The position numbers and the translations under genes are program-made. This document shows, piece after piece, positions 1-64,000 of a stretch of 64,000 nt of DNA. The notes under the pieces are model-generated. The model ran no database searches. It was not told the DNA's origin and worked only from the letters and a program-made list of their open reading frames with translations. Position 1 is the first letter of the stretch; each line of letters starts with the position of its first letter. This stretch comes from Bradyrhizobium sp. CCBAU 53340 (GTDB lineage Bacteria; Pseudomonadota; Alphaproteobacteria; Rhizobiales; Xanthobacteraceae), in the NCBI RefSeq assembly GCF_015291645.1, contig NZ_CP030055.1, positions 248,001 to 312,000 on the forward strand, given 5' to 3'.

Positions 1-2
1 TT

Positions 3-956
3 CGCAGCCCGAAAGAGGGCGAGCGCTATTTCGCGCTGCTGAAGGTCAACACGCTCAATTTCGAGGACCCGGAAAAGGCCAAGCACAAGGTCAATTTCGA
101 CAACCTCACGCCGCTGTTTCCGAACCAGCGATTCCGGATGGAAATCGACGATCCGACGCGGAAAGACTTGTCTGCAAGGGTGATCGACATCGTCGCCCCG
201 ATCGGCAAGGGCCAGCGCGCCTTGATCGTCGCGCCGCCGCGCACGGGTAAGACCGTGCTGATGCAGAACATCGCGCATTCAATCACGCACAATCATCCCG
301 AATGCTATCTGATCGTGCTTCTGATCGACGAGCGTCCGGAAGAAGTCACTGATATGCAGCGCTCGGTGAAGGGCGAGGTCGTGTCCTCGACCTTTGACGA
401 GCCGGCCGTGCGTCACGTTCAGGTCGCCGAGATGGTGATCGAGAAGGCCAAGCGTCTCGTCGAGCACGGCCGCGATGTCGTCATCTTGCTCGATTCGATC
501 ACGCGCCTCGGTCGCGCCTACAACACCGTGGTGCCGTCGTCGGGCAAGGTGCTGACCGGCGGTGTCGACGCCAACGCGCTGCAGCGGCCGAAGCGCTTCT
601 TCGGTGCCGCCCGCAACATCGAGGAGGGCGGCTCGCTGACCATCATCGCGACCGCGCTGGTCGATACCGGCAGCCGCATGGACGAGGTCATCTTCGAAGA
701 GTTCAAGGGCACCGGTAACTCCGAACTGATCCTTGACCGCAAGGTCTCGGACAAGCGTACCTTCCCGGCGATCGATATCTCGCGCTCCGGCACCCGCAAG
801 GAGGAGCTCATCACCGATCCGCAGGTGCTCAAGAAGATGTACGTGCTCCGCCGCATCCTGAACCCGATGGGCACCATGGACGCGATCGACTTCCTGCTCG
901 ACAAGCTGCGCTCGACCAAGAGCAATTCGGAGTTCTTCGACTCCATGAACACCTGA
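3..956 (+). CDS. rho: Transcription termination factor Rho (3' part, start lies outside window)
   Basis: Hexameric RNA-dependent ATPase that ends transcription at Rho-dependent sites. The frame is open from the window edge, so the N-terminal RNA-binding region is missing. The visible part begins near the connector that precedes the ATPase core. Walker A is seen as [10 protein letters not shown], Walker B around [16 protein letters not shown], and the Q/R loops follow. The C-terminus ends ..FFDSMNT, as in alphaproteobacterial Rho. A strong intrinsic terminator follows the stop. The next genes, mnmE and mnmG, give the usual alphaproteobacterial order near the origin. Family assignment is certain; only the 5' end is unknown. 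Confidence 0.97.
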
Positions 957-1271
957 GTGCAGTGCAACAAGAGATCAGAGGGCGCCTCCGGGCGCCCTTT
1001 TCATTTGCAGGCTTTGCTGCGGGGAGAGTGCAGCATGGAAGCCGGTTTTTCGAGCGACATCGATTATCCTTTAATATGTTGATATCTCGACATAATACTT
1101 GAAATCTGACGAGCCTCGTTTTTCCCGAATGGCTTGGATTGCAGCAAAAATGCTGCGGATATATTGCGGTGCAATATAGTGTTTGCTGCGGGATTCGTTG
1201 CAGCAAAATCCTGCTCCTGGCCGGCAGAAACGAGACGTTTGCCTTTTCGCAGCGAGCCGGACAAATAAGCC
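957..1271. other. Gap between rho and mnmE: terminator plus three tandem hairpins
   Basis: No convincing gene is present. After the rho terminator, three inverted repeats follow each other: GCAGCA/TGCTGC (1141-1156), ATATTGC/GCAATAT (1161-1177) and TTGCTGC/GCAGCAA (1183-1206). The first and last share the GCAGCAAAA sequence, so alternative pairings are possible. They lie 66-130 bases before the mnmE start and would be in its leader if transcription starts upstream of 1140. No family of known riboswitch was recognised. Confidence 0.5.
980..1001 (+). terminator. Intrinsic terminator of rho
   Basis: A seven-base GGGCGCC / GGCGCCC stem with a four-base loop is followed by TTTT, 24 bases after the rho stop codon. 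Confidence 0.85.
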
Positions 1272-2630
1272 ATGCATCCGCGAGACCAGACCATCTTTGC
1301 GTTGTCGTCCGGCCGGGCGCCGAGCGCCATCGCGATCGTTCGGGTCTCGGGCTCGCAGGCAGCGGCGGTTCTGACCGCGCTTGCGGGCAAGCTGCCGGCA
1401 CCGCGACAAGCCAGCCGGCGGCTGCTCCGTGACGCGACGGGCCAGCCGATCGACGATGCAGTCGTGCTCTGGTTTCCCGGCCCGACAAGCGCAACGGGCG
1501 AAGACGTTGCCGAATTTCACGTCCATGGCGGTCGCGCCGTGCTGGCCGCCCTCTTCGTCGCTATTTCTTTAATTCCGAATTCACGTGCTGCCGAACCCGG
1601 TGAGTTCACCCGGCGCGCGTTCGAGAACGGCAAGCTCGATCTCACCGAGGCCGAGGGGCTCGACGATCTCATTCACGCCGACACCGATCGCCAGCGCCGC
1701 CAGGCGCTGCGCCAGCTGCAGGGCCTGCTCGGCGATCGCGCGCGCGACTGGCGCGAACGCATCATCGAGGCGTCGGCGCTGATCGAGGCCGGAATCGATT
1801 TTTCCGATGAAGGCGATGTGCCCGCGGAATTGCGTGCGCCGGCAGTGAAAGCAATCAGATCGCTGCACGATGAAATCACAAAGGTCCTTGCGGCACAGGG
1901 ACATTCTGAACGCCTGCGCGAAGGCCTAGTGGTCGCGATCGCCGGCGAGCCGAATGTCGGCAAGTCGACGCTGATGAACCAGCTCGCGCGCCGCGAGGTC
2001 GCGATCGTCTCGCCGCACGCCGGCACGACGCGCGACGTCATCGAGGTGCAGCTCGATCTCGATGGCTATCCGGTGACAGTGATCGATACCGCCGGCATTC
2101 GCGAAACCGACGATCCGGTCGAGCAGGAAGGTGTGCGCCGGGCGAGGGCACGGGCCGAAGATGCCGACCTCGTGCTTTGGCTGGTGGACGGACACAAGGT
2201 CGTCGACCCCGTGGCAATGCGTACCCTGTGGAAGCCGCGCGACAAACTCGATCTGTCCGGGGGGTCGGTCTGGATCGTGCGCAACAAGATCGATCTGACC
2301 GAGGCCGTGGGCGATCAGCCCGGAAGCCAGTTTAGGATCTCGGCGAGCCGGGGCGATGGCATTGCGGAGCTGGTCGATGCTCTCGTGAGATTCGCAGCCG
2401 AGTTCTTCGGAAGCACTGAGGGCGCATTGGTGACGCGGGCCCGTCAGCGGGAGCTGTTGAGCCGGGCATCGGACAGCTTGCGCCGGAGTCTGGAGCTTGT
2501 AGAAGAGGGCGAAGAGCTCGCCGCCGAAGAGCTGCGCGCCGCGGCTTATGCCCTGGGCCGGTTGCTCGGCCGGGTCGACGTCGAGGACGTCCTCGGGGCC
2601 ATCTTCCAGAAATTCTGCATCGGAAAGTAG
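1272..2630 (+). CDS. mnmE: tRNA uridine-5-carboxymethylaminomethyl(34) synthesis GTPase MnmE
   Basis: With MnmG it installs the cmnm5 group on wobble uridine 34 of several tRNAs in the cytoplasm. The 452-residue product has the full family length: an N-terminal formyl-THF-binding domain starting with [20 protein letters not shown], a helical domain, an inserted GTPase domain with G1 [10 protein letters not shown]3 DTAG, G4 NKID, and the C-terminal CIGK that carries the invariant cysteine. No strong Shine-Dalgarno is visible before the ATG, but no other start fits the family N-terminus better. Its partner mnmG lies about 400 bases downstream, beyond a cluster of parS sites. Confidence 0.97.
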
Positions 2631-2675
2631 CGCTAGTTCTTCAATGTAGAACTAGAGCTTGTTCCGTTTCTTGTG

Positions 2676-2691
2676 TTTTTCACGTGAAACA
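2676..2691. promoter_or_regulatory. parS-type site 1
   Basis: TTTTTCACGTGAAACA matches the parS consensus TGTTTCACGTGAAACA except at position 2. ParB loads here as a CTP-dependent clamp in the known system; parB lies 4 kb downstream. Confidence 0.85.
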
Positions 2692-2710
2692 CTGGAGGTG
2701 GGTTCCGCAT

Positions 2711-2726
2711 TGTTTCACGTGAAACG
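2711..2726. promoter_or_regulatory. parS-type site 2
   Basis: TGTTTCACGTGAAACG carries the complete 14-base core palindrome. Its centre is 35 bases from that of site 1. Confidence 0.92.
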
Positions 2727-2742
2727 CCCGGAACTCAGCCGC

Positions 2743-2829
2743 TGTCATTGCGAGGAGCCCTTGCGACGAAGCAATCCAGAATCCTTCCGCGGTCGCATTT
2801 CTGGATTGCTTCGCTGCGCTCGCAATGAC
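2743..2829. repeat. Dispersed palindromic repeat, family A (copy 1)
   Basis: The outer arms GTCATTGCGAG / CTCGCAATGAC enclose inner arms GAAGCAATCCAGAA / TTCTGGATTGCTTC, so the whole unit folds into one long stem. Similar units lie at 7815, 16049 and 58282. Confidence 0.85.
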
Positions 2830-2883
2830 GGTGTCCGTAGTGGCGGCGTTAATCTATCGGGCGCCTGCTCAGTCGCCAGCGAC

Positions 2884-2899
2884 CGTTTCACGTGAAACA
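2884..2899. promoter_or_regulatory. parS-type site 3
   Basis: CGTTTCACGTGAAACA has the complete 14-base core palindrome, in the mnmE-mnmG gap. Confidence 0.92.
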
Positions 2900-2912
2900 C
2901 CGGCTGCCAAAC

Positions 2913-2934
2913 CTACTGTGCATGGGGTTGTTTT
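2913..2934. repeat. 22-base intergenic repeat, copy 1
   Basis: CTACTGTGCATGGGGTTG followed by TTTT. The same 22 bases occur at 46488-46509, more than 43 kb away and in the same orientation. Confidence 0.6.
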
Positions 2935-2963
2935 GCGCAAAGCCGCCCAGCTTCAGCCCAGCC

Positions 2964-2979
2964 CGTTTCACGTGAAACA
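2964..2979. promoter_or_regulatory. parS-type site 4
   Basis: CGTTTCACGTGAAACA has the complete 14-base core, 58 bases before the mnmG start codon. Confidence 0.92.
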
Positions 2980-3036
2980 TCGGTCTTGCCCAGTTTCCAC
3001 TTCCGGCTTTCCGGCCGCTGAGCTAGAAGTCCCGCC

Positions 3037-4917
3037 ATGCGATCAGAGCGAGAGAGTTTCGACGTCATCGTTATTGGCGGCGGCCACGCCGGCTGTGAGG
3101 CCGCGGCTGCTTCTGCCCGGATGGGTGCGACGACCGCTCTGGTGACGCATCGTTTCTCCACCATCGGCGCGATGTCCTGCAATCCGGCCATTGGCGGTCT
3201 CGGCAAGGGCCATCTGGTTCGCGAAGTCGATGCCCTTGACGGTCTGATGGGCCGGGTCGGCGATGCCGGGGGCATTCAGTTTCGCGTTCTCAACCGTCGC
3301 AAGGGCCCGGCCGTCCGTGGTCCGCGGGCTCAGGCTGACCGGAAGCTGTACGCTGCCGCCATGCAGGCCGCGATCCAGCAGACCGAAGGTCTTTCCGTCA
3401 TCGAGGGCGAGGCCGCCGAGCTGATTGTGGTCGATGGACGGGTCACCGGACTGCGTCTGGCGGATGGCCAGCAGCTCCGGGCAGGGGCTGTTGTCGTCAC
3501 CACCGGCACCTTCCTGCGTGGTCTGATCCACCTCGGTGAGAAGAATTGGCCGGCTGGCCGGGTCGGCGAGGCGCCGGCGCTGGGCCTTTCGGCCTCCTTT
3601 GAGCGTGCCGGTTTCACGCTCGGACGCCTCAAGACCGGCACGCCGCCGCGTCTGGATGGTTCCACCATCGACTGGTCCGCGGTCGAAATGCAGCCCGGAG
3701 ACGAGCCGCCGGAGCCGTTCTCGGTCATGACCGAGCGGATCACGACGCCTCAAATCCAGTGCGGCATCACCCGGACCACGTCAGCCACCCATGAGGTTAT
3801 CAGGGCCAACGTCCATCGCTCCCCGATGTACTCCGGCCAGATCAAGAGCTCCGGACCGCGCTATTGCCCCTCGATCGAGGACAAGATCGTCCGCTTCGGC
3901 GATCGCGAGGGTCACCAGATCTTCCTGGAGCCGGAAGGTCTCGACGATACCACCGTCTACCCCAATGGCATCTCTACTTCGCTGCCGGAGGAGATCCAGC
4001 TCGCGATCCTCGCCAGCATCCCCGGCCTCGAGCGGGTGAAGATGGTCCGTCCGGGCTACGCCATCGAGTATGATCACATCGACCCCAGGGAGCTGGATCC
4101 GACCCTGCAGACCAAGCGGCTGCGCGGTCTGTTCCTGGCCGGACAGATCAACGGCACCACCGGCTATGAGGAGGCTGCCGGTCAGGGCATCGTCGCAGGC
4201 CTCAATGCGGCACTCTCCGCCAGCGGTGCGGCCCTGACCGTGTTCGACCGTGCTGACGGCTATCTCGGCGTGATGATCGACGACCTCGTCACCCGTGGGA
4301 TCAGCGAGCCCTATCGGATGTTCACCTCCAGGGCCGAGTACCGGCTGACCTTGCGGGCGGACAATGCTGATCAGCGGCTGACGGAGAAGGGGATCGCACT
4401 GGGCTGCGTCGGCGCTGCCCGGACCCGGCATCATCGCGCCAAGATGGATGTCCTGAACGCCGCCCGGACACTTTCGAAGTCCCTGACCATCACCCCGAAC
4501 GAGGCGATCAAGCACGGACTGTCCCTGAACCGGGATGGCCAGCGCCGGTCCGCCTTCGAGCTGATGGCTTATCCCGACATCGGCTGGAGCCAGGTCCGCG
4601 CCATCTGGCCGGAGTTGTCGGCGATCGATCCTGTGATCGCCACCCATCTCGAGATCGACGCCAAATACGACGTCTATCTCGAGCGTCAGAGTGCGGACGT
4701 CCAAGCCTTCCGCCGCGACGAGGGGATGGTGCTGTCGGACGTCGATTACGGCCTGGTCCCGGGTCTCTCGAACGAAGTCCGGGCCAAGCTGGAGAAGGCG
4801 CGGCCGTTCACGGTCGGCCAGGCCGGGCGGATCGACGGCATGACGCCGGCAGCGCTTGGCATCCTTGCGGCTTACCTGCGTCGTGAAGCACGAAAGACTT
4901 CCAAAGCAATCGCATAG
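3037..4917 (+). CDS. mnmG: tRNA uridine-5-carboxymethylaminomethyl(34) synthesis enzyme MnmG
   Basis: FAD-dependent partner of MnmE in wobble-uridine modification (older name gidA). The product is 626 residues, the usual length. The N-terminal dinucleotide-binding loop [14 protein letters not shown] lies near residue 10, the conserved [20 protein letters not shown] follows near residue 47, and [13 protein letters not shown] near residue 370 is the second FAD-contact region. The C-terminal helical tRNA-binding domain is complete. It is flanked on both sides by parS-type sites, and rsmG starts 10 bases after its stop, so the two are probably co-transcribed. Confidence 0.98.
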
Positions 4918-4918
4918 G

Positions 4919-4934
4919 CGTTTCACGTGAAACA
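4919..4934. promoter_or_regulatory. parS-type site 5, overlapping the rsmG start codon
   Basis: CGTTTCACGTGAAACA has a complete core palindrome. It begins two bases after the mnmG stop codon and contains the GTG (4927) used as the rsmG start. Confidence 0.92.
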
Positions 4935-5700
4935 GCGCGGATCCGGCGGGGACAGACCGCTCTCCAGACGGCCCGGAGCAGGTGAGGGCGCCGCGCGTCG
5001 ATCCGATCCGGCGCCGGCCCAACCGAAATTCGACAAAGCCAGCGCCAACGATCAGGCGCTCGATTCCATCATCGCTGCCGACAAGCGCGCGGCGCTGAGG
5101 CTCGCGCCCGTTTCACATGAAACGGAAGTCCGTCTCGACCGCTACATCGCACTGCTGCGGGAGTGGCAGGCCAAGACCAATCTGGTCGCGCCCTCGACCC
5201 TGCCTCACCTCTGGACCCGGCACATCGCCGACTCGCTTCAGCTGGTTGATCTCGCACCGACCGCAAGGCGCTGGGCCGATCTCGGCAGTGGCGGCGGCTT
5301 TCCCGGCGTCGTCCTCGCCTGCGCCATGGCGGGAAAGCCGGGCGCCAGTGTCCATCTGGTCGAGCGAATCGCCAAGAAGGCCGCGTTTTTGCGCGAAGCT
5401 GTTCGCGTCACCACATCTCCGGGAGTCGTACATCTCGCTGAGATCGGGGATAATGTGGATAGAATCACCGGCCCCGTCGATTGCGTCACCGCGCGTGCGC
5501 TGGCTCCGCTACATCAACTCATCGGCTTTGCGGAGCCGCTGATGCGCCAGGGCGCAAAGGCGTTGTTTCCCAAGGGTCAAGATGTAGAGGCTGAATTGAC
5601 CGAAGCCGCTAAATATTGGAATATTCAGCCACAGCTCCACCGAAGCCGGACAGGCGATGGGTGGATCGTCGAGCTGAGTTCGGTTGAGCGGCGCGGGTGA
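4927..5700 (+). CDS. rsmG: 16S rRNA (guanine(527)-N(7))-methyltransferase RsmG
   Basis: SAM-dependent methyltransferase of 16S rRNA G527 (older name gidB). The SAM-binding motif DLGSGGGFPGVVLA lies near residue 118 and the conserved ARALAPLHQL further on. The core begins only near residue 55, so the GTG start at 4927 gives about 40-50 extra Arg/Gly/Pro-rich residues compared with the usual 205-215. No other good start codon is seen in frame before the core, so either the extension is real or translation begins at an unusual codon. The start sits inside parS site 5 and a degenerate parS is coded near residue 62. Confidence 0.93.
   Translation: MKQRGSGGDRPLSRRPGAGEGAARRSDPAPAQPKFDKASANDQALDSIIAADKRAALRLAPVSHETEVRLDRYIALLREWQAKTNLVAPSTLPHLWTRHIADSLQLVDLAPTARRWADLGSGGGFPGVVLACAMAGKPGASVHLVERIAKKAAFLREAVRVTTSPGVVHLAEIGDNVDRITGPVDCVTARALAPLHQLIGFAEPLMRQGAKALFPKGQDVEAELTEAAKYWNIQPQLHRSRTGDGWIVELSSVERRG
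5109..5124. promoter_or_regulatory. Degenerate parS-type site 6 inside rsmG
   Basis: CGTTTCACATGAAACG differs from the core by one base (CACATG for CACGTG). It is read in frame as V-S-H-E-T. With the canonical core it would read V-S-R-E-T, a sequence I recall as common at this place in alphaproteobacterial RsmG. Confidence 0.65.
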
Positions 5701-5730
5701 GGCGCTCAGGGGTTGGGTTGGGGAATTTCA

Positions 5731-6585
5731 ATGACCGTGATGGACGAGCCGCAGCAAGAGCAGACCTCTGAAGTCCCGCATGGCCACCCGCGTATCCTCG
5801 CGCTGGCGAACCAGAAGGGCGGCGTGGGAAAGACAACCACAGCGATTAACCTCGGTACGGCGCTCGCCGCGATCGGCGAGCGTGTCCTGGTCGTCGATCT
5901 CGATCCGCAGGGCAATGCCTCGACCGGCCTGGGCATCGACCGGCGTAACCGTTCCTGCTCGACCTACGACGTGCTGATCGGCGAATCGAGCCTGCGCGAG
6001 GCGGTGGTCTCGACCGCGGTACCCCGGCTGCACATCGCGCCCTCGACCATGGATCTCTCCGGCCTCGAGCTCGAGCTCGGCACCACGCAAGGGCGCGCCT
6101 TCAAGCTGCGCGATGCGATCGGCGCCCTCAACAACAACGTCTCGCCGGAAGCCGACTACACCTATGTGCTGATCGATTGCCCGCCCTCGCTCAACCTGCT
6201 CACCGTGAATGCGATGGCTGCGTCGGATGCGATCCTGGTGCCGCTGCAGTGCGAGTTCTTTGCGCTCGAAGGTCTGTCGCAATTGCTGCAGACGGTGGAG
6301 CAGGTGCGCTCGACGCTCAATCCGAACCTGTCGATCCACGGCATCGTGCTGACCATGTTCGACTCGCGCAACAACCTCTCGAACCAGGTCGTCGCCGACG
6401 TCCGCCAGTTCATGGGCGAGAAGGTCTACAAGACCATGATCCCGCGCAACGTGCGCATCTCGGAAGCGCCGTCCTACGGCAAGCCGGTGCTGGTCTACGA
6501 TCTCAAATGCGTCGGCAGCGAAGCCTATTTGCGGCTCGCCACCGAAGTGATCCAGCGCGAGCGCGAGCTGCGCGTCACGCATTGA
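5731..6585 (+). CDS. parA: Chromosome-partitioning ATPase ParA
   Basis: Walker-type ATPase that moves ParB-parS complexes over the nucleoid. The 284-residue product has the deviant Walker A QKGGVGKTTTAINLG near residue 32, DLDPQGNASTGLG (A' motif) and YVLIDCPPSLNLLT (Walker B). The ATG at 5731 is chosen over an upstream TTG at 5713 because GGGG lies seven bases before it. It follows rsmG by 30 bases and precedes parB, the standard chromosomal par locus. The parS sites just upstream support a chromosomal rather than plasmid role. Confidence 0.97.
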   Translation: MTVMDEPQQEQTSEVPHGHPRILALANQKGGVGKTTTAINLGTALAAIGERVLVVDLDPQGNASTGLGIDRRNRSCSTYDVLIGESSLREAVVSTAVPRLHIAPSTMDLSGLELELGTTQGRAFKLRDAIGALNNNVSPEADYTYVLIDCPPSLNLLTVNAMAASDAILVPLQCEFFALEGLSQLLQTVEQVRSTLNPNLSIHGIVLTMFDSRNNLSNQVVADVRQFMGEKVYKTMIPRNVRISEAPSYGKPVLVYDLKCVGSEAYLRLATEVIQRERELRVTH

Positions 6586-6591
6586 CGGTGC

Positions 6592-6679
6592 CGTAGGGTG
6601 GGCAAAGGCGTCTTCGCCGTGCCCACCGTCTTCCGTGCATGAACAACTGGTGGGCACGCTTGGCTTTGCCCACCCTACG
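6592..6679. repeat. Dispersed palindromic repeat, family B, between parA and parB
   Basis: Perfect 16-base arms CGTAGGGTGGGCAAAG / CTTTGCCCACCCTACG with internal secondary repeats around GTGCCCACC. A shorter relative lies at 19793-19835. It separates parA from parB within the likely operon, where it could form a strong RNA stem. Confidence 0.8.
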
Positions 6680-6729
6680 ATTCGAAATTCAGTTCTGGAG
6701 TGCTTAGCGTGAATCCAAGGGAGCTGGCG

Positions 6730-7620
6730 ATGGCCGACGAAGCGCGTTCGCGACTGGGCCGGGGTCTTGCGAGTCTGATCGGTGACGTCGGCGGCGAGGC
6801 CCAGCACGTCGACCGTCCGCGTGCGCAGCGCAAGGTGCCGATCGAATTCATCAAGGCCAATCCGCGCAATCCGCGCCGCACGTTTTCGGATACCGAGCTC
6901 AAGGAGCTCTCCGAGTCCATCAAGCAGCACGGCGTGATCCAGCCGATCGTGGTGCGCCCGGTGAAGGGCGCGCAGGACCGCTACGAGATCATTGCCGGCG
7001 AGCGGCGCTGGCGCGCCTCGCAGATGGCGGGCTTGCATGAAGTGCCGATCGTGCCGGTCGACATCAGCGACAGCGATGCGCTGGAATTCGCGATCGTCGA
7101 GAACGTGCAGCGCGAAGACCTCAACCCGATGGAAGAGGCGCAGGGCTATCACGCGCTCGCCAACGAGTTCAAACGCAGCCAGGACGAAATTGCGAAAGTC
7201 GTCGGCAAGAGCCGCAGCCATGTCGCCAACATGATGCGGCTGACCAAGCTGCCGGCCGAAGTGCAGGCCCTCATCGCCACCGGCGAATTGACCGCCGGTC
7301 ACGCCCGCGCGCTGATCGGCGTGCCCGATCCACTTGCCGCCGCCAAGCGCATCGTCGCCGAAGGTCTCAACGTCCGTCAGACTGAGGCGCTCGCGCATGA
7401 GGAGGGCGTGCCGGAGCGCAAGCCGCAAAAGGCCCGCGCCACCGCCGGGGCTAAGGAAAAGGACCCCGATACGATCGATCTCGAGAAGCGCGTCAGTGAC
7501 GCGCTCGGTCTCAAGGTCACGGTCAATCACCGCGACCCCGGCGGCTCGGTGCAGATCAACTACCGCAACCTCGATCAGCTCGACGAGGTGATGAAGCGGC
7601 TGGCCAAGGGCGCGCTGTAG
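6730..7620 (+). CDS. parB: Chromosome-partitioning protein ParB
   Basis: Sequence-specific CTPase clamp that loads at parS and works with ParA. The product is 296 residues from the ATG at 6730, which has AAGGGAG seven bases upstream; an upstream GTG at 6700 is less likely. N-terminal LGRGLASLIGD is the ParA-contact helix. The CTP-binding region shows NPRNPRRTF and the arginine-rich GERRWRASQMA. The helix-turn-helix lies around VVGKSRSHVANMMRLTKLP and a dimerisation domain ends the protein. Six parS-type sites lie within 4.1 kb upstream. Confidence 0.97.
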   Translation: MADEARSRLGRGLASLIGDVGGEAQHVDRPRAQRKVPIEFIKANPRNPRRTFSDTELKELSESIKQHGVIQPIVVRPVKGAQDRYEIIAGERRWRASQMAGLHEVPIVPVDISDSDALEFAIVENVQREDLNPMEEAQGYHALANEFKRSQDEIAKVVGKSRSHVANMMRLTKLPAEVQALIATGELTAGHARALIGVPDPLAAAKRIVAEGLNVRQTEALAHEEGVPERKPQKARATAGAKEKDPDTIDLEKRVSDALGLKVTVNHRDPGGSVQINYRNLDQLDEVMKRLAKGAL

Positions 7621-7640
7621 ACGCATCAAGTCTTAATCAC

Positions 7641-7770
7641 CGTCACCCTGAGGCGGCCGCTTCTTCAGCGGCCCTCGAAGGGCGACGGCCCGGCTGCATC
7701 GGGGCCGTTCATCCTTCGAGGCTCCTCATGGGACGCTTTGCGTCCCATGTCTCGCACCTCAGGATGACGG
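7641..7770. repeat. Dispersed palindromic repeat, family C
   Basis: Outer arms GTCACCCTGAGG / CCTCAGGATGAC, with inner stems GGCCGCTTCTTCAGCGGCC and ATGGGACGCTTTGCGTCCCAT. It lies after parB on the plus strand and could end its transcript. Confidence 0.75.
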
Positions 7771-7814
7771 ATTGGACGTCGCGCGCCGTCATTGTGGACG
7801 CATCTGCTTCCATC

Positions 7815-7900
7815 GTCATTGCGAGCGCAGCGAAGCAATCCAGAATCTTTCCACGGAAAGACTCTGGATTGCTTCGTCGCTTGCGCTCCTCGCAATGACG
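7815..7900. repeat. Dispersed palindromic repeat, family A (copy 2)
   Basis: Same architecture as the copy at 2743: GTCATTGCGAG / CTCGCAATGAC outer arms and AAGCAATCCAGA / TCTGGATTGCTT inner arms. With the family C unit it fills the 319-base parB-holA convergent gap, which holds no gene. Confidence 0.85.
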
Positions 7901-7939
7901 GGAGAGAGCGACGTTGCAAAACCGAGAGAATGCGGGGGA

Positions 7940-8968
7940 CTATCCCCGCCGCCTCGCATTCGCGGCGATTGCCATCAGCGTGCGTTGGGCGATGGCGGCG
8001 GCCAGTGTCGATTGCTTGCGGGTGTCGAGCGCGGCGGTTGCGAGCTGCTCGATGACAGCGGCAAGCCGTGCCACGCTGAAATTGCGCAGCGCCGTTTCGA
8101 CCATGGGTTTTCGTGAAAAATGCAGGCGCGGAAAACCGCCGTCGAGCACTGCGGAGGCCGGTGTGCCGTCGGCGATGGCGAGCGCCGATTTGTGCAGCCA
8201 CGCGGCCTGGCGCTGCGCGGCGGAGATGATCACGCCGGGATAGGTGCCCGCGATCATGGCCTTGGCGAATTCAGTCTCGACGATGTCGGGCCGACCGGCG
8301 AAGGCGCCGTCGACGATCGGATCAAGCTTCAGCTCGGAGGCATCAGCAACGACGGACATCACGTCGTCCAGCGTTATCTCGCCTTTGCCGTGGGCGTAGA
8401 GCGTCAGCTTGCGCAGCTCGTTGCGCGAGGCCTGGCGGTCGCCGCCGAGGAACGACATCAGCGCGGCGCGGGCATCCTGCGCGATGCGCAGATTCGCGAT
8501 GCGGAGCTCGTCCTCCATCAGCTTCGCCAGATCGCGTTCGGTGTCGGGATAACAGCCGATCGCCACGGCGGTCTTGGCTTTCTCGCAGGCCTTGCGCAGC
8601 GGCGACTCCGGGCGTAGCTCACCGGCCTCGATCACGATGCGGCAATCCTTCACGCTCATGTCGGCCAGCGTGTCGACGCCGGCAGCGAAGCTGCGCGAGC
8701 CGGCGCGGATGCGGATGGCGCGGCGGCCGCCGAACAGCGGCACGGTCATGGCTTCATCGACCAGGCGCGACGGCTCGGCGGAGAGCTCGTCGCCGTCGAG
8801 CTTCACCAGTGAGAAGGGATCGTTGGGATCGTCGACGGCGGAGGCAATCAGCGCGTCGGCGCGCTCGCGCACGAGGCCGGCATCGGGACCATAGAGCAGG
8901 ATGATCGGACGACCCGCATCGGGCCGGGCGAGGAAGGCGTCGATCTCTTTTCCGCGCAGCGCGACCAT
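7940..8968 (-). CDS. holA: DNA polymerase III, delta subunit
   Basis: Clamp-loader delta subunit that opens the beta clamp during replication. The 342-residue product begins MVALRGKEIDAFLAR, followed by ILLYGPDAGLVRERAD, the degenerate AAA+ region typical of HolA, and has the C-terminal collar domain. The ATG at 8968 is preferred to a TTG at 8977, although its Shine-Dalgarno is weak. It is the last gene of a leuS-lptE-holA operon that is common in alphaproteobacteria, and it lies convergent to parB. Confidence 0.94.
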   Translation of the reverse strand: MVALRGKEIDAFLARPDAGRPIILLYGPDAGLVRERADALIASAVDDPNDPFSLVKLDGDELSAEPSRLVDEAMTVPLFGGRRAIRIRAGSRSFAAGVDTLADMSVKDCRIVIEAGELRPESPLRKACEKAKTAVAIGCYPDTERDLAKLMEDELRIANLRIAQDARAALMSFLGGDRQASRNELRKLTLYAHGKGEITLDDVMSVVADASELKLDPIVDGAFAGRPDIVETEFAKAMIAGTYPGVIISAAQRQAAWLHKSALAIADGTPASAVLDGGFPRLHFSRKPMVETALRNFSVARLAAVIEQLATAALDTRKQSTLAAAIAQRTLMAIAANARRRG

Positions 8969-9030
8969 CGGGCCCAAATGGATCGAGAGTCCGGGCGCGC
9001 CCGCCAGGCGCTCCGGAATGACAGATGAGG

Positions 9031-9582
9031 TCAGGTGCCCGCGGTGAAGAACGCGGCGAGCCTTGTGTTGATGTTCTCGGCGATCTCGTTGGCGGCACGA
9101 TCCTCGGCGTCACGCACCGCGCGGTTGCGGGCGAAGCGCTGGTAGGAGCCGGGCAGGTCATAGGACACGCGCGAGAACGTGGTGCCGGTCATCACCGATT
9201 TGCCCGTCGCAACCTCGATCAGATTGTACTGGCAGTCGATGCCGTAATTCTCGGTGTTCGGCAGGCCGGTATTGGGATCGACGATCAGCGACGTCTTGCT
9301 GGAGCTGAAACGGATATCTAGCCGGTGGGTCGGCGGCATGCCCGTCGCCGAACCGTAAAGCTTGAAGGCGAGGGCGTTGCGGACCTCGACGCCGACGCGG
9401 GCCTCGCGGGAGGCGTTGGCCTTGTTGATCGGCGGGAGCTCGACCCCCATCAGCTTTTCGCGCAAGCCGGGGGTGCCGTCGGTATGCTCGGCATACATCG
9501 GCTGGAAGCAGCCAGCCGTCGTCGCCGCCAAGGCGGCGACCGCGAGCAGGCGGGCTGCGGTGCGGATCCTAGCCGACAACAT
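9031..9582 (-). CDS. lptE: LPS assembly lipoprotein LptE
   Basis: Outer-membrane lipoprotein that plugs and supports LptD for insertion of lipopolysaccharide. The 183-residue product has a hydrophobic signal sequence ending in the lipobox ATTAGC near residue 24, then the alphaproteobacterial start FQPMYAEH. It contains no enzyme motif. It overlaps the end of leuS by 14 bases and precedes holA, the conserved leuS-lptE-holA order, which supports the call in spite of low sequence conservation in this family. Confidence 0.9.
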
Positions 9583-12193
9583 TCACGATCCTCTTGGGGA
9601 CGATGATCACCTTGCGGACGGGCTTGCCGTCCAGCACCAGTTTTACAGCATCGAGGGCCAAAGCGGCAGCCTCGATTTCCGGATTCTGGGCCGCTGTTGC
9701 AACCGTGACCTCACCCCGTTTCTTGCCGTTGACCTGAACCACCAGGGTCACGGTGTCTTCAACCAGCAAATCGCGTTCGATTTGCGGCCAATTGGCCTCC
9801 GAAACCAGCCCGGACTGGCCCAAAACCTGCCAGCACTCCTCGGCCAGATGCGGCATCATCGGGGAGAACAGCTGGACCAGGATCTGGCTGGCTTCCCGGA
9901 TCGCCCAGGCGAGATCAGCCGACGGCTGGCCGGGGCGCTGGAGCACCTCCGAGAATGTATTGGTGAATTCGCGGATATGGGCGAGGCAGACGTTGAAGTG
10001 CAGCCGTTCGACGCCTGTCGTGACCTTGTCGAGCGCGCCGTGGGCGGCCTTGCGCAACAGGAGCGCGTCGTCGCTGAACGAGGCCGGCCGGGCCGCGGGA
10101 GCAGCCTTGCCGACATCCGCCGCGTCGTTGACCAGCCGCCACAGCCGCTGCACGAAGCGCGAGGCGCCCTGCACGCGCTCGTCGCTCCAGATCACGTCGC
10201 GGTCGGGCGGGGAGTCCGACAGCATGAACCAGCGGGCGACGTCGGCGCCATAGGTCGCGATGATGTCGTCGGGATCGACCGTGTTCTTCTTCGACTTCGA
10301 CATCTTCTCGATCGGACCGATCGCGACGTCCTCGCCGGTTGCGAGCAGCATCGCGCGGCGTCCGTTGCCGCCGACCTCGATCTTCACCTCGGCCGGCTGC
10401 ACCCAGCTGCCGTCAGCCTTCTGATAGGTCTCGTGCACCACCATGCCTTGCGTGAACATGCCGGCGAACGGCTCGTCCAATGCGATGTGCCCGGTCGCCT
10501 TCATCGCGCGGGTGAAGAAGCGGCTGTAGAGCAGATGCAGGATCGCGTGCTCGACGCCGCCGATATATTGGTCGACCGGCAGCATGCGGTTGGCAACCGC
10601 AGGCGTCGTCGGCGCATTCTCGTTCCAGGGATCGGTGAAGCGCGCGAAATACCAGGACGAATCGACGAACGTGTCCATCGTGTCGGTTTCGCGTTGCGCC
10701 TTGCCGCCGCATTTGGGGCAGGTGACGTGCTTCCAGGTCGGGTGATGGTCGAGCGCGTTGCCCGGCTTGTCGAAGCTGACGTCCTCCGGCAGCACCACGG
10801 GCAACTGGTCGTCCGGCACCGGTACCACGTCGCATTTCGGACAGTGGATGACGGGAATCGGGCAGCCCCAATAGCGCTGGCGCGAAATGCCCCAGTCGCG
10901 CAGGCGGAAATTGACCTGGCGCTCGCCGACCGGCGCGTTGCCGCGCAGCTCGCCTTCGAGACGCTTCGCCACCTCTTCCTTCGCCTGCTCGATGGTCATG
11001 CCGTCGAGGAAGCGCGAATTGATCATGCGGCCGTCACCGTCATAGGCGGTGTCGGTGATGACGAAGGATTTCGGATCCTGGCCTTCGGGACAGACGACCG
11101 GCGTATTGCCGAGACCGTACTTGTTGACGAAGTCGAGGTCGCGCTGGTCGTGCGCGGGGCAGCCGAAGATTGCGCCGGTGCCATATTCCATCAGCACGAA
11201 GTTCGCGACATAGACCGGCAGCTTCCAGTTCGGGTCGAACGGATGCACCGCACGGATGCCGGTGTCAAAGCCCTGCTTCTCCGCGGTGTCGATGAGCGAC
11301 TGCGCCGTGCCGATCTTCTTGATGTCGGCGATGAACTCAGCAAGCTTTGGGTTCTTCGCGGCTGCGGCCTGCGCCAGCGGATGGTCCGCCGAGATCGCCA
11401 TGAACTTCGCGCCGAACAGCGTGTCCGGGCGCGTCGTGAAAATCTTCAGCTCGCTCTCGCCGGCGGGCGTGGTCGCCGCATCCAGCGCGAAACGGATCAA
11501 CAGGCCCTCGGAGCGGCCGATCCAGTTGCGCTGCATCAGGCGCACCTTGTCGGGCCAGCGATCGAGCCCATCGAGCGCCGACAGCAATTCCTGCGAGTAC
11601 TTCGTGATCTTGAAGACCCACTGGCTCATTTCCCGTTGTTCGACAATCGCGCCGGAGCGCCAGCCGCGGCCGTCGATCACCTGCTCGTTGGCGAGCACGG
11701 TCATGTCGACCGGATCCCAGTTCAGCTTGCGCTTCTCGCGCTCGGCAAGGCCGGCGGCGAGCATGTCCAGGAACATCTTCTGTTGATGCTTGTAGTAGCT
11801 GGGATCGCAGGTCGCGAATTCGCGGCTCCAGTCCAGCGACAGCCCGATCGAGCGGAGCTGCTTCTTCATCGCGGCGATGTTGTCGTAGGTCCAGGCCTTG
11901 GGCGCGACCTTGCGCTCGATGGCGGCGTTCTCGGCCGGCAGGCCGAAGGCGTCCCAGCCCATCGGATGCAGCACGTTGAACCCCTTGGCGCGCATGAAGC
12001 GGGCCAGCACGTCGCCGAGCGTGTAGTTGCGGACATGGCCGATATGGATGCGCCCCGACGGGTAGGGGAACATCTCGAGCACATAATATTTCGGCCGCGA
12101 ATCGTCGTTCTTCGAGACGAAGATCGCCTGTTCGTCCCATTGGCGTTGCCAGCGCGGTTCGGCGTCGCGGGCGTTATAGCGTTCGGAGGTCAT
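9569..12193 (-). CDS. leuS: Leucyl-tRNA synthetase
   Basis: Class I aminoacyl-tRNA synthetase charging tRNA-Leu in the cytoplasm. The 874-residue product has the HIGH motif as [13 protein letters not shown] near residue 48, the large CP1 editing insertion, a zinc-type CPKC-rich segment near residue 450, and KMSKSKKN near residue 620, then the anticodon-binding and C-terminal domains. The ATG at 12193 ([12 protein letters not shown]) is chosen; a further 25 upstream codons in frame show no family likeness. First gene of the operon with lptE and holA. A long open antisense frame across it is a GC-bias artefact. Confidence 0.98.
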
Positions 12194-12387
12194 GGAATCG
12201 TTTGCGTTTTCGTGGTTTCGGCGGCCTGAAGAGGCCGGACTAGGCCATAGAAGTCCTCGGGGGGTCAATGGGTTGCCGCAACCGGCGGTGCCTCGCAGGG
12301 CTGCCCCGCAAAAGTACGGATGAGGGTATTCGGATCGGATTAAGGGGTCGGTGCGAGGTTGGCCACCAATAGCACCCGCGCCAGGCG

Positions 12388-13422
12388 ATGGAATCCAGTT
12401 TCGACGATCCCGATTATGACTATGCCGCGTCCATCGCCGGACGGGCGATGCGAAGCATGGAAGAACAGCGGATTCCGCTGACGCCGACCAATTTCGCGAT
12501 CTGGTTCCAGTATTACGCGGACGGCCATGACGATCTGCGCAATGCCGTCGACCTTCTGATCGACCACAACCGCCCCTTCGACTCCAGGACCAATCAGGAC
12601 CTGTTCGAGACGTATATTGCGCCCCATGTGAGCGCCGTCGTGGTCGATACGTCCGAGCGGCTCCATGCCCTGATGGCAGCGGCGAAGGAGTTTCTGGCCA
12701 CCGCGATCGCCGACAATCGCTCCCAGATGCAGGTGATCAGCGAAGTCGCCGACCAGGGCCAGGCCAGCGTCGATCCAAAGGCGCTGGTTGCCCAGCTCAT
12801 GAACGAGCTGGCGCGGGCGGCCACAAGGGCGACGCGGCTCGAGGCCGGCTTTGCGGAAAAGACCCGCGAGCTCGACGTCATCAGAGATTCGCTCTCCAAA
12901 TCCGAGGAGCGGGCGAAGACCGACACGCTGACGGGTCTTGCAAACCGGCGGGCGCTGGACGAATTCCTGCGCAAGGCGCAGGCGACGGCGAATTGGGGCG
13001 TGCTGCTGCTCGACATCGACCATTTCAAGACATTCAACGACAATTTCGGCCACGGCGTCGGCGACCAGGTGCTGCGTTTGATGGCCAAGGTGTTGCGCGA
13101 AAAGGTCCGCACACAGGATCTGTCGGCCCGCTATGGCGGCGAGGAGCTGATTGCGGTGCTGCCGGATGCCGATCTTGCGGCGTGCATCGATATCGCCGAG
13201 CGTATCAGGCGCGCGATCGCGGAGTGCACCATCACGCGACGCTCGACCGGCGAGGTGCTGCCGAACATCACGGTTTCAATCGGTGTGGCGCAATACCGGG
13301 TGGGTGAGCCGATCGCCGATTTGATCGAGCGCTGCGATCGCGCGCTCTACCTCGCCAAGGGCGGCGGCCGTAATCGCGTGGTGACGGAGAATGAGCTCGA
13401 TCGCGCCGACGCTGCGGGCTAG
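12388..13422 (+). CDS. Diguanylate cyclase (GGDEF) with helical N-terminal sensor region
   Basis: Makes cyclic di-GMP from two GTP. The 344-residue product has no membrane segment. Residues 1-170 are helical and include [14 protein letters not shown] and HDDLRNAVD, a conserved but unnamed N-terminal region found on many proteobacterial cyclases. Residues 175-340 are a GGDEF domain with the active variant GGEEL. The product-inhibition I-site RTQD is present exactly five residues before it, so feedback inhibition is expected. It is convergent with a second cyclase at 13502-15205. Confidence 0.92.
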
Positions 13423-13501
13423 CTTCTTGCGAGCGAGACGATAACGGTGCGCTGCCTCGCCTCGCAAACGGGGCGAGCTAGCTGAAACAGCGGCGCGTGT
13501 G

Positions 13502-15205
13502 CTAGGCGCTGGCCACCATCACCACGGCTGCCGTGCGGCTCTCGATCGCCTGTACGCCGTGCTCGACGACATTGTTGCGGCCGCGATGCTTGGCGGCGTA
13601 GAGCGCGGCGTCGGCGGCTTCGATCAGGTCGCCCGGACGCAAGGCCTCGTTGGGCCGCGTCGCCGCGACGCCGATCGACACCGTGACCACCATGTGGGCC
13701 GAGGTAATGTGCGGCAGGCAGAGCTGCAGCACGGCCGCACGGACCTGCTCGCCGATCTTCACGGCGCGCATCACGTCGGTGTTCGGCAGCAGCAGGCAGA
13801 ACTCCTCGCCGCCATAGCGCGCGGCAAAGCCCATCGTGTCGGCGGCGATGCCGGAGAGCGACTCGCCGAGCCGGGTCAGGCAGGAATCGCCTTCGAGATG
13901 GCCGTAGGTGTCGTTGAACAGCTTGAAATGATCGACGTCGATCATCAGAAGCGCGAGTTCGCTGCCATATTGCTGCGCGCGCATCCATTCGAAGTCGAGC
14001 CGGCTTTGGAAGCCGCGGCGGTTGGCAAGTCCCGACAGCATGTCGATCGAGGCCATCACCGTCAGGCGATCGTTGCTCGCGATCAGCTCGCGCTCGCGTT
14101 GGCTGAGCTGGGCGGCCATTGCGTTGAACGCGCGCGCCAGCGGTACGAATTCGGATGGCAGGCTCTTGCGCGCGGCGCGGGCCGACAGATTGCCTTCGCC
14201 GAGACGCTTGGCCATGTCGGCGAGCATCTCGATCGGCTTGATCACGAGCTTCTCGGCGGCGATCAGCGCGCCGAGCAGCACGAACACGACGACGAAGGCG
14301 AGCTGCAGATAGGCGGTGCGGATGTCGCGGTTCACCGCGGCGGACACCTTGTCCTCGTCGATGCTGGTGATCAGGCGGGAATTGGTGCCTGCGATGCGGA
14401 TGAAGCTGACGGCGCGCCGCGATCCATCGGCGGCGAGGAACGACAGCGAGCCTTCGTCCTGGTCGGAGCGCAGGGCCATGTCGGCGATCGCAGACATCAG
14501 CGGCATGTTGTCGAGGGGACGACCGACCGCGCTGTGCTGGTCGGCGGGCGCGGCCAGCACGGTGCCGGCGCTGTCGACCAGCACCGCCGAGATGCCGGCG
14601 CGGCCGCCCAGATTATTCATCACCTTCGACATCCAGTCGAGATTGACGGTTGCGAGCACGACCGCGTCGGCAACGCCGCTGAAGGCGGAGACCGGATAGA
14701 CCGCCATGACCGTCGGCGACTGCACCGGCCGTGACAGGATGAAGTCGGACAGCACGAAGCGGCCGGTCTCCTGCGCCTGCTGGAAATAGGGCCGGTCGGA
14801 GAGGTCGAGGCCGACATACATGTTGTTGGTTGCGCACTGGATGCGGCCGTCCTGGCCGGCGATCAGCAGCGTGCGGATCCAGGGCAGGCTCGTCGGCAGG
14901 CTCGCGCGCAGCACGTCGCAGCTCTTGCTGACGCCGCCGGCGGAGGCGCGGATGAAGGCTTCCGATTTCAGGATGGTTTCGACCGAGGAGATCACCTCGC
15001 GCTGCGCATCGGCGCTGTGCCGTGCTACAGTGGTGAATTCGGCGGTGGCTTGCGCGATCTGTTTGGTGCGGGCGTCCTCGAGCGAGCGGATGCGCTCGAG
15101 CATCAACGGCGCCACCAGAATCACCGCGAGCAATGCAAGCCGGGCCCTGATGCCCAGGACCTGCTTGAGTTTTGCCCGTTTGCGGTTGAAACTGACGTTT
15201 GCCAT
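13502..15205 (-). CDS. Membrane diguanylate cyclase: periplasmic Cache-type sensor, HAMP, GGDEF
   Basis: Likely inner-membrane receptor that makes cyclic di-GMP in response to a periplasmic ligand. Of 567 residues, about 20-40 form a first membrane helix; a periplasmic sensor of about 230 residues follows, with double-Cache features (DLSDRPYFQQA, FILSRPV). A second helix (LAFVVVFVLLGALIAAEKL) leads into a HAMP-like linker, then GGDEF with GGEEF. The four residues at the I-site position are DTMG instead of RxxD, so product inhibition is probably absent. The ATG at 15205 is preferred over a TTG 27 bases upstream. Confidence 0.9.
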   Translation of the reverse strand: MANVSFNRKRAKLKQVLGIRARLALLAVILVAPLMLERIRSLEDARTKQIAQATAEFTTVARHSADAQREVISSVETILKSEAFIRASAGGVSKSCDVLRASLPTSLPWIRTLLIAGQDGRIQCATNNMYVGLDLSDRPYFQQAQETGRFVLSDFILSRPVQSPTVMAVYPVSAFSGVADAVVLATVNLDWMSKVMNNLGGRAGISAVLVDSAGTVLAAPADQHSAVGRPLDNMPLMSAIADMALRSDQDEGSLSFLAADGSRRAVSFIRIAGTNSRLITSIDEDKVSAAVNRDIRTAYLQLAFVVVFVLLGALIAAEKLVIKPIEMLADMAKRLGEGNLSARAARKSLPSEFVPLARAFNAMAAQLSQRERELIASNDRLTVMASIDMLSGLANRRGFQSRLDFEWMRAQQYGSELALLMIDVDHFKLFNDTYGHLEGDSCLTRLGESLSGIAADTMGFAARYGGEEFCLLLPNTDVMRAVKIGEQVRAAVLQLCLPHITSAHMVVTVSIGVAATRPNEALRPGDLIEAADAALYAAKHRGRNNVVEHGVQAIESRTAAVVMVASA

Positions 15206-15316
15206 CTGCGCGCTACCCACCCCGCGCGCCAAGGTAAAGCGAAGGGTTCAAAAACCCTTTCTTGAACTTGGTAAAATTGGAACTACCTCCGTTAAGGTCA
15301 CGGCCCAATCGACATC

Positions 15317-16006
15317 ATGACAGACAACAATGCCGCGCCGGTAACCGGCGATTCACCAAATGCGCTCGCCGCGGTCGAGGCGGAAATCGCGCGTGCCTGC
15401 AAGGATGCGCGGCGCGATCGCGCTTCGGTAACGTTGATTGCCGTGTCGAAAGCTTTCGCGGCGGATGCAATTATCCCGGTTATCGACGCCGGACAGCGCG
15501 TGTTCGGCGAGAATCGCGTGCAGGAGGCCAAAGGCAAGTGGCCGGCGTTAACCTCCAGATACCCTGACATCGCACTGCATCTGATCGGGCCGTTGCAGTC
15601 CAACAAGGCGAAAGAGGCGGTGGCGCTGTTCGATGCCATCCATTCCGTCGACCGTCCGAGCATTTGCCAAGCGTTAGCCAAAGAAATCGAATCCCAGAAC
15701 AAGCACCCGCAACTTTTCGTCCAGATCAACACTGGCGAGGAGCCGCAGAAGGCGGGCGTGGCGCCCGGCGAGGCCGACGCCTTCCTTGCAAGCTGCCGCG
15801 ACACTTATGGCCTGACGATATCAGGCCTCATGTGCATCCCGCCAGTGGACGAGCCGCCGGCCGCGCATTTCGCGCTGACCGCGAAGATCGCGGCGCGCAA
15901 CGGACTGCAGAATCTGTCGATGGGCATGAGCGCCGATTATGCGACCGCCATCATGTTGGGTGCCACGCATGTCCGCGTGGGAAGCGCGATCTTCGGGCAT
16001 CGGTAG
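15317..16006 (+). CDS. YggS-family pyridoxal phosphate homeostasis protein
   Basis: Non-catalytic PLP-binding protein of the alanine-racemase-like fold (YggS/PROSC family), known to buffer PLP and affect amino-acid pools. The 229-residue product shows the PLP lysine region IAVSKAF, GENRVQEAKGKWPAL, HLIGPLQSNKAKEA, and the phosphate-binding LSMGMSADYATAIMLGATHVRVGSAIFG at the C-terminus. It stands alone, divergent from the membrane cyclase and followed by a family A palindromic repeat. Confidence 0.95.
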   Translation: MTDNNAAPVTGDSPNALAAVEAEIARACKDARRDRASVTLIAVSKAFAADAIIPVIDAGQRVFGENRVQEAKGKWPALTSRYPDIALHLIGPLQSNKAKEAVALFDAIHSVDRPSICQALAKEIESQNKHPQLFVQINTGEEPQKAGVAPGEADAFLASCRDTYGLTISGLMCIPPVDEPPAAHFALTAKIAARNGLQNLSMGMSADYATAIMLGATHVRVGSAIFGHR

Positions 16007-16048
16007 TGCCGTTGGCAGGGACCGTGCGCGGCAACCGCTCTTGAATTC

Positions 16049-16126
16049 GTCATTGCGAGCGTAGCGAAGCAATCCAGAGTCCCTCCGCGGAAAGATTCTG
16101 GATTGCTTCGCTACGCTCGCAATGAC
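16049..16126. repeat. Dispersed palindromic repeat, family A (copy 3)
   Basis: GTCATTGCGAGCGTAGCGAA and its complement enclose AGCAATCCAGA / TCTGGATTGCT. It lies between two convergent genes and could stop both transcripts. Confidence 0.88.
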
Positions 16127-16163
16127 GCGTGGAGAGAGATGCACACGGCGGCGCGTGAGGTGC

Positions 16164-16949
16164 TTACGCGAACCTCACCGACACCTTCCCCAGCACGCCA
16201 AAATCCGCGGCAAGATGGTCGCCGGCCTGGATCGGCAGCGGTGGATGGCAGGTGCCTGTGGTCACCACCTGCCCTGCGCGCAGTGTAATGCCAAGCTCGC
16301 GCAGTTCGTTGGCGAGCCAGGCGAGTGCGACGCGGGGATCGCCGAGCACGTTCTTGCCGTGACCGATATAACGCTCGCCGCGCAGCGTGATCTGCGGCCG
16401 CTCCTCGACGAGATTCATCGCGCGCCAATTCGCCGATGTCGCCGCGCCCAGCACGAACAGATGCGCGCAGGCATTGTCGGCGATTAGCTGCGCCTCGCCG
16501 GCACTGGCGAAATCGACGAAGCGCGAATCCGGAATTTCGATGGCGGGATGCAAGGTGTCGACGGCGGCAAGCACTTCATCGACGCCAAAGGGCGAAGGCC
16601 GCGGCGCCAGATCGCGTCCCATGCGGAAGCAGAATTCCGGCTCGCCGACGCGCATCGCGTTGCCCTTCATCGACGCGGTGCCGCCATCGGCGATCACGGT
16701 GTCGCTCATGATGCGACCGGCCAGCGGTCCTGATACATTGATGTGCTTCTGCCCGGCTTCGCTCGTTGCCGCGATCTTCCAGCCGAACAGCTTGCCGGGC
16801 GATTGGTTTTCGAGCACGGCCTGCACGGCGTAACCCTCGGCACGGCTCTGCGGCCGCAAGCGTGCCTCCAGGGCGTCGAGCTTGCTGCCGTTGCGCCAAT
16901 GTTGGACGAGGACGCGCGAAGCGGCCGTGATCTGATCCTTGTCGAGCAT
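16164..16949 (-). CDS. 2-keto-4-pentenoate hydratase-family protein
   Basis: Member of the fumarylacetoacetate hydrolase / MhpD superfamily, which hydrates or decarboxylates 2-oxo acids from aromatic ring cleavage with a divalent metal. The 261-residue product shows the YAVQ..GWKIA region, GEPEFCFRMGRDLAPR with metal-ligand type acidic residues, and PAIEIPDSRF. A GAGGGT Shine-Dalgarno precedes the ATG. It lies six bases upstream of the L,D-transpeptidase gene's stop (same strand), not in an aromatic-degradation cluster, so the true substrate is unknown. Confidence 0.85.
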   Translation of the reverse strand: MLDKDQITAASRVLVQHWRNGSKLDALEARLRPQSRAEGYAVQAVLENQSPGKLFGWKIAATSEAGQKHINVSGPLAGRIMSDTVIADGGTASMKGNAMRVGEPEFCFRMGRDLAPRPSPFGVDEVLAAVDTLHPAIEIPDSRFVDFASAGEAQLIADNACAHLFVLGAATSANWRAMNLVEERPQITLRGERYIGHGKNVLGDPRVALAWLANELRELGITLRAGQVVTTGTCHPPLPIQAGDHLAADFGVLGKVSVRFA

Positions 16950-16955
16950 TGACCC

Positions 16956-17549
16956 TCACCCGATGATGATTTTTGTTCCTGGTCCGATCAGCCGCAGCAG
17001 ATGTCGCATTGCGGATTTCGTCATGGAGACGCAGCCCGCGGTCGGACCGAAATTGTCGCGCGCCAGATGCAGGAAGACCGCGCTGCCACGGCCGGCGATG
17101 CGCGGCCTCGTGTTATGATCGATCTCGATGATGAAGTCATAGAGATGGTCGACGCGCTTGAGCCGGTCGCCGCCCTCGCCCACCCCGCGCCTGATCCACC
17201 GGTTGTAGTGGCGATCATCGGGGTCTTCGCACCAGGCGTCCGTGCCAGTGATGATACGCGCCGGCAGAAACGTCTTGGGACGGCTGTGCCTGTCGCCCCG
17301 CCACCACAATTGCCGGGGCCGAAAGCTGCCTCTGGGGGTGCCGCCATCGCCCTCGCGCTTGTTGGCCAGAATACCGCCGCGCCCCAGCGCCACCGGAATT
17401 GTCAGGCTGCCTGCGGTCAGCCAGCCCCGGCGCGGATTTCCGGCGGCGGCCTTAACGCGGATCGCGGAGAGCGGCCCGGCGGCCCGATTCCTGGTGTAAC
17501 TAACTGACACAGCTTTGTTTTTCATATGAATGCGCGATGTCGAATTCAT
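16956..17549 (-). CDS. YkuD-type L,D-transpeptidase family protein
   Basis: Peptidoglycan-type L,D-transpeptidase fold. The 197-residue product carries the catalytic signature H-L-A-R-D-N-F-G-P-T-A-G-C-V-S-M near residue 163, with the nucleophilic cysteine and upstream histidine. A second possible ATG is at 17525. No signal peptide or membrane helix is visible at either start, which is odd for a periplasmic enzyme, so either export is non-classical, the start is further upstream, or it acts elsewhere. It ends six bases before the hydratase gene begins, so the two are probably co-transcribed. Confidence 0.88.
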   Translation of the reverse strand: MNSTSRIHMKNKAVSVSYTRNRAAGPLSAIRVKAAAGNPRRGWLTAGSLTIPVALGRGGILANKREGDGGTPRGSFRPRQLWWRGDRHSRPKTFLPARIITGTDAWCEDPDDRHYNRWIRRGVGEGGDRLKRVDHLYDFIIEIDHNTRPRIAGRGSAVFLHLARDNFGPTAGCVSMTKSAMRHLLRLIGPGTKIIIG

Positions 17550-17727
17550 TACAGGACATTCATCAAAACGCCCTGCTATTCTGGGTTAGAGTAATTCCGG
17601 CTTGTGAATCGGTAACAGCCCACTACTTCAACACGAACAACAATAAAAACAGCGACCCCTAAACTTCCCATCACGGCCAGGTGCGGCATGCATGCGCGCC
17701 CGTCCGACCCCAAAAGGATGATCCCCT

Positions 17728-18414
17728 ATGGCCAATGCCCGCAAGATCCTGATCGTGGATGACGATACCGATCTGCGCGATACGTTGGTGGAGCAATTAT
17801 CGCTACACGAAGAATTTGAAGCCTCCGCCGTTGATACCGGCGCCAAGGGCGCCAGCGCCGCAAAGGCCAACGCCCCCGATCTCGTCCTGATGGATGTCGG
17901 GCTCCCCGACACCGATGGCCGTGAAGTGGTCCGCTCCCTGCGCAAGGGTGGCTTCAAGGCGCCGATCATCATGCTGACGGGGCACGACACCGATTCCGAC
18001 ACGATTTTGGGCCTGGAATCCGGGGCCAACGACTATGTCGCAAAGCCCTTCCGCTTCGCCGTTCTGCTGGCCCGCATCCGCGCCCAGCTCCGCCAGCACG
18101 AGGCCAGCGAGGACGCGGTGTTCTCGGTCGGCCCCTACTCCTTCCGCCCCGGCTCCAAAATGCTGACCGCGGCCAATGCCCGCAAGGTCCGCCTCACCGA
18201 GAAGGAAACCGCGATCCTGCGCTTCCTCTACCGGGCCGGCCAGATGCCGGTCTCGCGCGAGACCCTGCTCCAGGAGGTCTGGGGCTACAATTCCGGCGTC
18301 ACCACCCATACGCTGGAAACCCACATCTACCGCCTTCGCCAGAAGATCGAGAAGGACGCCGCCAACCCGGAGATCCTGGTCACGGAAGCCGGTGGCTACA
18401 AGCTGGTGCCGTGA
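17728..18414 (+). CDS. OmpR-family two-component response regulator
   Basis: DNA-binding response regulator of 228 residues. The receiver domain has the acidic pocket DDD near residues 11-13, phospho-acceptor D56 (LVLMDVGLP), T84 and K106. The C-terminal winged helix (about 130-228) includes VSRETLLQEVWGY and THTLETHIYRLRQKIE. AAGGAT precedes the ATG. No sensor kinase is next to it, so the partner is elsewhere. The sequence type resembles the CenR-like regulators of Rhizobiales, but I cannot confirm orthology without a search. A cyclic-nucleotide-domain gene follows after 60 bases. Confidence 0.93.
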   Translation: MANARKILIVDDDTDLRDTLVEQLSLHEEFEASAVDTGAKGASAAKANAPDLVLMDVGLPDTDGREVVRSLRKGGFKAPIIMLTGHDTDSDTILGLESGANDYVAKPFRFAVLLARIRAQLRQHEASEDAVFSVGPYSFRPGSKMLTAANARKVRLTEKETAILRFLYRAGQMPVSRETLLQEVWGYNSGVTTHTLETHIYRLRQKIEKDAANPEILVTEAGGYKLVP

Positions 18415-18474
18415 TACGTTCCAGGAACGCGCGATTCGTCGTAAATTAGCGCGTTCCTCGAGCCTCGGACCTGA

Positions 18475-18918
18475 ATGTCAATCGACGATGACGTAGCGCT
18501 GCTTGAGCGTGTCCCGACACTGCGCCTGTTGGGAGACGCCTCGTTGCGCATGCTGGCGATCGGCTCCGAGCAGCGCGACTTCGTCCGCGGCGACGTCCTG
18601 TTCAATCTCGGTGATGATGCTGACGCCGGCTTCGTGGTCCAGCGTGGCGCCTTTCGCGTCGATGACGGCGCCGGTGCCGAGATGATCGCAGGCCCCGGCA
18701 CGCTGATCGGCGAGCTCGCGCTGGTCGTGCCGATGAAGCGGCCGTCGGGCGCGGTTGCGCTGGAGCATTCCTCCGTCATCCGCGTCGCGCGCAGCCTGTT
18801 CCAGCGCGTGCTCGAAAGCGATCCTGCAGCCGCGGTCCGCCTGCGCGACGAGTTCGCGGTCCGCTCCAGCCAGATCGCCAGTGACATCTTGATCGCCGGC
18901 GCGAAGCTCAGCACGTAG
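18475..18918 (+). CDS. Stand-alone cyclic nucleotide-binding domain protein
   Basis: The 147-residue protein is one Crp-type cNMP-binding beta-roll with flanking helices and no DNA-binding or membrane part. The phosphate-binding cassette reads GELALVV..KRPSGAVA; the usual R-[ST]-A is interrupted by a proline, so cAMP or cGMP binding is doubtful. It follows the response regulator on the same strand and probably shares its transcript, suggesting that it modifies the same pathway. The function is unknown. Confidence 0.85.
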   Translation: MSIDDDVALLERVPTLRLLGDASLRMLAIGSEQRDFVRGDVLFNLGDDADAGFVVQRGAFRVDDGAGAEMIAGPGTLIGELALVVPMKRPSGAVALEHSSVIRVARSLFQRVLESDPAAAVRLRDEFAVRSSQIASDILIAGAKLST

Positions 18919-18951
18919 GTCCCCGTCGTACTGGCTTTCGATATGGCGACG

Positions 18952-19767
18952 TCAGATGTCCAGCGTCACCGTCACGGGCACATGGTCCGACGGCCGCTCC
19001 CAGCTGCGGGCATCGCGCAGAATCCTGAAATCCTGAACCGCATCCTTCAGCGCGCGCGACACCCAGATGTGGTCGAGGCGCCGGCCGCGATCGCCGACGG
19101 TCCAGTCGGCGGAGCGGTAGCTCCACCACGTATAGACCTTTTCCGACATCGGGATGCGGTCGCGCGCGACGTCGACCCATTCGCCGGCCTCGAGCGCCGC
19201 CTTCAGCTTCTCGGTTTCAACAGGCGTGTGCGAGACGACTTTCAGAAGCTGCTTGTGCGACCACACGTCGTTCTCGTGCGGCGCGACGTTGAGATCGCCA
19301 ACCAGGATGTGGCGGTCTTCCCCACGAGGATGCAGCGGCTCGCACGCTTTCATCTCGTCGAGGAAGCGCAGCTTGTGGTCGAATTTTTCGTTGAGCGCGG
19401 GATCGGGAATGTCGCCGCCGGCGGGCACGTAGAAATTATGCAGCACCAGCGGCTTTGCGATTGCAGCCTTCTCGCCGAACGACACCGAGATATGGCGCGA
19501 ATCCACCTTGTCGCAGAAGGTCCTGATATCAGTGGATTCAAACGGAATCTTCGAGACGATAGCGACGCCGTGATAGCCCTTCTGTCCGTTCAGCGCGACG
19601 TGCTCGTAACCGAGGCGCTTGAAGCGCTTCAGCGGAAAGGCGTCGTCGATGCACTTGGTCTCCTGCAGACACAGCACGTCCGGCCGCGCGCTCTTGAGAA
19701 ACTTCGCGACCAGGTCGATGCGCAGCCGCACCGAATTGATGTTCCAGGTTGTCAGGGAAAGACGCAT
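18952..19767 (-). CDS. xth: Exodeoxyribonuclease III
   Basis: AP endonuclease / 3'-5' exonuclease of base-excision repair. The 271-residue product is of standard length. It has TWNINSVRLR at the start, LQETKCID with the metal-binding glutamate, HNFYVPAGG, VGDLNVAPHEND, RLDHIWVS and the catalytic SDHVPVTV at the end. It is convergent with the cyclic-nucleotide-domain gene (33-base gap) and lies downstream of ftsK and the LolA-like gene on the same strand. Confidence 0.96.
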   Translation of the reverse strand: MRLSLTTWNINSVRLRIDLVAKFLKSARPDVLCLQETKCIDDAFPLKRFKRLGYEHVALNGQKGYHGVAIVSKIPFESTDIRTFCDKVDSRHISVSFGEKAAIAKPLVLHNFYVPAGGDIPDPALNEKFDHKLRFLDEMKACEPLHPRGEDRHILVGDLNVAPHENDVWSHKQLLKVVSHTPVETEKLKAALEAGEWVDVARDRIPMSEKVYTWWSYRSADWTVGDRGRRLDHIWVSRALKDAVQDFRILRDARSWERPSDHVPVTVTLDI

Positions 19768-19792
19768 GGGAGCTGCGTCTTAGCAAGCTCTC

Positions 19793-19835
19793 GTGGGGTG
19801 GGCAAAGGCGCAACGCGCCGTACCCACGATCTTTT
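19793..19835. repeat. Partial family B repeat
   Basis: GGGTGGGCAAAGGCG with GCGCCGTACCCACGATCTT, closely similar to one half of the parA-parB repeat at 6592. Confidence 0.6.
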
Positions 19836-19855
19836 GGCTGCGAAGGGGAGAACGA

Positions 19856-19983
19856 ACTCTCTCGTGCCCCGGACGCTGCGCGGCACGAAGTGACGCGCTG
19901 CAGAGCCGGGGCCCATGTGCGCGGCAATCTGGGTCCCGGCTCTGCGCCGCACCGCTGCGCGCTGCGTCGCGTCCGGGACACCG
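19856..19983. repeat. Dispersed palindromic repeat, CCCGGAC-type (family D relative)
   Basis: Nested arms GTGCCCCGGACGC / GCGTCCGGGAC and AGAGCCGGGGCCCA / TGGGTCCCGGCTCT. It fills the xth-LolA gap. Confidence 0.65.
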
Positions 19984-19990
19984 GACCGAC

Positions 19991-20803
19991 CTATCCCGGC
20001 GCCGGGCCGTAATTGGTGAAGTCGATCTTGAACATGCTCGGATCGAGCTTCTTGCCCGCATCGAGATTGTAGACCGCAATCGTGGTGTCGTAGCCCTGCG
20101 GGTCGGTGACGGTCCATTGCTTGAGCTGGCCGTCCTTGGCGCCGATCATCAGCAGCAGGCGGCTGGTGCCGACCAGCGCCTGCTTCTCCTCGATGGTGAC
20201 GCTGATGAAGAGATCGTCTGCGGTGACGTTGACGACGTTGGTATCCTTCATCAGATCGATACGATCCGACAGCAGGAAGCGCAGCGGCGTCTGCGACAGC
20301 GGATAGACATCCTGCGTCGCGAGCTTGCGGTCGCGCACCACGACCGACGATCCGTCGGCGATGATGTCGATCGGGCTCGGCGGATCATATTCGAAGCGGA
20401 CCTTGCCCGGCTTCTGGATGTAGAAATCGCCCTGCGTCTTGCTGCCGTCGGGTCCGACCTGGACGAAATTTCCGACCAGCGTCGACAGCGAGGACAGATA
20501 GGCGCTGACCTTGGCGGCCTGCGCCTTCTGCTTGTCGTCGAAGGTCTGGAAGATGCTGCTCGGCACGTTGCGGCGCGGATCGGGAATGACCGGGTTCGGC
20601 GGCGCCTGCGTTGCGCCGGTGAACGCCGGTCCGCCCGACGGCGGGGCAGCGTCACGGCCCTTCGGCGCCGGCTTCGGCACGGGCACGTTCTGTGCAAACG
20701 CCGCGGCGGTCACCATCGCGGCGGTGACGAGAAGCGCGCCCGCCACGCGCGCACTGCGCGCAGCAAAGGAGGCTGCGAATCGAATGTCCGGATGTCTGGT
20801 CAA
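19991..20803 (-). CDS. LolA-like outer-membrane lipoprotein carrier protein
   Basis: Periplasmic chaperone of the LolA fold, which carries lipoproteins between membranes. A TTG at 20803 is chosen because AGGA lies seven bases before it and it gives a clean signal peptide (ALLVTAAMVTAAAFAQN); a TTG at 20851 would add 16 residues. The mature part has a Pro-rich linker, then the LolA half-barrel with LVGNFVQVGPDGSKTQGDFY and PGKVRFEYDPPSPIDIIADG. The Rhizobiales form is longer than the E. coli protein. It lies downstream of ftsK, a linkage also known for LolA in other proteobacteria. Confidence 0.88.
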   Translation of the reverse strand: MTRHPDIRFAASFAARSARVAGALLVTAAMVTAAAFAQNVPVPKPAPKGRDAAPPSGGPAFTGATQAPPNPVIPDPRRNVPSSIFQTFDDKQKAQAAKVSAYLSSLSTLVGNFVQVGPDGSKTQGDFYIQKPGKVRFEYDPPSPIDIIADGSSVVVRDRKLATQDVYPLSQTPLRFLLSDRIDLMKDTNVVNVTADDLFISVTIEEKQALVGTSRLLLMIGAKDGQLKQWTVTDPQGYDTTIAVYNLDAGKKLDPSMFKIDFTNYGPAPG

Positions 20804-20899
20804 CGCGTCGTCCTGTGTGGCTGGGCGTCGTTTTAGCGTGATTTCGGGCAAAAGCAGAGATCGATTTTGCGTGAGAATATCATTTCGAGGCGATGCGCC

Positions 20900-23383
20900 T
20901 CACATATGGCTGTCTTCTTCCTCGACCAGAATCTCGCGCTTGCCGGCGTGGTTGGCGGGACCGACGATCCCTTCCAGTTCCATGCGCTCCATCAGCGATG
21001 CGGCGCGGTTATAGCCGATTTGCAGGCGGCGCTGGATGTAGCTGGTCGAGGCCTTGCGATCGCGTTTGACGATGGCAACGGCCTGCTGGAACAGATCGCC
21101 GCCACCATCCGCACCCATGCCGCTGGCGTCGAACACGGCGCCGCCGTCTTCGTCCTCGCTCGGCTCTTCGGCCGTGACCGCTTCCAGATATTCGGGCTGG
21201 CCCTGTGTCTTGAGGTGGCGCACCACCTTCTCGACTTCCTCGTCGGAAGCAAATGGTCCGTGCACGCGGCTGATGCGGCCGCCGCCGGCCATGTAGAGCA
21301 TGTCGCCCTGGCCGAGCAGCTGCTCGGCGCCCATCTCGCCCAGGATGGTGCGGCTGTCGATTTTTGAAGTGACCTGGAAGGCGATGCGGGTCGGGAAGTT
21401 CGCCTTGATGGTGCCGGTGATGACGTCCACCGACGGACGCTGTGTCGCCAGAATCACATGCAGGCCGGCAGCGCGCGCCATCTGCGCGAGGCGCTGCACG
21501 GCGCCTTCGATATCTTTGCCGGCGACCATCATCAGGTCGGCCATTTCGTCGACGATGATGACGATGTAGGGCAGCGGATCGAGCGAGAGCTTCTCTTCCT
21601 CGTAGATCGCCTTGCCGGTCTCCTTGTCGAAGCCGGTATGCACGGTGCGCGTCGGCTCTTCGCCCTTGGCCTTCAATTCGAGCAGGCGCGTGTTGTAGCC
21701 GTCGATGTTGCGCACACCGAGCTTGGCCATGTTCTTGTAGCGCTCTTCCATCTCGCGCACGGCCCATTTCAGCGCCACCACCGCCTTCTTCGGGTCGGTC
21801 ACGACGGGCGTGAGCAGATGGGGAATGCCGTCATAGACGGAGAGTTCGAGCATCTTCGGATCGACCATGATCAGGCGGCACTGGTCGGGCCGCAGCCGGT
21901 AGACCAGGCTGAGGATCATGGTGTTGATCGCGACCGATTTGCCCGAGCCGGTGGTACCGGCGATCAGCATGTGCGGGGTGCGGGCAAGGTCGATGATGAC
22001 GGGGTCGCCGCCGATGGTCTTGCCGAGGCAGAGCGGCAGCTTCGCGACCGTGTCGGTGGCCTCCTTCGCCACCAGCAATTCGCGCAAATAGACCTTTTCG
22101 CGATGCGCGTTCGGCAGCTCGATGCCGATGGCGTTGCGGCCGGGCACGACCGCGACGCGCGCCGACAGCGCGCTCATCGAGCGGGCGATATCGTCGGCAA
22201 GTCCGATCACGCGCGAGGATTTGATGCCGGGCGCCGGCTCCAGCTCGTACAGCGTGACCACGGGACCGGGATTGGCCTTCACGATCTCGCCGCGCACGCC
22301 GAAATCCTGCAGCACGCCTTCGAGCGAGCGCGAATTGGTCTCGAGCTCGGCCTTGCTGAGCGGCTGGCGGTCGCCGGCCTTCGGCGCGGCCAGCATGGAG
22401 ACGGAGGGAAGATCGAACTTGTCGGAGCCCTTCTTGGCCGCCGCCTTCGGCGCAGCCTTCTTGCGCGATGCGCGCGCGGGCGCCTCTTCTTCTTCCTCTT
22501 CCTCCTCTTCTTCTTCCTCTTCGTGCGCGTCCTCGTCGTCCTCGTCGTGGGACTGCGGCGAGATCGGGGGCGCGGCGCGGCCGCCGCCGAGATTGGGCTC
22601 CTGCCGGCTGAACGAGACCGCCTTGGCCTTCGGTCCGCTCGAGACCAGCGAGCGATAGGCTGCACCGAGCAGCCAGATCAGCCGCGCTTTCGTGCTCATC
22701 AGCGCGTGGAACAACCAGCCCAGCGACACCGAGCCGCGATCGCCCTCCTCGTCGTCGTCGAGCGGCTTGTCGTCGTCCTCGATCTCCGCGAGCTCGTCGT
22801 CATGCTGGCGCGCGCCGAGCCCGCAGGCGATCAGGAAGGTCGCGGCCAGCGCGGCGAACAGGATGGCGCCGAGCACGATGCGATAGATCGCGCCGGGCGG
22901 CCCGAAGATCACCGCGGGCGCTCGCACCAGCGCATCGCCGACCACCCCGCCGAGCCCGGTCGGTAACGGCCAGGCGCCGCCATGCGGCCAGCAGCTGACA
23001 AAACCGGCCGCGATCACCGTGCAGAGAATCCAGCAGCCGAGCCGCAGCGCCTCGCGGTCGAACGGGCGATGAGTCATCATGCGCCAGCCCCACACCGCGA
23101 CCGTCAGGATCAGCATGATCGCGCCGAGCCCGAGGATCTGCATCGCAAGGTCGGCGCCGATGGCGCCGGCATAGCCGAGAATGTTGCGGATCGGGCGCGA
23201 GGTGGCGTGGCTGAGGCTCGGGTCCTGCACCGACCAGGTCATCAGCGCGGCAGACGCGGCGCCCGCCAGCGTGACCAGGCCGAGGCCCGTGAGCTCGCGC
23301 ATACGCCGCGCCAGGCCCTCACGGATCGAGGGCGGTAGATGGCCGACCAGAGGAATCACACGTTCGATTGCCGACATGCTCAT
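20900..23383 (-). CDS. ftsK: DNA translocase FtsK
   Basis: Septum-anchored motor that clears chromosome dimers and activates XerCD at dif. Of 827 residues, about 30-200 hold four membrane helices. A linker with a run of 13 consecutive glutamates and an Ala/Lys-rich patch follows (about 280-330). The motor has Walker [16 protein letters not shown] and Walker [14 protein letters not shown], with [19 protein letters not shown]. The C-terminal gamma winged helix ([20 protein letters not shown]) reads KOPS. It follows the aminotransferase gene by nine bases, so the two are probably co-transcribed. Confidence 0.97.
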
Positions 23384-23392
23384 GGGCCCCGC

Positions 23393-24601
23393 CTAACCCA
23401 GAGTTTCGACCAGCCGGTGCAGCGCCTGCGCCGTGGTCTCACTATCCTGCACCAGCGCCAGCCTGATATAGCCGGCACCGGGATTGAAGCCGTCGGGCTG
23501 TTGCCGCGCCAGATAGCTGCCGGGCACCACGCGCACGCCTGCTTCCTTGAAGAGTTTCAGCGTCACCGAGACGTCGTCGCCGATTTCCGACGTGTTGAGC
23601 CAGACGCAGAAGCCGGCGTCGGGCCGGCGATAGCCGTAACGATTGCCGATGATCTGGTCGGCAAGATCGAACTTGATCCGGTAGAGCCGGCGATTCTCCT
23701 CGACATGCGCCTCGTCGCCATAGGCAACGGTCGCGACATGCTGGAGCGGCACCGGCACCTGCGGCGCTGCGATGTTGCGCAGCTCCAGGAACATGCCGAT
23801 GAATCTCTTGTCGCCGGCGGCGAAGCCGACGCGCAGGCCCGGCAAATTCGAGCGCTTCGACAGCGACTGGAACGCAGCCACGCGGGTGAAATCGGCACCT
23901 GCGCATTCGAGCGCGCTGCCCGGTGCCTGGCGCGTATAGATCTCCGAATAGCACTCGTCGCTGAGGATCATGAAGCCATGGCGATCGGCGAGCTGCTTCA
24001 ACCGGGTGAAGTAATCGCGCGAGGCGACCGAGCCCTGCGGGTTGGCGGGCGAGGCCAGATAGAACGCGACCGTGCGCGCCAGTGTCGCCTCGTCGATGGC
24101 GTCGAGATCTGGCAGGAAGCCGTTTTCGACCGTGGTCGGCAGAAAGACCTGCTCGCAGGCCGCGGCGCCGGCACCGGCGCCATAGACCGGGTAGAACGGA
24201 TTCGGCATCAGGATCGCCGGCTTGCCGGGCCGCGGGCCGACATAGCGTGCAGCCGCGATCGCGGCGAGGAACAGCCCTTCCCGGCTGCCATTGAGCACGA
24301 GAATCTCGCTTCGGGGATCGAGCACGCGCGGCAGCTTGAAGCGCGACGACAGCCAGGCGCTCGCTGCGTTCCGGAACGGCTCGGTGCCCTGGTTCATCGG
24401 GTAACGGCCGAAATCGGCGATGTGCTTGGCCAGCACCGGGCCGACGAAATCAGGCACCGGATGCTGTGGCTCGCCGACTGCGAGCGAAATCAAAGGCTTG
24501 CCGGGCTGATGCGGCGCCAGCAGCTCGTTCAGCCGGACGAAGGGCGAGCGTTCGTTGTTGGAGCTTGCACTGGCCTGCGGCGCACGGGATGAAGCGGTCA
24601 T
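23393..24601 (-). CDS. PLP-dependent class I/II aminotransferase (DapC-like)
   Basis: Fold-type I aminotransferase of 402 residues. It resembles the N-succinyldiaminopimelate aminotransferases (DapC) placed here in Rhizobiales, but the substrate cannot be proven from sequence. Seen are SLAVGEPQHPVPDFV, PNPFYPVYGAGA, ASPANPQGSVASRDYF, the DECYSEIYT aspartate and the PLP lysine in SLSKRSNLPGLRVGF. Two adjacent ATGs (24601, 24607) are possible. It lies nine bases upstream of ftsK. A CtrA-type box is 90 bases before its start, which could tie this transcript to the cell cycle. Confidence 0.88.
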   Translation of the reverse strand: MTASSRAPQASASSNNERSPFVRLNELLAPHQPGKPLISLAVGEPQHPVPDFVGPVLAKHIADFGRYPMNQGTEPFRNAASAWLSSRFKLPRVLDPRSEILVLNGSREGLFLAAIAAARYVGPRPGKPAILMPNPFYPVYGAGAGAAACEQVFLPTTVENGFLPDLDAIDEATLARTVAFYLASPANPQGSVASRDYFTRLKQLADRHGFMILSDECYSEIYTRQAPGSALECAGADFTRVAAFQSLSKRSNLPGLRVGFAAGDKRFIGMFLELRNIAAPQVPVPLQHVATVAYGDEAHVEENRRLYRIKFDLADQIIGNRYGYRRPDAGFCVWLNTSEIGDDVSVTLKLFKEAGVRVVPGSYLARQQPDGFNPGAGYIRLALVQDSETTAQALHRLVETLG

Positions 24602-24690
24602 GACCATTCTGGGCGCCAGTACTCTCGGAACGGCCGGTCGCGCGCGGGCGCCGGCGGGAAAGCGGTTCAGTTCACCATAGATAGGGCGAG

Positions 24691-24707
24691 GTTAAGACGC
24701 GATTAAC
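24691..24707. promoter_or_regulatory. CtrA box candidate upstream of the aminotransferase-ftsK operon
   Basis: GTTAAGACGCGATTAAC matches TTAA-N7-TTAA exactly, with G and C outside, so it reads well on both strands. CtrA is the alphaproteobacterial cell-cycle master regulator. The match is by sequence only. Confidence 0.6.
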
Positions 24708-24793
24708 CATCGGCCGGCCGGTCCGTCCAGAGCCGGAAAAATGGGGCCGGATAACAACGGGATGGCTGGACCAAACGGCGGGCGCCGGTTCCT

Positions 24794-24919
24794 TTACCTC
24801 TCCCGCTTGCGGGAGAGGTCGGCGCGAAGCGCCGGGTGAGGGCTCTCTCCGCAAAGGGATTGGTCCCGGTGCGGAGACAACCCTCTCCCCAGCCCTCCCC
24901 CGCAGGCGGGGGAGGGAGC
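24794..24919. repeat. Palindromic repeat of the CTCTCCC/GGGAGAG type (family E)
   Basis: ACCTCTCCCGC / GCGGGAGAGGT form one stem; CCCTCCCCCGC / GCGGGGGAGGG form another, flanking a spacer with CTCTCCGCAAAG. With the CtrA box it fills the 324-base gap between the aminotransferase and the GFA gene, which holds no gene. Confidence 0.75.
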
Positions 24920-24925
24920 GCACCT

Positions 24926-25330
24926 TCAATGCCCCGGCAGCTTCTCGAATGTCTTCATGCCTGACGGGATGGTGTGGAATTCCTGCATGTCGCAGGTGAA
25001 GATCGCCATCTGCGGACGGAACTGTGCCGGCTCGTCCAGCGTGCCGACCTTGACGACCGCTGCCGGCAGGCCCGGAACCTTGGTCACCAAATGGGTGCCG
25101 CATTCGGCACAAAACTCCCGCGTCACGGCGCGGGCGAGGTCCTTGCGGGTGAACTGCTTGGGTTGTCCGGTGATGTAGGTGAAGCCGTCCGCCGGCATCG
25201 CGATGAAGGTGTTGGGGGCGCCGCCCGAGATGTACTGGCACTCGCGGCAGTGACATTGGGCCTGCATCATCGGATCGCCCTCGGCCACATAGCGCACTTC
25301 GCCGCAATAGCATCCGCCTTCCAAACGCAT
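24926..25330 (-). CDS. GFA (glutathione-dependent formaldehyde-activating)-domain protein
   Basis: Small zinc protein of the GFA/CENP-V superfamily; most members have no proven reaction and the formaldehyde role should not be assumed. The 134-residue product has the cysteine pattern CYCGEVRY, CHCRECQY and CAECGTHL expected for the two zinc sites. An excellent Shine-Dalgarno GGGAGGT lies before the ATG. It stands alone between a palindromic repeat and the amtB terminator. Confidence 0.9.
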   Translation of the reverse strand: MRLEGGCYCGEVRYVAEGDPMMQAQCHCRECQYISGGAPNTFIAMPADGFTYITGQPKQFTRKDLARAVTREFCAECGTHLVTKVPGLPAAVVKVGTLDEPAQFRPQMAIFTCDMQEFHTIPSGMKTFEKLPGH

Positions 25331-25415
25331 GACGACCTCCCGGTTTGTTGTTCGTTGTGGTCGCTATTTCTGAGCCGGCAATCTGGAATGACAATCCTTT
25401 TCTCGATCGCACCGC

Positions 25416-25454
25416 CCAAAAAGAAAGGGGCCCCAGCTTGCGCTGGAGCCCCTC
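25416..25454 (-). terminator. Intrinsic terminator of the glnK-amtB operon
   Basis: Read on the minus strand, GGGGCTCCAGCG and CGCTGGGGCCCC-type arms form a GC-rich hairpin followed by TTTCTTTTT, about 85 bases after the amtB stop. Confidence 0.8.
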
Positions 25455-25536
25455 AACGGTCGGGGCATTGCCGGGTATGTGCCCAAACCGTAGGAGTGGA
25501 CGCGATCCCCGAAGAGATCGCGCCCGGGAGGAGTCG

Positions 25537-26985
25537 TTACATGTTGTAGGCGCGTTCGGTGTGGTCGGTGATGTCCAGACCTTCACGCTCGCTCTCGACA
25601 TTGGCGCGGAGGCCAACGATCACATCGACGACCTTGTAGAGGATCGCCGAACCGATGCCCGACCACACCAGCGTGGTGCAGACGGCTTCGATCTGCGAGA
25701 TCATCTGCGCGGCGAAGTCGTAATCGGCAACCTTGGGCGGGATCGCGGTGTAGTCGATGATGCCAGCACCACCGAGAGCCGGATTGACCAGGATGCCGGT
25801 GCCGAGAGCGCCGACGATGCCGCCGATGCAGTGCACGCCGAACACGTCGAGCGAGTCGTCATAGCCGAGCGCGTTCTTCACGACGGTGCAGAAGAACAGG
25901 CAGACCACGCCGACCACCAGACCGAGGACGATCGCGCCCATCACGCCGGAGAAGCCGGCGGCAGGGGTGACGGCCACGAGGCCCGCGACGGCGCCGGAGA
26001 TGACGCCGAGCACCGACGGATGACCCTTCACGATCCACTCCGCGAACATCCACGACAGCGCAGCGGCTGCGGTGGCGACGAAGGAGTTGGTCATGGCGAG
26101 CGCAGCGCCGCCGTTGGCTTCGAGGTTGGAGCCGGCGTTGAAGCCGAACCAGCCGACCCAGAGCAGCGAGGCGCCGATCATCGACATGGTCAGCGAGTGC
26201 GGAGCCATCAGCTCCTTGCCGTAGCCGGTGCGCTTGCCGATCAGCAGAGCGCCGACGAGACCTGCAATGCCGGCGTTGATGTGCACCACGGTGCCGCCTG
26301 CGAAGTCGATAGCGCCCTTCTTGAAGATCCAGCCGGCATCGGCGTTGATCTCGTCGAGCTTGGCCTGAGCCGCGGTCTTCGCCGCACCGTCAGCCGCTGC
26401 AGCAAGGGCCTTGGCCGCATCCTGGATCGCGTCCGGGCCGGGCCAGTACCAGACCATGTGCGCGATCGGGAAGTAGATCAGCGTCACCCAGAGCGGGATG
26501 AACAGGGCGATCGCCGAGAACTTCATGCGCTCGGCGAAGGCGCCGACGATGAGGGCGGGCGTGATCGCCGCGAAGGTCATCTGGAAGCAGACATAGACCA
26601 GCTCCGAGATGTTGGCATCGACCGAGAAGGTCGCAGCCTTCGAGTCGGTGGTGACGCCCATCATGAAGGCCTTGGAGAAGCCGCCGATGAAGTCGGAACC
26701 GCCGGTGAAGGCGAGGCTGTAGCCGTACACGGCCCAGATCACGGTGACGACGCAGACGGTGTAGAACACCTGCATCAGGACCGAGAGCATGTTCTTGGAA
26801 CGAACGAGGCCGCCGTAGAACAGCGCGAGGCCCGGGATCGTCATCAACAGCACGAGGACCGTCGATGTCAGCATCCAGGCGTTATCCCCCTTGTTGACCG
26901 TTGGCTCGGCATAGGCTGCGGTCGCAGCGAACAGGCCGACTGCGAGAGCCGCCAGTCCCGCGCCATAGGGACGCTTAAACGTCAT
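25537..26985 (-). CDS. amtB: Ammonium transporter AmtB (copy 1)
   Basis: Trimeric ammonium channel of the inner membrane, gated by GlnK. The 482-residue product begins with a signal sequence ending near AAYAEP. Eleven membrane helices follow, with the family marks DNAWML, PGLALFYGGLVRSKN, TGGSDFIGG, HMVWYWP and FGVHCIGG. The ATG at 26985 has AGGAG eight bases before it. An Ala/Lys-rich insertion coded around 26335-26425, between HMVWYWPGPDA and GAIDFAGGTVVHINAG, is missing from copy 2. glnK lies 38 bases upstream, so the pair is co-transcribed. Confidence 0.97.
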   Translation of the reverse strand: MTFKRPYGAGLAALAVGLFAATAAYAEPTVNKGDNAWMLTSTVLVLLMTIPGLALFYGGLVRSKNMLSVLMQVFYTVCVVTVIWAVYGYSLAFTGGSDFIGGFSKAFMMGVTTDSKAATFSVDANISELVYVCFQMTFAAITPALIVGAFAERMKFSAIALFIPLWVTLIYFPIAHMVWYWPGPDAIQDAAKALAAAADGAAKTAAQAKLDEINADAGWIFKKGAIDFAGGTVVHINAGIAGLVGALLIGKRTGYGKELMAPHSLTMSMIGASLLWVGWFGFNAGSNLEANGGAALAMTNSFVATAAAALSWMFAEWIVKGHPSVLGVISGAVAGLVAVTPAAGFSGVMGAIVLGLVVGVVCLFFCTVVKNALGYDDSLDVFGVHCIGGIVGALGTGILVNPALGGAGIIDYTAIPPKVADYDFAAQMISQIEAVCTTLVWSGIGSAILYKVVDVIVGLRANVESEREGLDITDHTERAYNM

Positions 26986-27023
26986 TGCATTTACTCCTGA
27001 TTGAATTTTGGTTGAGCGCGAAA

Positions 27024-27778
<755 letters not shown>

Positions 27779-28381
27779 TCAGGCCGCGTCGCGTTCTGCG
27801 AACACCCGGTCGACCAGGCCCCACTCGACCCCCTGCTCCGCGGTCATGAAGTGGTCGCGGTCCAGGGTCCGTTCGACCTCCTCCTCGGTGCGCCCGCAAT
27901 GCTGCGCATAGAGCCGGATGATGCGCCGCTTGGTTTCCTGCATTTCGTTGGCATGGATCAGGATGTCGGATGCCTGCCCCTGGAAGCCGCCGAGCGGCTG
28001 ATGCACGTGAAGGCTCGCATTGGGCAGCGCGGCGCGGTGACCGGGCTCGCCGGCCATCAGCAGGAAGGAACCCATCGAGCGCGCCGTGCCCATGCACAGC
28101 GTATGCACCGGCGCCTTGATGAATTGCATGGTGTCGTACATCGCGAGCCCGGAGGTGACCACGCCGCCATAGGAGTTGATGTAGAGATTGATCGGACGGT
28201 TCGGATTCTCCGCTTCCAGGAACAGGAGTTGCGCGCAGACGAGGCCCGACATCGCGTCATTGACCTCGCCGTTGAGGAAGATGATGCGCTCGCGCAAGAG
28301 GCGCGAGTAGATGTCGAAGGATCGTTCGCCGCGGGCGGATTGTTCGACGACCATAGGGACGAGCTGAAGCATGTCGCGCAT
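27779..28381 (-). CDS. ClpP-family serine protease, orphan paralogue
   Basis: Proteolytic chamber subunit of a Clp protease. The 200-residue product starts at the mature-like [19 protein letters not shown] with a GGAGGT Shine-Dalgarno. The catalytic triad is intact: S102 (ARSMGSF), H127 (HVHQPLGG), D176 (LDRDHFM). Two places differ from standard ClpP: NSYGG for NSPGG in the oxyanion-hole strand, and GTARSMG for GQAASMG. No clpX or clpA is nearby. It lies 43 bases after the SRPBCC gene and probably belongs to an arsR-SRPBCC-clpP transcript, so it may serve a dedicated role. Confidence 0.9.
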
Positions 28382-28424
28382 CGGCGACCTCCCCTTTTCC
28401 GGTGATGATGACGTTTGGTTGGTG

Positions 28425-28781
28425 TCAGGCCGCCGCGCGCATCAGGCAGCAATTGCTGTTGGCCGGCTGCGGCGGTTTTGCGCTGATCTCGCAGGCTTGC
28501 TGGATGATGCGAAAGCGCGTGCCGCCCGACACGTTCGGCTCGATCCTGAAGATGACCTCGCTCTCACGATACGGCGGTTCGGAATCGCGCAGCCGGTAGC
28601 GCACCTCTTCGCCCGGGATCGATGTTTCAGGCTCGGCGCCCGCAAGGTCGCAATCCGGCAGCCAGCGCTCGCGCAATTCAGGAATGGTCACGGCGCGCCA
28701 GACTTTTGTCGGCGGTGCATCGAATTCGAATTCAAGCACCAGCTTTGCATCAGGGCGATCAGGCTTTGCGGCGTCGCTCAT
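28425..28781 (-). CDS. SRPBCC (AHSA1-type) small-ligand-binding fold protein
   Basis: The 118-residue product has the START-like helix-grip features of the AHSA1 branch: [27 protein letters not shown] and late EVIFRIEP strands. Such proteins are very often paired with ArsR repressors, as here: it begins 11 bases after the arsR stop. The C-terminus ends in a Cys-Cys-containing tail ([11 protein letters not shown]) of unclear meaning. Ligand unknown. Confidence 0.85.
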
Positions 28782-28792
28782 CGATCCAGTCC

Positions 28793-29107
28793 TTATTGAT
28801 CCATGTCCTTCAGGAGGTCAGCGAGTGCGTCCATGCGCTGCGGCCAATAGGCACGGTAACGCGCAAGCCATGCGCCGATTGCGAGGATTCCGTGCGGATC
28901 GACTTCGTAATTGACAAAGCGGCCCTGCCGCTGCTCGCGCACGAGGCCGGCCGCGCGCAGCACGGCGAGATGCTGCGACATCGCCGGCTGGCTGATCTCC
29001 AGCCCATCGCGCAAGGCGCTGGCATTGAGGCTGCCGCCAGCGAGCTTCTCAAAGACCTTTCGGCGCGTCGGGTCGGCCAGCGCCTTGAAGATGTCGGCTT
29101 CGATCAT
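28793..29107 (-). CDS. ArsR-family winged-helix repressor
   Basis: The 104-residue product is a minimal ArsR/SmtB-type regulator: FKALADPTRRKVFEKLA, then the recognition region ISQPAMSQHLAVLRAAGLV and the wing EQRQGRFVNYEV. The metal-binding ELCVC motif is absent, so a non-metal signal is likely, as in other ArsR-SRPBCC pairs. A perfect 26-base palindrome sits directly before the start codon and is the probable self-operator. That placement leaves no room for a Shine-Dalgarno outside the palindrome. Confidence 0.92.
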   Translation of the reverse strand: MIEADIFKALADPTRRKVFEKLAGGSLNASALRDGLEISQPAMSQHLAVLRAAGLVREQRQGRFVNYEVDPHGILAIGAWLARYRAYWPQRMDALADLLKDMDQ

Positions 29108-29110
29108 GTT

Positions 29111-29136
29111 GACACATAAGCACGTGCTTATGTGTC
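29111..29136. promoter_or_regulatory. Perfect 26-base palindrome, probable ArsR operator
   Basis: Half-site GACACATAAGCAC followed directly by its reverse complement GTGCTTATGTGTC, no mismatch. It occupies -4 to -29 from the arsR start codon, and begins 10 bases after the amtB2 stop. Confidence 0.8.
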
Positions 29137-29146
29137 GCGCAAGCGC

Positions 29147-30460
29147 TTATTGCAAGGCCTCGCCGTGCTGTGAAATGTCGAGCCCTTCGAGCTCGTGCTC
29201 CCGCGAGACGCGCAACGGCACGAACAGGCCGACCAGCTTGAGCAGGAGATAGCTGACGCCCGCGGACCAGACGAAGGTGACGGCGACGCCGTAGAGCTGG
29301 ATCAGCAATTGCTGCGGATGACCTTCGATCAGGCCCGCCGTGCCGCCGATCGCGCTGGTCGCGAATACGCCGGCGAGCAGCGTGCCGGTCAGCCCGCCGA
29401 TGCCGTGCACGCCGAACACGTCGAGCGAGTCGTCATAATTGAAGCGGTGCTTCAGCCAGGTGCAGGCCCAGTAGCAAATGACGCCTGCCGCGATGCCGAT
29501 GACGATGCCGTGCCACGGAGCGACGAAGCCCGAGGCCGGCGTGATGGTGCCAAGGCCGGCGACCGCGCCCGAGATCATGCCGAGCACGGAAGGCTTGCGC
29601 CGGGTCGACCATTCGATCGCGCCCCAGGTCAGCGCACCCGAGCATGCCGCCAGATGCGTCGCGATGATCGCCATCACCGCGCGCGAATTGGCTGCGCCCG
29701 CCGAACCGCCGTTGAAGCCGAACCAGCCGACCCACAACAGGCCGGTGCCCATCACGGCGAGCGACAGATCGAACGGCGAGAGATTTTCAATGCCGTAGCC
29801 GTGACGGCGCCCCATCACCTTCGCCGCGACGAGGCCGCCGGTGCCGGCCGACAGATGCACGACGAGGCCGCCGGCGAAATCCAAGACGCCCATGCTGTTG
29901 AGGAAGCCGCCGCCCCACACCCAATGCGCCAGCGGAATGTAGACGAAGATGAACCAGGCAACCGAGAACAGGAGATAGGCGGAGAAGCGCATCCGGTCGG
30001 CGACGGAGCCCGCGACCAGTGCCACCGTGATGATGGCGAACGTCATCTGGTACAGCATGAACAGCGCTTCCGGGATCGTCTTCGCGGCCGGGTTGACGCT
30101 ATCCATGGTCATGCCGGCGAGGAACCAGCGGTCGAGCGAGCCGAGCCACGGGCCATCGCCGACGAAGCACAGCGAATAGCCGAACGCGACCCAGAGAATG
30201 GAGATCAGCGTCACTGCGGCAAGGCTCTGCGCCATGGTCGCAAGCACGTTCTTCTTGCGCACCATGCCGGAATAGAACAGCGCGAGTCCGGGGATCGTCA
30301 TCATCAGCACCAGCGCGGTGGCGACGATCATCCAGGCGGTGTCGGCCGTGTTGATCTCGGAGCTTGCTGCATGCGCCGGCGAGGTCAGAATCGAAAAAAA
30401 GGTCGACAAACATCCGACCGGCGCAGCCATCCCGGCTACGCGGCGCAACAATCCTGCCAT
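29147..30460 (-). CDS. amtB: Ammonium transporter AmtB (copy 2)
   Basis: Second ammonium channel, 437 residues from the ATG at 30460, which has GGGGGGA eight bases upstream. It has a signal sequence ending near SPAHAASSE, then DTAWMIVATALVLMMTIPGLALFYSGMVRKKN, LAHWVWGGGFLNSMG, and FGVHGIGG. It lacks the Ala/Lys-rich insertion of copy 1 and is only moderately similar to it, so this is an old duplication or separate acquisition rather than a recent copy. glnK2 lies about 130 bases upstream on the same strand. Confidence 0.96.
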   Translation of the reverse strand: MAGLLRRVAGMAAPVGCLSTFFSILTSPAHAASSEINTADTAWMIVATALVLMMTIPGLALFYSGMVRKKNVLATMAQSLAAVTLISILWVAFGYSLCFVGDGPWLGSLDRWFLAGMTMDSVNPAAKTIPEALFMLYQMTFAIITVALVAGSVADRMRFSAYLLFSVAWFIFVYIPLAHWVWGGGFLNSMGVLDFAGGLVVHLSAGTGGLVAAKVMGRRHGYGIENLSPFDLSLAVMGTGLLWVGWFGFNGGSAGAANSRAVMAIIATHLAACSGALTWGAIEWSTRRKPSVLGMISGAVAGLGTITPASGFVAPWHGIVIGIAAGVICYWACTWLKHRFNYDDSLDVFGVHGIGGLTGTLLAGVFATSAIGGTAGLIEGHPQQLLIQLYGVAVTFVWSAGVSYLLLKLVGLFVPLRVSREHELEGLDISQHGEALQ

Positions 30461-30592
30461 GTCATTTCCCCCCGGCATCGTGGTGGCTTTGCACGCGATG
30501 GCGTCCCGGCCCGGTGCGATAGAAGATGAACCGAAGCGGTTTCGAGCGAAGTGGCTACCGCTTCGCGGAAAGAAAACGCCTCGAGCAGAGTT

Positions 30593-30982
<390 letters not shown>

Positions 30983-31176
30983 TCAATCTGGCATCTTTCC
31001 GGGCAAATGGCACAAAAAACTTGCACATTGAAGCGGAAAAACGTTTGGCCAAGGGCGGTCATGTGAACGGGCGCCTCTGTACAGGGCATCCGTTCATCCA
31101 TCACAATGCATTTTTGGCATGGATGCGGTGAACCCGCACCAGCCGAGCGGTACATAAGTATTTTGGGGGACGCGTC

Positions 31177-32067
31177 ATGGCGAGTTGGTTCTATGCATCC
31201 GAGGGCAAGCAGCAGGGGCCCTATCCGGAAGGGCAATTCCGCGATCTGATCGCGCAAGGGATCGTGCGCCCCGAAACGCTGGTGTGGACCGAGGGCATGG
31301 CCGGCTGGCAGAAGGCCGCCGAAATTCCTGGCTTGATCTCCGGCGGCGGCGCGCCGCCGATCATTCCGGCCGGTGGGCCGCCGATGATGGGTGGCGGTGG
31401 CTATACAGGCGGCGGGAGCGCTGCCGGTGGATCGCTGTCGATCGATTTCGGCATCTGGGACTTCACGTGGCGCACGCTCGTTGCGACTTTCGGTTCCGCC
31501 TTCGTCATTCCCGCGCCCTGGCTGATCGTATGGTACATCAAGTGGTTGGTGCCCTGCGTTCGGGTGCCCGGACGGCCGAACCTCAGCTTCGAAGGCGGTG
31601 CGATGACAATCGTGCCCTGGTTCTTTGGCACCATCGCGCTCTTCGTCGTAGCAGGATTCACCGGCATCCGGTTGCTCAACCTGCTGGCGTTCCTGGCTTA
31701 CATCGCCATCTACTGGCTTTTCATAAAATGGTTTGTGGCAAACCTCGCGTCGAACGGTCAGCCGCTCGGGCTCAGCTTTTCCGGCACCCCCTGGGCCTTT
31801 CTCGGATGGATGGTCCTGTTCTCCGTTTCCGTCATCACCATCATCGGCTGGGCATGGGTCTATGCAGCCTGGATGCGATGGTTCTGTCGCAACATCCAGG
31901 GCACGCGGCGTGAGATCGCCTTCGTCGGCAGCGGTCTGGAGATTCTGTGGCGCTCGATCGTGATCGCCATCGTCAGCTCTTTCATCATCCCGATTCCGTG
32001 GATGTATCGCTGGAAGCTGCGCTGGCTGGCCTCGCAGACGGTGCTCGCACCGCGCGGCTCGATGTAA
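31177..32067 (+). CDS. GYF_2-domain membrane protein (DUF898-like)
   Basis: The 296-residue protein starts with a GYF_2-type domain (residues 1-50: WFYASEGKQQGPYPEGQFRDLI, VRPETLVWTEGMAGW). A Gly/Pro-rich linker follows (51-85), then about five or six membrane helices (100-285) resembling DUF898 proteins. The GYF domain would face the cytoplasm and bind a proline-rich or other peptide partner; the function is unknown. A GGGGGA Shine-Dalgarno precedes the ATG. It is divergent from glnK2 and convergent with tesB. Confidence 0.85.
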   Translation: MASWFYASEGKQQGPYPEGQFRDLIAQGIVRPETLVWTEGMAGWQKAAEIPGLISGGGAPPIIPAGGPPMMGGGGYTGGGSAAGGSLSIDFGIWDFTWRTLVATFGSAFVIPAPWLIVWYIKWLVPCVRVPGRPNLSFEGGAMTIVPWFFGTIALFVVAGFTGIRLLNLLAFLAYIAIYWLFIKWFVANLASNGQPLGLSFSGTPWAFLGWMVLFSVSVITIIGWAWVYAAWMRWFCRNIQGTRREIAFVGSGLEILWRSIVIAIVSSFIIPIPWMYRWKLRWLASQTVLAPRGSM

Positions 32068-32083
32068 GCACGATCCGAATAGT

Positions 32084-32109
32084 CCCGAGCGCGATTTATC
32101 GCGCTTGGG
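32084..32109. terminator. Bidirectional terminator-like hairpin between convergent genes
   Basis: CCCGAGCGCGAT-TT-ATCGCGCTTGGG forms a 12-base stem with one G-T pair, between the stops of the GYF-domain gene and tesB. There is no clear T-tract. Confidence 0.55.
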
Positions 32110-32115
32110 GCGCGA

Positions 32116-32979
32116 TCAGCTCCGCCGCTCGCGCACGGAGCCTTCCTGCGCGACCGAGGCGACCAGCGTGCCGTCAGGCTTGAAGATCGAGCCGCGGGTC
32201 AGACCGCGGCCGCCCTGCGCGCTCGGCGAGTCCTGCGAATAAAGCAGCCATTCGTCGGCGCGGAACGGGCGGTGAAACCACATCGCGTGATCGAGGCTCG
32301 CCGGCATCATCCGCTTGTCGAACAGCGTGCGGCCATAACGCGCCATGATCGCATCGAGCAGCGAAAAGTCTGACGCATAGGCCAGCGCGCACATGTGCAG
32401 CGCCGGATCGTCGGGCAGCTTCGCCGCCGTCTTGATCCAGACATGGATGCGGCCGTCCTCGATCTTCTGGCCGAAGTAACGGCCGAGCTCGACCGGGCGC
32501 AGCTCGATCGGACGATCGGACTCGTAATAGCGGCGGATGAATTCAGGCATCTCGCGGAACATCGGCTGCTTCGCCACCTCCTCCGCCGTGAGCTTCTCCG
32601 GCGGCGGCACGTCAGGCATCTTGTCCTGGTGGTCGAACGCGCTCTCTTCCTCGGCGTGGAACGACACCATGATCGAGAAGATCGCGTTGCCGTGCTGGAT
32701 CGCGGTGACGCGGCGCGTCGAATAGCTCTTGCCGTCGCGCAGGCGCTCCACCTGGTAGATGATCGGGATCTGCGGATCGCCCGGCAGGATGAAATAGCAA
32801 TGCAGCGAGTGCGGCAGCCGGCCCTCGACGGTGCGGCAGGCCGCCACCATCGCCTGTCCGATCACCTGCCCGCCGAACACCCGTTGCCAGCTCGTCTTCG
32901 GACTGTTGCCGCGGAACAAATTCACCTCGAGCTGCTCGAGGTCGAGGATCGAAATCAGGTCGATCAGGCTCTTGGACAT
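32116..32979 (-). CDS. tesB: Acyl-CoA thioesterase II
   Basis: Double hot-dog thioesterase hydrolysing medium- to long-chain acyl-CoA. The 287-residue product starts MSKSLIDLISILDLEQLEVN, with FRGNSPKTSWQRVFGGQVIGQAM and HSLHCYFILPGDPQIPIIYQVERLRDGKSY near the first domain, and the catalytic region with SLDHAMWFHRPFRADEWLLY in the second. A further eight upstream codons are possible but lack a Shine-Dalgarno. It is divergent from the UbiH-type gene. Confidence 0.95.
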   Translation of the reverse strand: MSKSLIDLISILDLEQLEVNLFRGNSPKTSWQRVFGGQVIGQAMVAACRTVEGRLPHSLHCYFILPGDPQIPIIYQVERLRDGKSYSTRRVTAIQHGNAIFSIMVSFHAEEESAFDHQDKMPDVPPPEKLTAEEVAKQPMFREMPEFIRRYYESDRPIELRPVELGRYFGQKIEDGRIHVWIKTAAKLPDDPALHMCALAYASDFSLLDAIMARYGRTLFDKRMMPASLDHAMWFHRPFRADEWLLYSQDSPSAQGGRGLTRGSIFKPDGTLVASVAQEGSVRERRS

Positions 32980-32998
32980 GACAGCAACTCTCTCAGTC

Positions 32999-33036
32999 GT
33001 CATTCCGGGCTCGCGCTTTGCGCGCCCCGGAATGAC
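32999..33036. repeat. Short CCGGAATGAC palindrome (family D relative)
   Basis: GTCATTCCGGG / CCCCGGAATGAC arms around CTCGCGCTTTGCGCG, in the tesB-ubiH divergent gap. Confidence 0.6.
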
Positions 33037-33142
33037 ACAAGTGGGCGCCGTTCCGCCCTTGTTTCACCGCACTGTTTCGCCCACCTCAAGTCTGCTAGCA
33101 AGACCGAGAATTGGCCGGGAATTTTGGCAGGAAAGTCTGGGT

Positions 33143-34363
33143 ATGTCGGTACAGGGTAGTATTGTCATTGGCGGCGGCGCATTTGCGGGCCTGGCGCTCG
33201 CGCTGGCACTGCGCCAGGGGCTCGGCCCCGAGATTCCCGTCATCGTCGCCGATCCTGCGCTCAGCACGCGGCCGAGCCGCGATCCCCGCGCGACCGCGAT
33301 CGTCGCCGCCTGCCGCCGCCTGTTCGAGGCGATCGGCGCCTGGGACGATGTTAGTCGCGAGGCGCAACCGATCCTCGACATGGTCGTCACGGATTCCAAG
33401 CTGGAAGATGCCACGCGTCCGACCTTCCTGAATTTCGCCGGCGATGTCGCGCCGGGCGAGCCCTTCGCGCACATGGTCGAGAACCACCGCCTGATCGATG
33501 CGCTGGTCGTCCGCGCCGAAGCCGCCGGCATCGATCTTCGCGCCACGACCGTTGCGTCCTACGATGCCAGCGCCGATGGCGTCGACGTCACACTCGGCGA
33601 TGGCAGCGTCATCGCGGCGAGCCTGCTGGTCGCTGCCGACGGCGCGCGGTCGAAACTGCGCGAGCGCGCCGGCATCGCCACCCATGGCTGGGAGTACGAT
33701 CAATCCGGCATCGTCGTCACCGTCGGTCACGAGCGCGATCACGAGGGCCGCGCCGAAGAACACTTTTTGCCCGCGGGGCCGTTCGCGATTTTGCCGCTGA
33801 CCGGCAAGCGCTCCTCACTGGTGTGGACCGAGCGCCGCAGTGAAGCCGCGCGCATCATTGCGCTCAGTGACGAGGCGTTTCACAGCGAACTCGAGCAGCG
33901 TTTTGGTTTGCATCTCGGCGAGGTCAAGGCGCTGGACAAGCCGCGCGCCTTCCCGCTGTCCTATTTCGTGGCGCGCTCCTTCGTCGCTGAGCGCCTCGCG
34001 CTGGTCGGCGATTCCGCCCATGTCATCCACCCGATCGCGGGGCAAGGCCTCAACATGGGGCTGAAGGATGTCGCCGCTTTGGCCGAGGTCGTGGTCGATG
34101 CCGCGCGGCTCGGCATGGATCTCGGCGGCGCCGACGTGCTCGAGCGCTATCAGCGCTGGCGCCGCTTCGATACCATGGCGATGGGCGTTGCCACCAACTC
34201 GCTGAACTTCCTGTTCTCGAACGAGTCGACCCTGCTGCGCACCGTCCGCGACATCGGCCTCGGCATCGTCGACCGCACCCCGCCGCTGAAGAACCTCTTC
34301 ATCCGCCAGGCCGCCGGCCTCACCGGCGAGATCCCGCGGCTGTTGAAGGGCGAGGCGCTGTAG
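33143..34363 (+). CDS. UbiH/UbiF/VisC-family FAD-dependent hydroxylase
   Basis: Flavin monooxygenase probably hydroxylating the ubiquinone ring; the exact ring position cannot be told. The 406-residue product begins MSVQGSIVIGGGAFAGLAL with the FAD-binding loop. It has the DG motif (VAADGARSKLRERAGI) near residue 165 and the GD motif ALVGDSAHVIHPIAGQGLNMG near residue 285, which is diagnostic of the ubiquinone hydroxylases. The ATG at 33143 is chosen because the long upstream open frame is antisense to tesB. It lies divergent from tesB. Confidence 0.93.
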   Translation: MSVQGSIVIGGGAFAGLALALALRQGLGPEIPVIVADPALSTRPSRDPRATAIVAACRRLFEAIGAWDDVSREAQPILDMVVTDSKLEDATRPTFLNFAGDVAPGEPFAHMVENHRLIDALVVRAEAAGIDLRATTVASYDASADGVDVTLGDGSVIAASLLVAADGARSKLRERAGIATHGWEYDQSGIVVTVGHERDHEGRAEEHFLPAGPFAILPLTGKRSSLVWTERRSEAARIIALSDEAFHSELEQRFGLHLGEVKALDKPRAFPLSYFVARSFVAERLALVGDSAHVIHPIAGQGLNMGLKDVAALAEVVVDAARLGMDLGGADVLERYQRWRRFDTMAMGVATNSLNFLFSNESTLLRTVRDIGLGIVDRTPPLKNLFIRQAAGLTGEIPRLLKGEAL

Positions 34364-34387
34364 GAAAAGGCGTCGCTGCAAACTGCG

Positions 34388-34533
34388 CTCGTCGTCCCGG
34401 ACAAGCGCGCCCCAAGCGCGCGCAGATCCGGGACCCATACGCCGCAGCAAAAGTTTTGCGAAGACTCGGAGTTACCAGCCTCCGCCATAACCACTCCCTG
34501 TGGTTATGGATCCCCGCCTTCGCGGAGATGACA
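34388..34533. repeat. Composite dispersed repeat, family D (copy 1)
   Basis: Starts TCGTCGTCCCGGACAAGCG, with AGATCCGGGACCCATACGCC in the middle, and ends with a CCGCCTTCGCGGAGATGAC stem. The first 70 bases and the spacing match the copy at 48877. Confidence 0.8.
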
Positions 34534-34570
34534 CCGAGAACGTGGTGCCGCCGCTGCGCCACATCACTCC

Positions 34571-34768
34571 TCAGTCGATCTTCCTTGCCTCTTCCGGCAA
34601 CATGATCGGGATGCCGTCGCGGATCGGATAAGCGAGTTTTGCAGACCGCGAGATCAGCTCCTGCTTGCCTGCGTCGAATTCCAGCGGGCCCTTGGTCAGC
34701 GGGCAGACAAGGATCTCCAGCAGTTTTGGATCGACGCTGTTTTCGGGGCGTTCAGTCGGCGCGTTCAT
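34571..34768 (-). CDS. Trm112 family protein
   Basis: Small protein of the Trm112/YcaR type (UPF0434); eukaryotic homologues activate methyltransferases, the bacterial role is unclear. The 65-residue product has [17 protein letters not shown] and [17 protein letters not shown]. Only one cysteine remains in the zinc-ribbon position, common in this bacterial branch. In related genomes I expect the LON-domain and thioredoxin genes to follow nearby; here they lie 8.5 kb away, suggesting an insertion. Confidence 0.93.
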
Positions 34769-34825
34769 AGGGGTCTCCGGCGATCGGCTGCGTGTAGCAT
34801 AGAATAATTCCCTCGCCCATCGCCG

Positions 34826-35356
34826 TCAGGCCGAGACCATCGTGTGGATCTCGTCGAGCAGTCCCTGGAGCCGCGCCGCCGGCACTGGCGCGGCCGACAG
34901 CGCGAAACCGAGAAATGTCCAGTAAAGGATCTGCGCGCGCGCCTGCGCGGCGGCTCTGGAGACGCCGCGTCGTTCCAGCAGCGCTTCGATATAGTCGAGC
35001 CGGCGGCGGTCGATGGCGCGGACGGCCGCCTGCGCCGCCGGGTCGAACGCCGCCCAGTTTCGCACGGCGCGCTCCAGGTCGAGCCGGGCGCCAAACGTCC
35101 TGCGCAGCAGCGCTTTCAGCGGCTCGTCGCTGCCGGCCTCGACACCGGCGATGATCTCCTCAGCCGCGATGTCCCGCCAGCGCTTCAGCACCGCCGCGTG
35201 AAACGCGCCGAGATCGGCGAAATGCCAGTAGAAACTGCCGCGCGAGACGCCCATGGCCCTTGCCAACGGGTCGGCCTTGAGCGCGGTGAAGCCGCCGTTG
35301 GTGAGCGCCTTGAGGCCCGCTTTGATCCAGTCATCGGCAGAGAGCTGCTCGGTCAT
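34826..35356 (-). CDS. TetR-family repressor
   Basis: The 176-residue product has the N-terminal helix-turn-helix ALARAMGVSRGSFYWHFADL and a C-terminal ligand domain unlike characterised ones. It is divergent from a small membrane protein gene. Two operator-like inverted repeats (CCATACA-N4-TGTATGG and an imperfect copy) lie in the 105-base gap, so it probably represses itself and its neighbour. The ligand is unknown. Confidence 0.92.
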   Translation of the reverse strand: MTEQLSADDWIKAGLKALTNGGFTALKADPLARAMGVSRGSFYWHFADLGAFHAAVLKRWRDIAAEEIIAGVEAGSDEPLKALLRRTFGARLDLERAVRNWAAFDPAAQAAVRAIDRRRLDYIEALLERRGVSRAAAQARAQILYWTFLGFALSAAPVPAARLQGLLDEIHTMVSA

Positions 35357-35377
35357 GTCGGGGTCCGAAATCTCCGG

Positions 35378-35395
35378 CCATACATTAGTGTATTG
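35378..35395. promoter_or_regulatory. TetR operator candidate, proximal
   Basis: CCATACA-TTAG-TGTATTG, an imperfect copy of the site at 35423, 22 bases before the tetR start. Confidence 0.65.
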
Positions 35396-35422
35396 ACAGG
35401 CGGCTGACCAGCGTCTATCTCA

Positions 35423-35440
35423 CCATACATATCTGTATGG
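35423..35440. promoter_or_regulatory. TetR operator candidate, distal
   Basis: CCATACA-TATC-TGTATGG has perfect seven-base arms. It lies 45 bases from the proximal site and 22 bases before the divergent membrane gene. Confidence 0.72.
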
Positions 35441-35461
35441 ACAGAATGTCGGAGTGCGTTG

Positions 35462-35812
35462 ATGCGTGATCTCATGCTCCAGGGCGCCGGACTCCTCGCC
35501 ATTGTCGTGGCGCTGGTCCATGGCTTCCTCGGCGAGGCCAAGGTCTTTCCCCGCGCGACCATCGAGCCGCCGCGGCTGCGCACCCTCATCCGCCTGGTCT
35601 GGCAGGCCTCGACCGTGGCCTGGATCGGCTGCGGCGTGCTGCTGATCGCAGCGCCCGGGATGGACTCAGGTGCCGCACGCCGCTGGATCGTCGTCACCAT
35701 GATCTGCGTGTTCGGCTTCTCCGCGCTCGCCAATGCATGGGCGACGCGTGGCCGGCACTTCGGTTGGATGATGCTCACTGCCGTCGTGGCGATGACGGTG
35801 GCTGGCTACTGA
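35462..35812 (+). CDS. Small four-helix membrane protein
   Basis: A 116-residue hydrophobic protein with four predicted membrane helices (about 7-25, 45-62, 74-92 and 98-115). It begins MRDLMLQGAGLLAIVVALVHG. I do not recognise a characterised family. It is divergent from the TetR gene, and both share two operator-like sites, so it is the likely target of that repressor. Confidence 0.75.
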   Translation: MRDLMLQGAGLLAIVVALVHGFLGEAKVFPRATIEPPRLRTLIRLVWQASTVAWIGCGVLLIAAPGMDSGAARRWIVVTMICVFGFSALANAWATRGRHFGWMMLTAVVAMTVAGY

Positions 35813-35913
35813 ATGCCGCACCAAAGGACGCGCAGCGGGACGCGTGAGGCTTAAGGCCGCAGCGCGCGGCCGAACATACATTGCGCGCGGAGCGCACTGA
35901 CGTTTTGGCGACG

Positions 35914-35930
35914 GTTAGAATATCTCTAAC
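35914..35930. promoter_or_regulatory. Irr-box-like inverted repeat upstream of the redox cluster
   Basis: GTTAGAATATCTCTAAC resembles the rhizobial Irr iron-control element TTTRGAAYNRTTCYAAA at most positions, including both TTAGA-type halves. It is 90 bases before the PepSY gene and 22 bases before a possible -35 (TTGACT, 35953). The match is by eye and tentative. Confidence 0.4.
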
Positions 35931-36019
35931 GCCGCGGCGGTCCGCACCCCGATTGACTTCGCCTCCTCCCTGGCTTCCTTCGACCGCGCTTCGTGCCCAC
36001 GACAGAGGAGGAGATATCA

Positions 36020-36310
36020 GTGAAGGTCATTCGCGTTCTTGCCATCGCAGTAACGGCCGGGATCGGCATGGGAATCAACGTGGGATCGACGGCGATGGCC
36101 GATGGCTTCAAGGATTGCACCAGGCTCGACAAGGCGTCGTGGAAGCCGGCGGGCGATGCGGAAGCCAAGGCCAAGGCCGCAGGCTATGAAGTGCGTCGCT
36201 CCAAGATCGAAGGCTCGTGCTACGAGGTCTATGGCGTCAAGGAAGGCAAACTCTTTGAGCTGTTCTACAGCCCGGAAGATCTCAGCCTGAAACACACGAT
36301 CGCCAAGTAG
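36020..36310 (+). CDS. Periplasmic PepSY-like protein
   Basis: The 96-residue product has a signal peptide ending near STAMADG, then a PepSY_2-type domain: CTRLDKASWKPAGDAEAKAK, GYEVRRSKIEGSCYEVYGV and FELFYSPEDL. The GTG start is fixed by an excellent AGGAGGAG seven bases upstream. It ends only 13 bases before the cytochrome b561 gene. PepSY proteins are common in flavin-transfer redox clusters, which fits the downstream genes. Confidence 0.82.
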   Translation: MKVIRVLAIAVTAGIGMGINVGSTAMADGFKDCTRLDKASWKPAGDAEAKAKAAGYEVRRSKIEGSCYEVYGVKEGKLFELFYSPEDLSLKHTIAK

Positions 36311-36323
36311 GGCATTGGCTCAG

Positions 36324-36842
36324 GTGGCGGTGTGGGATCTTCCGCTGCGTCTGTGGCACTGGGTCCTCGCAGCGTGCGTCTTGGTGGCATGGTTCACGCC
36401 GACCGTCCATGACCGCCTTCATCGCATCGTCGGCTATGCGGTGATCGGGCTCCTCGTCTTTCGCCTGGTCTGGGGCTTCTGCGGCAGCCGCTATTCGCGC
36501 TTTCGCATGATTGGCGTCAGGCTTCGCGCCGCGCCGTCTTATCTCTGGAATCTGCGTCGCGGCATCACCGGCCGCTATATCGGGCTCAATCCCGCCGGCA
36601 CCTTGATGCTGGTGGCGCTGCTGCTGTCGCTCACCATCTCCGCGATCACGGGCGCGCTGTCGGTGACCGTCACCTTCTTCGGCGTCTGGTGGATCGAGGA
36701 CACCCACGCTTACGCATCGGACGCCGTCATCGTTCTCGTCGTGCTGCATGTCGCGGGCGTCGTGGGGATGAGCATGCTGCAGCGTGAAAACCTGATCCGC
36801 GCCATGATCACCGGCCGCAAGCGCATCCGTCGTCATCTTTGA
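36324..36842 (+). CDS. Cytochrome b561-family membrane protein
   Basis: Di-heme b-type membrane cytochrome that passes electrons from the quinone pool or cytoplasmic donor to a periplasmic partner. The 172-residue product has four membrane helices with heme-ligand histidines in VWDLPLRLWHWVL, VHDRLHRIVGYAV and VVLHVAGVVG. The reading frame opens right after the PepSY stop; the exact start (GTG 36324, GTG 36330 or TTG 36315) is uncertain, with AGGG about 11 bases before the first. It is probably the membrane electron source of the cluster. Confidence 0.87.
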   Translation: MAVWDLPLRLWHWVLAACVLVAWFTPTVHDRLHRIVGYAVIGLLVFRLVWGFCGSRYSRFRMIGVRLRAAPSYLWNLRRGITGRYIGLNPAGTLMLVALLLSLTISAITGALSVTVTFFGVWWIEDTHAYASDAVIVLVVLHVAGVVGMSMLQRENLIRAMITGRKRIRRHL

Positions 36843-37061
36843 GCGAGCAGGCGGGCTGCAGCTACGGACTCACGCGCTCGTTCGATTCTGTAGAAATTCC
36901 AGTCGGATCGTCCGCCCGCATCGGGCACAGGCATCCTTCCTTTCATTATTCTAATTCTAATGTGGAGCTATTCTAGCTTCGTCGTCCCTCGTTCCGCTTT
37001 CCAAGGCGGGAATTTGCAGGCTTTTCCTGCGGTCGAATGCCGCAAGCCTTTGGGGGAATGC

Positions 37062-38708
37062 ATGTCATCGTTTCACGGTCTCACGGATCCGGTCGCGCCG
37101 GCTTTCGGCGCTCGCCGATACCGGCGCCGATCAGCCCTGCTCGCGGCATCAGCCATCTCGCTTCTGAGTTCTGGCGCGGCTTATGCAGCCGAAGCCGGGA
37201 CGAACGATGCCCTGCTCAAGAAGCTGGAGAGGATGGAGCAGCGCATCCAGCAGCTCGAATCTGAACTGAAGCAGAAGCAGGATCGCCCGGCAGCCGATGC
37301 GGACACAAAGCGGACGGCAAAAACGGCAGCGCTGACGAACGCCAATGCGGCGGCGTCCCCTGCCGACACAAAGGACGCGTCAGCCAAGCCCGCGGACCAA
37401 AAAACCGAACCGCAGTCGTCGGACAAACCGGCCAAGCCGAAGTCGAAAGACTTCATGGCCCTGCCGCCGCTGCCGGCGGCGGGAGACAAACCGATCCTTG
37501 GTGTTGCGGATTCTCCGGTCCCTGGTCTCAGCATCGGGGCCTATGGCGAGATCAAGTTCGGCACCATGCAAAATCCAGCCGCGGCCGGTCAATGGCAGAA
37601 GGGTTTTGACGCGGCGAGGTTCGTTCTGCTGCCGACCTATGCGATCACCCCGAACATCATCTTCAACGCCGAAATCGAGTTCGAGCACGCCGGCGCAGGA
37701 TTCGACAACGACGACAAGCTGCACGGCACCGCCGAGATCGAGCAGGTCTGGATCGACTTCAAGATCATCGACCAGTTCAACTGGCGTTCGCCGGGCGTCG
37801 ATCTGGTGCCGTTCGGCTACATCAACCAGCATCACGAACCCACGCAATTCTACAGCGTGAACCGGCCCGAGCTCTACAACAGCATCATTCCGTCGACCTG
37901 GAAGGTCCCGTCCACAAGCGTCTACGGGACGATCACCGAAGACCTCAAATACCAGGTCATGATCAGCGCCAGTAACGAGGATTTCGGCGACTCCTTCGAC
38001 GCCAGGACCGATGCAAAGACCGTCCCCCTTCCCGGCACGGCGTATGCTGCGGGCATCGACGGCGTGAACGCACTCGGATTCTCGCGGCCTCCGCTCGGCG
38101 ATTTCCAGCAGCTCAACAACGCCACGGCCGTGTCCGGCCGGCTCGACTTCACGCCGACGTTCTGGGCCGGCTTCGCCGGCAGCGTCAGCGCCTATTACTC
38201 GCCGAACACGACGCCGCGCGGAGCGCATGACGATTTCGGCAACTTCCTCGGCAGGTCCAGCCTTGCCATGTTCGACGCCGAATTCCGCTACAGGGTGCCC
38301 GACACGGGCCTCGAGCTTCGCGGCGAATATGTCCGCGCCCAGTTCGGGCACCCGGAAAATCTGCGCGCCAACAACGACACGGATCCGACCAACAATGTCG
38401 GCAAGACGATGTACGGCTATTCCGGCGAGATCGCCTATCATGTGCCGCTCGGCACGGTTCTGAACAGCGAGTGGGAGGCTGTGCCGTTCTACCGTTACAC
38501 CTACATGAACCTGCAGACGGGCGGCTTCGCCGGCACCGATGCCAATCTGCCGACGGGCCAGGGTCAGCGGCAGTACCACACGGCCGGTTTTGCCGTGTTT
38601 CCGTCGCCCAAGGTCGTGCTGAAGGCGACGTATCAGCATGTGATCGACAAGAGCGCGACCGGCGCGCTGTCGGATTCGTTCCTCGGCGGCGTCGGGTTCT
38701 TCTTCTGA
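37062..38708 (+). CDS. Outer-membrane porin-like barrel with N-terminal coiled coil
   Basis: The 548-residue product has a signal peptide ending near GAAYAAEAG. A short coiled coil follows (LLKKLERMEQRIQQLESEL, about residues 50-75), then a long Lys/Ala/Pro-rich linker to about residue 145. The rest is a beta-barrel with alternating hydrophobic strands, ending in FLGGVGFFF, the terminal phenylalanine typical of outer-membrane barrels. It looks like an OprO/OprP-type porin, but the substrate is unknown. The ATG at 37062 has GGGGGAA before it. It sits between cytochrome b561 and the flavinylated protein. Confidence 0.85.
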   Translation: MSSFHGLTDPVAPAFGARRYRRRSALLAASAISLLSSGAAYAAEAGTNDALLKKLERMEQRIQQLESELKQKQDRPAADADTKRTAKTAALTNANAAASPADTKDASAKPADQKTEPQSSDKPAKPKSKDFMALPPLPAAGDKPILGVADSPVPGLSIGAYGEIKFGTMQNPAAAGQWQKGFDAARFVLLPTYAITPNIIFNAEIEFEHAGAGFDNDDKLHGTAEIEQVWIDFKIIDQFNWRSPGVDLVPFGYINQHHEPTQFYSVNRPELYNSIIPSTWKVPSTSVYGTITEDLKYQVMISASNEDFGDSFDARTDAKTVPLPGTAYAAGIDGVNALGFSRPPLGDFQQLNNATAVSGRLDFTPTFWAGFAGSVSAYYSPNTTPRGAHDDFGNFLGRSSLAMFDAEFRYRVPDTGLELRGEYVRAQFGHPENLRANNDTDPTNNVGKTMYGYSGEIAYHVPLGTVLNSEWEAVPFYRYTYMNLQTGGFAGTDANLPTGQGQRQYHTAGFAVFPSPKVVLKATYQHVIDKSATGALSDSFLGGVGFFF

Positions 38709-38763
38709 TGCCGATGGGGACGATCCTGCAGGATCTGATCAGGGGACTATGAGTGAGGTGACG

Positions 38764-39234
38764 ATGAGTTGGGTTCGATACACCGTGCCGGCTGCGGCGC
38801 TTCTGTCAGCGGCCTCTCCCGCTTATGCCGTTCGGTATCTGTCGATCGAGGAGGCGAAGAAGGAAGCATTTCCGTCCGCGACACAGTTCTCCGAAGTTCA
38901 GGCGGGCCGGGTGTGGAAAGCGGAAGCCGGCGGCAAGGTGGTCGGCTTCTTCGTGTTCGACCGGGTCGTCGGCAAGCACCTTTTCATCGACTACGCCGTG
39001 GCGCTGACCCCGGCGGGCGCGGTCCACAAGGTCGAGATCCTCGAATACCGGGAATCCTATGGCGGCGACGTCAGGAGCCAGAGCTGGCTCGCCCAGTTTG
39101 CCGGCAAGACCAGCAGCAGTGCGCTCAAGATCAACGGCGACATCAGGAACATCGCCGGCGCGACGCTGTCGTCGACCCATATCACCGAGGGCGTGAAACG
39201 GATATTGGCGGCCTATGGCAATCGCCTCCGATAG
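38764..39234 (+). CDS. FMN-binding-domain protein, probable covalent flavin carrier
   Basis: The 156-residue product has a signal peptide ending near SPAYAVRY and an FMN_bind domain of the RnfG/NqrC type. The flavinylation sequence NIAGATLSS near residues 129-137 has the threonine (T134) on which ApbE would place FMN by a phosphoester bond; the usual Asp of the motif is Asn here. The ATG at 38764 has GAGG five bases before it; an ATG at 38749 would add five residues. Its stop overlaps the apbE start by 20 bases, so the pair is translationally coupled. Confidence 0.9.
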   Translation: MSWVRYTVPAAALLSAASPAYAVRYLSIEEAKKEAFPSATQFSEVQAGRVWKAEAGGKVVGFFVFDRVVGKHLFIDYAVALTPAGAVHKVEILEYRESYGGDVRSQSWLAQFAGKTSSSALKINGDIRNIAGATLSSTHITEGVKRILAAYGNRLR

Positions 39235-40120
39235 CATCCGCCGCGCACGGCCGCTGCTCGGCACCTTCGTGGAGATCGAGGTTGCGGGCGCTCCCAGATC
39301 CGACATGGACGGCGCCATCGATGCCGCATTCGATGCCATTGCACAGGTGCATCGGCTGATGAGCTTTCACGAGCCGGACAGCGATGTCAGCCGGCTCAAC
39401 CGCGACGCCGGCCTTCACCCCGTGAGCGTTCATGCCTGGACGTTCGAGGTGCTCGCCACCGCCATCGAGCTGCATCGTCGCACCAAGGGGCTGTTTGACG
39501 TCACGGTCGCGCCGACGCTGCAGACGCTGGGCCTGTTGCCGCTCCTGAAGGACAAACCGGCGCCGCTTGCTGGGTTTGCCAACGCGATCGAGCTGCTTCC
39601 GGACCATCAGGTCCGTTTTCGATCGAGCGATGTGATGATCGACCTTGGCGGCATCGCGAAGGGCTTTGCCGTCGACCGCGCGGTCGCCGCGCTGCGCGAT
39701 CTCAATATTCCGGGCGGCATGGTGAATGCCGGCGGCGACCTCCGGGCTTTCGGCGTCGAGCCGCGCGTGGTCCACATCCGCGATCCCCGCGATCCCGGCC
39801 GATCGGTCTGCCGCATCGACGTGGCCGACGAGGCGCTGGCTTCGACGGCGCGCCGCGTCGAGCTGTTCGACAGCCGCGAGCCCGGTGGCTCGGCGGTGAT
39901 CGATCCCGCAACCCAGAGGCCGGCGGCCCTGGTCGAGGGCGTCACGATCCGCGCACCGTCCTGCATGATCGCCGATGCCTTGACCAAGATCGTGATGATC
40001 GCCGGGACCGACGCGGGCGAGCTGCTCGAATCCTGTCACGCCGGCGCCTTGCTGATCTCGTCAGACGGCGACGTTCAGATCACCTCCGATTGGCATCACC
40101 GGGTGCACCTTGCGGCTTAG
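39215..40120 (+). CDS. apbE: FAD:protein FMN transferase ApbE
   Basis: Magnesium-dependent enzyme that transfers FMN from FAD to a Thr of exported flavoproteins. The 301-residue product has RPLLGTFVEIEV, MSFHEPDSDVSRLNR, DVTVAPTLQTLG, the metal/FAD-binding DLGGIAKGFAVDRAVAAL and GGMVNAGGDLRAFG. No clear signal peptide or lipobox is seen, unlike many ApbE, so it may act at the cytoplasmic side or be exported differently. It overlaps the FMN-binding gene upstream and the b-type membrane gene downstream. Confidence 0.96.
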   Translation: MAIASDSIRRARPLLGTFVEIEVAGAPRSDMDGAIDAAFDAIAQVHRLMSFHEPDSDVSRLNRDAGLHPVSVHAWTFEVLATAIELHRRTKGLFDVTVAPTLQTLGLLPLLKDKPAPLAGFANAIELLPDHQVRFRSSDVMIDLGGIAKGFAVDRAVAALRDLNIPGGMVNAGGDLRAFGVEPRVVHIRDPRDPGRSVCRIDVADEALASTARRVELFDSREPGGSAVIDPATQRPAALVEGVTIRAPSCMIADALTKIVMIAGTDAGELLESCHAGALLISSDGDVQITSDWHHRVHLAA

Positions 40121-40526
40121 GACCTCCTATCGCTATCCCCTCTATGCGGCGTTCGCTGCGCTGATTCTGACAGGCGCCGGTTGGCTCGTGGCCGACTGGC
40201 GGAAGGACGCCGGTGACGAGATCTGGCAGCAGATTGCCGCCAACATGCTGATGGTCCATGGCGGCGTGGCGATGCTGGCACTGTTGCTGCTCGGGGCCCT
40301 CATTCCGCTGCACGTGCAGCGGTCCTGGCGCGGCGGCAAGAATCTCGTCTCCGGATCGGTCATGGCGGCGTTCAATGCCGTGCTGATCGTGACCGCATTC
40401 GGTCTCTATTATCTGGGATCGGAAGCGGTGCGGCCCTTCATGAGCTGGATCCATCTGGCGACCGGCTTCTCGTTGGCCGTGATGCTCCCGCTTCATATCT
40501 GGCTGGGTCGCCGCCAGCGACGATAA
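40110..40526 (+). CDS. Four-histidine membrane protein (DUF4405-like, probable b-type cytochrome)
   Basis: The 138-residue product has four membrane helices. Histidines H50 and H68, and H115 and H129, lie in helices 2-4 in a spacing that would suit two b hemes (LMVHGGVAML, IPLHVQRSW, SWIHLATGF, LPLHIWLG). It overlaps apbE by 11 bases and uses a TTG start, so it is coupled to it. DUF4405-type cytochromes are known partners of flavin-transfer systems; the family assignment is by pattern only. Confidence 0.72.
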   Translation: MRLRTSYRYPLYAAFAALILTGAGWLVADWRKDAGDEIWQQIAANMLMVHGGVAMLALLLLGALIPLHVQRSWRGGKNLVSGSVMAAFNAVLIVTAFGLYYLGSEAVRPFMSWIHLATGFSLAVMLPLHIWLGRRQRR

Positions 40527-40786
40527 CCTCGGGCTCGAGCTTGTCGGGACGCAAACGCGTCGCCCTCAGCCGTGAAATTGAGTTGGCCGTGACAGAGCCA
40601 CGGGCACGCTTACCCGCATAGTTTCACAGGCCCGTACCATCTTACCCGCGCCATCATCACCTTGGCGTTTTCTACCGGTGACGTTTACCTCGCAATAGGC
40701 ATGCAACTAGGCCTTGCAAAGGAATTAACGCGTAACAAGTCCGACGGGGTCAATCTTCGCTCGTATTGACGAGGGAGCGATATTGC

Positions 40787-43300
40787 ATGTTCCGCGTTTT
40801 TTCCTGCCTGGCGACTGAGCACGATTGGCGGCTCGTTCTGCTCGCTGGCCTGGTTTGCTTCGCGGCAAGCATTGTAGCCGTCAGCATCTTTCATCGCGCC
40901 ATCGCGTCGCGCGCCAGAACGCGGTTGATGTGGATTGCGATCGCCGGCGCCGCCATCGGTTACGGAATCTGGGCGACGCATTTTGTCGCAATGCTCGCCT
41001 ACGAGCCGGGCGTCTCGACCGGGTACGGCCTCGTTCTGACAGCGTTGTCACTCGCCGTGGCGATGATCCTGACGTCAGGCGGCTTCGGAGTAGCCGTGAA
41101 CAATTCCGGCCGCTGGCGCGCAGCTGCTGGTGGCGGCATCATCGGCGCCGGCATCGCAAGCATGCATTATATCGGTATGTGGGCTCTCGAAGTGCCGGGT
41201 CACGTGACCTGGTCGCTTGGGCTGGTGCTCGTCTCGATCGGCCTTGGCATGGTCCTAGGCTATGCGGCGCTTGCGGTCGCCATGGGCCGCAAGGACAAGC
41301 GGGGGACCTTCGTCGCGGCGCTGCTGCTGACCCTCGCCACCGTGTCGCATCATTTCACGGCCATGGGAGCCGTACAAATCATTCCCGACCCGACGCTGCA
41401 AAGCGATACATTATCGCTTTCGCCGGGCTTCCTCGCCGTTGCAATTGCGGGTGTGGCTCTGTCGGTGCTCGGGATGAGCTTCGTCGGCGTCCTGGCGGAT
41501 CGCCGTCTTGCGAGCAGAACCAGCAGACTCGAGGCAATCATCAGCGAACTTTCGCACGCCAGGCAACAGGTGGAAGATTCGCAACGGCAAATCCAGGATC
41601 AGAAATTCAGGCTGGATACGGCCATCAATAACATGGTCGAGGCGTTGTGCATGTTCGATGCGGAGAGGCGACTTGTCGTCAGCAACGAGCGTTATGCCCG
41701 GCTCTATCGACTGCCGCCGGAGCTGCTGATAACGGGGACCCCGCATGCTGACATCATCAGGCATCGCGTCATGACCGGCATCCTCAAGAGCGACACCAGC
41801 GAGGGCGCCGCGGAGCAATTCCTCGCGAAATTGGCCGCGTTGCCGTTCGATACGGTCTCGAGCAGAATCGATGAGTTCGCGGATGGCCGGTTGATCTGCG
41901 TGACGCGACAGCCGATGGCCGGCGGCGGGTGGGTGGCCACGCATCTCGACGTCACCGAGCAGCGCCGGTCCGAGGCCAAGATCGCTCATATGGCGCAACA
42001 CGATGCGCTGACCGATTTGCCAAATCGCGTGCTGCTCAGGGAGCGGATGGAGCATGCGCTTGCCGTGACGCGCAATGGCGGTCTCAATCTGGCGGTGCTC
42101 ATGCTCGACCTCGATCGGTTCAAGGAGGTCAACGACACATTGGGGCACCCGGCGGGCGATTCCCTGTTGTGCGCCGTCGCTGCGCGGTTGCACGAATGCA
42201 CCACGGAAAGCGCGCTGATTGCCCGGCTGGGCGGCGATGAGTTCGCCGTGATCGACTATGTGACCAACCCGGCCGTTGAGGCAGTCGCCCTCGCCGAGAA
42301 CATCAGAAAGGCGCTTTGCGAACCCTTCGATCTCGACGATCACCGGGTCACGGTGGGTACCAGCATCGGCATTGCCATCGCACCGCGCGATGGGGAGGAT
42401 TCCGACGTGCTCATGAAGAGCGCAGATCTCGCACTCTATTCGGCCAAGAGCGGTGGACGTGGCGCATTCCGTTTCTTCGAGCCGGAACTCGACCAGCTCA
42501 TGCAAGTGCGGCGCAACCTCGAACGCGACATGCGGGATGCGCTTGCTAGCGGCGAATTCGAGCTGCATTACCAGCCGTTCGTCAATACCGCGACTGGCGA
42601 GATCCGCGGCTTCGAAGCTTTGCTACGCTGGCATCACCCGCTGCGAGGTCTGGTCCTGCCCGGCGACTTCATTCCTCTCGCGGAGGAGACCGGCTTGATC
42701 GTGCCGCTGGGAGAATGGATCTTGAGGACGGCATGCAGCGAAGCCGCCAAATGGCCCGCCCATCTCAGGATCGCGATCAACCTATCTCCGGCTCAATTCA
42801 GGAGCAAGGAGCTCGTCCCGGTCATTGTCGGCATGCTGGCGAGCTCGGGCGTTGCGCCACACCGACTCGAGCTTGAGGTGACGGAGACGGTCATCATGCA
42901 CGACAGCGAGGCTGTCTTCGCAACACTTGGCCAACTGCGCGAGCTTGGCGTGCGAATAGCCCTTGACGACTTCGGCACCGGCTATTCATCCTTGAGTTTT
43001 CTACAGAGATTCCCGTTCGACAAGATCAAGGTCGACCGCGCCTTCGTCAACGAACTGTCCAGCGCTAGCCCAGACGCACATCATCTCGCGCGAGCGGTCG
43101 TTCGCTTTGCGGTCAGCCTCGGCAAGGTGACGACCGCGGAAGGAGCCGAAACGAAGCAGCAGCTTGATATCCTCCGTGAGGAAGGCTGTGCCGAAACGCA
43201 AGGCTACTATTTCGGCCGACCGATGCCCGCCTCCGGCGTCGCGAAAATGCTGACGCAAGGCGCAAAGCGAGGCGATAAGGCAGCCGTCCAAGCGGCGTGA
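40787..43300 (+). CDS. MHYT-PAS-GGDEF-EAL cyclic di-GMP signalling protein
   Basis: The 837-residue membrane protein begins with a MHYT sensor, about residues 10-245, with seven helices and H-x-x-x-M repeats (ATHFVAML, SMHYIGMW, SHHFTAMGAV) suited to metal, oxygen or NO. A PAS-like segment follows (280-405), then GGDEF with an intact motif but no RxxD I-site, then EAL with EALLRW, NLSPAQF, EVTETVIM, DDFGTGYSSL and K-V-D-R, so phosphodiesterase activity is expected. GAGGGAG precedes the ATG at 40787. It is 260 bases after the redox cluster; a shared redox cue is possible but not shown. Confidence 0.93.
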   Translation: MFRVFSCLATEHDWRLVLLAGLVCFAASIVAVSIFHRAIASRARTRLMWIAIAGAAIGYGIWATHFVAMLAYEPGVSTGYGLVLTALSLAVAMILTSGGFGVAVNNSGRWRAAAGGGIIGAGIASMHYIGMWALEVPGHVTWSLGLVLVSIGLGMVLGYAALAVAMGRKDKRGTFVAALLLTLATVSHHFTAMGAVQIIPDPTLQSDTLSLSPGFLAVAIAGVALSVLGMSFVGVLADRRLASRTSRLEAIISELSHARQQVEDSQRQIQDQKFRLDTAINNMVEALCMFDAERRLVVSNERYARLYRLPPELLITGTPHADIIRHRVMTGILKSDTSEGAAEQFLAKLAALPFDTVSSRIDEFADGRLICVTRQPMAGGGWVATHLDVTEQRRSEAKIAHMAQHDALTDLPNRVLLRERMEHALAVTRNGGLNLAVLMLDLDRFKEVNDTLGHPAGDSLLCAVAARLHECTTESALIARLGGDEFAVIDYVTNPAVEAVALAENIRKALCEPFDLDDHRVTVGTSIGIAIAPRDGEDSDVLMKSADLALYSAKSGGRGAFRFFEPELDQLMQVRRNLERDMRDALASGEFELHYQPFVNTATGEIRGFEALLRWHHPLRGLVLPGDFIPLAEETGLIVPLGEWILRTACSEAAKWPAHLRIAINLSPAQFRSKELVPVIVGMLASSGVAPHRLELEVTETVIMHDSEAVFATLGQLRELGVRIALDDFGTGYSSLSFLQRFPFDKIKVDRAFVNELSSASPDAHHLARAVVRFAVSLGKVTTAEGAETKQQLDILREEGCAETQGYYFGRPMPASGVAKMLTQGAKRGDKAAVQAA

Positions 43301-43312
43301 ACCCTCGCACCT

Positions 43313-43990
43313 TCACTGCAACGGCGGATCGCCGCTGGTGCGCTTCTTGGCGAGGTCCATCTCGGTCACCGCGATCAGGATCTCGGCGCGGGTCTTCAGG
43401 TCAGGCGCTTCCAGCATCGCCTGCTTCTCGGCCGGGCCATAGGGCGACATCATCGCCAGCGCGTTGACCAGCGCCTCGTTGGGTGCGCTCTCGACGCCCT
43501 CCCAGTCGACCTTGAGATTATTGGCCTTCAGGAAATCCGCCAGCGCCACCAAGAGGGCCTCGCGGTTGACCGCTTCCTCGCCCATGCGCGCGGTGAAGTC
43601 GTCGGCGAAGGCGAAGAAATCGACCTTGCACTGCCGGTAGGCCGTCAGCACCTCGAGCTCCTCCACCACCTTGAAGCGCGCAACCCCGGTGAGCTCGAGG
43701 ATGTAGCGGCCGTCGCCGGATTCGGCGAGCTGGGTGATGCGGCCGACGCAGCCGACGCGGAACAGCACCGGCTTGTCGGAATTCTTCGGCGAATGCGTCA
43801 CGTCGGGCTGGATCATGCCGATCAGGCGATGGCCGTCGCGGAAGCTGTCGTCGACCATCTCCAGGTAGCGCGGCTCGAAAATGTTGAGCGGCATCTGGCC
43901 GCGCGGCAGCAGCAGCGCGCCCGGCAGCGGAAACACCGGAATGATCTCCGGGAGGTCGGCGGGTCCGCGATATTCGATATTGATCGGCAT
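43313..43990 (-). CDS. LON peptidase substrate-binding-domain protein
   Basis: The 225-residue product is a stand-alone Lon N-terminal (substrate-binding) domain: LPEIIPVFPLPGALLLPRGQMPLNIFEPRYLEMV, then ILELTGVARFKVVEE. There is no ATPase or protease part. Proteins like this are widespread in alphaproteobacteria beside a thioredoxin, as here, and may act as adaptors in quality control. A GGGGACC Shine-Dalgarno lies before the ATG. Confidence 0.92.
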   Translation of the reverse strand: MPINIEYRGPADLPEIIPVFPLPGALLLPRGQMPLNIFEPRYLEMVDDSFRDGHRLIGMIQPDVTHSPKNSDKPVLFRVGCVGRITQLAESGDGRYILELTGVARFKVVEELEVLTAYRQCKVDFFAFADDFTARMGEEAVNREALLVALADFLKANNLKVDWEGVESAPNEALVNALAMMSPYGPAEKQAMLEAPDLKTRAEILIAVTEMDLAKKRTSGDPPLQ

Positions 43991-44009
43991 CTGGTCCCCG
44001 CGGCGCTAA

Positions 44010-44056
44010 AGCATGATCCGGAAAAGTGTGAAGCGGTTTTCCGACAAGATCATGCT
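44010..44056. repeat. Palindromic repeat AGCATGATC-GGAAAA (family F)
   Basis: Outer arms AGCATGATC / GATCATGCT and inner GGAAAA / TTTTCC. I recognise this as a type frequent between Bradyrhizobium genes. It lies in the 83-base gap between thioredoxin and LON genes. Confidence 0.75.
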
Positions 44057-44073
44057 CCCGAAATGACCTGCGC

Positions 44074-44994
44074 TTACGAAAACAGAATCGTCGACAGGCG
44101 CTTTCGCCCCTCGACGGTTGCATCATCCGTGCCGCCCCAGGCCTCGAAGAACTGCACCAGCTGCTTGCGGGCGCCGTCGTCGTTCCATTTGCGGTCGCGC
44201 TTGACGATCGCAAGCAGCTGCTCGGTGGCGGCCGCCCGGTCGCCCTTCGCGTTCAGCGCGGTGGCAAGGTCGAAGCGAGCCTGATGATCGAGCGGGTTTG
44301 CGGCGACTTTCTGTTCCAGCTCGGTGATCGGCCCGAGCGATTCCGCCTGCTCGGCGAGATCGATCGTGGTCTGCACCGCCTTCACGGCGGGATCGTTGCG
44401 CTTGGATTCCGGCACCATGGCCAGCGTCTGCTTGGCCTGCTCCATCGCGCCTGACGCGGCGTAGCACTTGGCAAGGCCGGCCAGCGCCGCGATGTTGGTC
44501 GCATCGTGCTGGAGGGCCTCGGCATAGATCTGCGCGGCCGCGGCGACATCGCCCTCGGCGAGTACGGCTTCGGCCTCCTGCACGATCTCGGCGACGTTGA
44601 CCTCGCCGGGTGCGGTGACGCCCTTGGTCAGCTTCTCGATGAAGGCGTTGAGCTGGCTCTCCGGCACCGCGCCCATGAAGCCGTCGGCGGGCTGGCCGTT
44701 GACGAACGCGATCACGGCCGGGATCGACTGGATGCCCATCTGGCCCGGGATCGCCGGATGCTGGTCGATGTTCATCTTGACCAGCTTGACCTTGCCCTTG
44801 GCGGCCTTGACCGCCTTTTCCAGGATCGGGGTGAGCTGCTTGCAGGGGCCGCACCACTCCGCCCAGAAGTCGATCAGCACCGGCTGGCGCTTCGATTCCT
44901 CGATGACGTCCTTCACGAAGGTCTGGGTGGTGGTGTCCTTGATCAGATCGGCCGCAGCCGGGCCCGCTCCGTTACCCTGGTCGATGATCGTCAC
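44074..44994 (-). CDS. Thioredoxin-TPR protein (CnoX/YbbN type)
   Basis: The 306-residue product has an N-terminal thioredoxin domain with the redox-active EWCGPCKQL, then TPR-type helices (from about residue 140: AEAVLAEGDVAAAAQIYAEAL, AALAGLAKCYAASG). E. coli CnoX protects proteins from chlorine stress and hands them to GroEL; its domain is redox-altered, while here the full CxxC is kept. A GTG at 44994 with GAGGGG seven bases upstream is preferred over longer starts. It is followed by the LON-domain gene on the same strand. Confidence 0.92.
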   Translation of the reverse strand: MTIIDQGNGAGPAAADLIKDTTTQTFVKDVIEESKRQPVLIDFWAEWCGPCKQLTPILEKAVKAAKGKVKLVKMNIDQHPAIPGQMGIQSIPAVIAFVNGQPADGFMGAVPESQLNAFIEKLTKGVTAPGEVNVAEIVQEAEAVLAEGDVAAAAQIYAEALQHDATNIAALAGLAKCYAASGAMEQAKQTLAMVPESKRNDPAVKAVQTTIDLAEQAESLGPITELEQKVAANPLDHQARFDLATALNAKGDRAAATEQLLAIVKRDRKWNDDGARKQLVQFFEAWGGTDDATVEGRKRLSTILFS

Positions 44995-45273
44995 GGGATC
45001 CCCTCGTCTCATGTCTTGGAATGGCGGGTCTTTAGCACGTCGCCATCGCATATGCTTCGTTTCAGGCCCTAAAATTGGGCCGGGACGGCCGAATTTCAAT
45101 CCATGTCAGCCGATTCGGCAGCTCCGGCCGGTTTTTGGGTCGATTTGACCGTTTCAGGGCTCATATTGGGGCTCCGAAAGCGCATCTATGCCGCCGGTAG
45201 CTGTTGCAATCGCCGTCCGCTTTTGGCATACGACAGCCGTTGCCGGCGCGGTCACGCGACCGACGCACAGGAT

Positions 45274-45348
<75 letters not shown>

Positions 45349-45424
45349 ATTTTTCCCAGAGCATCCAGCTTCATCAGACGGAACCGTGGTTTTCCACGCC
45401 GCTGGCGGCTGGCTTGGGTCTGAC

Positions 45425-46411
45425 ATGACAATTCTCGTCACAGGCAGCGCCGGCCACCTCGGGGAGGCCATTCTGCGGACGCTCCGGCGCCGCGGCTCGC
45501 CTGCGCGCGGGCTCGATCTGAAGCCATCGCCCTTCACCGATGCGGTGGGCTCGATCGTCGATCCCGGCTTTGTCCGGGCGCAGATGTACGGCGTCAGCGC
45601 TGTGATCCACACCGCGACGCTGCACAAGCCGCATGTGGCGACCCACAGCAAGCAGGACTTTGTCGACACCAACGTCACCGGCACGCTCAATCTGCTCGAG
45701 GCGGCTGATGCCGCCGGCGTGAAGAATTTTGTTTTTACCAGCACCACCAGCGCGTTCGGCTCGCAGCTCCGGCCCGAGGCGAGACAGGCGGCGGTGTGGG
45801 TCACCGAGGAGCTACAGTCGGTGCCGAAGAACATCTACGGCAGCACGAAGCTGATGGCGGAGAATCTGTGCGAGCTGTTCTTTCGCGAGCGCGGCCTGCC
45901 CGTCGTCGTCTTGCGAACATCGCGCTTCTTTCCGGAGGACGACGACGATCCGGCGATGCGATCGGCCTATTCGCCGGACAACGCGCAGGCCAACGAGCTG
46001 CTCTATCGGCGGCTGGATATAGCGGATGCGGTCAGTGCGCATCTGCTCGCCGCAACGCGTGCGGGCGAGATCGGCTTTGGCCGTTACATCGTCTCGGCAA
46101 CGAGCCCGTTCACGCAATACCATCTTGCGGCGCTGGCGCAGGATGCGGCCGCTGTCGTGCGCGAGCTCTACCCGGATTGCACGCAGCTCTATGCGGCACG
46201 CGGCTGGCGGCTCTTCTCCGAAATCGACCGCGTCTATGTCAACGAGCGCGCGCGGCGCGAGCTCGGATGGCATCCCGAATTCGATTTTGCCCATGTGCTG
46301 CGCAGCGTTCGGGAGGGCTCTGATTTCCGCAGCACCCTGGCGCGCGAGGTTGGATCGAAGGGCTATCACGACACGCCGTTTGGCGATGGGCCGTATCCTG
46401 TCGCCCCGTAA
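45425..46411 (+). CDS. NAD(P)-dependent epimerase/dehydratase family protein
   Basis: Extended short-chain dehydrogenase/reductase of 328 residues. It has the N-terminal Rossmann motif TGSAGHLGEAIL and the YGSTK pair of catalytic residues (Y-x-x-x-K). The substrate, probably a nucleotide sugar, cannot be named. The ATG at 45425 is chosen because the 13 upstream codons run toward the tRNA without family likeness. It follows the tRNA on the same strand but stands alone. Confidence 0.88.
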   Translation: MTILVTGSAGHLGEAILRTLRRRGSPARGLDLKPSPFTDAVGSIVDPGFVRAQMYGVSAVIHTATLHKPHVATHSKQDFVDTNVTGTLNLLEAADAAGVKNFVFTSTTSAFGSQLRPEARQAAVWVTEELQSVPKNIYGSTKLMAENLCELFFRERGLPVVVLRTSRFFPEDDDDPAMRSAYSPDNAQANELLYRRLDIADAVSAHLLAATRAGEIGFGRYIVSATSPFTQYHLAALAQDAAAVVRELYPDCTQLYAARGWRLFSEIDRVYVNERARRELGWHPEFDFAHVLRSVREGSDFRSTLAREVGSKGYHDTPFGDGPYPVAP

Positions 46412-46793
46412 TTGCCGCTTTTGTCAATTCGCACGATGATTCAGGCGCCTGACCGGTGTCACCGGGCGGACATGTGCCCGAGCCGTTCTACTGTGCATGG
46501 GGTTGTTTTCTCAGGTTTGGATTGGTCGCCCAATTTGCTGCCTGCAAATGAGGCGGCTGTGATGGCGATTCCGCGATGCAGCGAGCGCGCTGCGATCGTC
46601 GCTTGCGACGATGCGTGACGATCAGTCTCAATTTTTACGGAGCGCAATCGCAGCGCACGCGGCGCGCTTTTCACCGCTCGCAGATGTGCTAACCTTTTTG
46701 CGTCTGCCTCTCGACAGACTCCGAACTTCGCCTACTCGAAAATAGCAAAACAAGAACACGCAGCCATCACGGCTGCCTTAGGGGAGTGACGCG
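46412..46793. other. Gap before the PQQ-type dehydrogenase
   Basis: About 382 bases without a gene. It contains the second copy of the 22-base repeat, and a small hairpin GCAGCC-ATCAC-GGCTGC (46760-46776) that sits five bases before the Shine-Dalgarno GGGGAG of the dehydrogenase gene. Short open frames here have no known relatives. Confidence 0.5.
46488..46509. repeat. 22-base intergenic repeat, copy 2
   Basis: Identical to 2913-2934 over 22 bases (CTACTGTGCATGGGGTTG then TTTT). Flanks differ. Confidence 0.6.
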
Positions 46794-48068
46794 ATGAAAT
46801 CGATGATCCATCGATCCGTGTTGGCGCTTGCAGCCGTGGCCCTTCTTGCCGGGACCAGCGCTGTCAATGCGCAGCAACAGGACAAAAATCGGGCGCTGAA
46901 GAAGTACGAATCCGGCACCAAGGAATTCTGGACCCATCCGCCGGATGACTGGTTCCTCGGCGACGAGACCGAGGCGCAGAAGGGCCTCGCGCCGCCCTCG
47001 GGCCCGCCGACCGGTGCCTCCGATGCCGAGCTCGCCAACATCGTCAAGAAGGTGAAGCTGCCGCCGGGCTTCAAGATGGAGGTCTACGCGTCAGGCGTGC
47101 TGGCTGCGCGTCAGATGGCCTGGGGTGACAAGGGCACGCTGTTCGTCGGTTCGTTCGGCCTCGGCAACGTCTACGCCATCAAGGACAACAACGGGAAGAA
47201 AGAGGTCAAGACCATCCTCAAGGGGCTGAACATGCCCACGGGTCTGGCCGTCAAGGACGGTGCGCTTTATGTCATCGCCGTCGACAAGCTGATCCGCTAC
47301 GACGATATCGAGAACAAGCTCGACAATCCCGGCGAGGGCAAGGTCGTCTATGACGACATGCCGTCCTATGCGGCGCATGGCTGGAAGTACATCGCGGTCG
47401 ACAAGGATGGCTGGTTCTACATTCCGTTCGGACCGCCCTTCAACGTCGGCATTCCCCCGACCAGCGTCTCGCAGATCCGCCGCGTCGATCCCAAGACCGG
47501 CAATGCCGAGATCTGGGCACTCGGCGTTCGCAACTCGGTCGGCGGCGACGTCGATCCGCGCACCGGCAAGTACTGGTTCACGGAGAATGCGCGCGACTGG
47601 GTCAGCGATGATCTTCCTAGCGACAAGCTGAACATGATCAGCAAGATCGGCGAGCATTTCGGCTACCCCTACTGCCACCAGGGCGACCTGCCCGATCCGA
47701 AGTTTGCGATGGGTCACAAGTGCTCCGAGTTCACGCCACCGGTGCTGAATCTCGGCGCGCATGTCGCTCCGCTCGGCATGAAGTTCTACACCGGCGATCA
47801 ATTCCCCGCCGAGTACAAGAACAACATCCTGATCGCAGAGCACGGCTCCTGGAATCGCCACAAGTACCAGGGCGCGCGCATCACGCGCGTGATCGTCGGG
47901 CCTGACGGCAAGAACGCCAAGCAGATGGATTTCGCTACCGGCTGGATCGAGGGCGACCAGGGCTATCTCGGCCGCCCCGATGACATCATCCTCGCCAAGG
48001 ACGGCTCGATCCTCGTCGCCGACGACTGGGCCGGCGCGATCTATCGCATCAGCTACAGCAAGAAGTAG
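46794..48068 (+). CDS. PQQ-dependent sugar (sorbosone) dehydrogenase-family protein
   Basis: Periplasmic soluble dehydrogenase of the six-bladed beta-propeller type, which oxidises a sugar or aldehyde with PQQ. The 424-residue product has a signal peptide ending near VNAQQQ. A short N-terminal segment leads into the propeller with LPPGFKMEVYASGV, GLNMPTGLAVKDGALYV, RRVDPKTGNAEIWALGVRNS and IAEHGSWNR. The substrate is not provable from sequence. A diheme cytochrome c gene follows and is the likely electron acceptor. Confidence 0.88.
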   Translation: MKSMIHRSVLALAAVALLAGTSAVNAQQQDKNRALKKYESGTKEFWTHPPDDWFLGDETEAQKGLAPPSGPPTGASDAELANIVKKVKLPPGFKMEVYASGVLAARQMAWGDKGTLFVGSFGLGNVYAIKDNNGKKEVKTILKGLNMPTGLAVKDGALYVIAVDKLIRYDDIENKLDNPGEGKVVYDDMPSYAAHGWKYIAVDKDGWFYIPFGPPFNVGIPPTSVSQIRRVDPKTGNAEIWALGVRNSVGGDVDPRTGKYWFTENARDWVSDDLPSDKLNMISKIGEHFGYPYCHQGDLPDPKFAMGHKCSEFTPPVLNLGAHVAPLGMKFYTGDQFPAEYKNNILIAEHGSWNRHKYQGARITRVIVGPDGKNAKQMDFATGWIEGDQGYLGRPDDIILAKDGSILVADDWAGAIYRISYSKK

Positions 48069-48082
48069 CGCGACACGACCAC

Positions 48083-48125
48083 GAGGCTGCGGTGGCTCCG
48101 CAAGGCGCCGCAGCCTCTTTCATTT
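48083..48125 (+). terminator. Intrinsic terminator after the PQQ-type dehydrogenase
   Basis: Ten-base stem GAGGCTGCGG / CCGCAGCCTC with a T-rich tail TTTCATTT. Confidence 0.8.
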
Positions 48126-48135
48126 GGAAACCTCA

Positions 48136-48240
48136 CTGTCGTTCCGGATTGCGCGCCACTTGCGCGCAAGTCCGGAACCCATGCCCACGAGCGGGGGTTA
48201 TGGATTCCGGGCTCGCGCCAAGAGGCTCGCCCCGGAATGA
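48136..48240. repeat. Composite dispersed repeat (family D relative)
   Basis: GTCGTTCCGGA..TCCGGAACCCA followed by ATTCCGGGCTCG / CGCCCCGGAATGAC stem, between the terminator and the cytochrome gene. Confidence 0.65.
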
Positions 48241-48266
48241 CATCTCGACAGATCGGAATTCCCATC

Positions 48267-48860
48267 ATGCGCCGTCAGTTTTCTTCGTACGCAATCGGCG
48301 CGCTCCCGCTCGCCGCACTCGCATTCGTCCCGGCCCAGGCCGCCGACAATGCTGCTCTCCAGGAGAAGGCTGCGATCTGTTCCGGCTGTCATGGCGAGAA
48401 CGGCATCTCGCAGACCGAGAACATTCCCTCGCTGGCCGGCCAGCCCGATCAATTCATCCAGTGGCAGCTCGTGTTCTTCCGCGCCGGCTCGCGCAAGAAC
48501 GAGCAGATGCAGCCGATCGTCGAGCAAATCACCAACGAGGACGTCCGTAATCTTGGCGCCTATTTCGCGGCGATGGCGCCGCCAAAGCCAGGCGAGGACG
48601 GGGATGCGGACCTGTCGAAAAAAGGCGCGCAAGTTGCCGTCGGCCGCCGCTGCGCCTCGTGCCACACGGACAGCTTTGCCGGCACCAAGGCCGTCGCGCG
48701 GCTGGCCGGCCAGCGCGAGGAATATCTGGTCAAGGCGCTGCACGACTACAAGGCGGGCCAGCGCGTCGGTGGCGGCGTCGCGGCGATGGCCGACGTCGCC
48801 TATCACATGAGCGACGAGGAGATCACCGCCGTCGCGCACTATCTGGCGCATTTCAAATAG
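48267..48860 (+). CDS. Diheme cytochrome c (c4-like), periplasmic
   Basis: The 197-residue product has a signal peptide ending near VPAQAADN and two CxxCH heme sites, CSGCH near residue 39 and CASCH near residue 130, so it is a c4-type diheme protein. Methionine ligands fit QMQPIVEQ and AAMADVAYHM. It lies downstream of the PQQ-type dehydrogenase and probably takes electrons from it to a terminal oxidase; a terminator between them suggests partly separate expression. Confidence 0.92.
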   Translation: MRRQFSSYAIGALPLAALAFVPAQAADNAALQEKAAICSGCHGENGISQTENIPSLAGQPDQFIQWQLVFFRAGSRKNEQMQPIVEQITNEDVRNLGAYFAAMAPPKPGEDGDADLSKKGAQVAVGRRCASCHTDSFAGTKAVARLAGQREEYLVKALHDYKAGQRVGGGVAAMADVAYHMSDEEITAVAHYLAHFK

Positions 48861-48876
48861 GCGAAGGTGCAGCCGC

Positions 48877-49031
48877 AAACTCTGCTGTCGTCCCGGACAA
48901 GCGAAGCGCAGATCCGGGACCCATACGCCGCAGCAACAGTTTGGCGAAGATTAGAAGTTACCAGTCTCGCGCAACGATTAAATCTTGTGACTATGGATCG
49001 CGGGCTCGCGCTCCGCGCACCCCGGGATGAC
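48877..49031. repeat. Composite dispersed repeat, family D (copy 2)
   Basis: Shares TCGTCCCGGACAAGCG, AGATCCGGGACCCATACGCC, GCAGCAA.AGTT and GAAGTTACCAG with the copy at 34388, and ends with a CTCGCGCTCCGCG-type stem. Confidence 0.8.
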
Positions 49032-49039
49032 GCGAGGCC

Positions 49040-49963
49040 TCACCCCGCCCGCTGATTCTCATACGCCTTCAGATGCGTGTACGCGATGCGCAGCTTCGGC
49101 ACCGGCACCTTGGCCGCATCGCCGCGCGCGATGAGGTCGCCGATCACGTGATCGGCTTCGACGGGCAGGCCCGCCTTGATGTCGCGGAACATCGAGGCCG
49201 TCATCGGCGAACCCTCGGTGGTGAGGTCGCCCTTCACGCGTTCGAAGAACGGTCCGCCCGGCGGATAGCCCGAGGCGGTGGCGATTTCGCTGGTCTCGTC
49301 CAGCATGCCGAGCAGGAAATCCCGGCCGCCGGGCGCGGCGAGGATGTTGCCGACCGAGGTGCGCATCAGGCTGGTCGATGCGGCAAGCGTGGACAGGAAC
49401 ACCCACTTCTCCCACATGTCCTGCATGATGTTCTGGCTGGCCGTGGCACCATTGATGCCGCCCTTGAAGGTCTCGTCGATCGCCTTGATCCGATCCGACG
49501 GCCTGCCGTCGCGCTCGCCGTAATTGATCGACTGCATCGGCTGGAGCTGCACCACCTCGCGCTTCTCGTTGAGGGTCGCGGCGATGGCGCAGAGGCCGCC
49601 TAGCACGCGCTCCTTGCCGAATTTTGCATCGAGAATGTCGAGATGCTTCATGCCGTTCAGCATCGGAATGATCGCGGTATCACGGCCGACCGCGGCGGCG
49701 AACGATTTGATGGCATCGTCGAGATCGAACGCCTTGCAGCTCAGGAGCACGACATCGAACTTGTCCTTGATCGCGCCTGCCTGCACGGTCGGCGGAGCCT
49801 TCAAGGTCACATCGCCATTCGGGCTCTTGATGACGAGGCCGGCGCTTGCGAGCTCGCTGGCGCGCTTGGGGCGGACCAGGAAGGTGACGTCGCGGCCGGC
49901 CTGCAACAGCCTGCCACCAAAGTAGCCGCCGATGGCGCCGGCGCCGACCACGAGGATACGCAT
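49040..49963 (-). CDS. 2-dehydropantoate 2-reductase-family protein (PanE/ApbA)
   Basis: NADPH-dependent ketopantoate reductase family, pantothenate pathway; paralogues with other substrates are common, so the physiological role is uncertain. The 307-residue product has the Rossmann motif ILVVGAGAIGGYFGGRLL, LLSCKAFDLDDAIK and LNGMKHLDIL. The ATG at 49963 is chosen over a longer frame. Stop is followed by a family D repeat. Confidence 0.88.
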   Translation of the reverse strand: MRILVVGAGAIGGYFGGRLLQAGRDVTFLVRPKRASELASAGLVIKSPNGDVTLKAPPTVQAGAIKDKFDVVLLSCKAFDLDDAIKSFAAAVGRDTAIIPMLNGMKHLDILDAKFGKERVLGGLCAIAATLNEKREVVQLQPMQSINYGERDGRPSDRIKAIDETFKGGINGATASQNIMQDMWEKWVFLSTLAASTSLMRTSVGNILAAPGGRDFLLGMLDETSEIATASGYPPGGPFFERVKGDLTTEGSPMTASMFRDIKAGLPVEADHVIGDLIARGDAAKVPVPKLRIAYTHLKAYENQRAG

Positions 49964-50048
49964 GGGATTGTCCTTGCTGTTCTTCCGTCGTCCTGGCGAA
50001 AGCCAGGACGACACCAGAGAGTTAGCGCGTTTACGCCGGATGCGACAA

Positions 50049-50657
50049 TCACTTCTCCAGCACCATTTCCTCGACCTCGCGCAGCTGCTCCTTGCCGAAG
50101 AACATCTCGTTACCGACGAAGAAGGTCGGTGAGCCGAACGCGCCGCGGGCGACAGCCTCCTCGGTGTTCTTGATCAGCTTGCCTTTGACCTCCGGCTCCT
50201 GCGCGCGGGCGAACAGCTTCTCGGCATCGAGCCCCGAAGACGCTAGCGCCCTGGCCGCGATTTCAGGGTCGTCCATCTTCTTCGGCTCGCGCCACATGTG
50301 GTGGAAGGCGGCATCCACGTATTTGTCGAACACGTCCTCGAGCTGCGCCGCGATCGCCGCGCGCATCAGGTTGAGCGTGTTGACGGGAAAGTGTGGATTC
50401 CAGACGTAGGGCTCGACGTGGAACCGCTTGATGAAGCGTTCGGTCTCGACCTGCTGGAATTCGCGCTTGTTCTTGATGCCGGCGAGCGTCTCGGCCGGCG
50501 ACTTGTTGTTGGTGGATTTGAAGATGCCGCCGAGCAGGATCGGAACATATTCGAACTTGACGCCGATCCGCTGTTCGATCGCCGGGATCGCCAGATGGCT
50601 GAGATAGGCGTTCGGGCTGCCGAAATCGAACAGGAATTGCGGGGTTGTACGAGTCAA
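50049..50657 (-). CDS. DsbA-fold 2-hydroxychromene-2-carboxylate isomerase-family protein
   Basis: Kappa-class GST/HCCA isomerase-like fold, glutathione-dependent. The 202-residue product begins TRTTPQFLFDFGSPNAYLSHLAIPAIE and ends with GAFGSPTFFVGNEMFFGKEQLREVEE, the two signatures of the family. A serine lies where DsbA has the first cysteine. The start is a TTG at 50657 with AGGGAG seven bases upstream. It may detoxify aromatic or electrophilic compounds; the substrate is unknown. Confidence 0.87.
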   Translation of the reverse strand: MTRTTPQFLFDFGSPNAYLSHLAIPAIEQRIGVKFEYVPILLGGIFKSTNNKSPAETLAGIKNKREFQQVETERFIKRFHVEPYVWNPHFPVNTLNLMRAAIAAQLEDVFDKYVDAAFHHMWREPKKMDDPEIAARALASSGLDAEKLFARAQEPEVKGKLIKNTEEAVARGAFGSPTFFVGNEMFFGKEQLREVEEMVLEK

Positions 50658-50746
50658 AAGCGTTCTCCCTGACGACACTTTCGCCCATTGTGGCGCAGGG
50701 CGCGCCACAGGTCCACCGTTTAATGATGATCATAATATCTTGATGA

Positions 50747-52096
50747 TCAGACCAGACGCCGGATCGCCTGCTTGCGCCACACCAGGAGGTAATAGCCCAT
50801 CTGCAGGAGGAACATGGCGCAGAACACGATCGGATAGGCGGCCCACACGCCTTGAAGGCCGATCGCGCGGCTGAGGATCACCGCCGACGGCAGTTCGATG
50901 GCCACGATGGCTGATATCGACAGCAGCATCGGTGTCAGTGCCACACCGGCGGCGCGCATCGCGCCGGAAAACGTCGTCGCAAGGCCGAACGGCACTGAGC
51001 TCCATAAGGCGATGAAGAGTAGCCCCTTCGCCAGATCGAGCACGGCACCGTCGGTGATGAAGATGCCTAGCACGGCGCGCGGCACGAGATAGATCAAGGC
51101 CACCAGCCCGCCGGTCAGGACGAGATTGAACGCAAGACCGGTGCGGACGATGCCGTCGAGCCGCGCCCGGTCGCCGCCGCCGACGGCCTGCGCGCCGAGG
51201 ATCGAGACCGCGATCGAAATCGACATCGCCGTGAACTGCGTGTAGCCCATCACCTGATTGACGGCACCATACGCAGCTGTCGCTTCGGATCCAAAGCTGT
51301 TGACGAGGCCGAGCAAGACCAGCTCGGCAATCGCCATCACGACCATACCGACCGCACTGGGTAATCCAATGCCGAGGATTTGCCCGATCACGGCGCGGTT
51401 GAGCCTGATATGGCGTAGCAGTGCGATATCAGGCGCGAGCGCGTGCTTCCTCCGCAGGAGATACGCGCCGAGCGCGACCAGCGCCACTGCATTGGAGATC
51501 GCAGCCGCCCAGGCCGGGCTGGTGATGCCGAGCGCCGGCAGGCCGAAGGCGCCGTGGATCAGCATCGGTGTCAGGATCAAGCCGATCGTGGTCGACAACG
51601 CCAGCGCCAGCAGCGGTGTCACGGCATCACCGACGCCGCGGATCATCGCCGTCACCAGCAGAAAGGTGAAACCGAGCGGCATCGTCAGCAGCATGATGCG
51701 CGCATAAGCGCTGGCAGGAGCGAGAATGTCCGCGGGCGTCGCGAGCGCCATCATCAATTGCCGGCTGAAGAGGCCGCCGATCAGCGCCACCGAGATCGAG
51801 AGCAGCAGGCCGACCGCGAGCGTCGTGCCAGCGACCATCTTGATCCTGTCGTGCTTGCCCGCGCCAAAGGCCTGGCCGATCAGCACGGTGGCGCCCGTGC
51901 TCAGGCCCATGACGAAGGCGAACAGGAAGAAGAACACCGGGAAGAATGTCGAGACTGCCGCGAGTGCGTCAACGCCCATCAGCTGGCCGAGATAGACGTT
52001 GCTGACGGTACCGAACAGCGATTGCAGCGCATTGCTCAGCATCAACGGTGCGAGGAAGCGCAGGAAGTGTTTCCAGAGAGGCTTTGGGGCGGACAT
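50747..52096 (-). CDS. MATE-family efflux transporter
   Basis: Multidrug and toxin extrusion antiporter of 449 residues with twelve membrane helices arranged in two bundles: LMLSNALQSLFGTVSNVYLGQLMG and STGATVLIGQAFGAGKHDR mark the first. The second has MSISIAVSILGAQAVGGGDRAR. The ATG at 52096 (MSAPKPLWKH) is preferred over one 27 bases upstream. Substrates cannot be told. Confidence 0.94.
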   Translation of the reverse strand: MSAPKPLWKHFLRFLAPLMLSNALQSLFGTVSNVYLGQLMGVDALAAVSTFFPVFFFLFAFVMGLSTGATVLIGQAFGAGKHDRIKMVAGTTLAVGLLLSISVALIGGLFSRQLMMALATPADILAPASAYARIMLLTMPLGFTFLLVTAMIRGVGDAVTPLLALALSTTIGLILTPMLIHGAFGLPALGITSPAWAAAISNAVALVALGAYLLRRKHALAPDIALLRHIRLNRAVIGQILGIGLPSAVGMVVMAIAELVLLGLVNSFGSEATAAYGAVNQVMGYTQFTAMSISIAVSILGAQAVGGGDRARLDGIVRTGLAFNLVLTGGLVALIYLVPRAVLGIFITDGAVLDLAKGLLFIALWSSVPFGLATTFSGAMRAAGVALTPMLLSISAIVAIELPSAVILSRAIGLQGVWAAYPIVFCAMFLLQMGYYLLVWRKQAIRRLV

Positions 52097-52183
52097 GGGT
52101 TTGCCTTTGATCAGGGCGAGCAAAGCCGTTGCCGCGCGAGGCGCGGCTCGGCCGTTGATGGGTTGAGAGCGAAGCGCCGCGGC

Positions 52184-52780
52184 TTACGCGCGGTCGCTGT
52201 AAGCGAGCTTGACGATGTGGTCGCGGATGTCGGCCGGCCAGTCGGCGATCAGTCCGGTGAAGCGCCGGCGGTCGTCGGCAAACAGCGCGCGCGAGGCTTC
52301 CTCGAACTGCGGCAGATTGCCGGCCATGGTCGACATGAAGTGATAGGCCGCATCGCGCGCCTGGCGTTCGCGGTCCTTGTCGCCGCTCGTGCGCCTGGCC
52401 TCTTCGACGAGTTTTCGCAGCGCGACCGAGGCGCCGCCCGGTTGCGCATTGAGCCACTCCCAGTGCCGCGGCAGCAGCGTCACTTCGCGCGCGACCACGC
52501 CGAGCTTTGGCCGGCCGCGTCCGCGCGGCTCGGTCGGTGGGGCGGTCTCGTCAACCGGCGGCGGGATCAGCTTCGCCAGCCGCGCCAGCACCTCGCGATC
52601 CCCGCCGCGCAGATCGAAGTCGATCGATCGGCCCGTGGCGTCTTCGAAGATGATGATCGGCTCGTCAGATCGTGGGGCCACCCGCCTGACGACCAGAGCG
52701 ACCTCTCCAGCCGGTCCGGACGCGAGGCGTTGCTGGCCCTGGAAGGCGGTGAAAGTCTTATGCATTGAAATCATTGCCAT
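52184..52780 (-). CDS. DUF2239-family protein
   Basis: The 198-residue product matches the DUF2239 pattern: KTFTAFQGQQRLASG, FDLRGGDREVLARL, RGRGRPKLGVVAREVTLLPRHWEWLNAQPGGASVALRKLVEEAR. The GRGRPKLGV..VTLLPRHWEWL stretch suggests nucleic-acid contact, but the function is unknown. Three ATGs (52780, 52774, 52765) are possible. It is divergent from the GST gene and shares a promoter region with two near-identical repeated motifs. Confidence 0.85.
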   Translation of the reverse strand: MAMISMHKTFTAFQGQQRLASGPAGEVALVVRRVAPRSDEPIIIFEDATGRSIDFDLRGGDREVLARLAKLIPPPVDETAPPTEPRGRGRPKLGVVAREVTLLPRHWEWLNAQPGGASVALRKLVEEARRTSGDKDRERQARDAAYHFMSTMAGNLPQFEEASRALFADDRRRFTGLIADWPADIRDHIVKLAYSDRA

Positions 52781-52803
52781 ATTGATGACGGTCGAGCTCT
52801 TTT

Positions 52804-52847
52804 ATATCCGGGTAAATTGCTGAGGTCAATATACCCGGGTGAAATAT
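52804..52847. promoter_or_regulatory. Two repeated motifs in the DUF2239-GST divergent promoter
   Basis: ATATCCGGGTAAAT (from 52804) and ATACCCGGGTGAAAT (from 52831) are direct near-repeats, both around CCGGGT, in a 150-base divergent promoter. They look like sites for one regulator. Confidence 0.5.
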
Positions 52848-52929
52848 CCATCCGGACGGCTCGACATTGTGTTCCTGGACTGGCACCTACGCGGCCGACC
52901 GACCACGCCTAGCCCTGAGGATTCCCGCG

Positions 52930-53595
52930 ATGCTGACCGTCCACCACCTCAACAATTCGCGCTCGCAGCGCGTGCTTTGGTTGCTCGAGGAACTGGGCGT
53001 GCCTTACGAGATCGTGCGCTATCAGCGTCAGCCCGATATGCGTGCGCCGAAAGAGCTGCGCGCGATTCATCCGCTCGGCAAGTCGCCGGTCATCACCGAC
53101 AACGGCAACACCATCGCCGAGTCAGGCGCGATCATCGAATATCTGATCGCCACCTACGGCAACGGCCGGCTGATCCCGCCGCCTGGCACCCCGGAGCGGC
53201 TGCGCTTCACCTATTGGCTGCACTATGCCGAAGGCTCCGCGATGCAGCCGCTGCTGCTGAAGCTGTTGTTCACCCTGATGCCGAAGCGCGCGCCGGCGCT
53301 GCTTCGTCCGCTGGTGCGCAAGGTCTCGAACCAGGCGCTCACTGCGCTGGTCAATCCGCAGCTCAAGCAGCACATGGACTATTGGGAAAGCGAGCTTGCG
53401 AAGAGCGAGTGGTTCGCCGGCAGCGAGTTCACCGCCGCCGACATCCAGATGAGCTTTCCGCTCGAGGCAGCGCAGGCGCGCGGTGGGTTAGAGCAGGGCC
53501 ATCCCAAGGCGATGGCGTTTCTGGAGCGCATCCACGCGCGGCCGGCCTATGCGCGTGCCCTCGAAAAGGGCGGGCCGTACCAGGTGGGGCGGTAA
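52930..53595 (+). CDS. Glutathione S-transferase family protein
   Basis: Cytosolic GST of 221 residues that adds glutathione to electrophiles. The N-terminal thioredoxin-like domain has NSRSQRVLWLLEELGVPYE, the cis-Pro HPLGKSPVI and the glutathione-binding ESGAIIEYL; the helical C-terminal domain ends with PAYARALEKGGPYQ. The ATG at 52930 fits the family start. It is divergent from the DUF2239 gene and convergent with the MFS gene. Confidence 0.94.
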   Translation: MLTVHHLNNSRSQRVLWLLEELGVPYEIVRYQRQPDMRAPKELRAIHPLGKSPVITDNGNTIAESGAIIEYLIATYGNGRLIPPPGTPERLRFTYWLHYAEGSAMQPLLLKLLFTLMPKRAPALLRPLVRKVSNQALTALVNPQLKQHMDYWESELAKSEWFAGSEFTAADIQMSFPLEAAQARGGLEQGHPKAMAFLERIHARPAYARALEKGGPYQVGR

Positions 53596-53627
53596 GTTTC
53601 CTTACCGCCCGCGGGTGACGCAGCCGA

Positions 53628-54923
53628 TCAGTTCGCGTGCAGCACACGCCCACGCGTCTCCGGCAGCGCGAAGGCGGCGATGAAGAACACTGCGTACGCC
53701 ACCACCGCGAAGATCGCGATTGCATTCGCGAGCGACGTCGATGCCGATAGCGCACCGACGAGGAACGGAAACAGCGCGCCGATGCCGCGGCCGAAATTGT
53801 AGCAAAAGCCCTGGCCTGAGCCGCGCAGCCGTGTCGGAAAGAGTTCTGTCAGGAATGCGCCGACGCCGGAGAAGTAGCCTGAGGCGAAGAAGCCGAGCGG
53901 GAAACCGAGCACCCACAGGATCTCGTTGGTCAGCGGCAGCTGCGTGTAGAGCAGCACCACGGCCATCGCGCCGATCGAGAAGATCAGGAACAGGTTGCGC
54001 CGCCCGATCCGGTCGGCGAGCCAGGCGCCGGTGAGATAGCCGATGAAGGAGCCGATGATCAGCGTCGAGAGATAGCCGGTGGAGCCGACGATCGACAGAT
54101 GCCGTTCCTTGGTCAGGAACTGCGGCACCCAGAATGTGACGGCATAGTAGCCGCCCTGGCAGCCGGTCGCCATCAGCGATGCAAGCACTGTGGTCTTCAC
54201 GATCGGGAATGTGAAGATTTCCCAGATTTTCGGATGACTGCCGGTTTCTGCGTGCCTGGCGCGCGCTTCGGCCGCGATCTCCGGTTCGGTGACGGTGCGG
54301 CGGATGTAGAACACCAGGAGGGCAGGCAACGCACCGATCACGAACATCCAGCGCCACGCCGTTTCCGCGGGCATCACTGAGAACAGGATCGCTTGCGACA
54401 GCACCGCAAGCCCCCAGCCGATGGCCCAGCCCGATTGCACCGAGCCGACTGCGCGCCCGCGATATTGCGGCCGGATCGCTTCGCCCATCAGCACGGCGCC
54501 CGCGGCCCATTCACCGCCGAAGCCAAGACCGAGCACGGCGCGCGCAATCAGGAGCTGTTCGAAATTCTGCACGACGGCGCAGACCAGCGAGAAGAACGAG
54601 AACCAGATGATGGTGATCTGAAGCGTCCTGACCCGGCCGATATGGTCGGAGAGATAGCCTCCGAGCCAGCCGCCAATGGCAGAGGCGAGCAGCGTCACCG
54701 TGCCTGCAAGTCCTGCGGACGCCGCATCGACCTTCCACAGCGCGATGATCGTGCCGATCACCAGCGGGTAGATCATGAAGTCCATGCCGTCGAGCGCCCA
54801 GCCCGCCGCGCACGCCCAGAACGTCCGCCGCTCCGGTGCATTCATGTCGCGATAGAAGGCGAGAAGGCTGGTGTCGTGGATCTCGGCGCGCTCAATGCGC
54901 TGGAGCGGATCGGCTGTGGTCAT
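53628..54923 (-). CDS. MFS transporter (sialate/aromatic-acid:H+ symporter-like)
   Basis: Twelve-helix secondary transporter of 431 residues. The type is that of sialic-acid or benzoate symporters: ACAAGWALDGMDFMIYPLVIGT, GGWLGGYLSDHIGRVRTL, LGFGGEWAAGAVLMGE and FLTELFPTRLRGSG. The substrate is unknown. The ATG at 54923 is preferred to a longer frame. It lies 96 bases downstream of the gamma-glutamyltransferase stop on the same strand, so a peptide or amino-acid derivative is possible. Confidence 0.9.
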   Translation of the reverse strand: MTTADPLQRIERAEIHDTSLLAFYRDMNAPERRTFWACAAGWALDGMDFMIYPLVIGTIIALWKVDAASAGLAGTVTLLASAIGGWLGGYLSDHIGRVRTLQITIIWFSFFSLVCAVVQNFEQLLIARAVLGLGFGGEWAAGAVLMGEAIRPQYRGRAVGSVQSGWAIGWGLAVLSQAILFSVMPAETAWRWMFVIGALPALLVFYIRRTVTEPEIAAEARARHAETGSHPKIWEIFTFPIVKTTVLASLMATGCQGGYYAVTFWVPQFLTKERHLSIVGSTGYLSTLIIGSFIGYLTGAWLADRIGRRNLFLIFSIGAMAVVLLYTQLPLTNEILWVLGFPLGFFASGYFSGVGAFLTELFPTRLRGSGQGFCYNFGRGIGALFPFLVGALSASTSLANAIAIFAVVAYAVFFIAAFALPETRGRVLHAN

Positions 54924-55019
54924 GTGCGTTTCCCCGGCAAATTCTTCTTGGTCGGGCGGTGGTAGCACGCGCGTCGGCCGGCGCAAGCCGGCGCCGATCC
55001 TTGCCATGCTGGGGCAGCG

Positions 55020-56771
55020 TTACTGTCCTGCGGCTTCCGCACCGCGCGTGCGCGGATCGGGCGCGCCGAGGGGACCGTCCGGCGTCACGAGAATCGAATT
55101 GGCGGACGTCTGCCCCATCGGCGCGACGATGAGATGGTCCATCGCCTTCAGCTCGAACAGCACGTCGTCGGGAAAGCCGCGCTCGACACGCACCTCGTCC
55201 GGCAGCCATTGATGATGCAGCCGCGGCGCGGCCACGGCGGCGGCCACATCCATCCTGTAGTCGAGCACGTTGACGATCACCTGGAGCACGGTCGAGATGA
55301 TCCGGCTGCCGCCGGGCGAGCCCGTCACCAGCACCGGCTTGCCGTCCTTCAGGACGATGGTCGGCGACATCGAGGACAGCGGCCGTTTGCCGGGCCCGGG
55401 CAGATTGGCCTCATAGCCGACCAGACCATAGGCATTGGAGGCGCCGACAGCGGCGGTGAAATCGTCGAGCTCGTTGTTGAGCAACACACCGGTGCCGTCG
55501 GCGACGAGGCCGACCCCGTAGCTGAAATTCAGCGTATAGGTGTTGCTGACGGCGTTGCCGCTGCCATCGACGACGGAAAAGTGCGTGGTGTTGCTGCCCT
55601 CGTGTGGCGAGGTCGCAGTCGAAACCAGATCCTTTGACGGCGTCGCGCGCTCGGTAGAAATGCCGGCGCGCAGCCTGGCAGCGTAGTCCTTCGCCGTGAG
55701 CCTAGCGATCGGCGCGTCGACGAAGGCGGGATCGCCGAGATAGCGCGCACGATCCGCATAGGCGCGCTTCATGGCCTCGATCAGCAGATGCAATGCTGCC
55801 GGCGAGCCCTGCTTGATGTCCGCGAGCTGAAAACCTTCGAGAATGTTGAGCGTCTCCAGCAGCACCACGCCGCCGGACGACGGCAGCGGCATTGAGACGA
55901 TGTCGTAGCCCCGATAGGTGCCGCGCACCGGCGAACGGATCACGGCCTGATAGGTCTTCAGATCGGCCGTCGTCATGATGCCGTCGGCATCGGACACGGC
56001 CTTGGCGAGTTTCTCCGCGACCGGGCCTTCGTAGAAGCCGCGTGGTCCCTGCGCAGCGACGCTCGCCAATGTATCGGCGAGATCGCTCTGCACCAGCCTG
56101 TCGCCTTCGCCAAGCGGCGTGCCGTCGGGCTTTGCGAAGATCTTCACGGACGATGGCCAGCGCGCGAGCCGCCTGGACCAGCCCGGCAGCGTGTCGGCGA
56201 TGTCGTCGGTGACGACAAATCCGTCGTGGGCGAGCGCGATCGCAGGTTCGAGCAATTGCGCCAGCGTGAACTTGCCCGAGCCATACTTTTCGAGCGCCAG
56301 CGCCAGGCCCGCGACCGTGCCGGGCACGCCGATGCCAAGCCCGGAATCGCGCGACTTGGCCGGATCCGGCTTGCCGTCGGACCCGAGGAAGATCTGCGCC
56401 GTGGTCGCCGCCGGCGCGGTCTCGCGATAATCGATCGCAACATCCTCGTTGCGTTCGGCGGAATGGATCACCATGAAGCCGCCGCCGCCGATATTGCCGG
56501 CGCGGGGATAGGTCACCGCCATCGCAAAGCCGGTCGCGACGGCGGCATCGACCGCATTGCCGCCACGTCGCAAAATATTGGCGCCGACCTGCGCCGATAT
56601 TCTTTCCTGCGCCACCACCATGCCATGCTGCGCGGGAACGGCGTGCACCGTGTCGAGCGCGGGCGGAACATAGGCCTGCCGCGCATCCTGCGCGGTTGCC
56701 GATGCAAGACCAAACGCCAGAGTGGCGATAAGCGCGAAAAAACGTCGCCGTGTCAAAAATGACGCCATCAT
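55020..56771 (-). CDS. ggt: Gamma-glutamyltransferase
   Basis: Ntn-hydrolase exported to the periplasm that cleaves glutathione and gamma-glutamyl compounds. The 583-residue product has a signal peptide (FLTRRRFFALIATLAFGLASATAQ). The self-cleaving threonine that starts the small subunit is in NTTHFSVVD near residue 400. AGNIGGGGFMVIH, SMSPTIVLKDGKPVLVTGSPGGSRI and the C-terminal Arg/Asp contacts are present. It sits upstream of the MFS gene, possibly co-transcribed. Confidence 0.96.
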   Translation of the reverse strand: MMASFLTRRRFFALIATLAFGLASATAQDARQAYVPPALDTVHAVPAQHGMVVAQERISAQVGANILRRGGNAVDAAVATGFAMAVTYPRAGNIGGGGFMVIHSAERNEDVAIDYRETAPAATTAQIFLGSDGKPDPAKSRDSGLGIGVPGTVAGLALALEKYGSGKFTLAQLLEPAIALAHDGFVVTDDIADTLPGWSRRLARWPSSVKIFAKPDGTPLGEGDRLVQSDLADTLASVAAQGPRGFYEGPVAEKLAKAVSDADGIMTTADLKTYQAVIRSPVRGTYRGYDIVSMPLPSSGGVVLLETLNILEGFQLADIKQGSPAALHLLIEAMKRAYADRARYLGDPAFVDAPIARLTAKDYAARLRAGISTERATPSKDLVSTATSPHEGSNTTHFSVVDGSGNAVSNTYTLNFSYGVGLVADGTGVLLNNELDDFTAAVGASNAYGLVGYEANLPGPGKRPLSSMSPTIVLKDGKPVLVTGSPGGSRIISTVLQVIVNVLDYRMDVAAAVAAPRLHHQWLPDEVRVERGFPDDVLFELKAMDHLIVAPMGQTSANSILVTPDGPLGAPDPRTRGAEAAGQ

Positions 56772-56871
56772 CACATTTCCGCCGAGCCCTCGGGCCAATT
56801 CAAACGCGTCACTGCAATGCTATACGGTTTGCGCTAAGAGAGACAAAACTGTTCGTGATGAGGACTGCGCG

Positions 56872-58257
56872 ATGACGACGATTGCCCCGGATGCGCGCAT
56901 GGCCGGCGCTTCGCGGACCTATCCGCCGCGCGCCGCCGTCGTCAGCTGGATCTTCTTCGACTGGGCCGCGCAGCCCTATTTCACGCTGATCACGACCTTC
57001 GTGTTCGCGCCCTATTTCGCCACCAGCGTTGCGCCGGATCCCGCAACCGGCCAATCGCTCTGGGGCTTTGCGATGGCAGCAGCTGGCATGGCGATCGCGC
57101 TGCTGTCGCCCGTTCTGGGCGCCATCGCGGATGCCTCGGGCCGCCGCAAGCCCTGGATTGCCGCGTTCGGCGCGGTTCTGGTGCTCGCCTCCTGCACGCT
57201 ATGGATCGGCAAGCCCGGCGATCACGCCATCATTCCGCCGCTGCTCATCGCGGTTGCGCTTGCCAGTGTCGGCGCGGAATTCGCCACCGTGTTCAACAAC
57301 GCGATGATGCCGACCCTGGTGCCGCCGGAGCGCATCGGCCGGCTCTCCGGCACCGGCTGGGCCACGGGTTACATCGGAGGCATTGTCAGCCTGATCATCG
57401 TGCTCGGCTTCCTCGCGGCCAATCCCGAGACCGGCCGCACGCTGCTCGGCTTCACGCCGCTGTTCGGGCTCGATCCCGTCACGCATCAAGGTGACCGCGC
57501 CGCCGGACCGCTGACCGGATTGTGGTTCATCGTCTTCGTGACGCCGATGTTCTTGTTCACGCCGGATTATCCGGCGAAACGTCCGGTGCGCGAGGCACTG
57601 CACGAGGGCCTCGCCGATCTGAAGCAATCGCTGAAGGATTTGCCGCAGCAGAAATCGCTCGCGGCGTTTCTGCTAGCCAACATGATCTACACCGACGGTC
57701 TGGTCTCGCTGTTCGCGTTCGGCGGTATCTATGCCGCCGGCACTTTTGGCTGGCACACGATCCAGATCGGTACGTTCGGCATCATCCTTGCCATCGCCGG
57801 CACGTTCGGTGCGTGGCTTGGCGGCAAGCTCGACGACTTGCTCGGACCGAAGCGCGTCATTGCCGGCAGCATGCTGATCCTGCTGCTGTCGGTGGCGGCG
57901 ATCCTGCTTGTCGACAAGGACAGCGTTCTGTTCGTCAAGGTCGCGCCGCCCGAGCCGGGCGGGCCGCTATTCGCCGCCGCCGCGGAGCGTGCCTATATCG
58001 TGCTGGGCTGCCTGATCGGCGCGGCCGGCGGCCCGCTTCAAGCCGCCTCGCGCACGCTGCTGATCCACCTCGCGCCGAAGGATCGCATCGCGCAATATTT
58101 TGGCCTGTTTGCGTTGACCGGAAAGGTGACGTCCTTCATCGGACCGCTGCTGATCGGCGTGATCACCGCGGCCACCGCGAGTCAGAAGGCCGGCATGGCC
58201 GTGCTGGTGGTGTTTTTCGTCACGGGGTTTGCGCTGCTGATGCGGGTGCGGGAGTAG
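56872..58257 (+). CDS. MFS transporter of the UMF1/Atg22 type
   Basis: The 461-residue membrane protein has the N-terminal [27 protein letters not shown] and [15 protein letters not shown] typical of UMF1 (Atg22-like) permeases, thought to export amino acids. About eleven or twelve helices are seen. AGGA lies eight bases before the ATG at 56872; a longer upstream frame is antisense to ggt. It is divergent from ggt. Confidence 0.9.
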
Positions 58258-58281
58258 CCGCAATACACAATCCCATCCCCA

Positions 58282-58364
58282 TCATTGCGAGGAGCGAAGC
58301 GACGAAGCAATCCAGACTGCCTCTGCGGAAAGTTTCTGGATTGCTTCGCTTCGCTCGCAATGAC
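58282..58364. repeat. Dispersed palindromic repeat, family A (copy 4)
   Basis: TCATTGCGAGGAGCGAAGCG with its complement, enclosing AGCAATCCAGA / TCTGGATTGCT-type inner arms, between convergent genes. Confidence 0.86.
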
Positions 58365-58375
58365 GAGTTGATAGA

Positions 58376-59968
58376 TCAGTGCCTGAAGTGCCTTGTCCCA
58401 GTGAACACCATGGCGATGCCGTGCTCGTCGGCGGCCTTGATCACCTCGTCATCGCGCATCGAGCCGCCGGGCTGCACCACAGCGGTGGCGCCGGCTTCGA
58501 TGCAGGCGAGCATGCCGTCGGCGAACGGGAAGAACGCATCCGACGCCACGACCGAGCCCTTGGTCAGCGGCTCGGCGAGCTTCAGCTCGTTCGCCGCATC
58601 CTGCGCCTTGCGCGCCGCGATGCGGGCTGAATCGACGCGGCTCATCTGGCCCGCGCCGATGCCGACGGTGGCGAGATCCTTGGCGTAGATGATGGTGTTC
58701 GACTTGACGTGCTTTGCGACCCGGAACGCGAACTTCAGGTCGCGCATCTCGGCGTCGGTGGGTGCGCGCTTGGTCACGACCTTGAAGGTCATGTCGTCGA
58801 CTACGGCGTTGTCGCGGCTCTGCACCAGAAGACCGCCGGCAACGGTCTTGGCGGTGAGGCCCGGCGCTCGCGGATCGGGCAGGCTGCCCGCGAGCAGCAA
58901 ACGGAGGTTCTTGCGTGCTCCGATGATGGCGATCGCTTCCTCGCTCGCGTCAGGCGCGATGATCACCTCGGTGAAGATCTTGGTGATCTCGCGCGCGGTA
59001 TCAGCATCGAGCGGGCGGTTCATCGCGATGATGCCGCCGAAGGCGGAGGTGGAATCGCAGGCCAGCGCCTTGCGATAGGCATCGACAAGGTTCGCGCCTT
59101 CGGCGACGCCGCAAGGGTTGGCGTGCTTGACGATGACGCAGGCCGCGGTGCGCTTCGCATCGAACTCGCCGATGCATTCATAGGCCGCGTCGGTGTCGTT
59201 GATATTGTTGTAGGAAAGCTCCTTGCCCTGCAGCTGCCGTGCGGTCGAGACGCCGGGGCGCTTGTCGGGCGTGGCGTAGAACGCCGCGGTCTGATGCGGG
59301 TTCTCGCCGTAGCGCAGCGACTGGATCAGCTTGCCGCCGAACGCGCGGAAATCGGGCGCGTCGATCTCGAGCTGGCGGTTGAACCAGTTCGAGATCGCGG
59401 CATCATAGGCCGCGGTGCGCGCATAGGCCTTGGCAGCCAGGCGGCGACGCAATTTCAGCGTGGTCGCGCCGTTGTTGGCGGCAAGCTCGTCGAGCACAGC
59501 CTTGTAGTCGTCGGCTTCGACCACGACGGCAACGTCGTCATGGTTCTTCGCAGCAGCGCGGATCATCGCAGGGCCGCCGATGTCGATGTTCTCGATGCAA
59601 TCCTCGAAGCCCGCGCCTTTGTCGACGGTCGCCTCGAACGGATAGAGATTGACGACGAGCAGATCGATCGGCGCGATGCCGTGTGCCTTCATCGCCTCGG
59701 CGTGCTCCTTGTTGTCGCGGATCGCGAGCAGGCCGCCATGCACCTTTGGATGCAGCGTCTTGACGCGGCCGTCCATCATCTCGGGGAAGCCTGTCAGCTC
59801 GGAGACGTCCTTCACCTTCAGGCCCGCGGCGGCAATTGCCTTTGCGGTGCCACCGGTCGAGACCAGCTCGACATCATGCGCGGCAAGCGCCTTGGCGAAC
59901 TCGATCAGGCCTGATTTGTCGGAGACGGAGAGAAGGGCGCGGGTGACGCGGCGGGGACGGTCAGTCAT
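58376..59968 (-). CDS. purH: Bifunctional AICAR transformylase / IMP cyclohydrolase
   Basis: Last two steps of purine synthesis. The 530-residue product has the MGS-like cyclohydrolase domain at the start ([46 protein letters not shown]), and the AICAR transformylase domain with [26 protein letters not shown] and [13 protein letters not shown]. The ATG at 59968 is chosen. It is the last gene of an rsmB-heparinase-purH row found in many alphaproteobacteria. Confidence 0.98.
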
Positions 59969-60118
59969 GAGCAAGATCCTCTGTTCAGGGAGTGTCTATG
60001 CCCAGGCGCGCGGCGGGTATGTGTCGCGCTTCCCGATGGTGCTCCATCCAAGGTCGCCAGTCGCGCGAACGAGCGCTCGATAGCAGCTTTTGGCGACGCT
60101 CTCAACGGGTAGAGCCAT

Positions 60119-60214
60119 TTCCGTTCCGATAGAATCGGAACGGAGCTCTAGCTTCTTGTTTTGACGCGTTTTCTTCACGCGAACCGGTAATCCACTTCGC
60201 TCGAAAACGCTATG
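60119..60214. repeat. Dispersed repeat TCCGTTCCGAT / ATCGGAACGGA (family G)
   Basis: Perfect 11-base arms at 60120-60144, then TCTTGTTTTGACGCGTTTTC and ACGCGAACCGGTAATCCAC to a GAAAACGCTATGG end. I recognise this as a common Bradyrhizobium-type intergenic unit. It fills the gap between the heparinase-like gene and purH. Confidence 0.75.
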
Positions 60215-60236
60215 GATAGGGCCGAATCGCGCCTGT

Positions 60237-61994
60237 TTACAGCGGAAGTTCCGGCTCCCGGCGGGCGTTGCGGCGTGCATTGGTGACCGCCGGCGAGGCG
60301 GTAGACCGGACAAAGCTCCAGCGGATCGAGGGCGCCTGCCGGGCATCCTGGCGGATCACAATCTGGGCAGTGCGGCGTGGGCCGTCATTGCCGGCCAGGA
60401 ACACGCTGTCCTCGAGATCGACCTTGTCGTCGAGCGCCTCGAAGGTCCAGACGTCGCGGTTCGGCAATACCAGCATGACGCCGCGGGCGTCCGACAGCCG
60501 GCTCGCCTTCACCGCGGGATGCAGATGGAAGCGCAGCGCGAAATCGGCGTCAGCGCCCTTGAGCCGCGCGCCTTGGGGCGGTGACAGCGTGTCCTCGCCG
60601 TCGATCCGCGCGCCGTCATTGGCGACCATCAGCACGCGGCGATGGATCACGCCGAACTTGGCGAGATAGCCGTCATGCGAGGTCGTCAGCAGCGTGCCGC
60701 CCTCGACGACCTCGCGATAGCTCTCCACCTCATGGGGGCCGCTGACGATCGGCGCGCCGTGCAGCAGGCGCTTCATCGCCGACATCTCCACGAACTGGCA
60801 CGACGAGGTGTCGTGATAGGTCAGGGTCGAATGCGCCGCGGTGCCGCGCGCGAATGGCCGCCAATTGTCGCGGCCGGTGGTCGGCATGCCGCAATTGGTC
60901 ACGATGCGGCTGGTGCCGGAGGACAGTTCGAACGACAGGCAGCCGGCATGCGCATCGTGGCTGACGCCGGGCGGCGGCGGCGGGCCGGTGTCGATGATCA
61001 CGGTGGTCGGGCCGGCATCGAGGCGCTGGAAGCCGGTGTGCGGCATGTTCGCCATCGGTGCGCCATGGGCATCGTCATAGGCGAGCAGCGTGGCGAGCAG
61101 GTCCGACGGCGTCGCGCTCATGCCGTTGAACAGCGCGAAATTGCCGTCGCCGTGGCGGAAGAAGCGCAGCATCGGCATCATGCGGTCGATCGCATTGAGC
61201 AGCGCCGGCGGCGGCGCGATGTTGCGCGCGGCAAAGGTCTGCCGCAGCGGCAACAGGTCGATCAGGAGCTCGATCAACGCACCGGGATTACGCGAGATGT
61301 GTCCGCCATCGGGGAGAATCTGCCGCTGCAATTCGTCGGAGAGTTTTTTCGAGGCGCTGCGGATATGGCGCGCCTGGTTGGCAAGGCAGAGCGTCGTGTA
61401 GCACAGCGCGATCTGCACCTGGAGCTTCGGCACCCCGTCCGGGATGTTGACCATGGTGAAGCGCAGGAAGCGGATCTCGCGTGCCAGCGCACGCAAGTAG
61501 CGGCGGTAGAATTTGTTGTCGGTGTCGTTGAGCACCAAAGGTGCCTGCGACAGCAGCGAAATCACGCGCCGCGCCAGCACGTCGGCGCGGCGGGCGACGG
61601 GACGGCGCTTGTTGGCGGGGTTGCTGATCCAGTCCTCGACCAGCGCGCGCGCATTCGCCCGGGTCAGCGCGGTGTCGGCGGCGCGCAGGTGACGCAGCCA
61701 GCCGAAGCCGAGCAGCGCGACCTCCCAGTCCTCCGAGGGCGGATCGAGATCGAAGATCGAGCGGCCGTGGCAATTGACGATCTTGCCGGCGAAGACGAAG
61801 CGGCCGGCATAGATCTCGGCGGCGCGCGTCGCGTCGGCCGTGCGAAGATCATGCGGCGCGATGATCAGCCGGTCGGTCCGGCCGGGCCAGACTCGCGATA
61901 GCGCAACGGAACCGCCGCTCGCGCGCGCGAGCATGTTCCGCGCGAAGCGGTTCATGACCAGCGTCGAGATACGTCTGCGTTGAGCGACCGACAC
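60237..61994 (-). CDS. Heparinase II/III family protein
   Basis: The 585-residue product has an N-terminal alpha/alpha toroid-like domain and a C-terminal beta-sandwich of the heparinase II/III type (HAGCLSFELSSGTSRIVTNCGMP, GTAAHSTLTYHDTSS). No clear signal peptide is visible. True heparin-lyase activity is unlikely; members between rsmB and purH in alphaproteobacteria are uncharacterised, and may act on an envelope polysaccharide. It lies downstream of rsmB, 118 bases. Confidence 0.88.
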   Translation of the reverse strand: MSVAQRRRISTLVMNRFARNMLARASGGSVALSRVWPGRTDRLIIAPHDLRTADATRAAEIYAGRFVFAGKIVNCHGRSIFDLDPPSEDWEVALLGFGWLRHLRAADTALTRANARALVEDWISNPANKRRPVARRADVLARRVISLLSQAPLVLNDTDNKFYRRYLRALAREIRFLRFTMVNIPDGVPKLQVQIALCYTTLCLANQARHIRSASKKLSDELQRQILPDGGHISRNPGALIELLIDLLPLRQTFAARNIAPPPALLNAIDRMMPMLRFFRHGDGNFALFNGMSATPSDLLATLLAYDDAHGAPMANMPHTGFQRLDAGPTTVIIDTGPPPPPGVSHDAHAGCLSFELSSGTSRIVTNCGMPTTGRDNWRPFARGTAAHSTLTYHDTSSCQFVEMSAMKRLLHGAPIVSGPHEVESYREVVEGGTLLTTSHDGYLAKFGVIHRRVLMVANDGARIDGEDTLSPPQGARLKGADADFALRFHLHPAVKASRLSDARGVMLVLPNRDVWTFEALDDKVDLEDSVFLAGNDGPRRTAQIVIRQDARQAPSIRWSFVRSTASPAVTNARRNARREPELPL

Positions 61995-62112
61995 GCCTTG
62001 CCTTGAAGGGGGAGAGGATTCCGACGAATCCTTATTAATCCCAAAAACGGCCGTCTGACACCACCTTGAAAGGTCCCGAATCAGTCCAGCGGTAGCAAAA
62101 TCCGGTGCAAAA

Positions 62113-63459
62113 TCAGGATTTAACGAGCCGGGCCGCGAAAAACCCGTCGAGCCCGCCGAGCTTCGGGTCGGCGTGCGGCAGATGGCTCGGCAAAGTCCGG
62201 AGATCGCCCTCTTTGGTGATGATCTCGCTGAGCCCGGAGACCTCGCTGGCCTCGATCGGCACGCGGCGAAGCGCCGGCTCTGCGGCCAGCAAGGTGGCGA
62301 TGGCCTGCTCGCCCTCTTCCGGTTCCAACGAGCAGGTGCAGTAGACCAGCGTCCCGCCCGGCTTGAGCAGTGAGACGGATTTCTTCAGCAGCCGCTGCTG
62401 GAGCACGGTCATCGCGGCGACGTCCGACTCCTGCCGCAACCATGCGACGTCGGGGTGCCGGCGGATCGTCCCGGTCGAGGTGCAGGGTGCGTCGATCAGG
62501 ACTCCATCGAAGCCCTCTGCCGGCCCCGCCCATTCCACGGCGTCGGCAACGACGGTCTCGGCCTGGAGCGACAGCCGGCTCAGGTTTTCGCGCAGGCGCG
62601 CCACCCGGGCGGGCGAGCGGTCGAGCGCGGTGACGCGCGCGCCTGCTAGCACCAGCTGTGCGGTCTTGCCGCCGGGCGCGGCACAGAGATCGGCGATGGA
62701 TTTGCCCTTGATGTCGCCGAACAGCCGGACCGGCAGCGCGGCAGCGGCGTCCTGCACCCACCATTGTCCTTCGGCGAAACCGGGCAGCATGGTCACCGAG
62801 CCGTGCAGCAGCGTGCGGACCGAGCCGGTCGGCAGCACCTCGCCATGCAGCCGGCTCGCCCATTGCGCAGCGTCGGACTTCACGGTCAGGTCGAGCGAAG
62901 GTTCGTGGCCGAGCGCGAGCGCTATCTCCCGCGCGGTCGCCTCGCCGTAATGCACGCTCCAGCGCGCCAGCAGCCAGGGCGGCAGGTCGAGCGATTGCGT
63001 CGCGACCTCCTCGACCAGCGCCTGGCCCTCGCGCGCGCAGCGGCGCAGCACGGCGTTGACGAGGCCGGCATAGCGTGCGGCGCGCCGGTCGGATTGCACC
63101 AGGCGAACCGAGAGATCGACTGCGGCGTGATCGGGCACGTCCATCCAGAGGATCTGGGCGGCGCCGATCAAGAGCGCGCTCTGCGCGCGCGGCGCGTCGG
63201 ATGGGATGCCCTTGTCGAGAAGGCGCGACAGCAAATGGCCGAGCGTGCCGAGCCGGCGCAGGATGGTTGCGACCAGGCGCCGCATCAGCGCGCGGTCGCG
63301 GTCGGCCAGCGTCTTCAGTCCGGGATGGGCGCCGGAGCCGTCGAGCTGGTCGTCGAGCGTGCGGTGCTTGTGCAAGACGCCGTCGACGATGTCGGCAGCG
63401 ATCCGCCGCGCCGCGAGACCGGGCACTTCGGACGGAGGGGCAAAACGTTGAGACGGCAT
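62113..63459 (-). CDS. rsmB: 16S rRNA (cytosine(967)-C(5))-methyltransferase family protein
   Basis: RsmB/NOP-type RNA methyltransferase of 448 residues. Residues 10-150 are a NusB-like RNA-binding domain. The SAM-dependent domain has DLCAAPGGKTAQL, the DAPCTSTGTIRRHPDV motif IV cysteine, and VYCTCSLEPEEGE with the catalytic cysteine. The C-terminal DGFFAARLVK is typical. The ATG at 63459 (MPSQRFAPPSE) is chosen over one 48 bases upstream. Confidence 0.95.
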   Translation of the reverse strand: MPSQRFAPPSEVPGLAARRIAADIVDGVLHKHRTLDDQLDGSGAHPGLKTLADRDRALMRRLVATILRRLGTLGHLLSRLLDKGIPSDAPRAQSALLIGAAQILWMDVPDHAAVDLSVRLVQSDRRAARYAGLVNAVLRRCAREGQALVEEVATQSLDLPPWLLARWSVHYGEATAREIALALGHEPSLDLTVKSDAAQWASRLHGEVLPTGSVRTLLHGSVTMLPGFAEGQWWVQDAAAALPVRLFGDIKGKSIADLCAAPGGKTAQLVLAGARVTALDRSPARVARLRENLSRLSLQAETVVADAVEWAGPAEGFDGVLIDAPCTSTGTIRRHPDVAWLRQESDVAAMTVLQQRLLKKSVSLLKPGGTLVYCTCSLEPEEGEQAIATLLAAEPALRRVPIEASEVSGLSEIITKEGDLRTLPSHLPHADPKLGGLDGFFAARLVKS

Positions 63460-63646
63460 GCGAAAGTAAGGTTCTGAGCGGGCGGCAGTTCCGCCGCGAT
63501 GGCGCATGCCTTAACAGGCGCATCTGTGGCATGCGAATATGCCAAATGTAAGAATGGCCTCTGGCGATTTCAGCCCTTGGCTGCCATTTCAGCAATGCGT
63601 TATTGGACGTCGCGCAGCCCTCGATCCTGCGCTAGGACACGCGTCG

Positions 63647-63844
63647 ATGAGTAGCCAGCCTCCTGTTCCCGATCGCAAACCCTTGCCGCCCGCCGCCCAG
63701 CGCGCGCTGGCTGAAGCCGAGGCACGCCGGCAAGCCGCCGCGGCTCAGGCCGAGGCGGCTCCAAAGGAATTGCAGGGGCCGAAGGGGCCTGAGCCCACGC
63801 GCTACGGCGATTGGGAGCGCAAGGGCATCGCCTCCGATTTTTAA
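63647..63844 (+). CDS. DUF1674 protein, SdhAF4-like
   Basis: The 65-residue product has an Ala-rich first half and the conserved C-terminus GPEPTRYGDWERKGIASDF, which defines DUF1674 and the mitochondrial succinate dehydrogenase assembly factor SdhAF4. It probably assists flavinylated SdhA. It is divergent from rsmB, and no sdh gene is in the window. Confidence 0.9.
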   Translation: MSSQPPVPDRKPLPPAAQRALAEAEARRQAAAAQAEAAPKELQGPKGPEPTRYGDWERKGIASDF

Positions 63845-63883
63845 GGTTGGACGGCCTGTCTCCGGCGGCTCGACCACCAGCCT

Positions 63884-64000
63884 CTACAGATAATGGTGCT
63901 CCTGCAAATAGCGGATGATGCGCTCGCATCCCTCCTCGGTGGTCATTTCCGAGGTGTCGATCGTGATCTCGGGTGCTTGCGGCGCCTCGTAGGGATGATC
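63884..64000 (-). CDS. cysC: Adenylylsulfate kinase (C-terminal end, gene continues beyond window)
   Basis: A 38-codon open frame reads DHPYEAPQAPEITIDTSEMT and ends in RYLQEHHYL, then TAG. The P-Y-E-A-P..P-E-I-T-I-D-T pattern is that of APS kinase, either a single CysC or the C-terminal part of a CysN-CysC fusion. It phosphorylates adenylylsulfate to PAPS in sulfate assimilation. Only the tail is visible, so the call is moderate. Confidence 0.72.
   Translation of the reverse strand, partial: DHPYEAPQAPEITIDTSEMTTEEGCERIIRYLQEHHYL

Follow-up and report, generated by a model that had tools for sequence, protein, structure and literature searches.

Organization of the locus

The window (the whole stretch of DNA analyzed, 64,000 nucleotides from Bradyrhizobium sp. 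CCBAU 53340, assembly GCF_015291645.1, contig NZ_CP030055.1, positions 248,001 to 312,000 of the forward strand) contains at 36020..40526 six genes that the original prediction had assigned to a single flavin-based electron-transfer system equipped with a dedicated outer-membrane barrel. All six open reading frames were confirmed on the + strand, and the locus comprises the following features:

35915..35929, no strand assigned: Irr-box-like inverted repeat TTAGA-N5-TCTAA (exact-match genome search), part of the neighboring module and not of the cassette
36020..36310, + strand: small exported PepSY_2 protein (PF13670, 4e-15), neighboring module, with no relative in 80 cassette loci
36315..36842, + strand: cytochrome b561-type membrane protein (PF01292, Ni_hydr_CYTB/b561, 1.9e-18), neighboring module
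36948..36975, + strand: conserved element ATTCTAATTCTAA..GGAG..ATTCTA ahead of the barrel gene, recurring in most, not all, related loci
37062..38708, + strand: outer-membrane porin-type barrel with an N-terminal helix (coiled-coil-like) and a disordered linker; reading frame open from ATG 36960
38749..39234, + strand: FMN_bind protein (PF04205) with a short Sec-type signal peptide (by eye) and a putative flavinylated threonine in IAGATLSS
39215..40120, + strand: ApbE-family FAD:protein FMN transferase (PF02424) without a signal peptide and with alanine at the His257 position
40110..40526, + strand: TM4H (name used here), a four-helix, four-histidine membrane protein of 138 residues, probably a minimal diheme cytochrome b

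Several details of the original prediction were borne out: the overlaps are exact (39215-39234, 20 bases between the FMN_bind gene and apbE; 40110-40120, 11 bases between apbE and the TM4H gene), the threonine of the GAT motif named T134 is T139 when counted from ATG 38749 and T134 when counted from ATG 38764, and the four histidines of TM4H are H50, H68, H115 and H129. The barrel gene most likely starts at ATG 37062 rather than at 36960, as judged by eye from a GGGGG stretch before and a signal-peptide-like stretch after the former. Approximately 220 bases separate this start from the end of the b561 gene and hold the conserved element, so that the locus reads as two units, of two and four genes. 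The first 20 bases of the element match once in the 8.7-Mb genome, with no second copy when up to two mismatches are allowed.

The last four genes form a conserved cassette

A genome scan yielded 80 retained loci from Alpha-, Beta- and Gammaproteobacteria, Acidobacteria and Verrucomicrobia; neighboring genes were examined for all but the 15 weaker matches of the class sample. The order FMN_bind-ApbE-TM4H is kept in 78 of the 80 loci (the exceptions are L111, where no ApbE was found, and L117, where TM4H has moved), TM4H is present in all 80, and a barrel gene lies directly upstream in 76 and within the locus in 77. Two alphaproteobacterial loci (L058 and L059) have the FMN_bind gene with neither ApbE nor TM4H nearby. 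In a reverse search starting from the barrel family DUF6662, 11 genes were found in 10 of 398 Pseudomonadota genomes, and ten of these stand in the exact four-gene order, the remaining one (L209) standing alone outside a cassette. An order conserved this widely for the last four genes is more than chance. We conclude that the real unit consists of the outer-membrane barrel, FMN_bind, ApbE and TM4H genes.

The barrel family varies between loci. Among the 77 loci, 65 carry DUF6662 (five of them together with a porin) and 12 a porin alone, and mapping the barrel family onto a tree built from the remaining three genes requires seven changes, of which at least four are forced by the starred branches; the slot is therefore kept and the family swapped. 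In the 26 Bradyrhizobium loci of the porin type the porin precedes FMN_bind without exception. Neither of the two families sought, DUF6662 and the relatives of the window porin, was found in L092 (one of the loci with the iron permease FTR1), its relative L100, or Bradyrhizobium L060, L061 and L176.

The window barrel has no Pfam match above a curated cut-off and no match at 0.1 to PF12094 (DUF3570) or PF07396 (Porin_O_P), the latter of which is matched by the porin relatives L147 and L122. Its predicted fold is nearest to that of OprP/OprO, which share an N-terminal helix with it at about 12-13% identity; the model is poor outside the barrel, and the single match in a search of solved structures (E 0.39) is not meaningful. 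OprP and OprO are phosphate-type porins. An MtrAB-like electron conduit through the barrel is not favored, because the predicted fold is that of diffusion porins.

PepSY and b561 constitute a separate module

The PepSY and b561 genes behave differently from the four genes that follow them. When the 80 cassette loci from the genome scan were searched with profiles of both window proteins, no relative was found. Of the six-gene order sought in other genomes, four genes are conserved. Among 195 Bradyrhizobium genomes, b561 matches (weaker paralogues included) occur in 133, whereas the FMN_bind protein occurs in 35, and ten b561 loci taken from genomes lacking an FMN_bind match all have the PepSY-b561 pair and no cassette. 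The pair does adjoin the cassette in 18 of the 26 Bradyrhizobium porin-type loci, two of the other eight being cut by contig ends. The window PepSY protein matches PF13670 only, and not PF03929 or PF16357, the PepSY-like families associated with flavinylation.

The inverted repeat ahead of the pair, which resembles an Irr box, matches exactly at three places in the genome, this one and two that precede bfr and mbfA. A reversed control pattern has more matches (five versus three); the count was thus rejected as evidence by itself, and only placement and conservation of the repeat carry weight. In 26 of 28 loci the repeat stands 105-128 bases upstream of PepSY, whether the cassette is present or not. 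An Irr-like box would mean expression at high iron, a poor fit with iron uptake.

We conclude that PepSY and b561 (36020-36842) are a separate Bradyrhizobium module behind an Irr-box-like repeat, and we reject the six-gene unit, on the grounds that b561 is commoner than the cassette, that PepSY-b561 is found without it, and that neither protein accompanies the cassette in the 80 loci. The original prediction is thus supported for the last four genes and not for the first two. A six-gene chain in which b561 and PepSY serve as inner-membrane donor to the flavoprotein would account for the frequent adjacency in Bradyrhizobium, but against the distribution just described and an Irr-like box indifferent to the cassette we consider it very improbable. 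TM4H is more likely than PepSY/b561 to be the electron donor.

TM4H is a candidate diheme cytochrome b

The four histidines of TM4H are nearly invariant among 81 sequences (H50 and H68 in 81, H115 in 80, H129 in 79). In the AF2 model (four helices, pLDDT 95.7) they fall pairwise into helices 2 and 4, H50/H68 in the helix spanning 37-74 and H115/H129 in that spanning 108-137, and the charge distribution across 60 aligned members places the end of the protein inside. The fold resembles cytochrome b6, hydrogenase cytochrome b and CybB, helical-bundle matches of this kind being weakly specific. The window protein has no Pfam match above a curated cut-off (PF01292 reaches 15.1 bits against the 30.1 needed) and none to DUF4405 (PF14358) at 1e-3; of the 60 aligned members, 15 match the b561 family PF01292 at 1e-3 or better and four match DUF4405 (best 2e-5). 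A TM4H profile gave no match to solved structures at E 1, and Foldseek none at 0.001. Based on the conserved histidines and their positions in the model, TM4H probably holds two haems.

A putative exported flavoprotein and an ApbE without an export signal

The FMN_bind protein matches PF04205 at 5.5e-8 (33.8 bits against a cut-off of 22), and its best hit among solved structures is RnfG (E 0.003). The GATLS motif is invariant in nine of nine aligned members; the residue before GAT is alanine in the window protein and in L068 and serine or threonine in the other seven. After cleavage of the signal the protein is apparently soluble and outside any ion pump.

The window ApbE is a clear member of its family (PF02424, 2.7e-49, 168.5 bits against a curated cut-off of 25.6). 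Two of its properties were not foreseen by the original prediction, the absence of a signal peptide and, here, of the catalytic histidine. The protein begins MAIASDSIRRARPLLGT with no earlier in-frame start. Among the 79 loci with ApbE, all 75 rows that have the RxxPxLGT-type motif are free of any hydrophobic segment over the preceding 45 residues, and in 41 rows no more than 15 residues can precede the motif. In 15 of 28 cassette genomes checked, the cassette ApbE is the only one. Lacking an export signal, the enzyme may attach the flavin in the cytoplasm, before its substrate is exported or while export is under way, and in those 15 genomes flavinylation before export becomes a testable oddity.

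At the position of the catalytic His257 of V. cholerae ApbE the window protein has alanine, as do 25 of the 26 Bradyrhizobium porin-type ApbEs (the other has valine), and 32 of 80 aligned cassette rows have no histidine near this column. The active-site aspartate of the ADAL motif (equivalent to Asp285, assigned by motif) is D254 and is present in 78 of 79 rows, with one gap. The cassette ApbE might accordingly have ceased to transfer FMN, leaving the FMN_bind protein with loosely bound flavin or with another ApbE as its modifying enzyme; the window genome does encode a second ApbE, which by eye carries a Tat-like signal. We regard such a loss as unlikely, given the invariant GATLS motif, the conservation of the other ApbE motifs, the genomes with a sole ApbE and the description of a His257Gly mutant as decreased in activity in the review PMC12052999.

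Neighboring genes and the proposed electron path

One iron gene is enriched around the cassette. Six of the 80 cassettes, in about five lineages, have the iron permease FTR1 no more than 7 kb away, where 0.1-0.2 would be expected, and six of the 27 FTR1 genes in 50 genomes (about 214 Mb, a sample that included all six FTR1-positive loci) adjoin cassettes, against about 0.1 expected in 50 loci of up to 14.5 kb each. FTR1 was not found in the other 74 loci, there is no fixed iron neighbor, and the window cassette itself contains no iron gene. Fur-family genes occur in three loci (these could instead be PerR or Zur, NCBIfam not deciding) and ferritin in one. Separately, clustering of the neighbors gave a response regulator cluster present in 12 loci with no fixed placing.

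We propose, at about an even chance, that the cassette (37062-40526) is a split periplasmic ferric reductase, or flavocytochrome, directed towards the outer membrane. TM4H would carry a stack of two haems spanning the inner membrane, one held by H50/H115 near the periplasmic face and the other by H68/H129 near the cytoplasmic face. Its electrons would come either from the quinol pool or from the cytoplasm and would pass to the FMN_bind protein, which is small and soluble. The FMN on the GAT threonine of this protein would have been attached by the neighboring ApbE, probably in the cytoplasm, either ahead of export or as export proceeds. The flavoprotein would reduce a ferric or comparable complex that has diffused in through the cassette's own barrel, and the resulting ferrous iron would be imported, by FTR1 where this is adjacent. 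The cassette would then be a bacterial two-protein counterpart of flavocytochrome ferric reductases.

The same electron path could end in a different acceptor, such as peroxide, copper or an organic compound, for example by way of a periplasmic di-haem peroxidase. A CCP/MauG peroxidase gene lies just upstream of the porin in seven of the 80 loci, multicopper-oxidase-like genes lie upstream in Bradyrhizobium L060 and L061, and the likeness of the porin to OprP/OprO points the same way; yet the peroxidase is confined to porin-type loci and the multicopper oxidase to one Bradyrhizobium group, compared with about five lineages for FTR1, and we consider a non-iron acceptor possible but clearly less probable than iron. 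Electrons might also flow inward, from a periplasmic donor through the flavoprotein and TM4H to quinone, as in CybB with superoxide. This is improbable in view of the characterized systems, in which, as described in PMC8238504, a membrane carrier takes electrons from a donor and delivers them to an extracytosolic flavoprotein, reversal being possible in principle.

More broadly, and more tentatively than for the ferric reductase reading itself, we suggest that the cassettes represent a widespread class of outer-membrane-dedicated flavoprotein chains in which a cytoplasmic ApbE modifies the precursor before or during export and the flavoprotein, paired with an exchangeable barrel, acts as a ferric reductase. 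FMN attached before secretion would mean that no FAD need reach the periplasm.

Comparison with known systems

The predicted flavoprotein/ApbE electron-transfer system with its own barrel is thus supported, conserved far beyond the genus and linked to iron elsewhere. In the mostly open-access literature searched (which included PMC8238504, PMC11334425, PMC10979944, PMC12052999, PMC3413700 and PMC4902296) we found no description of the cassette and no mention of DUF6662, and the word "porin" does not occur in the main text of PMC8238504.

The PepSY-like, MsrQ-like and DsbD/DUF3570 systems (Meheust et al., 2021, PMC8238504) likewise combine ApbE, an exported flavoprotein and a membrane carrier, and several are described there as linked to iron uptake, but their carriers and substrates differ, the window PepSY being a small PepSY_2 protein. 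The P19/FTR1 iron uptake clusters of the same study pair an FMN_bind protein with FTR1, as some cassettes do; they are described as mostly Gram-positive, whereas only six of 80 cassettes have FTR1. NqrC and RnfG share the FMN_bind domain and GAT-type acceptor with the cassette protein, which differs in being apparently soluble and without an ion pump. The window porin resembles OprP/OprO in predicted fold and N-terminal helix, in contrast to its low identity and lack of a Porin_O_P match. The cytoplasmic ApbE of Klebsiella also lacks a signal peptide, but its substrate is a soluble fumarate reductase (review PMC12052999), whereas the cassette substrate has a signal peptide.

Closest to TM4H are the DUF4405/ApbE cytochromes, haem-b-type membrane proteins with four central histidines encoded beside apbE, for one of which haem b binding was demonstrated (Huang et al., 2024, PMC11334425); the same paper describes FezC, a homodimeric relative, as a ferrosome protein. 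These cytochromes are described with six helices and often a Flavodoxin_4 substrate, unlike TM4H, with its four helices, 138 residues, FMN_bind partner and dedicated outer-membrane barrel. Across several phyla, the fixed four-gene cassette joins an outer-membrane channel to electron transfer of the flavinylation type. It places DUF6662, a family without an assigned function, in a clear setting, and it supplies natural examples in which an exported substrate would depend on a single ApbE that lacks a signal peptide.

Two adjoining gene units in the window

The six genes between 36020 and 40526 had been read as one flavin electron-transfer system with an outer-membrane barrel. The six open reading frames, their shared strand and both overlaps are as predicted in the window sequence (G000, C1:248001-312000, from a genome of 8.7 Mb whose closest named proteins are those of Bradyrhizobium):

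36020-36310, + strand: PepSY_2 protein
36315-36842, + strand: cytochrome b561
37062-38708, + strand: porin-type barrel (likely start)
38749-39234, + strand: FMN_bind protein
39215-40120, + strand: ApbE
40110-40526, + strand: TM4H, a four-helix, four-histidine membrane protein, probably a diheme cytochrome b

When 195 Bradyrhizobium genomes were queried with the FMN protein and with b561, matches were obtained in 35 (own genome counted) and, at E 0.001, in 133, some of the latter being paralogues of ~42% identity. Among the 26 loci whose FMN protein is at least 76% identical to that of the window (window counted), the order barrel, FMN_bind, ApbE, four-histidine gene is invariant (26/26). The PepSY-b561 pair adjoins these four genes in 18/26; two of the other eight loci end at contig edges. 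The pair also stands without the cassette in ten b561 loci, taken from genomes without an FMN match. Because the pair adjoins the cassette in 18/26 loci and occurs alone in ten, and because a GGDEF/EAL gene lies before, between or after the two units depending on the species, we conclude that PepSY-b561 is a neighbour of the cassette and that the single six-gene unit of the original prediction comprises two.

In the window, this MHYT-PAS-GGDEF-EAL gene, whose place around the two units varies among related species, occupies 40766-43300. A divergent TetR regulator and a small membrane protein (34826-35812) are kept on the 5' side across many relatives, and their counterparts are present without PepSY-b561 in two loci (L170, L171). 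The barrel frame is open from 36960, and an alternative ATG at 37062 has GGGGG on its 5' side and a signal-peptide-like stretch on its 3' side. The earlier start is spanned by a conserved element ahead of the barrel gene:

36948-36975: ATTCTAATTCTAATGTGGAGCTATTCTA, single copy in the genome, kept in most related loci, with 22 bases from the first to the third ATTCTA

Distribution of the cassette and exchange of its barrel

Among 385 genomes sampled at class level, 22 (own counted) matched the FMN protein, 15 of them weakly. Six others fell below 1e-17: in L054-L057, FMN_bind is followed by ApbE and the four-histidine gene, whereas L058 and L059, from one genus, have FMN_bind with an SGATLSS motif, and neither ApbE nor TM4H was found close by. 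The gene 5' of FMN_bind is DUF6662 (PF20367) in L054-L057, as it is in six Bradyrhizobium copies of greater divergence (Pfam calls for six of these ten, profile calls for four).

Scanning species-representative genomes with alignment A1, we took the best 80 of 534 relatives, in which FMN_bind (80), the four-histidine protein (80), ApbE (79), DUF6662 (65) and the porin family (17) were found, five loci having both barrels. Within these 80, the order FMN_bind-ApbE-four-histidine holds in 78 by gene ends (exceptions L111 and L117), and a barrel of one of these two families lies directly upstream in 76 and elsewhere in the locus in L122, and was not found in L092, L100 and L149, the contig of L149 starting within the FMN gene. 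By their record titles, the loci come from Alpha-, Beta-, Gamma- and Deltaproteobacteria, Acidobacteria and Verrucomicrobia; since many of them are metagenome bins, single placements may be wrong. The four-gene cassette is real and conserved.

Since the best 80 were ranked by likeness to the FMN query, we searched 398 Pseudomonadota genomes with DUF6662 only, independently of that likeness. Ten genomes yielded a total of 11 genes (two of them split into two rows each), of which 10 head the exact four-gene order and one, L209, is solitary; among these genomes, DUF6662 is almost exclusively a cassette gene. A search of the window's own genome for a second match to its porin gave none. On a 104-row tree of FMN_bind, ApbE and the four-histidine protein, built by a quick method with SH-aLRT as its sole support measure, the porin or DUF6662 label needs seven changes, at least four of them forced by starred branches, and is nonetheless clustered (7 changes versus 18.5 in shuffles). 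The barrel slot is retained and the family that fills it varies. In two Bradyrhizobium cassettes that have no known barrel, a large gene resembling multicopper oxidases lies 5' (L060 4430-6727, L061 4070-6316).

ApbE export signal and catalytic histidine

The ApbE start motif was located in 75/79 loci, with a preceding hydrophobic segment in 0/75 and room for at most 15 residues ahead of it in 41; four genomes share the N-terminus MI-RCKP[LM]LGT. A crude hydrophobicity test was passed by 34 of the 68 FMN_bind N-termini that could be located, and those of the failing ones that were inspected still resemble short signal peptides by eye; a twin-arginine motif occurs in one of the 68, plus L057. 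The cassette ApbE is the sole ApbE in 15 of 28 cassette genomes chosen by hand, and in three more the extra ApbE belongs to a duplicate of the cassette (G512, G594) or scores below threshold (G004). Should the exported protein be flavinylated in single-ApbE genomes, the enzyme would be a protein without an export signal. According to a 2025 review (PMC12052999), cytoplasmic ApbEs exist that serve soluble fumarate reductase, and the routes by which FAD reaches ApbE are described there as obscure. The position of His257 is Ala in 25/26 and Val in 1/26 Bradyrhizobium porin-type ApbEs, and no His lies near that column in 32/80 aligned rows, which include the window ApbE and its genome's second ApbE (Nos-type by eye). 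The absence of the catalytic His257 from these proteins speaks against simple flavinylation.

Possible links to iron, and other neighbouring genes

Profiles for neighbouring genes, built from a few members found in cassette loci, detected FTR1 in six of the best 80 of 534, Fur-family genes in three, Dyp peroxidase and cupredoxin in two each, and ferritin in one. L092 runs Dyp peroxidase, cupredoxin, FTR1, FMN_bind, ApbE, TM4H, with extra genes between the first ones. Fifty of the 80 genomes (~214 Mb, all six positives included, split rows joined) hold 27 FTR1 genes in 24 genomes, so that six observed within cassette loci (~0.7 Mb in total; L096 and L097 are close kin) compare with ~0.1 expected. 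Seven porin-type cassettes (L117, L118, L123, L124, L136, L142, L147; two calls by Pfam, the rest by profile) have a gene for a di-haem peroxidase of CCP_MauG type just 5' of the porin, and CopC/CopD-like copper genes, recognized by eye only, lie downstream of two DUF6662-type cassettes (L065, L066).

TTAGA-N5-TCTAA, which we take to be the core of the Irr box, has three genomic sites, one ahead of PepSY-b561 and two elsewhere:

L154 1501-1515 and L155 1501-1515: exact sites preceding bacterioferritin and the iron exporter MbfA, both identified above NCBIfam cut-offs

A reversed control pattern gave 5 matches against 3, so the site count alone proves nothing. The repeat lies 105-128 bases 5' of PepSY in 26/28 loci (25/28 by called starts), with drifting flanks. 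In B. japonicum, Irr represses bfr and mbfA, with release at high iron (PMC4902296). Were PepSY-b561 under Irr in the same way, it would be a high-iron gene set, which would sit uneasily with a pure uptake role. For the window, the hint of iron is thus indirect, via this candidate Irr-box-like repeat ahead of the neighbouring module. Iron reduction is the best reading of the cassette, with about an even chance of being right.

Relation to known flavinylation systems

The word porin has no occurrence in the texts counted of PMC8238504 and the preprint PMC10979944, whose supplementary tables may list some of these apbE clusters, and no mention of DUF6662 was found in the literature searched. Related flavinylation systems were defined by Meheust 2021 (PMC8238504) and Huang 2024 (PMC11334425), and the cassette is a new form of this flavinylation-type electron transfer.
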